Of a stretch of DNA of 25,531 bases, positions 1 to 25,531 are shown piece after piece. The translations under genes and the position numbers were made by a program. The stretch covers positions 1-25,531 of the IMG/VR virus record IMGVR_UViG_3300007038_000010. One strand, 5' to 3'. The stretch is from a virus. The notes beneath the pieces are model-generated. The model made no database searches, was not told the origin of the DNA, and saw nothing but the letters and a program-made list of their open reading frames with translations. The stretch's first letter is position 1, and the number at the start of each line of letters is the position of its first letter.

Positions 1-74
1 ATATTATGACAGCGCACTTGTGTGCACACGTTGGGTGGTGGGATGCACTGCTATATTATGACAGCGCACTTGTG
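1..74. repeat. 22-bp perfect direct repeat at the left edge
   Basis: Bases 1-22 recur exactly at 53-74, giving a 52-bp period. The repeat begins ATATTATGACAG and ends ACTTGTG. Between the copies is a 10-bp palindrome, GTGTGCACAC, at 20-29. The first copy starts at base 1, so an array may extend to the left. Function is unknown: a promoter, iteron or terminal repeat is possible. Confidence 0.6.
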
Positions 75-110
75 CGGCCATGCTACGCAGCGCAAACGAC
101 GAAAACAGCC

Positions 111-139
111 GCCCCCACCAGTAGGGGCCTGGTGGGGGC
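111..139 (-). terminator. Probable Rho-independent terminator for the leftward genes
   Basis: The 11-base arms GCCCCCACCAG (111-121) and CTGGTGGGGGC (129-139) are perfectly complementary around a 7-base loop. Read leftward, the hairpin lies about 30 bases after the stop of the gene ending at 168 and is followed by GGCTGTTTTC, a short T tract. On the + strand the downstream bases are not T-rich, so a leftward terminator fits best. Confidence 0.55.
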
Positions 140-167
140 TTCTGCTGTCTGCGCGTTCGTAACTAGC

Positions 168-470
168 TTAGTTACATCTGCGCTTGTAGTCATTCAAAGA
201 TTCGATGGTCGCACAGACCAGATCCTCGGGGCCCGAAGGGCTCCCGAAGTGTTCAACCATGCGGGTATCCAGCGGCCTAAGCACTGGAGCAAGGGCGGGT
301 TCTTCGTTCAGTGTCGCCTCGATCTGGTCATGCAACACTATGTTAATAAAATCAAAGTCCTCGACATCATCGAGGCCATTCGCGCGCATCTCATCGACCA
401 CGTGTTTGTAGTGGACGAGTTCGTTTTCTATCGCGGCGGCACGCATTTCGGTAGTAGGGCGATTGGTCAT
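168..470 (-). CDS. Small acidic protein of unknown function, probably early
   Basis: This is a 100-aa soluble protein with no signal peptide or membrane segment. It is rich in Glu and Asp (runs such as DDVED) and looks mostly helical; I do not recognise a family. The start is supported by AAAGG 8 bases upstream of ATG. Its leader and first six codons (MTNRPT) are identical to those of the next leftward gene (965 to 570), as part of a 61-bp perfect repeat, which makes both genes credible as real leftward genes over the long opposite-strand reading frames. The stop is followed by a terminator-like hairpin at 111-139. Small leftward genes beside a divergent control region are often early host-takeover genes in phages, but that role is inferred from position only. 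Confidence 0.7.
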   Translation of the reverse strand: MTNRPTTEMRAAAIENELVHYKHVVDEMRANGLDDVEDFDFINIVLHDQIEATLNEEPALAPVLRPLDTRMVEHFGSPSGPEDLVCATIESLNDYKRRCN

Positions 471-512
471 TTTCGATACCTTTCGATTGAGAGTTTAGGA
501 TAGAGGGGCGGG
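452..512 (-). repeat. 61-bp leader/start repeat, copy 1
   Basis: This is identical over 61 bases to 947-1007. Read leftward it holds a GC-rich block, a TATCCT box, a Shine-Dalgarno AAAGG, the ATG and about 18 coding bases. No matching -35 box is visible at sigma70 spacing. The shared block could act as a common promoter or translation enhancer. Confidence 0.9.
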
Positions 513-532
513 CCACCCCCCGGAGGGGATGG
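513..532 (-). other. GC-rich imperfect inverted repeat between the two leftward genes
   Basis: Read leftward, CCATCCCC and GGGGGTGG flank a short TCCG loop in the 99-bp gap between the two leftward genes. No T tract follows. It could be a weak terminator, a processing hairpin or part of the control region of the downstream gene. Confidence 0.3.
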
Positions 533-569
533 CAGGATCATTGCGTGGGTTCAGGCTTCATCCACTGCG

Positions 570-965
570 CTAGCGAGCCGGTTGAAGCCATTGACCGTGT
601 CGCTTATGCTCCAGCGCCTTCGCGGCCATGTAGCCGGCTACATGGTAGGTATTTGCCCGGACGCCCTCGCGCTCTGCAAGGCTTTTCGCCTTGGCCTGCA
701 TGTCCTGCGCGTCCGAGCGCGTGGCGCCTGCGCAGATCATGTCGAGCTTGGCTTTCGGGACCGTCGCCGCGACCTGTTCGCCGTTCCGGTCAAGGACCAC
801 GATCTGGTTTGCGGCGCTTTCGAGCACTTGGCGCAATTCGCCCGCGTCGATTTCATAGTCGCCGAACGCGTTGTGTGCCTTGACCATCAAGGGAGTATCG
901 TCCTTTGTGACGATCGATTTCAGGAATTCCGCCGCTGCGGTCTGGATAGTAGGGCGATTGGTCAT
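570..965 (-). CDS. Protein of unknown function, paralogous only in its N-terminus to the neighbouring leftward gene
   Basis: This is a 131-aa soluble protein starting MTNRPT, with AAAGG 8 bases before the ATG. The leader and first six codons duplicate those of the gene at 470 to 168, while the rest of the two proteins differs. Residues 30-80 look like a small mixed alpha/beta segment with a hydrophobic core (IVVLDRNG and QVAATVPKAKL). The C-terminal half is helical and rich in Ala and Lys. It is the first leftward gene after the GC-rich divergent region, so it may be expressed early. I do not recognise a family. The opposite-strand reading frame at 582-998 is rejected because it has an arginine-rich composition with no domain-like pattern. 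Confidence 0.7.
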   Translation of the reverse strand: MTNRPTIQTAAAEFLKSIVTKDDTPLMVKAHNAFGDYEIDAGELRQVLESAANQIVVLDRNGEQVAATVPKAKLDMICAGATRSDAQDMQAKAKSLAEREGVRANTYHVAGYMAAKALEHKRHGQWLQPAR

Positions 966-1007
966 TTTCGATACCTTTCGATTGAGAGTTTAGGATAGAG
1001 GGGCGGG
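947..1007 (-). repeat. 61-bp leader/start repeat, copy 2
   Basis: This is identical to 452-512 and offset by 495 bases. It includes the Shine-Dalgarno sequence and the start codon of the 131-aa leftward gene. See the finding on the duplicated leader. Confidence 0.9.
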
Positions 1008-1220
1008 GCACCGGGGCACCGGGCACGGGGCGCGCGGACCGCGGGGCGGCCCCACGTGGGAGGCGCGAATTGACCCCCACCCCCGGTTGCCCCACCGTGG
1101 AGGGCCATGGGTTATAATCGGGACCCAACCACTAAGATAGCACAAGTTTTACCCTGTTTACTCCCAGCTAACTCCATGGTAAGATCACCAAACACGCAAC
1201 CACTATATATGGAGACCAAG
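966..1220. promoter_or_regulatory. GC-rich divergent intergenic control region
   Basis: This 255-bp gap separates leftward from rightward genes. It holds the leader repeat (to 1007), two tandem GGGGCACC units (1005-1020) followed by a degenerate third, a 10-bp palindrome CCCACGTGGG (1051-1060), C-rich tracts to 1095, a TATAAT box (1113-1118) without a convincing -35, and a better rightward promoter at 1157-1185. The composition is strikingly GC-rich to about 1100, then turns AT-richer. It could also serve as an origin or regulator-binding region, but nothing proves that. Confidence 0.45.
1157..1185 (+). promoter_or_regulatory. Candidate sigma70 promoter, extended -10
   Basis: TTTACT (1157-1162) is followed after 17 bases by TAAGAT (1180-1185), preceded by TGG, an extended -10 element. 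Transcription would start near 1192, upstream of the GGAG ribosome binding site (1211-1214) of the first rightward gene. Each hexamer matches four of six consensus bases. The other candidate boxes in the window at 2604 and 15380 share the TTTAC core. Confidence 0.5.
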
Positions 1221-1430
1221 ATGCCGAGGGATGACTTCTCACCAGTAGCCAAGGCTCTGCGCGAGGCAGGGTACGTGCCCATTCCGCGCTGGTGGGTAAC
1301 ACCTGATCAGCTCGAAACGATCCGTCGCATGGCCATGGGTAATGCGGAAGTGGTCAACGAGATTCGCTACAAGGTGAATAACGGGCCTGGATCCAGGCCA
1401 CAGTTCAACCCCGAAGATCTTGACGACTGA
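1221..1430 (+). CDS. Small conserved-looking phage protein, unknown function
   Basis: This is a 69-aa protein starting MPRDDFSP, with a helical N-terminus (VAKALREAGYVPI), a Trp-Trp pair at residues 24-25 and a second helix (TPDQLETIRRMAM). The ATG at 1221 is chosen because GGAG at 1211-1214 lies 6 bases upstream. The in-frame ATG at 1209 overlaps that GGAG and the ATG at 1107 lies upstream of the promoter. The Pro-Arg-Trp-Trp segment and amphipathic helices suggest a small nucleic-acid or protein-binding fold, but no family is recognised. It is followed 2 bases later by another small gene, so the two are probably co-translated. Confidence 0.7.
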   Translation: MPRDDFSPVAKALREAGYVPIPRWWVTPDQLETIRRMAMGNAEVVNEIRYKVNNGPGSRPQFNPEDLDD

Positions 1431-1432
1431 GC

Positions 1433-1585
1433 ATGTGTGAAATATTCACGTATGCGGCCTGTGGATCGAAGTTGAACTTCTACCACAACGGCGAGTTGGT
1501 CGCGTCACTCGATGTGGCCAGTGCGGGATTCGCTGCGTTGGTCAGGGAGGTAGCACTGGCCATGCAAAATGATTGCTCCAAGTAA
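1433..1585 (+). CDS. 50-aa protein of unknown function
   Basis: This short gene begins at ATG 1433, two bases after the stop of the preceding gene, and ends at TAA 1583-1585. The protein starts MCEIFTYAAC and ends MQNDCSK. It has three Cys residues (positions 2, 10 and 48), a central beta-hairpin-like stretch (KLNFYHNGELVASLDV) and an Ala-rich helix. No strong Shine-Dalgarno is present, so translation probably relies on coupling to the upstream gene. Support comes from the tight spacing on both sides: the next start lies 14 bases downstream. No family is recognised. Confidence 0.55.
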   Translation: MCEIFTYAACGSKLNFYHNGELVASLDVASAGFAALVREVALAMQNDCSK

Positions 1586-1599
1586 ACAAAGGGACCATC

Positions 1600-2493
1600 A
1601 TGGACTACAAACCAGACATCGTGTTCTACCACGCCAACTGCAACGACGGCTTCGCTTCTGCATGGGTGGTGTGGAGTAGTTGCGGCAAGGACCAGTCCAT
1701 CAGGTTCGTCCCCGTGCAGTACGGAAACGACTTGCCTAATCTCGACTACACCGGGCTCAACGTGATGATCGTGGACTTTTCGTTCCCGGCAGACGATCTC
1801 GAGAAGATCGCCCTGGCGGCTCGCTCGGTCGTGGTGCTTGATCACCACAAGAGCGCCGCGAATAACCTCGACAAGTTCCCCAACGTCCATGGGCTCAAAC
1901 AGTTCGATGTGGAGTACATGCTAGAGCACAAACCGGAGGTTTATGGATCGGGGATCATCGCGAGCTTCGACATGGAGAGGTCCGGTGCAATGATGGCCTG
2001 GGACTTTTTCCGGTCAGAAGAGGCGCCCAAGCTCATCAAGCACGTCGAAGACAGGGACCTGTGGAGGTTCGTCATGCCCCACACCGCCTCGATACACCTG
2101 ATGCTTTCGTCTCTGCCCATGACGTTCGAAGCCTGGGATGAGGCGGCGGACGAGCTTGAGGAAGACCCGTTGGAGTTCATAGAAAAAGCGTCTGCCGCCT
2201 CGCGGTTCTTCTACAAGAAGGTGGGTGAGGTGGCCGAGACGGCTGAGGTCATGGAGTTCGACGGCTACGCGGGTGTGCCCGTGGTTCACTGCCCGTGGTT
2301 CATGGTGTCGGACACGTGCTCGCATCTGTTGTCTATGGACGAGCACGAGAATGCGCCCTTCGCGATGGCCGTCGTGCATGCGTACGGCAAAAAGACCTAT
2401 TCGCTGAGGTCCAGGGGCGACGTGGATGTGTCCGTCATCGCCGAGAAGTATGGCGGTGGGGGCCACGTGGCTGCTGCCGGGTTCAGGGACTGA
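1600..2493 (+). CDS. DHH/DHHA1-family phosphoesterase
   Basis: This 297-aa protein has the hallmark motifs of DHH phosphoesterases, which hydrolyse phosphodiester bonds in short RNAs or (cyclic) nucleotides with two metal ions. Visible motifs in order are HANCNDGFASA (residues 11-21, Asp16 metal ligand), VDF (58-60), LDHHKSA (80-86, the DHH signature), the RSGAMMAW segment (127-134), DRDLW (151-155) and a C-terminal GGGGHVAAAG (about 285-294), the substrate-binding DHHA1 motif. All catalytic positions appear intact. The ATG at 1600 is chosen because AAAGGG lies 6-7 bases upstream; a TTG further upstream would overlap the previous gene. It is the last gene before a strong terminator. The substrate (nanoRNA, pApA or a cyclic dinucleotide) cannot be told from sequence. 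Family call is confident; biological role is open. Confidence 0.9.
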   Translation: MDYKPDIVFYHANCNDGFASAWVVWSSCGKDQSIRFVPVQYGNDLPNLDYTGLNVMIVDFSFPADDLEKIALAARSVVVLDHHKSAANNLDKFPNVHGLKQFDVEYMLEHKPEVYGSGIIASFDMERSGAMMAWDFFRSEEAPKLIKHVEDRDLWRFVMPHTASIHLMLSSLPMTFEAWDEAADELEEDPLEFIEKASAASRFFYKKVGEVAETAEVMEFDGYAGVPVVHCPWFMVSDTCSHLLSMDEHENAPFAMAVVHAYGKKTYSLRSRGDVDVSVIAEKYGGGGHVAAAGFRD

Positions 2494-2499
2494 GTAGGG

Positions 2500-2528
2500 T
2501 TGCGTATCGGGCGTCGAGGGTATATGGT
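2500..2528 (+). promoter_or_regulatory. Weak promoter candidate upstream of the terminator
   Basis: TTGCGT (2500-2505) and TATGGT (2523-2528) are 17 bases apart. If active, a transcript starting near 2535 would run only about 70 bases into the terminator at 2568-2606, giving a short RNA. Each box matches about four of six consensus bases. Confidence 0.25.
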
Positions 2529-2567
2529 GTAACTCGAATCTTGGATCCACTACTGTCGCAGGAAACT

Positions 2568-2606
2568 GCCAGCCCGTATGCCCTTGCGGGCTGGCTTTCT
2601 TTGTTT
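2568..2606 (+). terminator. Strong Rho-independent terminator after the DHH gene
   Basis: Arms GCCAGCCCG (2568-2576) and CGGGCTGGC (2587-2595) form a 9-bp GC-rich stem with a 10-base loop, followed by TTTCTTTGTTT. It separates the DHH operon from the tail module. Confidence 0.85.
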
Positions 2607-2632
2607 ACTGGTACACTCGATCCGTGTATTGT
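2604..2632 (+). promoter_or_regulatory. Candidate promoter for the tail module
   Basis: TTTACT (2604-2609) and TATTGT (2627-2632) are exactly 17 bases apart, starting inside the T tract of the terminator. The predicted start of transcription is about 2639, which is the A of the first ATG of the tail module, and no Shine-Dalgarno is present. This would make a leaderless mRNA. Each hexamer matches four of six consensus bases. Confidence 0.4.
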
Positions 2633-2638
2633 CGCGGT

Positions 2639-2956
2639 ATGGTTACCTTTGATCACATAAAAGGCGGCACGTTCGAGCTCCTGATGAAGTTGGAGCACGA
2701 CGAGCAGCCCCAGGCCATAGGCGGGTGGAGCATAGAGAGTCAGTTGAGGACGATGACCGGCGAGCTGGTAGCGGACCTCAACGTGGTGATCACTAGCGCC
2801 ACCGAGGGCAAGTTCGTGATCAGCCATCCAGCGAGCGGGCAGGACAATTGGCCCGCAGGGGATCTTCAAGGTGACATGAAAATCACGCGGCCCGATGGGA
2901 CGGTTCTGCCGTCTCAGCCTTTCCGTGTCCGCGTGTTTGGTGAAATAACCATGTAA
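2639..2956 (+). CDS. Small beta-rich tail-associated protein
   Basis: This 105-aa protein is predicted to be mostly beta strands (FELLMKLEHD, LNVVITSA, KFVISHP, FRVRVFGEIT). The pattern resembles the short immunoglobulin-like or BppU-N-terminal-like sandwich domains that sit before tail fibres in many phages, but this is a pattern match, not a firm family call. The ATG at 2639 is preferred over a GTG at 2624 because the upstream extension would cover the predicted -10 box. No Shine-Dalgarno is visible; see the promoter at 2604-2632. It is followed 12 bases later by the large spike gene, preceded by GAGG, so the protein may help attach or assemble the spike. Confidence 0.65.
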   Translation: MVTFDHIKGGTFELLMKLEHDEQPQAIGGWSIESQLRTMTGELVADLNVVITSATEGKFVISHPASGQDNWPAGDLQGDMKITRPDGTVLPSQPFRVRVFGEITM

Positions 2957-2968
2957 GGGCCGAGGCAT

Positions 2969-5641
2969 ATGGGGTCTTTCGGATACACCGCCGTCGAGGA
3001 AAACACCGGGTACCGCATCAAAGTGGTATACGGGCAAGGTGCGCCGGGGACCCAGGGTCCGGCTGGCCCCTCCGGGCCGCCGGGGCCGTCCGTCGAGCTC
3101 AGGCTCGAGGGCGAGGAGGTCCAGTGGCGCATCGAGGGCGAAGAGAACTGGCTCAAGCTCATGGACATCGTCACCCTGACGGGCCCGATGGGGCCCGATG
3201 GTCCCCAGGGTCCGCCGGGTGAAACCGGCGAGGATGGGCCGCCCATCGAGCTTGCCGTGGCGGATGGTGCCATTCAGTGGCGCGTTCAGGGCAGCACCGA
3301 GGAGGACTGGGAGCCCCTGATCGAGATGGTCAGCCTGGAGGGTCAGAAAGGCGAGCCGGGGTTCGACGGGGAGAACGGCACGGGCTTCGTGTTGCAGGGC
3401 CAGGTGGCCACCACCGCTGACTTGCCTGGTCAGCCGGAGATCGGAGATGCGTACCTCATAGGCAACGACGTGCATCTGTGGGGGTACAAGAACGGTAACG
3501 CATCACCGGAATGGATCGTCGTCGGCGACGTGAGCATCTCGCAGTCCACGTTGGACCTGCTGGCGCGCAAGAAGGAGCTGTACTTCCGCCAGATGCGGCC
3601 CGGGGACAAGAAGTCGGCGTTCTCCAGGCTTAACGATGGCGACTGGGATAATGGCGATGATCCGGCGGGCATCGTCACCAATTCACCTGACGACGGGCGT
3701 ACCCTGAGGGTAGAGGGGCAGCATGTTATCGCCACCCGCGAGAGGGTGGCGATTGAGTCGAACAGGGTCTATGAGCTCAGGGCCAAGGCACGTCGCATTG
3801 CCGACCCATCCGACCCGGCCAACGACGCCATCACGGTACACGTTTCGTGGCTTGACGAGAACATGGCCGTGGTCTCGCGTGTGCAGCTGGCCATGAAAGA
3901 GCTAAATGCGAGCAACGACGACATGCTCGACGTCGAGATGGCGATTTCGAGGGAGCTTTATACTTACGGCTTGCTGGGTGGATGCGCCCAGACCCAGGCG
4001 ACCGAGGTCAAGCAGGCTTACACGCCGCCCGCTGGTGCGGTCTACGCCGTGCCTTACATTCGTGTCTACGGTGCTGATTCGGTCACGGACATCATCCACC
4101 TGGAGATGCGTGATGGTTCGACATACGGGGACTTCTCGAGGCTGGCTCTGCCGCCTGACTACAGGCTGCCCCAAGAAATCACGCCGGGCCCTGTTGTTCC
4201 TCAGACCATCTTTGTGTCCGCAGAAGGTGGTGACGACGCCAGTAACGGCAAATCCATGGGCTGCGCCGTAAAGTCACTGGAAAGGGCCATGGAGATCGTG
4301 GAGACCCAGGCGTTGCCTCACGCCGTGGAGGTGCTGCCTGGCAAATACGAGACCTCTGGCCATATCGACGTGCCGGACAACTGTTCCGGCGTAGTGGCCG
4401 CGACGAACTCGAGGTCTACCAAGATTGTGCCCACGCCTGGCAACGAAGAGAAGAACGTGCTGCGCATGGGTGATGGGGGATATGTCGAAGGGTTCAGCTT
4501 CGAGGGTTGGCAGATAGACGACATGGACAACCCCAGCGAAGGGTTTGCCGTAAGCTTCCGCCCTGGTGCGATCATCCGCAGGTCTGTGTTTGCCTTCAAC
4601 ATCACGGTCTTCAGGGCCACGCCGGCCACGCTGATTCCGCCCCCGGTGGATCCCGAGAACGGCAACCCCCTGGTCCCCAAGGGCCCAGGGGTAGGCTTGG
4701 CCGACAAGTCTGTCGTGAGCCAGTACAGCCCGTTCCCTCAGCTGATGCTTTGGGGTGCTACGCCGGTGTGCCCCAACGGTATCGGGTATGTGGCCAAGAA
4801 CGGGGCGTTTCTCAACGGGATCAACGCAGTCGCCTTGTGGATGCACAAGCACTACATGGCCCTGTCTGGTGGGGAGATCGTGCTTACGAACTGTGCCAGT
4901 CAGTTCGGTGACTATTCAATATGGTCAGAAGGCTACACCTACCGAATCGAGCCCGAGTTCACCACCGCCAGCATGGTGGTCGATGAGTCCGTTGCTGATA
5001 CCATCGCCAACAACAAGCAGGCGATCATCAACGGCATGTGGAATTACCTGCAAAACAACGGCTACGGAGGCGTGAACGAAGAGTTCACCAAGCGTGATGC
5101 AGGGTTCTACTTAACAGCGTTGGAATATGACCTTCGTGCTGGCCAGCAAGAGAGCATGAGGCGCTTCGCCAAGGGAATGTTTGACTACGCTGGTGACTTC
5201 GTGGCCACGTCTGCTTCCATCAGCGGCTTCGAGGCCGGCTGGGACTGGATGCGTGACGATGTGAAAGCCAGGGTTGGTGCTTCTGGGCCATTGGCCACCA
5301 TGATTGATGAGCTCAATCGCATAGTAAAAGACACTGTGAACAACCCTGAGAAGATCCTCAAGCCTTCCAAGGTCACTTCGGTTGGCCACCAGTGGAACAA
5401 CAATTTCGCAGGGGTCAATGCCCGTGCTCTCGATCGCCCCACGCGCGAGGTCTACGACTCGATTGTCGAGCGCGACTTCGGTACCGTTACCTACTCCGGT
5501 GTAGATGACTCCGGTAAGCAGTTCTTTACCGGAGGCGCACTCGTCAACCCGCTCACAGGCCAGTTCGAAGGTCCGCCCGTGGACCGAACCATTAACCCCA
5601 GAGCCATGCGGGCTGCAATCATCGCAGGAGGAATGTACTAA
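2969..5641 (+). CDS. Tail spike/fibre with collagen-like repeats and predicted beta-helix
   Basis: This 890-aa protein is the probable main receptor-binding spike. Residues 24-41, 72-92 and 124-138 are Gly-X-Y collagen-like tracts (GAPGTQGPAGPSGPPGP and similar). Between them are two copies of a short motif of the type IQWR..G...W..L (about 51-64 and 101-118). Residues about 415-560 look like the start of a right-handed parallel beta-helix of tail spikes and pectate lyases (IFVSAEGGDDASNG, then a Lys-Ser-Leu-Glu segment and HAVEVLPGKYETSG). The region after about 690 is helical and ends in a Gly-rich tail (IAGGMY). Catalytic residues for glycan cleavage cannot be assigned. GAGG lies just upstream of the ATG. 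The stop overlaps the next start (TAATG), so the following accessory genes are coupled. Function is inferred from domain pattern and position. Confidence 0.85.
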   Translation: MGSFGYTAVEENTGYRIKVVYGQGAPGTQGPAGPSGPPGPSVELRLEGEEVQWRIEGEENWLKLMDIVTLTGPMGPDGPQGPPGETGEDGPPIELAVADGAIQWRVQGSTEEDWEPLIEMVSLEGQKGEPGFDGENGTGFVLQGQVATTADLPGQPEIGDAYLIGNDVHLWGYKNGNASPEWIVVGDVSISQSTLDLLARKKELYFRQMRPGDKKSAFSRLNDGDWDNGDDPAGIVTNSPDDGRTLRVEGQHVIATRERVAIESNRVYELRAKARRIADPSDPANDAITVHVSWLDENMAVVSRVQLAMKELNASNDDMLDVEMAISRELYTYGLLGGCAQTQATEVKQAYTPPAGAVYAVPYIRVYGADSVTDIIHLEMRDGSTYGDFSRLALPPDYRLPQEITPGPVVPQTIFVSAEGGDDASNGKSMGCAVKSLERAMEIVETQALPHAVEVLPGKYETSGHIDVPDNCSGVVAATNSRSTKIVPTPGNEEKNVLRMGDGGYVEGFSFEGWQIDDMDNPSEGFAVSFRPGAIIRRSVFAFNITVFRATPATLIPPPVDPENGNPLVPKGPGVGLADKSVVSQYSPFPQLMLWGATPVCPNGIGYVAKNGAFLNGINAVALWMHKHYMALSGGEIVLTNCASQFGDYSIWSEGYTYRIEPEFTTASMVVDESVADTIANNKQAIINGMWNYLQNNGYGGVNEEFTKRDAGFYLTALEYDLRAGQQESMRRFAKGMFDYAGDFVATSASISGFEAGWDWMRDDVKARVGASGPLATMIDELNRIVKDTVNNPEKILKPSKVTSVGHQWNNNFAGVNARALDRPTREVYDSIVERDFGTVTYSGVDDSGKQFFTGGALVNPLTGQFEGPPVDRTINPRAMRAAIIAGGMY

Positions 5642-6129
5642 TGCCCAGGATCATTACCCGTCAACCTGCGGTCGCACGTCCAGTCGGTATCTACGTGGCC
5701 GGTCTTGGCACCACGTTCAACGAGGTCATAGAGGTGCCTGACTACTCGGTACCGGATCCGAACCGGAACTGGCCCAACTCTCGTGACCCCAACGATGACG
5801 ACCGTCGTATTGTCCCGGGGATGGTGATGCTCGAAGCACCGCTTTTGTGCCATAACACCAGCACCAGCCCGGTCATTCTCGAGATCAGGATCTTCCCTGA
5901 AGACCAAAACAACGGTGTGATGCAGGCGCGCATCGAAATACCTGGTCAGGATACCTACCAGCATCCCGTCCCTGGGCAACGTCTGGTGAAAAGGCAGATC
6001 ACTTCTATTAACGGCGACAGCCTGCAACTCAAAGCCAGTGTAGGAGGTGTGGTACACGTAACAGGTGCTGCTTCGGTGGGCTCTGCTGAGCAAGATCAGC
6101 CGCCACAGCTGGGCCTGAACACGCCATGA
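5641..6129 (+). CDS. Predicted tail/virion accessory protein
   Basis: This 162-aa protein starts at an ATG that overlaps the spike stop codon (TAATG) and ends in an ATGA overlap with the next gene. It is beta-rich (ILEIRIFPED, QARIEIPG, LQLKASVGGVVHVTG) with a basic, proline-containing N-terminus (MPRIITRQPAVARPVG) and a polar C-tail. It has no membrane segment. Position directly behind the spike and the beta-rich core suggest a structural or spike-associated protein. No family is recognised. Confidence 0.7.
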   Translation: MPRIITRQPAVARPVGIYVAGLGTTFNEVIEVPDYSVPDPNRNWPNSRDPNDDDRRIVPGMVMLEAPLLCHNTSTSPVILEIRIFPEDQNNGVMQARIEIPGQDTYQHPVPGQRLVKRQITSINGDSLQLKASVGGVVHVTGAASVGSAEQDQPPQLGLNTP

Positions 6130-6425
6130 GCAGGTTTCTCAGGGACGACCACTACCTGATAGCGACGAAGAGGTCCACTTCGTCGCTGGTACCCCGTGTT
6201 TACCCTGTGCAAGCAGACAAAGACCACTATTTCGGGTCGTGGGTAGTGACTGAAACGGGTAACATGTATCGCGTTCTTGAGGGTGATTGGCTTCCTTTCT
6301 TCCCGCCGGGCGCAGAAGTGTTCATTGCACCCTGGTCTCCCATACCTGAAGGCTGGTTTGAGGTCGACGTGACCCTTCCGGCAGAGTATGATGGGCACAA
6401 GGTGATAACCAACGTCCAACCGTAG
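6126..6425 (+). CDS. Small tail-module protein, paralogous to the N-terminus of the next gene
   Basis: This 99-aa protein contains SWVVTETGNMYRVLEGDWLP, a short run, then IAPWSPIPEGWFEVDVTLP. The same layout is found in residues 37-90 of the downstream 525-aa protein (AWVVTESGTMHYSTGEEWL, then IPPWASVPEGWF). The shared module (W-V-V-T-E-S/T-G, P-W, P-E-G-W-F, then V-T-N) suggests duplication of a virion-attachment or chaperone-like domain. It overlaps the previous gene by ATGA and is followed by the longer paralogue 8 bases later. Its function is inferred: a stand-alone copy of the module might cap, anchor or compete with the larger protein. Confidence 0.7.
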   Translation: MSRFLRDDHYLIATKRSTSSLVPRVYPVQADKDHYFGSWVVTETGNMYRVLEGDWLPFFPPGAEVFIAPWSPIPEGWFEVDVTLPAEYDGHKVITNVQP

Positions 6426-6433
6426 GGGCCTTC

Positions 6434-8011
6434 ATGAGGTATCTAAACGACAGACCGTTTCTGTCAGGCCGTGCTGTCAGCTCCCAAAGGCTGATAACGG
6501 AGGAGTACCCTATAGAGCTTGATCCTGCTCGGTACAAAGGTGCCTGGGTGGTTACGGAGAGCGGAACTATGCACTATTCAACCGGAGAAGAATGGCTCGC
6601 TTCGGGCCCGCCTCGCGTCGAGGTTATGATACCGCCCTGGGCTTCTGTGCCAGAGGGCTGGTTCCGTACCGGTCTATCTTTGCCTTCTCCGCTGGGCAAT
6701 CGCGAACTCGTTACCAACAAGTTCGATTTCAACTACGTTCAGCAGAAGATGGTAGGCAGGTACCAACCTGCCTTGGGCAAAATGTGGACTACCTACGATA
6801 GGTCTGTCCAGGTCACTTCGCCGGGGGATCTGATAGGGTCTGTAGAAGACCTCACAGGGCTTGGTCACAAGGCTGAGCAGGTCGTTTCAGCTGACCGCCC
6901 ATTATACGACGAATACCCTGTTGGCCATTCAATGGAAGGCAAGCCCTACTTCGACTTCTCTGCTCTGGGCGACATGTTCGATATCCAGCTGAGTCAGTCT
7001 TACTCGGGAACCCTGGTGGTAGCCATGGAGCACGGGATATACGACGTGGGCTACTCTTCTACCGGGGCAGTAGGATTTGGTTACGGAGGCACAGATCCTG
7101 TCTACGAGGTCTTTTTCTTCGATGAGGCCCTAAGCGTAACGGAGCTCCAAGGGTTCAAAGACTTCCTCGAGTCTGATTCTGGCCACGTGAAAGACAACTT
7201 CGCTGCTAAGACTGACTGGTCTAACACATTCAAGAACATGGATTACATCACTTCGGCACCGGACGTCGATATGTCTAGTGCAGATAGTGTGGGTGGCCTT
7301 TTTGAAGGGTGCAGTTCGCTCCAAAGCGTCCCGCAGTACGACTGGACAAACGTAACATCAGCCGATTCCACTTTCGCTAACTGCGGCAATATGGCGCCTA
7401 TGCCGGCCATTGATATGCCGAACTGCTCTCTAATACGTGATGGATGGCAGAACTGTACCGGCTTGCAGTCTTTCCCACAGATTGATCTGTCATCAGTTAC
7501 ATATGGTAAAGGCGCATTCTATAATTGCGGGTTCACGTCTTTTCCGGCCATAAACATGCCGCTTAACAGTAACTTCGTGAACATGTGGAGTCAGTGCTCC
7601 AACATGCAGATTTTTGACGCCGGCGATATGTCTTCTGGTGAAGACTTTCAGGGCGCTTGGAATGGCTGCTCCGCCCTCACTGAGTTTCCTGCTTTCGTGT
7701 TTCCTTCTTCGGCTACCAGGTTCTACTACACCTGGAACGGCTGCACACTCATGCAAACCTTTCCGGCGGGTGCATTCGACAACGTCAACGCCACTGAGTT
7801 CACCAACGCCTTCACGGATTGCGGCTTGAACCAGCAGAGTGTGGACAACATCCTGGTCTCTATCAATAACGCAGCGCAAGCCAACGGGCTCACAGGTGGT
7901 ACCTTGAATATCGACGGTGGCACTTCCGCTGCTCCGAGTACGACGGGCGAGAGCGCCATAGATAATCTGAGAGCTGCTGGCTGGACAGTAACGGTTAACG
8001 GAGGCTACTGA
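6434..8011 (+). CDS. BspA-type leucine-rich-repeat tail protein with LamG-like segment
   Basis: This 525-aa protein has three visible parts. Residues 1-97 carry the module shared with the upstream 99-aa protein. Residues about 110-245 resemble a shortened concanavalin/laminin-G-like domain (an AEQVVSADRPLYDE segment, GKPYFDFSALGD, and a closing EVFFFDEALSVTELQGF). Residues about 245-470 are BspA-like leucine-rich repeats of about 22-24 residues with the pattern F-x-N/G-C-x-x-L-x-x-x-P-x-x-D (for example FANCGNMAPMPAIDMPN and WQNCTGLQSFPQIDLSS). The C-terminus (GGTLNIDGGTSAAPS, then LRAAGWTVTVNGGY) matches the usual closing segment of phage BspA-like proteins. Such proteins are expected on the virion surface and may bind host glycans or proteins; binding here is inferred. 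It is coupled to the next gene by TGATG. Confidence 0.8.
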   Translation: MRYLNDRPFLSGRAVSSQRLITEEYPIELDPARYKGAWVVTESGTMHYSTGEEWLASGPPRVEVMIPPWASVPEGWFRTGLSLPSPLGNRELVTNKFDFNYVQQKMVGRYQPALGKMWTTYDRSVQVTSPGDLIGSVEDLTGLGHKAEQVVSADRPLYDEYPVGHSMEGKPYFDFSALGDMFDIQLSQSYSGTLVVAMEHGIYDVGYSSTGAVGFGYGGTDPVYEVFFFDEALSVTELQGFKDFLESDSGHVKDNFAAKTDWSNTFKNMDYITSAPDVDMSSADSVGGLFEGCSSLQSVPQYDWTNVTSADSTFANCGNMAPMPAIDMPNCSLIRDGWQNCTGLQSFPQIDLSSVTYGKGAFYNCGFTSFPAINMPLNSNFVNMWSQCSNMQIFDAGDMSSGEDFQGAWNGCSALTEFPAFVFPSSATRFYYTWNGCTLMQTFPAGAFDNVNATEFTNAFTDCGLNQQSVDNILVSINNAAQANGLTGGTLNIDGGTSAAPSTTGESAIDNLRAAGWTVTVNGGY

Positions 8012-8385
8012 TGACCCTATTCCCTCATATTTTGGTCATAGCGGTCCCTAACCGCATGATGCCTCAAGCCAACCAGCTTGCCCTCGTTATGGGGGAGTCC
8101 AAGTACGATGATCAAACATTCAAAACGGCTTCTTGGGTCGCAAGTGATGGGACTCTAGTGAGCGTTCAGTCCACGAGGGTCAAAGAAGGCTACCTTGACC
8201 CTTTGGGTGCCTCAGCTCTTTCGGCTCCTGTACATTCCCCAGAAGTAAATCTAAGCGCTGCCGAAGAAGCCAGGTCCGTGGTTTCCATGTCGGGCCCGGC
8301 TCGGTACGGCGCAATCGTCTATATCGTGGATAAGGACTATGATACTGCCATGGCTGAGCTTGATGTGAGCGAGCTGGAGCTTTGA
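8011..8385 (+). CDS. Tail-module protein of unknown function
   Basis: This 124-aa protein starts at an ATG overlapping the stop of the LRR gene. It is mixed alpha/beta: a hydrophobic N-terminus (ILVIAVPN), a Trp/Thr-rich middle (TASWVASDGTLVSVQST), a Gly/Ala/Ser segment and a C-terminal AIVYIVDKDYD followed by an acidic tail. The hydrophobic N-terminus is too short and interrupted for a signal peptide or transmembrane helix. No family is recognised. It is directly followed by the heme-oxygenase-like gene, whose GGAG ribosome binding site lies inside its last codons, so the two are probably translated together. Confidence 0.65.
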   Translation: MTLFPHILVIAVPNRMMPQANQLALVMGESKYDDQTFKTASWVASDGTLVSVQSTRVKEGYLDPLGASALSAPVHSPEVNLSAAEEARSVVSMSGPARYGAIVYIVDKDYDTAMAELDVSELEL

Positions 8386-8387
8386 GT

Positions 8388-8909
8388 ATGGATCTAAGTC
8401 TCTACGATAGAACCAAAAGCGTTCACCACGACGCGGAAGAGCATCCATTCGGGAAGCGTATGGCGCATGGCGATATTACGCTTCCCGAATGGGCCGACTG
8501 GCTGGGTGCGATGCAGCAGGTCCATCTGTGGCTTGACCCGTTTCTGCCTCCTTTTCTGCAACGCGGCGGCACGTTGACTTTCGACCTTGCGCAAACTTTA
8601 CCAACTGAGCCTCGAGATGTATCAGCTTCTCACCATTTCATGGCAAGTATGCCTACTGGGCCTGTTAAAGTAGGTGGTGCTGCTTACGTCCTAACGGGGG
8701 CTCATCTGAGGGGCGGAGCAGTTATCCGTAAAAGGCTGATACCCAAAGGGTTTCCTTGTAACCACCTCAGGTTCCATGAACCTAAACTGGCCAACGACTG
8801 GATTGTAGCACTCAGAGAGGCTCCTTACCTGGAGCCTGGTGCTCATGCTGCTTTCGAGTCGATTATCGCCATAATGGACGAGATCGAAGGAAAAACAGCC
8901 GGAGTTTGA
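8388..8909 (+). CDS. Heme oxygenase-like protein
   Basis: This 173-aa helical protein resembles bacterial heme oxygenases, which cleave heme to biliverdin, CO and iron. Near the N-terminus, RTKSVHHDAEEHPFG (residues 8-22) matches the proximal-helix pattern T-K-x-V-H-x-x-A-E, placing His13 at the heme-ligand position. Residues 95-117 (VGGAAYVLTGAHLRGG, then AVIRKRL) match the distal-helix pattern Y-V-L-E-G-S-x-L-G-G-x-V-I, with Gly104, Gly109 and Gly110 placed as in the family. The C-terminal helices (HLRFHEPKLANDWIVAL and an AFESIIAIMDEIE end) also fit. The usual Glu before the distal glycine is Thr103, and the length is slightly below typical (about 180-200 aa). ATG 8388 is chosen because GGAG (8376-8379) lies 8 bases upstream. 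No biliverdin reductase or phytochrome gene is visible nearby. Activity is unproven; it could be a catalytically silent scaffold. Confidence 0.75.
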   Translation: MDLSLYDRTKSVHHDAEEHPFGKRMAHGDITLPEWADWLGAMQQVHLWLDPFLPPFLQRGGTLTFDLAQTLPTEPRDVSASHHFMASMPTGPVKVGGAAYVLTGAHLRGGAVIRKRLIPKGFPCNHLRFHEPKLANDWIVALREAPYLEPGAHAAFESIIAIMDEIEGKTAGV

Positions 8910-8910
8910 C

Positions 8911-9201
8911 ATGCCGAAGAATGCTATCGTGGATATCCCGCCCAGCCAATGGGTAGAGCTCACAGACAACGACGTCACGAGCATCACGTTCCAGAACAAG
9001 GGGTATTCACAGGACTACCACAACATCTTCATCGCCGTTACAGGCGGTGCAACGCCCACATCTCTGGATGGAACGCTCGAGTACCCCCCGAAATACGGCG
9101 AACGTAACGTATCGCTTTCCGACCTTTTCCCAGGTGGGGCTGGTTCGAGGGTATTTGCGTACTCTCAGCATGCTACCAAAATTTTTGTAAGCCATGCGTG
9201 A
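8911..9201 (+). CDS. Small beta-rich virion protein
   Basis: This 96-aa protein starts MPKNAIVDIPPSQWVELTDN and ends SQHATKIFVSHA. The layout (a leading W-x-x-L-T-D-x-D-V, a Gly-rich middle, a DLFPGG segment and a closing Arg-Val-Phe-Ala-Tyr-Ser) is the pattern of short structural proteins common in tail modules of marine and soil podoviruses. It is mostly beta strand, with no membrane segment or signal. GGAG at 8901-8904 lies 6 bases upstream of the ATG. Its last codons overlap the start of the next gene by 8 bases. A decoration or spike-base role is inferred. Confidence 0.65.
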   Translation: MPKNAIVDIPPSQWVELTDNDVTSITFQNKGYSQDYHNIFIAVTGGATPTSLDGTLEYPPKYGERNVSLSDLFPGGAGSRVFAYSQHATKIFVSHA

Positions 9202-9547
9202 TCACGCCAAGGAGACTGAGTTGTTGGATAAGGAGACGACTACCACCTTGCTTGAGCAAGGTGGTATTTGGACAGGGATCATAGCGGGGTTAACCGGTCT
9301 TATAGGCTGGCGCATTGGTGCTGCCAAAGACTCCGTGGTGCTCCAGTATCATGGCAAGCAGATCAATGAGATCGAAAAGCAGCTCAGCGCCCTGTCGAAG
9401 TCACAGACAGACAGCGATCGTGAAACAGCGACTGCTCTAGCTAAGCTCAACGTCACGCTGGAGTCCATGTCGTCCATCATGACAAAGCTGGAGAAACGTT
9501 TGAGCGATGTCGAGCACGACCCTCCCAGGAGACCGAGCGATGACTGA
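9194..9547 (+). CDS. Membrane-anchored coiled-coil protein, probable lysis accessory
   Basis: This 117-aa protein has one predicted transmembrane helix at residues about 24-43 (GIWTGIIAGLTGLIGWRIGA) and a long heptad-like coiled coil after it (QINEIEKQLSALSKSQ, then an ALAKLNVTLESMSSIM stretch). It immediately precedes the endolysin (overlap of 8 bases) and the holin, so it is probably a holin-like, pinholin-regulating or spanin-like lysis protein; no lipobox is visible. The ATG at 9194 lacks a good Shine-Dalgarno, whereas AAGGAG (9209-9214) sits 6 and 9 bases before in-frame TTG codons at 9221 and 9224. A shorter form lacking the first 9-10 charged residues is possible. Confidence 0.65.
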   Translation: MRDHAKETELLDKETTTTLLEQGGIWTGIIAGLTGLIGWRIGAAKDSVVLQYHGKQINEIEKQLSALSKSQTDSDRETATALAKLNVTLESMSSIMTKLEKRLSDVEHDPPRRPSDD

Positions 9548-10163
9548 AACCGTTCGTGAAATCGCTCAGAACATCGTTCGCCGAGAAGGCGGCTTCGTGA
9601 ATGACCCCGACGATCCGGGCGGGGCGACCAAACACGGCGTGACCATTGGCACCATGCGTCGGCTTGGGATCGACCTCAATGATGACGGCGATGTGGACGT
9701 GGACGACGTGCGCAGAGTCGATGAAGACCTGGCTGTTGATCTATTCCTCAAACACTATTACTTCGAACCCGGCATAGATGAACTTCCGAACGAAGACATG
9801 CGTCTTCGTGCCAGTGTATTTGACATGCAGGTCAATGCTGGCTCCAACGCAGTCAAGATCCTCCAAAGACTGGTAACGCGGATGGGCTACAAAACCTCCG
9901 TGGACGGTATTATCGGCCCCAAGACCCTGAAAGCAGTCAAAATGGCTGCCAGGGATGCGCCTGATCACATCACTGATGCCTATGGTGTCGCGCGGCGTAA
10001 CTACTATTTCCGGCTGGCCGATAAGCGTCCCAAGCTGCGAAAATTTGCACGCACCCGCGCTGGTGGCAAAGGCGGGTGGATCAAACGGGCCGAAGAGTTC
10101 ATCTCGCAGCGCTTCCATATGAGTGACGAAGAGTTCCAACGGAGAGTGGCGAAATGGGGTTGA
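9540..10163 (+). CDS. Endolysin: GH108 lysozyme with peptidoglycan-binding domain
   Basis: This 207-aa protein is a phage endolysin that cleaves peptidoglycan during lysis. Residues about 1-90 form a glycoside hydrolase family 108 domain, with the signature REGGFVNDPDDPGGATKHG (15-33) in which Glu16 is the predicted catalytic acid. Residues about 95-185 match the associated peptidoglycan-binding type 3 domain (FDMQVNAGSN, DGIIGPKTLKAV, then KLRKFARTRAGG and GWIKRAEEF). An acidic LNDDGDVDVDDVRR segment (46-59) looks like an insertion with a possible metal-binding loop. No signal peptide is present, so release depends on the holin downstream. AGGAG (9527-9531) lies 8 bases upstream of ATG. Genes on either side overlap it by 8-10 bases. 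Confidence 0.92.
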   Translation: MTETVREIAQNIVRREGGFVNDPDDPGGATKHGVTIGTMRRLGIDLNDDGDVDVDDVRRVDEDLAVDLFLKHYYFEPGIDELPNEDMRLRASVFDMQVNAGSNAVKILQRLVTRMGYKTSVDGIIGPKTLKAVKMAARDAPDHITDAYGVARRNYYFRLADKRPKLRKFARTRAGGKGGWIKRAEEFISQRFHMSDEEFQRRVAKWG

Positions 10164-10732
10164 TAGGAAACATATTAGGCGCTCTTTTTGGCAGCGGTCG
10201 TAACGTCGTCAAAGAAACTGCTGAGGTATTCACGACCAACGCAGAGGCGGCTGACCAGCGGTCTGCACATTTACAGGCTGCCGCGCTAAGACAGATGGAA
10301 AATGAGTTTGGCACGGGTCATGGCTGGTTCCATCGGGTCGTGAATGCGCTCAACCGCCTGCCCAGGCCGCTTATGGCTTTCAGTGTTATGGGTCTTCTGG
10401 GATCCGCAATGATCGCCCCTGAATGGTTCGCGGCTCGCATGCAGGGGCTAGCTTTGGTGCCACAGCCTTTGTGGACCTTCCTCGGGCTGATCGCTACTTT
10501 CTACTTCGGCGGTCGAGAAATGTACAAAAGCCGTGTCAGCAAAATGGCGAAGGAAGCGGCACGGATAACTGCGCAAACTCCGCAGGTACTAGAGAACATT
10601 CGCAAACTGGAGTCGATGCGTGCTGACAGCCCTGGTGCAGCGGATCCTGGCCCAGATGCCGAAGTAAATTTGGCTGCTCTAGAGGAGCATGAAAACCAAG
10701 CGCTCGCCGAATGGAGATCCAGGCGTAGCTGA
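10154..10732 (+). CDS. Holin of the GTA three-transmembrane family
   Basis: This 192-aa protein matches the GTA_holin_3TM family, named from gene transfer agent release. The diagnostic core RVVNALNRLPRPLMAF, then MIAPEWFAARMQGLALVPQP and TFYFGGRE is present at residues 61-122. Predicted hydrophobic segments are an N-terminal amphipathic helix (1-13), TM at about 72-89 and TM at about 103-120, followed by a charged cytoplasmic tail of about 70 residues that is longer than usual. It would form the membrane lesions that let the endolysin out. The ATG lies inside the last codons of the endolysin gene, with GGAG upstream. It ends 5 bases before the convergent terminase gene, with no terminator between them. 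Confidence 0.88.
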   Translation: MGLIGNILGALFGSGRNVVKETAEVFTTNAEAADQRSAHLQAAALRQMENEFGTGHGWFHRVVNALNRLPRPLMAFSVMGLLGSAMIAPEWFAARMQGLALVPQPLWTFLGLIATFYFGGREMYKSRVSKMAKEAARITAQTPQVLENIRKLESMRADSPGAADPGPDAEVNLAALEEHENQALAEWRSRRS

Positions 10733-10737
10733 CCTGA

Positions 10738-12135
10738 TCACGTCCAGGCTCTAGGTGACGGGTGCTTTCTGCTGTGCACCATGTGCTTTCTGCGCTCTTG
10801 CTTTAGCAGACGCCTGCTAACGAAGTTGGTCTGGTGTGCTAATGCTGCGTACTGCATAGCATCATGGATATGGCTGTAGTCGTTCTTATCCGGTAGCGGT
10901 GTCAGCTCACCGTCTTTCCTCTTTTTGTACATGTATCCTCTCATGAACCCTTCTATGAGCGTGGGGCACCCTTCTTTGGAGATAAGCATGTCTGCGGTTT
11001 GCCCGTTGTTTTGAAGCAGGCGTTTTTCTACGGCTTCGATCCTCTTCATGGGGTCGTTAGTGGGTGCGGGCATTGCTTCAAGACCCGCTTGTTTGATTAT
11101 GCTGAATGCACTTGCTTCGGTGTACTGGTCTTTACCCATACCCGCTGGGTCACCCATTACAAACACTTTGTACGATGGATAGTTTTCGTTCAGGAATGGT
11201 ATAAGCTTTTCGTGCAGGAAAGTATGTAGCCCCATATCGGCGCTGTTTACTTCGTGCAAGCAAAGCAGCCTGCCTTTTATGTCTTGCTGAGTGATGATAG
11301 CACACGGGGTCCTTCCAAAGTCCATACCTAGAACAATCGGGAGCATAGGTGTAGGCTTTAGAGTATCATAGACGTGGTGGTCTCTTCGAAACACGGCTTT
11401 GTAGACCGCTTGTCCAAATTGGTCTTCGCCGAACTGAGAATGGACATGTACCTTGATCCACTCATCGCTTTGGCCTTCTGTCAGGCGTTCGTAATAGTCT
11501 TCAGGCAAAAACTCCCGGTTCTCCGCATCCGGGTCGAGTCCGCCTGGCTGGTGGAAAAAGTCCCAATCGTCAGGCTTTTTCAGTACTAGATTTTCGTGGT
11601 AGGGGCTTCCTTGTGACCACGGGTTGGAGATCATGAGCAGGGCTTGCCAAGTAGGTTTCACCCTCGCCATGGACGGGTATCTGCCAATACGCCCCAGAAC
11701 CGATGCAACTACGTTATAGGGCACCTCACGGCATTCTTCGATCATCGCAGAGGTAATGTTCAGGGACAGAAGCTTACGCTGGTCCTCGGGCCTCTCAAGC
11801 GGCATGAGAAGCCAGTCCGACTCAATGTATGTCCCATCACCCAGAGGGAATCGGAACTCCATTGTCTGTGTAGAGACTTTGTGCTCGAAATAGTCTCCGA
11901 AGTACTGCTTGGCGTCTGACAAAACGGTCTCGCGCAGCTGAGCAGCCGTGTTACGCACAATGACGAACCGAGTTGGCCTGATACCTCGGCTATCCGGTTC
12001 TTGTTGTACCATACGTCTGAAAAGCTCCATCTGGCCGCCCATCGACTTGCCAGAGCCAAGAGGTCCAATAATGGCCTTAACCAAGGCATCGGACTTCATG
12101 AATTGAGCGATTGTTTTTGAAGGTTTGTATATCAC
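10738..12135 (-). CDS. terL: Terminase large subunit (DNA packaging ATPase/nuclease)
   Basis: This 465-aa protein is the packaging motor. The ATPase domain shows Walker A GPLGSGKS (residues 24-31), Walker B AMIEECREVP (130-139, catalytic Glu133 or 134) and a coupling motif LLMISNPW (166-173). The RNase-H-like nuclease domain has Asp272 in GMDFGRTPCA, Asp329 in VFVMGDPAGMGKD, and Asp425 in HIHDAMQYAA. The start is GTG at 12135, read leftward, with GAGG 5 bases upstream and a GTGA overlap with the preceding gene. It is leftward, opposite to every other morphogenesis gene here, and converges with the holin gene with 5 bases between stops. The length is near the short end for large terminases but all motifs are present. 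Confidence 0.93.
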   Translation of the reverse strand: MIYKPSKTIAQFMKSDALVKAIIGPLGSGKSMGGQMELFRRMVQQEPDSRGIRPTRFVIVRNTAAQLRETVLSDAKQYFGDYFEHKVSTQTMEFRFPLGDGTYIESDWLLMPLERPEDQRKLLSLNITSAMIEECREVPYNVVASVLGRIGRYPSMARVKPTWQALLMISNPWSQGSPYHENLVLKKPDDWDFFHQPGGLDPDAENREFLPEDYYERLTEGQSDEWIKVHVHSQFGEDQFGQAVYKAVFRRDHHVYDTLKPTPMLPIVLGMDFGRTPCAIITQQDIKGRLLCLHEVNSADMGLHTFLHEKLIPFLNENYPSYKVFVMGDPAGMGKDQYTEASAFSIIKQAGLEAMPAPTNDPMKRIEAVEKRLLQNNGQTADMLISKEGCPTLIEGFMRGYMYKKRKDGELTPLPDKNDYSHIHDAMQYAALAHQTNFVSRRLLKQERRKHMVHSRKHPSPRAWT

Positions 12136-12485
12136 TGGTACCTCGGCTTCGAGATGCTGACTTCCGACAAGTCGAAAGAAGAGTAGAACTCTCCTTCTTC
12201 TTCATTCTCATGTCTGAATATCAAGAAAGATACGTCATCCACGTTTTCCGAATCCACGTAGGGAAGACTGTACAGAGTAGCCGAGTCATCTTCATCGGCA
12301 TATACTATATCGGTGTTGAGGATGGTGTGCACTACACCTACCAGGCTGTTTTCGTATTGAACCACGTCGCCGGGGGTGATCCTACTCTGGTATTGACGAA
12401 AAATCCACGTCCAGATGGAATTTAGGATCTTCATCTTTTCTGCTGGATCCAGATCCACTTCTTTCAGGGTGCTCGAGATCATCAT
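12132..12485 (-). CDS. Small protein between the terminase genes
   Basis: This is a probable 117-aa protein starting MMISSTLKEVDLD at 12485, chosen because GGAG lies 9 bases upstream; a longer reading frame to 12635 would lie wholly inside the small-terminase gene. The N-terminus is helical (AEKMKILNSIWTWIF). Residues about 33-110 look like a small beta barrel (ITPGDVVQYENSLVGVVHTI, DIVYADEDDSATLY, then VSFLIFRHE) of the kind that binds proteins or nucleic acids. It overlaps the end of the small-terminase gene by 104 bases in another frame, and its stop overlaps the large-terminase GTG. Unknown family. A third packaging component or a regulator of terminase assembly is inferred from position. 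Confidence 0.55.
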   Translation of the reverse strand: MMISSTLKEVDLDPAEKMKILNSIWTWIFRQYQSRITPGDVVQYENSLVGVVHTILNTDIVYADEDDSATLYSLPYVDSENVDDVSFLIFRHENEEEGEFYSSFDLSEVSISKPRYQ

Positions 12486-12996
12486 TGCTGGATGCTCCGA
12501 AAACCTCTTGAAGGTTTCCTCCGGCGTCTCCTCCCGGCAAAGGTTGTGCTTGCGGTTCGTGGTCAATAGTCTGTCCTCCGACGCTGATGGGCTCTTCTTG
12601 GGAGCCCAGGAAGATCTGGATTGCAGGTACTCCACCGCCTGTCGTACCTGCGTTTGCGGATTCGACTTTTGCTATATCTTTCAGTTCCTTAGCTGCTGCG
12701 ACCCGGGCTTGCGCGCTTTCTTTCCTGTTGGAAAGGATCTGGTAGAGGTCGAGTAGACCCTCTTCGAGAGCCAAGGCCGCTTTTGCTTGCAAACGCTTTT
12801 TCACGTTATCCATAGATTCCCAATCCTTTTTGGCTTGGCGAATCATATCTTGGAAATACGTGTTATTCAGAAGCCTCTCACCTTCGTCTTTGGAGAGGCC
12901 GTGCCTTTTGAAGACCTCTTCTGGCGACTGGAGCCCAGTAGCGAGATCGTTTGCCAGTGCTGCGGAGAAATCTTTTAGCTGGTGTAGCTCGTTCAT
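12382..12996 (-). CDS. terS: Terminase small subunit (putative)
   Basis: This 204-aa protein recognises phage DNA for packaging in the proposed role. The N-terminal region (residues about 5-60) has a helix-turn-helix-like pattern (FSAALANDLATGLQSPEEVFKRHGLS in part), and residues about 65-120 form a helical oligomerisation-like segment (KAALALEEGLLDLYQIL, then ARVAAAKELKDIAKVE). The C-terminus, from about residue 120, is Gly/Ser/Pro-rich and acidic and is probably flexible, ending DFSSIPE. This layout and the position just before the large subunit support the call. AAGGA lies 8 bases before the ATG. The gene is divergent from the portal with only 49 bases between starts. Confidence 0.75.
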   Translation of the reverse strand: MNELHQLKDFSAALANDLATGLQSPEEVFKRHGLSKDEGERLLNNTYFQDMIRQAKKDWESMDNVKKRLQAKAALALEEGLLDLYQILSNRKESAQARVAAAKELKDIAKVESANAGTTGGGVPAIQIFLGSQEEPISVGGQTIDHEPQAQPLPGGDAGGNLQEVFGASSNDDLEHPERSGSGSSRKDEDPKFHLDVDFSSIPE

Positions 12997-13045
12997 ATCC
13001 GCTATCCTTAGCTTAGAGTTTTCTCACTGATAACACAGGGACGGC
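12997..13045. promoter_or_regulatory. 49-bp divergent gap between small terminase and portal
   Basis: It contains the ribosome binding site of each divergent gene (AAGGA for the terminase, AGGGA for the portal) and a possible rightward GATAAC -10 box at 13029-13034 without a clear -35. Two promoters would have to overlap the coding regions, so the expression of one or both genes probably depends on promoters outside this gap. Confidence 0.3.
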
Positions 13046-15085
13046 ATGAGCGAAACGGGTGTCTTGAGAGTCGTCTCTCCTTCTGATCTATCTCGTGCGG
13101 ACGAGGAGGACAAGAAGGACGAGCAGCAGACCTTTGAGGTAAACAGCGTAATCGCGTACGTGCGCGATCGCTGGGAAATCATGCGCAACCACAGGGAATC
13201 CTCTGGGTTGGAAGAGCGACTGATGCGCTCTCTGCGGACGTTCAACGGTGAGTACGACCCACAGACTCTTTCTGCTATCAGGGAGTTCGGTGGTTCGGAA
13301 GTCTACTCGAGGATCGTAGGTACAAAAGCACGTAGCGCCACAGCACTTCTTCGGGACATCTATTTTTCGAACGAAAGGCCGTGGGACATCGAGCCCACCG
13401 ATAGCCCGGAAATACCCAACGACATGACGGACGCTATCCCTCAACTGGTGCAGTCAGAGGTGCAGTCCGCAATCCAAGGAGGATATCAGCCGACCGAAGA
13501 AGAAATCACTCAGCGCATGCGCAACCTTATGGATGCTGCGCGGCAAGCTGCCAGGGAGAAGGCCGAAAAGGAAGCTGAAAAAGCTACCAAGGAGGTGAAC
13601 GACTTCCTGCAAGAAGGGAAATTCTACGAATCTCTGTCCGAGATCCTGGTGGACGTACCGCTGTTCCCATACGCCGTGATGAAGGGCCCTGTTGTGCGGA
13701 TGGCTCAATCAGTGAGCTACAAAAACCGTAAACCCGAGGTCGTGCAAGAGCCTAAGCTTTTCTGGCAGCGTGTGAGTCCTTTCGACTTCTTCTGGCTTCC
13801 GGGAGCAGTCTCAGTAGAAGACAGTGACGTGATTGAACGTCTTCACTGGACCAGGCGCGATCTGAATGACCTGATAGACCTGCCTGGCTGGAACCAAGGC
13901 GCTGTGCGTAACGCGTTGGGGGAGTTCGATAACGGGCACCTGGATCTGCAAATGAGCTCGGACTCCGAGCGTGCGGAGCAGGAGAACAGGGAGCAGCCTG
14001 GGTGGAACCGCAGCAACATCATCAACGCGATCGAGTTCCACGGCACCATCAAGGGTTCAAAGCTGCTGGAGGTCGGGTTTACGAGTCAGCAAGTGCCTGA
14101 CCCGCTGCTTGATTACGCGGTGGAAGCATGGATCGTGGGCAGGCACCTCCTAAAGATCCAGATCAACCCCAACCCGCGTAAGAGACATCCCTACTTCGTC
14201 ACCAGCTTCGAGAAGGTTCCTGGTACCCCGGTCGGGCACGCGCTGCCCGACATGCTGTCTGACATAGGAGACGTGGCCAACGCGGCCATGCGCAACCTCG
14301 TGAACAACATGGGGATCGCGTCTGGCCCTCAGGTCACGGTGATGACCAATAACCTTTCAGAGGGTGAGGATCCTACCAAGCTGTACCCGTGGAAGCGCTG
14401 GATGATGGAGCAGAACGAGTTCGGCGACAAGATGTCGAGACCTCTTGATTTCTATCAGCCCAGCTCGAACGCCAGTGAGCTTCTAGGCATCTACAACAAC
14501 ATGACCGAGATAGCCGATGAGGTATCTGCCATTCCCCGGTACATCACCGGCTCTGGTGCCCCAGGAGGCGCAGGACGTACGGCTTCCGGCCTTTCGATGC
14601 TGATGAACAACGCTTCCAAGGTGCTTCAGCAGGTGGCCCACAACATCGACCACGACATTATCCAAGACACTCTGCAAGCCCTGTACGACCTCATCATGGT
14701 CGCTGACACTGGTGTTGACCTGCGGGGTGATGAGAGCATCGTGGTCAAAGGCGTTGCGCGTGTGGCCGAGAAAGAGACGGAGCGCGCCCGCCAGCTCGAG
14801 TTCTTGTCGCTCACCGCCAACCCGTTTGACTTGCAGATCACGGGTCTGGAGGGCCGTGCAGAAGTGCTTCGAGCAATCGCAGATGACCTGAATCTCGGCG
14901 AAGGCAGCGCCATCCCTGACAAGGATACGTTGAGAAAACGCCAAGAGCAGGCCCTTGCTTCCCAGGCGGCCCAGGCTCAGGCACAAGCGCAAGGCGATGG
15001 TGATAAACCATCTAAGCCTAGCGAAGGCGGTGGTGGCCAGAACACCAACAATGTCCAACCCAATCTCAACATGAGAGGCAACTAA
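13046..15085 (+). CDS. Portal protein (podovirus, P22-type)
   Basis: This 679-aa protein forms the dodecameric ring at the head vertex through which DNA is packaged and ejected. The length and pattern fit the P22-like portal family: an N-terminal helical segment, a wing with aromatic clusters (KLFWQRVSPFDFFWLPGA), a central clip/stem segment (LPDMLSDIGDVANAAMRNLVNN in part), and the conserved TGSGAPGGAGRTASG motif followed by a long helix (MNNASKVLQQVAHNID). The C-terminus is rich in Gln, Ala and Gly (QAAQAQAQAQGD) and likely disordered. It starts with ATG after AGGGA and opens the rightward morphogenesis block. The stop is followed 2 bases later by an AAGGAGG for the next gene. Confidence 0.88.
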   Translation: MSETGVLRVVSPSDLSRADEEDKKDEQQTFEVNSVIAYVRDRWEIMRNHRESSGLEERLMRSLRTFNGEYDPQTLSAIREFGGSEVYSRIVGTKARSATALLRDIYFSNERPWDIEPTDSPEIPNDMTDAIPQLVQSEVQSAIQGGYQPTEEEITQRMRNLMDAARQAAREKAEKEAEKATKEVNDFLQEGKFYESLSEILVDVPLFPYAVMKGPVVRMAQSVSYKNRKPEVVQEPKLFWQRVSPFDFFWLPGAVSVEDSDVIERLHWTRRDLNDLIDLPGWNQGAVRNALGEFDNGHLDLQMSSDSERAEQENREQPGWNRSNIINAIEFHGTIKGSKLLEVGFTSQQVPDPLLDYAVEAWIVGRHLLKIQINPNPRKRHPYFVTSFEKVPGTPVGHALPDMLSDIGDVANAAMRNLVNNMGIASGPQVTVMTNNLSEGEDPTKLYPWKRWMMEQNEFGDKMSRPLDFYQPSSNASELLGIYNNMTEIADEVSAIPRYITGSGAPGGAGRTASGLSMLMNNASKVLQQVAHNIDHDIIQDTLQALYDLIMVADTGVDLRGDESIVVKGVARVAEKETERARQLEFLSLTANPFDLQITGLEGRAEVLRAIADDLNLGEGSAIPDKDTLRKRQEQALASQAAQAQAQAQGDGDKPSKPSEGGGGQNTNNVQPNLNMRGN

Positions 15086-15096
15086 GGAGGTTTGCC

Positions 15097-15378
15097 ATGA
15101 AAAAGTCGTACAGTAGCAAGGGGGGCTCGGATATGAGCTCGAAAGGGGGTGATTCCTACCCCATGGCCAAAGACTCGAAGCTGCCGCCCGGTGGCGAAAC
15201 CGTCCGCATGGGTCGGAGCGTCCCCGGAGGCATGACCGGTTCTGGCGATGTTCGCCCGCCGGCGAACGGCCCCATGGGCGCTCGCATGGGTCGCGATGCA
15301 AAGAAGTCGGGCGTGTCGGGGTCGGGCGATGTCAGGCCCACGATGAACGGGCCCATGGGCACCCGCATGAAGCGGTAA
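15097..15378 (+). CDS. Small basic Gly/Met/Pro-rich repeat protein
   Basis: This 93-aa low-complexity protein is preceded by a near-perfect AAGGAGG, one of the strongest ribosome binding sites in the window, so it may be made in quantity. It contains two copies, 27 residues apart, of GSGDVRPxxNGPMGxRM (residues about 48-64 and 75-91), and repeated SSKGG near the N-terminus. It is rich in Gly, Met, Lys and Arg, predicted disordered, with no membrane segment. Position right behind the portal suggests a head-neck accessory, DNA-binding or ejection-related peptide. No family is recognised. Confidence 0.65.
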   Translation: MKKSYSSKGGSDMSSKGGDSYPMAKDSKLPPGGETVRMGRSVPGGMTGSGDVRPPANGPMGARMGRDAKKSGVSGSGDVRPTMNGPMGTRMKR

Positions 15379-15379
15379 G

Positions 15380-15409
15380 TTTACCCCTAGCATACGGCCA
15401 ATCTATGGT
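15380..15409 (+). promoter_or_regulatory. Candidate promoter upstream of the small hairpin-start gene
   Basis: TTTACC (15380-15385) and TATGGT (15404-15409) are 18 bases apart. The -10 box lies in the loop region of the dyad at 15391-15425. Expected transcript start is about 15416, 7 bases before the ATG. Each hexamer matches four of six consensus bases. Confidence 0.35.
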
Positions 15410-15425
15410 TTAGATTGGCCGTATG
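15391..15425 (+). promoter_or_regulatory. Perfect 15-bp hairpin containing a start codon
   Basis: Left arm 15391-15405 (CATACGGCCAATCTA) and right arm 15411-15425 (TAGATTGGCCGTATG) are perfect inverted repeats around a 5-base loop. The last three bases of the right arm are the ATG of the following gene. No T tract follows on either strand, so it is not a classic terminator. It could hide the start codon in long transcripts, or be an operator. Confidence 0.75.
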
Positions 15426-15644
15426 AAGCCCAGAGCAGATACCAAACTCCAAGAAGACATAGCCCGTTTGAACGACATTGCGGGTTATAAGCGTCTTGTA
15501 GAGTTCATCCGGTCCCAGTCAGAAGAAGCAGACAAAGTAGCTGTCTATGCTGTGGACCAAGATACCCGAACAGTTATGGCTGGCAAGGCCCGTGCTTATC
15601 GGGAGCTGCTCGACCTGATGACCAATGAATATAGGAGATCTTGA
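15423..15644 (+). CDS. Small helical protein between portal and scaffold
   Basis: This 73-aa protein starts MKPRADTKLQEDIARLNDIAG and is predicted fully helical, with a charged first helix, a short strand (KVAVYAVDQD) and a C-terminal helix (GKARAYRELLDLMTNEYRR). The G-x-A-R-A-x-R-E-L-L pattern is common in small phage proteins encoded beside the portal, whose role is unclear. The ATG is the tip of a perfect 15-bp hairpin and lacks a Shine-Dalgarno; no alternative start is plausible before residue 53. The stop TGA overlaps the scaffold start. Confidence 0.7.
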   Translation: MKPRADTKLQEDIARLNDIAGYKRLVEFIRSQSEEADKVAVYAVDQDTRTVMAGKARAYRELLDLMTNEYRRS

Positions 15645-16681
15645 TGGCCCGCACCCCTAAGCCTGTCCGTGACGCTGCCAAACGTGCAGATCATCTGCAC
15701 GCGGAAGTGTATGCGGAAGAAGGGACGGATACCGGAGAAAACGCCTCCAGCGACGCCGAGAAAACTGAAGGTACTCAGCCGCAAGAGTATACTCAGAGTA
15801 AGCAGGAGGAGGTGGACCAAACTCAGCAAAAAGGCGAAAACACAGACGGCAAGTCTGAAGCTTCTGAACAAGAAGGCGGTCAGCCTAGCGCTGACGAGAA
15901 GACATGGGAGCAGCGTTTCAAAACGCTCCAGGGCAAGTACAACAAAGAGATACCGGAAATGATGAGCCAGATCCGGTCTCTCGAAGCCAAGCTTTCCGAG
16001 GTGGAGCAAGAAGCTGATGGGCTGCGCAAAGAGAATGAGAGCCTGAAAAATGCTTCTGGGCCCACCCAAAATGGCAGCGAGGGCGAAAAAACTGTTGCAT
16101 CACCGGAAGAAATCGAAGAATATGGAGAGGACTTCGTAAACTTTGTCAATCGCATAGCCACCAAGGCCGCGAAAAGCGAAGCCGAAAACCTGACGCCCGA
16201 GATCGAAAAGGTACGTGGCGAGGTTCAGACGAGTCAGCAGCAAACGGCCCAAGGTAACGTGTATGCTACTTTGGACCAGAACATGCCGAACTGGCGTGAG
16301 ACCAACAAAGACCCGGGTTTTGTGGGCTGGCTAGCCCAGACGGAGCCCTTGTCAGGTCAGCCGCGTCGGCAGATGCTGATGCAAGCTTTCGAAGCTGGCG
16401 ATGCTCAGAGGGTTCTGGCTTTCTTCCAAGCCTACTCTGGTACGCAGGAAGCCCAGACCCAAGAACCCCAGGAATCGAAAGTTTCTCTGGACCAGCTCGC
16501 TGGTCCTCAGCGGCAAACCCCAGCAGGTCAGCCGCAGGAGCAACCTCAACCTTCGTATTGGACCCGCCAAGACATCTCTGACTTCTACACCAAAGTTCAG
16601 AAGGGTATGATTTCGAAGGAAGAGAAAGAAAGGCTTGAACGTGACCTTGCTTCCGCGATGGCAGAAGGTCGCATCAAATAG
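15644..16681 (+). CDS. Scaffolding protein (capsid assembly)
   Basis: This 345-aa, highly charged protein guides coat assembly and leaves the head before packaging in the proposed role. Residues 1-90 are acidic and Gln-rich, probably disordered. Residues about 95-150 form a coiled coil (TWEQRFKTLQGKYNKEIPEM, then SLEAKLSEVEQEADGLRKENESL in part). A middle helical segment is followed by a Pro/Gln-rich linker (QRQTPAGQPQEQPQPSYW). The C-terminal helix-turn-helix (TRQDISDFYTKVQKGM, then KEEKERLERDLASAMAEGR) matches the basic coat-binding end of P22-type scaffolds. ATG 15644 is chosen because GGAG (15634-15637) lies 6 bases upstream. It is directly followed by the coat gene, the canonical order. 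Confidence 0.85.
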   Translation: MARTPKPVRDAAKRADHLHAEVYAEEGTDTGENASSDAEKTEGTQPQEYTQSKQEEVDQTQQKGENTDGKSEASEQEGGQPSADEKTWEQRFKTLQGKYNKEIPEMMSQIRSLEAKLSEVEQEADGLRKENESLKNASGPTQNGSEGEKTVASPEEIEEYGEDFVNFVNRIATKAAKSEAENLTPEIEKVRGEVQTSQQQTAQGNVYATLDQNMPNWRETNKDPGFVGWLAQTEPLSGQPRRQMLMQAFEAGDAQRVLAFFQAYSGTQEAQTQEPQESKVSLDQLAGPQRQTPAGQPQEQPQPSYWTRQDISDFYTKVQKGMISKEEKERLERDLASAMAEGRIK

Positions 16682-16696
16682 TAAGGACGGAACAGC

Positions 16697-17659
16697 ATGG
16701 CTCTCGCATCTTCTGGCTCTCGTTACCCTGGAGGCTCTGGCTCGGCAATCGAAGCCGGAGGGTCCTATTCGGGTACCTTTATCCCCGAAATCTGGTCGGG
16801 CAAACTCCTCGAGAAGTTCTACGACGCCACGATCCTGGCGGCGATCTCGAACACCGACTACGAAGGGGAACTTCGCTCGCAAGGCGATACGGTGAAGATC
16901 CGGCAACGCCCGGACATCACGATCTCGGACTACAGTCCTGACCAGGAACTGGCTGTCCAGCGCCCCAACGCAACTACGGTCGATCTGACCATCGACTACG
17001 CTAAGTACTTCAACGTCGTCCTCGATGACATTTACGCCATCCAGTCGGACATGGACCAGATGGCAATGTGGGCGGAAGACGCCTCGGAGTCGATGAAGAT
17101 CGAAATTGACACCGAAGTCATGGCGAACATCGTCCTCGGCGGCGCCGTGGCCACGAACCGTGGCTCCACTGCTGGCCGCCTGTCGGGCGACATCAACCTC
17201 GGCGCAACTTTGTCGCCGCTTTCGCTGTCTTCGACCAACATCATCGACACGATCGTTGACCTCGGCATCGTGCTCGATGAGCAGAACGTCCCCGAGAACG
17301 GCAGGTGGATCGTCATGCCGGCATGGGCTTGCGGGATGATCAAGAAGTCGGATCTCAAAGACGCTTCGCTGGCTGGCGACAACACGTCGATTCTTCGCAA
17401 CGGCCGCCTTGGCATGATTGACCGCTTCGAGATCTACATGTCGAACCTTCTGCCTGCTGGCACAACCGCCGGCCTGGACTCTGGTGAGACAGCGATCTTC
17501 GCCGGCCACAACACCGGCATCACGTTCGCATCGCAGCTCGACAAGGTCCAGACCATGGACTCCGAGCGGACTTTCGGCAAGCTGATGCGCGGGCTGCAAG
17601 TCTACGGCTGCGAAGTCATCAAGGGTGAGTCCATCGCCGAAGCGATTATCACCAAGTAA
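16697..17659 (+). CDS. Major capsid (coat) protein
   Basis: This 320-aa protein is the likely HK97-fold coat. Its N-terminus (about 1-35) is Gly/Ser-rich, followed by FIPEIWSGKLLEKFYDAT and a long-helix/strand pattern (GDTVKIRQRPDITISDY, then TIDYAKYFNVVLDDIYA) typical of podovirus coats. The C-terminal region has GITFASQLDKVQTMDSERTF in part and YGCEVIKGESI, the closing P-domain segment of this coat family. It follows the scaffold by 15 bases with AAGGA upstream. The third codon positions are strongly C/G-biased, unlike several neighbours, as expected of an abundant protein. A perfect hairpin follows at 17673-17700. The length is within the usual 300-430 aa range of such coats. Confidence 0.88.
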   Translation: MALASSGSRYPGGSGSAIEAGGSYSGTFIPEIWSGKLLEKFYDATILAAISNTDYEGELRSQGDTVKIRQRPDITISDYSPDQELAVQRPNATTVDLTIDYAKYFNVVLDDIYAIQSDMDQMAMWAEDASESMKIEIDTEVMANIVLGGAVATNRGSTAGRLSGDINLGATLSPLSLSSTNIIDTIVDLGIVLDEQNVPENGRWIVMPAWACGMIKKSDLKDASLAGDNTSILRNGRLGMIDRFEIYMSNLLPAGTTAGLDSGETAIFAGHNTGITFASQLDKVQTMDSERTFGKLMRGLQVYGCEVIKGESIAEAIITK

Positions 17660-17672
17660 CTCGTCGGCAACC

Positions 17673-17700
17673 TGAACCCTGGCCATGCGGCCAGGGTTCA
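17673..17700 (+). terminator. Perfect 12-bp hairpin after the capsid gene
   Basis: TGAACCCTGGCC (17673-17684) and GGCCAGGGTTCA (17689-17700) pair perfectly around ATGC. There is no T tract, so it may be a partial terminator, a Rho-linked stop or an mRNA-stabilising hairpin that raises capsid mRNA over downstream genes. Confidence 0.55.
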
Positions 17701-17717
17701 ACACACAAGAGGCACCC

Positions 17718-17948
17718 ATGTCCGAAAAACCTTTCAATTTCGTCATGTCGAAGACTGGTGCGGTCTACCGTCGTACCGAGATGAATGCCAAGTCGAAGTC
17801 CATGAACGCCATTAGCGACCAGGAGGCTCTCAAGTACTTCCTGGACAAGGGGTACAACCGCACCCAGCTGGCGGCCCTAGGGCTGGCAAAGCTCTACGAT
17901 GCGGCTTCTAAACAGGCGAACTCGAAGAACACGAGCAGCTCGGAGTAA
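17718..17948 (+). CDS. Small head-region protein, unknown function
   Basis: This 76-aa protein starts MSEKPFNFVMSKTGAVYRRT, chosen because GAGG lies 5 bases before ATG 17718; the longer frame from 17685 would include the hairpin. It has a short beta-like N-terminus and a helical C-terminal half (DQEALKYFLDKGYNRTQLAALGLAKLYD) ending in a Ser/Asn tail. The helical half resembles small helix-hairpin or Rho-N-like folds, not a firm call. Position between capsid and adaptors suggests a head completion or decoration role. Confidence 0.65.
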   Translation: MSEKPFNFVMSKTGAVYRRTEMNAKSKSMNAISDQEALKYFLDKGYNRTQLAALGLAKLYDAASKQANSKNTSSSE

Positions 17949-17951
17949 GCT

Positions 17952-18299
17952 GTGCCGGTGGAAGTGCCCAGCGTTATCCTCGAGGTCAGGCGCATCATGC
18001 AGGATAAAGGCGCTGGTCGAGACCAGCGCAGTTCTGATTACGAAATACGTGGTGCGCTGAATCTCACGCTGGCTGACATTCGAAGGGCTCGCCCCGATTT
18101 CTTCATTGGAAGTTTGGGCACGAGCCAGCTTCCTGATGCAAGGGACGTAGACACACTCGATATAGATGAGTACATGTTTACTCCTATATCGCTTGTGACT
18201 GCTGGCTACATGCTTCTGGAAGTGGATGAGTACACTGACGATGGCACTGCTGCGAACATTCTCGCGCTGGGCCGTCAGCAAATAGGTGGTACTCCATGA
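17952..18299 (+). CDS. Head-tail adaptor candidate 1
   Basis: This 115-aa protein starts with GTG at 17952, with GGAG 6 bases upstream inside the previous gene's last codons. Residues 8-52 form helices (PSVILEVRRIMQDKG, then YEIRGALNLTLADIRRARPDFF), and residues 70-112 another helical pair (FTPISLVTAGYMLLEVDEY). Asp/Arg-rich helices with a rARPDFF-type turn are the layout of phage adaptor proteins that seat under the portal, as in P22 gp4-type adaptors, but the length is short. It ends in an ATGA overlap with the next gene. Confidence 0.6.
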   Translation: MPVEVPSVILEVRRIMQDKGAGRDQRSSDYEIRGALNLTLADIRRARPDFFIGSLGTSQLPDARDVDTLDIDEYMFTPISLVTAGYMLLEVDEYTDDGTAANILALGRQQIGGTP

Positions 18300-18937
18300 G
18301 TATCGACAGTGTAAGGGACTCCGCTCGAGCACAGCTATCTGGTGCAGCCAGGGAGCTGATCGACCAAGAGCTGCTTTACACTATCAGGGACCTATTCAGG
18401 TACACCCGGGTGTGGGTTTTCCCCGACTCCATAACGACTACTCAAGGACAGCTCATCTACAGCCTGTCTCCTCCCCAAGGGGCGGAGATCTGGCGCATAC
18501 ACAGCGTATCAGAGTTTCAGGGCGTCAGTGGTACCGGGCCTGACCTTCATCCGGTAAACCAGAGGGACCGCCCAAACTACATATCCGAATGGTACTACGA
18601 GTTTGACCGAGGCCAAGGATCCATCATCCTTACCTCGGCTCTCGAAAACCCTTCTGGCAGGACCTTGCTGGTCAACATGATCCTTGTGCCCGAGACCATA
18701 TACGATGTTCCTGATGGATGGGCAGAAGAGCTTGAAGAGCCCCTGCTCAACGGCACACTATACCGGATGATGATTCATCCTAACAGGCCGTACACAAACC
18801 AAGGCACTGCCTTGAGTCATGGGCGCCGCTATCAGGCAGCTCGGACGAGGATCAGGAACGAGCGTTACAGGTCCTTTGCCGAAGCCGGTATCGGGTGGAG
18901 CTTCCCGCTGGCTACGAGGTCGCGGACCTTGCGGTAG
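18296..18937 (+). CDS. Head-tail connector/stopper candidate 2
   Basis: This 213-aa protein starts in an ATGA overlap with the previous gene. Residues 1-45 are helical (RAQLSGAARELIDQELLYTIRDLF in part); residues 45-140 are beta-rich (QLIYSLSPPQGAEIWRIHSV, EWYYEFDRG, GSIILTSAL, LLVNMILVPE); the C-terminus is helical and basic (HGRRYQAARTRIRNERYRSFAE). A helix-beta-helix layout with a basic helical end, next to an adaptor and just before the tail nozzle, fits podovirus connector proteins. No exact family is recognised. It is followed by 26 noncoding bases and an HTH gene. Confidence 0.65.
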   Translation: MSIDSVRDSARAQLSGAARELIDQELLYTIRDLFRYTRVWVFPDSITTTQGQLIYSLSPPQGAEIWRIHSVSEFQGVSGTGPDLHPVNQRDRPNYISEWYYEFDRGQGSIILTSALENPSGRTLLVNMILVPETIYDVPDGWAEELEEPLLNGTLYRMMIHPNRPYTNQGTALSHGRRYQAARTRIRNERYRSFAEAGIGWSFPLATRSRTLR

Positions 18938-18957
18938 TGTTTACACCGTGCTAATCT
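18929..18957 (+). promoter_or_regulatory. Candidate promoter for the HTH gene
   Basis: TTGCGG (18929-18934) and TAATCT (18952-18957) are 17 bases apart, overlapping the end of the upstream gene. The predicted transcript start, about 18964, coincides with the first ATG of the HTH gene, which has no Shine-Dalgarno, suggesting a leaderless mRNA. The boxes match only about three of six consensus bases each. Confidence 0.35.
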
Positions 18958-18963
18958 TTGCCC

Positions 18964-19176
18964 ATGATGACGCTGAGCGAATTTCTCGACTCCGAAGAGG
19001 GTAGCAAATTCTCCAGGGCTGAGTGGGCTCGGAGGTTTGGCATCACAAGGGGTTACCTCAGCCAGCTATCCAGCGGGAACAGAAGCCCGCGTATACCACT
19101 GGCTGTGAAAATCGAAGACGAGACTGAAGGGAAGGTCTCGATACGATCCTGGGTGCGTGACGAAGGAGAGGTGTAA
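18964..19176 (+). CDS. Cro/YdaS-like helix-turn-helix protein
   Basis: This 70-aa protein is a small DNA-binding regulator by pattern. Residues 16-41 (KFSRAEWARRFGITRG, then YLSQLSSGNRS) form a helix-turn-helix in which WARRFGIT is the first helix and GYLSQLSSGNR the recognition helix, followed by PRIPLAVKIEDETEGKVSI, the pattern of Cro/YdaS proteins (P-x-I/L-A-x-x-I-E-x-x-T-x-G-x-V). The ATG at 18964 or 18967 lacks a Shine-Dalgarno; see the promoter candidate at 18929-18957. The gene ends in a TAATG overlap with the tail-nozzle gene. A transcription regulator inside a structural operon is unusual; it may act on late or early promoters, or be a relic of a lysogeny module. Confidence 0.75.
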   Translation: MMTLSEFLDSEEGSKFSRAEWARRFGITRGYLSQLSSGNRSPRIPLAVKIEDETEGKVSIRSWVRDEGEV

Positions 19177-20864
19177 TGCCTACGATCACGTTGGGCAACT
19201 TTCGGGGTATGGCGCCTCGGGCTTCTCCCCGTCTGATTGGTGACAACGTGGCTACGCATGCCGAGAACGCCAGGCTGGACTCAGGTATGCTCAGGGGTAT
19301 GAGGGCCCCTGAGCATGTTCACACAGTCACAAATACGTCTTACCCCCGCAGGATATTCAGGGTCCAGGAAGGCGATCGCAGCACCTGGCTCGCTTCCAGA
19401 GAGGCCGAAGCAGAGCTGGTGCAGTCGCCTCTTGTAAATGAGACGCTGGACAGGTGGTATCTGTTTGAGCCTGACAACGCGCCGAGAGTGATACGCTACG
19501 ACGAGATAGAGCAGGGGGTTCAGCCTTACAGGCTTCGTGTTGCGCCACCCCTTGAGGCGCCCTCGCTCAGGTACGAGGTGGGTACAGGCAACGACGATCT
19601 CAAAGAGTCCAGGGTCTACGTTATCTCCTACGTCACAGAGTGGGGTGAAGAGACCGCTGCGTCACCGGCGGCGACTGTCGTTACACCCACCGATGGTCAC
19701 GTAAGAATCAGTAACCTGTACTCCAGGATCTACCAGCCGCTCGAAGGTCGTGACTGGGAGCACGTCAGGATCTACAGGACGGTGTTTGGCGAGAACTCAG
19801 CCGAGCTGTACTTCGTTGCAGACGTGCCTTGGGGTGATGAGTATTACACCGATTCTGCCGACCCTTCCGAGATAGTTTTCAACAACTCGTCACCCGGGCC
19901 CAACGACATGCCGCCTGACGGGCTTCAAGGCCCGCGTGTCCACCCCAGTGGGGCCTTGGTCGCTTTCAAAGGGCGGGATGTGTACTTCTCTAGGCCCTAT
20001 ATGCCGCACGCATGGCCGGAGACGTACAAGACGTCTGTGGAAGACAAGATCGTCGGGCTGGAAGTCGTCGGAACCAGCGTCTTGGTGTTCACCAAAGGCA
20101 AGCCCGCAGTTCTGTATGGCCAACAACCGCAGGCCATGGGGCTGAAATCTTTCCCTATGGCCCTGCCCTGCTCGAACTATCGAGCCATCGTGGCGATGCC
20201 CGAGGGTATCTACTACCCATCCAGGGATGGCCTTGTGCTGTTCAAACCCAATGGCCCTCAGCTTCTGACCACCGGGACCATATCCCAGGATGAGTGGTAC
20301 AGAGAATATTACTCAGAGGAGCTGGTCGCGACTAGGCACGAGAACACATACGTGGCTGTGAAACCAGAGGGTGATGGGTTTATCATCTCGCAAGACAGTA
20401 GTGGGTTTTCAGTCTCGAAACTAGAAGGTCTTGGCGGGCTGGTTGACCTCTACAAAGACAAATGGCTCGGCGTTAACTACATCATGAACAACGGCGAGGT
20501 GTACCAGTGGGATCCTCCGACCGGCGATGAGATAACGTACAGGTGGCGATCGAAAGAGTTCTTCTCCCCGGAGCCCAGGAACTTCAACGCTGTCCAGGCC
20601 GAGTTTGTACCCAAGCCCTCGGTATACGAAGAAGGCGCTTTCGGGGAGACTCTGGACAAGACTGGCTTGGACCTAAGGCATCAGATTGTGTTCAGAGCGT
20701 GGGCCGATGGGCAGCTGGTATCTGAGTTGCCGTTAACCAACGGCGAGGTACACAGGCTCCAGTCTGGCTATAAGGGCTCCGTATGGCAGTTCGAGATACA
20801 AGGGCAGTGCCCGCTTCATTCAGTGAGTATCTCTGACACGGTGAAAGGGCTTGGACGTGGCTAA
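19176..20864 (+). CDS. Tail nozzle/tubular protein (T7 gp12-like beta-propeller, putative)
   Basis: This 562-aa protein is predominantly beta strand with repeated beta-blade-like segments (TWLASREAEAELVQS, ALVAFKGRDVYFSRP, SVLVFTKGKPAVLYG, GIYYPSRDGLVLFKP, TYVAVKPEGDGFIIS), the pattern of podovirus tail-nozzle or tubular B proteins. The N-terminus (TLGNFRGMAPRASPRLI) is the standard start of this family, with an ALL-x-x-x-A-x-x-A-x-N-A-R-L-D-like segment. Between are fibronectin-like segments (YVISYVTEWGEETAAS). It begins in a TAATG overlap with the HTH gene, with GGAGAGG upstream, and ends overlapping the 56-aa gene. It would form the distal tube of the short tail. Confidence 0.8.
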   Translation: MPTITLGNFRGMAPRASPRLIGDNVATHAENARLDSGMLRGMRAPEHVHTVTNTSYPRRIFRVQEGDRSTWLASREAEAELVQSPLVNETLDRWYLFEPDNAPRVIRYDEIEQGVQPYRLRVAPPLEAPSLRYEVGTGNDDLKESRVYVISYVTEWGEETAASPAATVVTPTDGHVRISNLYSRIYQPLEGRDWEHVRIYRTVFGENSAELYFVADVPWGDEYYTDSADPSEIVFNNSSPGPNDMPPDGLQGPRVHPSGALVAFKGRDVYFSRPYMPHAWPETYKTSVEDKIVGLEVVGTSVLVFTKGKPAVLYGQQPQAMGLKSFPMALPCSNYRAIVAMPEGIYYPSRDGLVLFKPNGPQLLTTGTISQDEWYREYYSEELVATRHENTYVAVKPEGDGFIISQDSSGFSVSKLEGLGGLVDLYKDKWLGVNYIMNNGEVYQWDPPTGDEITYRWRSKEFFSPEPRNFNAVQAEFVPKPSVYEEGAFGETLDKTGLDLRHQIVFRAWADGQLVSELPLTNGEVHRLQSGYKGSVWQFEIQGQCPLHSVSISDTVKGLGRG

Positions 20865-21027
20865 GGTAGAGACGCCTGCTGTTCGCGTACCCGACGAAGC
20901 TGACCCCGAGCTGGTCGATGCTTTGGAAGACCTTCTGGCTGTTTGCACGGAGCAAGCAAAAGCCATAAATGACATGCACCAGACCATATCTACCCTTCGT
21001 GCCAAACTGAGAAGACTCGAAGGGTAG
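20857..21027 (+). CDS. 56-aa helical protein
   Basis: This small gene starts with GTG at 20857, inside the last codons of the nozzle gene, with AAGGG 8 bases upstream, and ends at TAG 21025-21027. The protein begins MAKVETPAVRVPDEADPELV and continues as one long helix with heptad-like hydrophobics (LVDALEDLLAV, then MHQTISTLRAKLRRLEG). It probably forms a coiled coil. Evidence is the good ribosome binding site, the tight overlap and the fit to the gap before the next gene. Function is unknown; small coiled coils here may help tail or ejection-protein assembly. Confidence 0.6.
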   Translation: MAKVETPAVRVPDEADPELVDALEDLLAVCTEQAKAINDMHQTISTLRAKLRRLEG

Positions 21028-21035
21028 AACTCGCC

Positions 21036-21506
21036 GTGAAATTCGATCTTGTATACGGTAAAGACGACCCTGATATTCAGGACTTCTGCATTCTGAACCT
21101 GGGCTTGCCGAAACCGCCTGAAGACGGCATAATACTAGGCTTCAGGAGCAAGTCCAAACCTGATGGCATAGAGGGCGGCGCGTACTTCGAGAAGTATACA
21201 GGCGAGCATGGTTCAGTAACTGCTCACTGGGCGTCCAAACGCGGGTGGCTTTTTCCTGAAATGCTTTCCATGACGTTTATGTACGTGTTTTGGGATCTGG
21301 GGTGTGATAGAATGTATGGCGAGGTTCGTGCTTCGGACCACTGGACCCGCAGAGTTGACGAGAAGCTAGGGATGAAAGAGGTCGCGACCTTACCGAGGTA
21401 TTTCCCCGACGACGATCTCGTGATATACGAGCTCAAGAGGGAAAACTGCCGCTTCATCCCGCAGGAGGTAAGAAATGGGGAAACCAAGTCCGCCCAGCGG
21501 TCCTAG
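21036..21506 (+). CDS. GNAT-like acetyltransferase-fold protein
   Basis: This 156-aa protein begins at GTG 21036 and resembles the divergent GNAT-fold proteins encoded between tail and ejection genes of many podoviruses. The pattern includes GGAYFEKYTGEHGSVTAHWA (residues 47-66, central strands), a helix with FPEMLSMTFMYVFWDLG (73-89), CDRMYGEVRASDHWTRRV (90-107) and EKLGMKEVATLPRYF (109-123), the usual N-x-x-S-x-x-x-x-x-K-L-G-F region. The acetyl-CoA P-loop motif R/Q-x-x-G-x-G/A is not obvious, so catalysis is uncertain. The C-terminal 11 codons overlap the next gene. It may modify a host or virion protein, or act as a structural relic. Confidence 0.65.
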   Translation: MKFDLVYGKDDPDIQDFCILNLGLPKPPEDGIILGFRSKSKPDGIEGGAYFEKYTGEHGSVTAHWASKRGWLFPEMLSMTFMYVFWDLGCDRMYGEVRASDHWTRRVDEKLGMKEVATLPRYFPDDDLVIYELKRENCRFIPQEVRNGETKSAQRS

Positions 21507-22761
21507 TGACAGAGCCCTAATCACGATTACCGAAAAGAACATCGAGTCTAACGAAAAGCTTTTTGCGGACTATATGGAATGGCAGAACCGTGCCACTGAT
21601 GTCCAGCGAGAGCTTCAAGGCAAGTACCAGGAACTGGCTGAAGACAAATTCAGGCAGCAAAGCCGCCTGGATGAAGAGCGCATGGAGCTCACCCGCGACG
21701 CCCAGGAAGCCCAGACACGCTTCATGGAGCAGTCTACAAGGTTTGCAGAAAAGCAAGAAAAGCGTTCTGATAAGCAGTTCGATTTGGCTTTCGATGCGGC
21801 CAAGAAGAAATATGAGTTTTCCAATTTCCTGCAAGATCGCTACAGGGAGCAGGTACTGCCTCAACAGGATGAGTACATGGATCGCCTTAGTGGCTGGGAT
21901 CATCCTCAAAGACGGCAAGATCGCGCTGCCAAGGCTGCCGCCGATGTCGCCACGGCCAATGAGTCCAAGCGTGCGCAAGAAGCCCGCCGACTCGAGAGTT
22001 ACGGTCTGGACCCTTCCCAGATCCGTAGCTCGGCACTCGACAAGCGTGTGAACACCAGGGGCGCAGTGGCAGAAGCCGCTGCTGCCACGCAGGGACGTAG
22101 AGCAGTCGAGAAAGAGGGTATTGCTTACGGCGGTGAAGCAGTGAACGTCGGCAGCGGGTTGCCTTCTTCGTCTGCACAAGCGCTCAGTGTTGGCAGTAGC
22201 GCCTCTCAGGGAGCATTCGCTAACGCTGCTTCCGCCCAGGCAGCCCAGAATCAGGCTTTCCAGACGGGACAGGCAGGTTATGGCCAGCTCGATAGCATGA
22301 TGGCTTCCCGCCAATCGGGTGGCCTCCAAGCGTTGCAGACAGCCGGTAACCAGGTCTCGCAGGGTTTCCGAAACCAGCTCGAAGGCTATGGGCTGGCTTC
22401 TGGTATGATAGGCCAGCGAAACGACATGGCCGTTGATACTTTTAACGCCCAGGTAAACAAGTACGCCGTAGATTCCGAGAATTATCGTACCGAGCTGGCA
22501 AATAGCCCGTTGAACACGGCTGCGGGCATAGCTGGTTCAGTCCTTCCGCTGTTCGCTGAAGAGGGCGGTTATGTACCCCAGGAGGTGTCACCTTCTGGAG
22601 GTGCAGTACCCGACGACGTGCCCGCTAAGCTGAGCGCTGGGGAAGCCGTTCTGCCAGAGGAAGTGGTGCGCTACCACGGTCTCAAAACCCTGAACAAGAT
22701 GACCAAGGAAGCAAGGGAAGCCATGGGCATCCCCGAGGAAGAGGAGAATGCCAATGGCTAG
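21475..22761 (+). CDS. Internal virion/ejection protein 1
   Basis: This 428-aa protein has a long helical N-terminal half (about 20-180) with heptad repeats (RATDVQRELQGKYQELAED, RMELTRDAQEAQTRFMEQS), a Gly/Ala/Ser/Gln-rich central region (about 200-320) and a C-terminal motif EEGGYVP, VSPSGGAVPDDVPAKLSAGE, then AVLPEEVVRYHGLKTLN. That last motif is typical of ejection proteins of podoviruses, which enter the cell with DNA and form a conduit across the envelope. AGGAGG upstream of ATG 21475 decides the start. It overlaps the GNAT-like gene by 32 bases and the next gene by 8. Comparable in place to P22 gp7/gp20, by position only. Confidence 0.75.
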   Translation: MGKPSPPSGPSDRALITITEKNIESNEKLFADYMEWQNRATDVQRELQGKYQELAEDKFRQQSRLDEERMELTRDAQEAQTRFMEQSTRFAEKQEKRSDKQFDLAFDAAKKKYEFSNFLQDRYREQVLPQQDEYMDRLSGWDHPQRRQDRAAKAAADVATANESKRAQEARRLESYGLDPSQIRSSALDKRVNTRGAVAEAAAATQGRRAVEKEGIAYGGEAVNVGSGLPSSSAQALSVGSSASQGAFANAASAQAAQNQAFQTGQAGYGQLDSMMASRQSGGLQALQTAGNQVSQGFRNQLEGYGLASGMIGQRNDMAVDTFNAQVNKYAVDSENYRTELANSPLNTAAGIAGSVLPLFAEEGGYVPQEVSPSGGAVPDDVPAKLSAGEAVLPEEVVRYHGLKTLNKMTKEAREAMGIPEEEENANG

Positions 22762-23968
22762 GAACTACTTCCTGGACAGCTTTTTCAAAGGCATCGCAAC
22801 GGGCATCGAGCTCAAGCGCTTGATGATGGAGGTTGACGAGAAGGAGGCCCTGGAGGAAGCTGGCGATACGCTGGCAGACGCCCAAGAGCAGGACTGGACT
22901 AAAGGGACCGGCCCGGCCAAGGCTACAGCAGAGGCCGTTGAAAACCTCTACGATGCTTCCGCTACTACAGCATCTGGGGCGAAAGATCCTTCGAAGATCC
23001 CTTCCGACATCGCAAACATGGCTGTGAAAGCTCGTGAGAATGGCGTCCCGCTTCAACTGCCGGATTTCGAGGGTAAGGAAGGTAACATAGGCAAGTCTCA
23101 ATCGGGCGAACAGTTCTCCTTCTCGGGTGTTGAACCCTCAGAGGAAGGTGTGCGTTTGGACACGGGCCAGGGATATGGTCGTACCCTTAGCTCTGGAGGG
23201 GACGTGGAGCTGACCGGCGACATGAACGAAGACGCTGCTCGTATCCGCGCTGGTCTCATCAACAGGGGTATACCTGACAACGCAGCGACTGGTATCACCA
23301 TGAACCTGATCAGTGAAAGCGGCCTTGATTCTGGCATTAAAGGCGATGGCGGCAAGTCCTTTGGCCTTGCTCAATGGTACGCTGACAGGGGCCGCAAAAT
23401 GAAGGCCAGCGCTAGAGAGAAGGGTGTGCGGTGGGATGACCCCAACCACCAACTCGACTTTCTCGTTAAAGAGCTCAAGACTGAATACTCTGGTGCCTAC
23501 GCAGCCATGACCGAGAACGCCAGCCCTCAACAAGCTGCTGACATCTTCCTCAAGCAGTATGAGGTTCCTGCGGCCAAATACAGGCGTCAGAGATCCCAGA
23601 AATACCTCAACACCGATGTGTCGTCTCTTCCGTGGGCTCAGCGGGGAGTGAGTACAACTGAACCTGGTATGAACATCGACTCTCGTACCGGGGCGATCCC
23701 GCAAGGAGAAGAAGTCCGCAACCCGGACTACATTGATGATACGCCTGGTGAAGTCCCTGCTTTTAGTTCGCCCACTCCTGCCGGGATCCCCGAGGCGGAC
23801 TACCCCAACAAGTACCGGCTTGGTGACCAAAAGGGCAAAAAGAAAGAGGGCGAAAAAGAGGACGACGAGAACAAAGATGAACCCAAAGGTCTGGGTGCCA
23901 TAGGCACAGAGGTTGAAGACTATATGCCGCCGAGTGGCATACCCATGATCGAAAGAGGATTTGCGTAA
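22754..23968 (+). CDS. Ejection protein with tail-lysozyme-like domain
   Basis: This 404-aa protein starts at ATG 22754, since GGAG (22743-22746) lies 7 bases upstream; the ATG at 22748 would be only 1 base away. The N-terminus (about 1-30) is helical and hydrophobic (FLDSFFKGIATGI), a possible membrane-active segment. Residues about 155-275 match the phage tail lysozyme (lysozyme-2) pattern: NEDAARIRAGLINRG, then GITMNLISESGLDSG with Glu188 as the probable catalytic residue, GGKSFGLAQWYADRG, and LDFLVKELKTEY. This would open the peptidoglycan during DNA entry. The C-terminus is Pro-rich then Lys/Glu-rich (KGKKKEGEKEDDENKDE). The last base overlaps the next ATG. Confidence 0.8.
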   Translation: MARNYFLDSFFKGIATGIELKRLMMEVDEKEALEEAGDTLADAQEQDWTKGTGPAKATAEAVENLYDASATTASGAKDPSKIPSDIANMAVKARENGVPLQLPDFEGKEGNIGKSQSGEQFSFSGVEPSEEGVRLDTGQGYGRTLSSGGDVELTGDMNEDAARIRAGLINRGIPDNAATGITMNLISESGLDSGIKGDGGKSFGLAQWYADRGRKMKASAREKGVRWDDPNHQLDFLVKELKTEYSGAYAAMTENASPQQAADIFLKQYEVPAAKYRRQRSQKYLNTDVSSLPWAQRGVSTTEPGMNIDSRTGAIPQGEEVRNPDYIDDTPGEVPAFSSPTPAGIPEADYPNKYRLGDQKGKKKEGEKEDDENKDEPKGLGAIGTEVEDYMPPSGIPMIERGFA

Positions 23969-24783
23969 TGGCTGAAGACAAAGACGAAGAAAAAGGCCAA
24001 GAAGGCGTACTTCCTACGTATACTCGGAGTAAACGTGAGTCGAAGCAGTCTTCTGCTTTGCCAGCGGATGGTAGCCGGTCTAAGCCTCAGCCGCGTGGGT
24101 ACTCGGGGAAAGACTGGGCCAAAAAGAAGAGCGATTTCATCCGTGCTGCTTCCAGAACCGGCAGTCCCGATGCTTTTGTCAAGCTCGTCAGCACCTGGGA
24201 GAGCATGGAGAAGCAGAAAGTCACGGACTACATGAAGAACGCCCTCACGCTGTCGCAGATGGGCCGGCCCAACGCCGCAGCGAGTCAGCTCGAGGCCGTG
24301 GGTGCATTCATGAGCTCTGGCTACCGAGGCGAGGTCAACGCCGGGCCCGATGGGTCTTTCATGGTGAAGAATTACGACAGCCGTGGCGAAATGGTGGGCG
24401 GCTACGCCCTGAAGCCCGAGAACATTGCTGAGATTGCCCTGGCCTACCAGGATACGGGCGATTTTCTTGACTGGAAAAGCAAGGACGACGCCAGGGACGA
24501 GCGCACCGCGATAAAAGCTGATCGCGGTCGCGCCTATGCCAAGAACCAGCTGTCGAAGATGCGCTACAATGACTTGAAAGCGACCGAGAAAGCACTCGAC
24601 GTTGCTTTGAAGAAAAAGACCTTCGATTATGAAGTGGCGCAATCTGAGGCTGAAGCCAGCAAGGCTCAGTATGAAGCAAAGAGTGCTGGGGTCGCGCTGT
24701 GCCGGATGATGGGTCAGCAACCGCTAACTGGGCAGCTAACAGCCCTTTCCATAATATTGACGAAAACGGGGACGTTCGCGTAG
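23968..24783 (+). CDS. Ejection/internal virion protein, 5' part, interrupted by a frameshift
   Basis: This reading frame encodes 271 aa with a charged N-terminus (MAEDKDEEKGQEGVLP), a central helical region (about 80-130, KQKVTDYMKNALTLSQMG) and a long Lys/Glu/Ala-rich coiled coil (about 180-240, RGRAYAKNQLSKMRYNDL). Sense coding ends near 24690: the last 25-30 residues in this frame (LCRMMGQQPLTGQ and on) do not resemble phage coding, whereas the next frame continues plausibly as VPDDGSATANW. One base appears to be missing between about 24687 and 24705, where GGGG occurs. It begins at an ATG overlapping the previous stop, in an ejection-protein cluster. It is likely the N-terminal part of one long protein that extends past the window edge. 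Confidence 0.75.
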   Translation: MAEDKDEEKGQEGVLPTYTRSKRESKQSSALPADGSRSKPQPRGYSGKDWAKKKSDFIRAASRTGSPDAFVKLVSTWESMEKQKVTDYMKNALTLSQMGRPNAAASQLEAVGAFMSSGYRGEVNAGPDGSFMVKNYDSRGEMVGGYALKPENIAEIALAYQDTGDFLDWKSKDDARDERTAIKADRGRAYAKNQLSKMRYNDLKATEKALDVALKKKTFDYEVAQSEAEASKAQYEAKSAGVALCRMMGQQPLTGQLTALSIILTKTGTFA

Positions 24784-25531
24784 ATCCAGCGGCCCAGCAG
24801 ATAGTGCAAGATACGGTAGGCGCCATCATGAAAGCCAATGACCCGAGAGAAGCAACTGCCGAAGAGGTAGCCAACGCTGTAGTGTCGATGATGATGCAGC
24901 CTGAGTCCAATTTCAGGTTTGTCGGGGGCGATGAGGTCGATACGCCCAATGGCGTGGTTATCAATGGTTCGCAATACAGGCTGACTCCGAAGGACCGCAA
25001 GATCCTGGAAGAGCGGTTCATTGGCATGCGCAAGACCATGATGAGGGAGCATTACGAAGACCTGTCCCCGGAACAGAAGCAGAAGGTCAGCAGGGTAGAC
25101 TTCGTCAGGGCGTTTGATCTGACCGATGAGAACGGTGATCTCCGCGGCTTCAGCACCGTGAAAGGCGCTGAGCGTGTATCGGAAATGCTCAGTCGTGATC
25201 TTTCGCAGCTTCCGGAGTCTCCTACTCCACCTCGCTTCGGAGGTGAGGAAGCTCAGGCGGACCCTGGTGGTCCTATGGGATTGAGACGCAACGGAGTACC
25301 ACAACCTACCCCTGGGTATGAGGGCCTCGATAGTACGCCCGTTGGTGCGCCCACTCCGAGGGACCAGGCCAGGCGTCAAGGCGGCCAGCAAGGCGGCCAG
25401 CAAGGCGGCCAGCAAGGCGTCCAGCAAGGCGTCCAGCAAGGCGGCCAGCAAGGCGGCCAGCAAGGCGGCCAGCAAGGCGGCCAGCAAGGCGGCCAGCAAG
25501 GCGGCCAGCAAGGCGGCCAGCAAGGCGGCCA
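24699..25531 (+). CDS. Ejection protein, 3' part (continuation after frameshift; runs off the window)
   Basis: This frame, one base back relative to the 5' part, is open from 24675 (after a stop at 24672) to the window edge without a stop. It reads VPDDGSATANWAANSPFHN, then helical segments (VDPAAQQIVQDTVGAIMK, KDRKILEERFIGMRKTMMRE), an Asp/Glu-rich mixed region, a Pro-rich linker (SQLPESPTPPRFGGEEAQ), and a tandem QGGQ tail from 25377. Codon pattern and composition match the upstream part, so it is probably the rest of the same protein. An independent start at ATG 24828 or GTG 24804 cannot be excluded, but has no clear ribosome binding site. The C-terminus is unseen. Confidence 0.65.
   Translation, partial: MPDDGSATANWAANSPFHNIDENGDVRVDPAAQQIVQDTVGAIMKANDPREATAEEVANAVVSMMMQPESNFRFVGGDEVDTPNGVVINGSQYRLTPKDRKILEERFIGMRKTMMREHYEDLSPEQKQKVSRVDFVRAFDLTDENGDLRGFSTVKGAERVSEMLSRDLSQLPESPTPPRFGGEEAQADPGGPMGLRRNGVPQPTPGYEGLDSTPVGAPTPRDQARRQGGQQGGQQGGQQGVQQGVQQGGQQGGQQGGQQGGQQGGQQGGQQGGQQGG
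25377..25531 (+). repeat. 12-bp minisatellite encoding QGGQ repeats
   Basis: There are about 13 head-to-tail copies of CAAGGCGGCCAG (the 13th is cut by the window edge). All are identical except units 4 and 5, which have GTC for the second GGC codon, giving QGVQ. The run stays in the frame of the ejection protein. The window ends inside it. Confidence 0.95.

Follow-up and report, generated by a model that had tools for sequence, protein, structure and literature searches.

A stand-alone heme-oxygenase-like gene in the tail-fibre/lysis gene run of a phage genome fragment

The ORF at positions 8388 to 8909 of a 25,531-nucleotide viral record (the window, meaning the whole stretch of DNA that we analyzed) almost certainly encodes a member of the heme oxygenase (HO) superfamily. 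Judged by sequence, its product, P0001, appears nearest to the bacterial phytochrome-linked (BphO) type. We found relatives in a second phage record (P0002) and in a prophage region (P0003). The explanation that we favor, by a modest degree, is that P0001 is a stand-alone, late-made, BphO-like HO of a phage lineage which cleaves heme with host reductant and so releases iron.

Canonical HOs break down heme and release its iron. To our knowledge, HOs are not often seen in viruses other than those of photosynthetic bacteria, and phage HOs have so far been explained by pigment supply in photosynthetic hosts or sit in bilin reductase cassettes. Phage HOs are known from cyanophages and from alaS/hemO/pcyA cassettes of freshwater phages, and the vHemO of phage CB_2, a proposed Methylocystis phage, was shown to be active (PMC11480375). 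A first reading of the window from its sequence alone had described phage HOs as established for cyanophages, which is correct, but they are not limited to that group. Functional HOs of proteobacterial phages are thus already known, and what is new here is the stand-alone setting in a tail/lysis operon, of which we found no description in the part of the literature that our search covered. The genes of this region are as follows.

2969 to 5641, plus strand: fibre-like gene with a collagen-like stretch (PF01391, E 2.8e-4, below cut-off)
6434 to 8011, plus strand: LRR_5-like, probable fibre gene of the same run (PHROG 34853 of unknown function, E 9e-25; LRR_5, E 0.003, below cut-off)
8011 to 8385, plus strand: small gene directly upstream of P0001, without a family match
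8388 to 8909, plus strand: HO-like gene, P0001, 173 aa (BphO profile 36.0 bits, AlphaFold2 and PDB matches)
8911 to 9201, plus strand: small gene directly downstream of P0001, without a family match
9194 to 9547, plus strand: small protein with a hydrophobic segment and a coiled-coil-like region, by eye possibly lysis related (weak coiled-coil matches)
9507 to 10163, plus strand: endolysin with GH108 and peptidoglycan-binding domains (PF05838, 8e-21; PF09374, 2.6e-25)
10154 to 10732, plus strand: holin, GTA_holin_3TM (PF11351, 1.2e-20)

Profile matches and predicted fold

We built an HMM from 78 bacterial BphO-type HOs, which were fetched by a DNA pattern for YVLEG[ST]xLGG. With all window ORFs searched, P0001 matched this HMM at 36.0 bits with E 8.5e-11, while the second-best window ORF scored 3.8 bits and 10,000 composition-preserving shuffles of P0001 and P0002 reached at most 9.0 bits. 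Against the Pfam family PF01126 (Heme_oxygenase), P0001 reached 13.2 bits, short of the curated cut-off of 23. Two Rhizobium BphO-type proteins used as controls also fell below it (19.9 and 22.6 bits). Since some bacterial BphO-type proteins miss the cut-off too, missing it does not exclude P0001; the cut-off is a reporting threshold and not a defining trait. In the reverse direction, a profile made from the three phage proteins only gave five matches over 397 Rhizobiales genomes. All five were BphO-type ORFs, and at least three of them adjoin a phytochrome-like ORF, as read by eye from the ORF start. PHROGs and NCBIfam held no informative match for P0001, and NCBIfam missed the bacterial BphO-type controls as well.

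The AlphaFold2 model of P0001, made with a 76-sequence alignment, had a pLDDT of 90.1 and a pTM of 0.86; a two-sequence model had a pLDDT of 36.6. The model predicts an all-alpha HO fold that depends on the alignment; it supports the homology, but not independently of the profile search, since that alignment consists mostly of bacterial HOs. The top PDB matches of the model were rat and human HO-1 and HmuO (Z 18 to 20, about 170 residues, 2.3 to 2.6 Å), with rat HO-1 at Z 19.7 and 2.5 Å over 172 aligned residues. With Foldseek, HOs were found throughout the top 50. The earlier description of the gene as heme-oxygenase-like is therefore borne out by the BphO profile, the predicted fold, and a PDB list led by HO-1 and HmuO, although Pfam alone stays below its cut-off.

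The HO fold is shared with other families, and a Shewanella HO-like domain (3dde, Z 15.3) and CT610 (Z 13.8) followed lower in the same PDB list. P0001 could on this basis be a thiaminase/CADD-like protein or an HO-like diiron oxygenase and not a heme protein. We consider this very improbable, as the Z scores of HO-1 and HmuO exceed those of 3dde and CT610, the forward and the reverse profile search both lead to BphO, and Pfam gave P0001 no match to a different HO-fold family.

Residues of the predicted heme site

In canonical HOs, the heme is held between the proximal and distal helices, and its opening consumes three O2 and seven electrons and yields biliverdin, CO, and Fe(II) (PMC6018153). 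The HO-1 pocket is lined by His25, Tyr134, Gly143, and Arg183, and a G143H mutation inactivates the enzyme (PMC5623701). The corresponding elements of P0001 are listed below.

8412 to 8438, plus strand: proximal-helix motif T9-K-S-V-H13-H-D-A-E17, with the His13 codon (8424 to 8426) corresponding to HO-1 His25
8661 to 8747, plus strand: distal helix, model residues 92 to 120 (DSSP on the model)
8685 to 8717, plus strand: distal-helix motif Y100-V-L-T-G-A-H-L-R-G109-G110 (alignment)
8814 to 8816, plus strand: Arg143, probable counterpart of HO-1 Arg183 (alignment), invariant in the three phage proteins

Both helix patterns that had been read from the sequence are present, the distal one running from Y100 to I113 (Y-V-L-T-G-A-H-L-R-G-G-A-V-I). 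His13 also proved to lie at the proximal-ligand position, as had been proposed. Its column is 99% His in bacterial HOs in the BphO alignment, and in the PDB alignment it superposes on HO-1 His25 with a 12-residue structural offset. The distal helix of P0001 (YVLTGAHLRGG) is one residue longer than that of BphO (YVLEGSxLGG) and has the Tyr-to-GlyGly spacing of HO-1 (YTRYLGDLSGG). The distal glycines G104, G109, and G110 are present, with an ambiguous register against HO-1 G139 in this longer helix. HO-1 Asp140 is not kept in P0001, as is also the case in BphO. The distal motif of P0003 (YVLGGATLMGG) has the same length as that of P0001. That of P0002 has the BphO length, and GS replaces GG, so that the second glycine is lost.

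T9, H13, E17, Y100, V101, G104, G109, R143, A152, and F156 are invariant in P0001, P0002, and P0003. P0001 keeps 18 of the 23 columns that reach 80% conservation or more among the BphO proteins, at about 20 to 25% overall identity, although conservation in the YVLEGS..LGG columns says little because the bacterial set was fetched by that motif. At 23 to 31% identity, the three phage proteins still retain the proximal His along with several columns of the pocket, which suggests selection on the heme site.

P0001 thus resembles the BphO-type proteins of Rhizobium, Sphingomonas, Methylobacterium, and Pseudomonas in the proximal T-x-x-x-H, the distal Y-V-x-x-G with GG, the C-terminal A-x-x-x-F, the length (about 175 to 200 aa), and the 36-bit profile match. 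It differs from them in its low identity (20 to 28%), the longer distal helix, the change of the Glu and Ser of YVLEGS to Thr and Ala, and its place in a phage tail/lysis operon with no phytochrome neighbour. Compared with canonical HO-1 and HmuO (PDB 1DVG, 4G7L, and 1IW1), P0001 shares the fold over 172 residues, the position of His13 on His25, and the Tyr-to-GlyGly spacing; however, it is about 20% identical to them, is shorter, and does not keep Asp140.

Gene neighbourhood, partner genes, and proposed role

By the ORF reading, the P0001 gene starts at ATG 8388 and stops at TGA 8907 to 8909. It begins 2 nt after the upstream stop (8385) and ends 1 nt before the next ATG (8911), and the GC content is level across it. 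From 5641 to 10732 the genes of the window all run in one direction and are almost gapless, and a scan of 5600 to 10900 gave no terminator-like site. The close packing agrees with the translational coupling that the sequence-only reading had claimed, but the genes do not overlap unless the alternative start at TTG 8382 is used, which would give a short overlap with the upstream gene. The same reading had placed the gene between LRR and virion genes. The fibre-like and LRR-like genes upstream fit this, whereas the genes downstream are lysis genes (endolysin and holin) and not virion genes. Since P0001 lies in a tail-fibre/lysis run, it is probably made late in infection.

The lysis genes are separated from the portal gene by a minus-strand stretch (10738 to 12996) with the terminase large subunit and an adjoining gene, and the same opposed terminase arrangement occurs in Rhizobium phage RHph_TM27A and in the record of P0002 (L085). 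Upstream of the tail genes, at 1603 to 2493, lies a DHH phosphoesterase gene (PHROG 4771, E 1.1e-79).

The window and the L085 record, both fragments, showed neither a bilin reductase (PF05996) nor a ferredoxin gene; genomes of relatives are about 53 to 68 kb. The genes directly beside P0001 are not reductases. The earlier statement that a bilin partner is missing thus holds for this 25,531-nt fragment. Judged by gene context, P0001 is like the phage hemO bilin cassettes (those of cyanophages, hemO-pcyX, and the alaS-hemO-pcyA of CB_2) in being a phage-encoded HO, some of these phages having proteobacterial hosts (PMC11480375). Unlike P0001, which is alone in a tail/lysis operon, the cassette genes are accompanied by bilin reductases, alaS, or both.

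In the mechanism that we propose, P0001 would bind heme through His13, take electrons from a host ferredoxin or flavodoxin, and open the heme to a biliverdin, CO, and Fe(II), and the phage would profit from the iron that this takes from host heme. We regard this iron as the likeliest benefit because we saw no phage enzyme that uses biliverdin, and iron supply has been proposed for a proteobacterial-phage HO (PMC11480375). An active HO could instead serve the phage through biliverdin or CO, as chromophore for a host bacteriophytochrome, as antioxidant, or in signalling. BphO, the closest family, does supply biliverdin to phytochrome in bacteria (PMC6018153). Nevertheless, we regard this as unlikely, given that no phytochrome gene adjoins P0001 (its neighbours are fibre genes, small genes without family, and lysis genes), that no bilin reductase was found in the fragment records, and that the gene has a late tail/lysis position.

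That position is also not where a metabolic gene is expected, and it counts against iron release from heme, as do the lost Asp140, a distal-helix length unlike that of BphO, the GS for GG in P0002, and the lack of a reductase or ferredoxin gene among those found. Given its altered distal residues and its site among tail and lysis genes, P0001 might instead have a structural or heme-binding function.

Phage relatives and host

The portal of the window is 48.5% identical to that of RHph_TM27A and is more distantly related to portals of HMO-2011-type phages of marine alphaproteobacteria. From this relatedness, the virus probably infects alphaproteobacteria. Among 80 IMG/VR portal relatives, many of them short, only L085 has a similar gene. 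That gene encodes P0002 (198 aa, 20.8 bits against the BphO profile) and is followed immediately by an endolysin-like gene, past which lies the terminase. Between the fibre and HO-like genes, L085 carries two further genes (2932 to 4731), one exonuclease-like (PHROG 284, E 6e-41) and one of PHROG 6047, a family of unknown function, which suggests that the accessory genes at this site vary from phage to phage.

P0003 came from a search of 385 alphaproteobacterial genomes, in which it was found in G290 (prophage region L293; E 1.4e-17). About 40 nt separate the P0003 gene from a tail-fibre gene downstream, which the fibre-like gene at 2969 to 5641 of the window resembles (E 1.5e-7), and a phage virion gene (PHROG 684, E 8e-166) occurs in the region as well. 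The longer distal-helix pattern occurred twice in the 385 genomes, once in P0003; the other occurrence contains an in-frame stop codon and was set aside as chance. A further search with P0003 in 398 genomes of the phylum gave no more relatives.

In an IQ-TREE phylogeny, the three phage proteins formed one group (support 96/94, 95% of bootstrap trees), although this grouping may be due in part to long-branch attraction, given the length of the phage branches (1.15 to 3.34) and the selection of the bacterial set by a motif. The best viral fold matches in BFVD were A0A6J5KN38 and A0A6J5RJ96 (query-normalised TM 0.87 and 0.81, 24% and 20% identity), proteins of uncultured Caudovirales that are named HO-like in UniProt. 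None of P0001, P0002, and P0003 had a meaningful match when searched as protein against phage and plasmid collections, and no P0001 relatives were present at loci fetched through the endolysin. No bacterial-type HOs were found in viral contigs with a conserved-peptide-string scan, a method that would miss divergent copies. One viral-contig match (L002, E 2e-5) lay out of frame inside a terminase gene and was rejected as chance. The only record labeled as phage with a BphO-like match was that of Acinetobacter phage MD-2021a, and this was rejected as well. In that stretch (L289; CAKLQH020000010.1, 90293 to 102832), the HO gene sits among fecA, TonB, and other chromosomal-looking genes, and the stretch is probably bacterial DNA deposited in a phage record.

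All three phage copies adjoin tail-fibre or lysis genes. This fits a reading in which an HO-fold protein was reused for a tail or lysis task, e.g., as a fibre assembly factor, a minor virion protein, or a heme-binding accessory, and does not cleave heme. The packing of P0001 in a unidirectional run with no terminator-like site, its diverged distal residues, and the lost glycine of P0002 are in keeping with such reuse. However, the proximal His, along with several pocket columns, is retained in all three proteins despite their divergence, and since most of the 80 portal relatives, many of them short, show no such gene, it is not a standard tail part. We therefore hold reuse to be a real but clearly weaker candidate than iron release from heme.

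A stand-alone late-operon HO with relatives in a second phage and in a prophage region would suggest that heme breakdown serves a further purpose in infection, most likely iron, and P0001 is a small protein suited to testing this. It is conceivable, though rather doubtful, that these proteins form a phage-specific HO lineage that is a standing tail-fibre/lysis accessory of alphaproteobacterial phages and acts on heme iron either as infection ends or within the virion. If so, heme breakdown would have a use unrelated to pigments.

Two repeats were observed elsewhere in the window. Each copy of a 66-nt direct repeat (452 to 517 and 947 to 1012, 98% identical) lies at the start of a minus-strand ORF (168 to 470 and 570 to 965), and both products begin MTNRPT; a leader or promoter region seems to have been duplicated here. 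At 25377 to 25531, a 12-base tandem repeat, CAAGGCGGCCAG, encodes a Gly-Gly-Gln-Gln run in the last ORF; its 12.9 copies reach the end of the record and may mark where assembly stopped.
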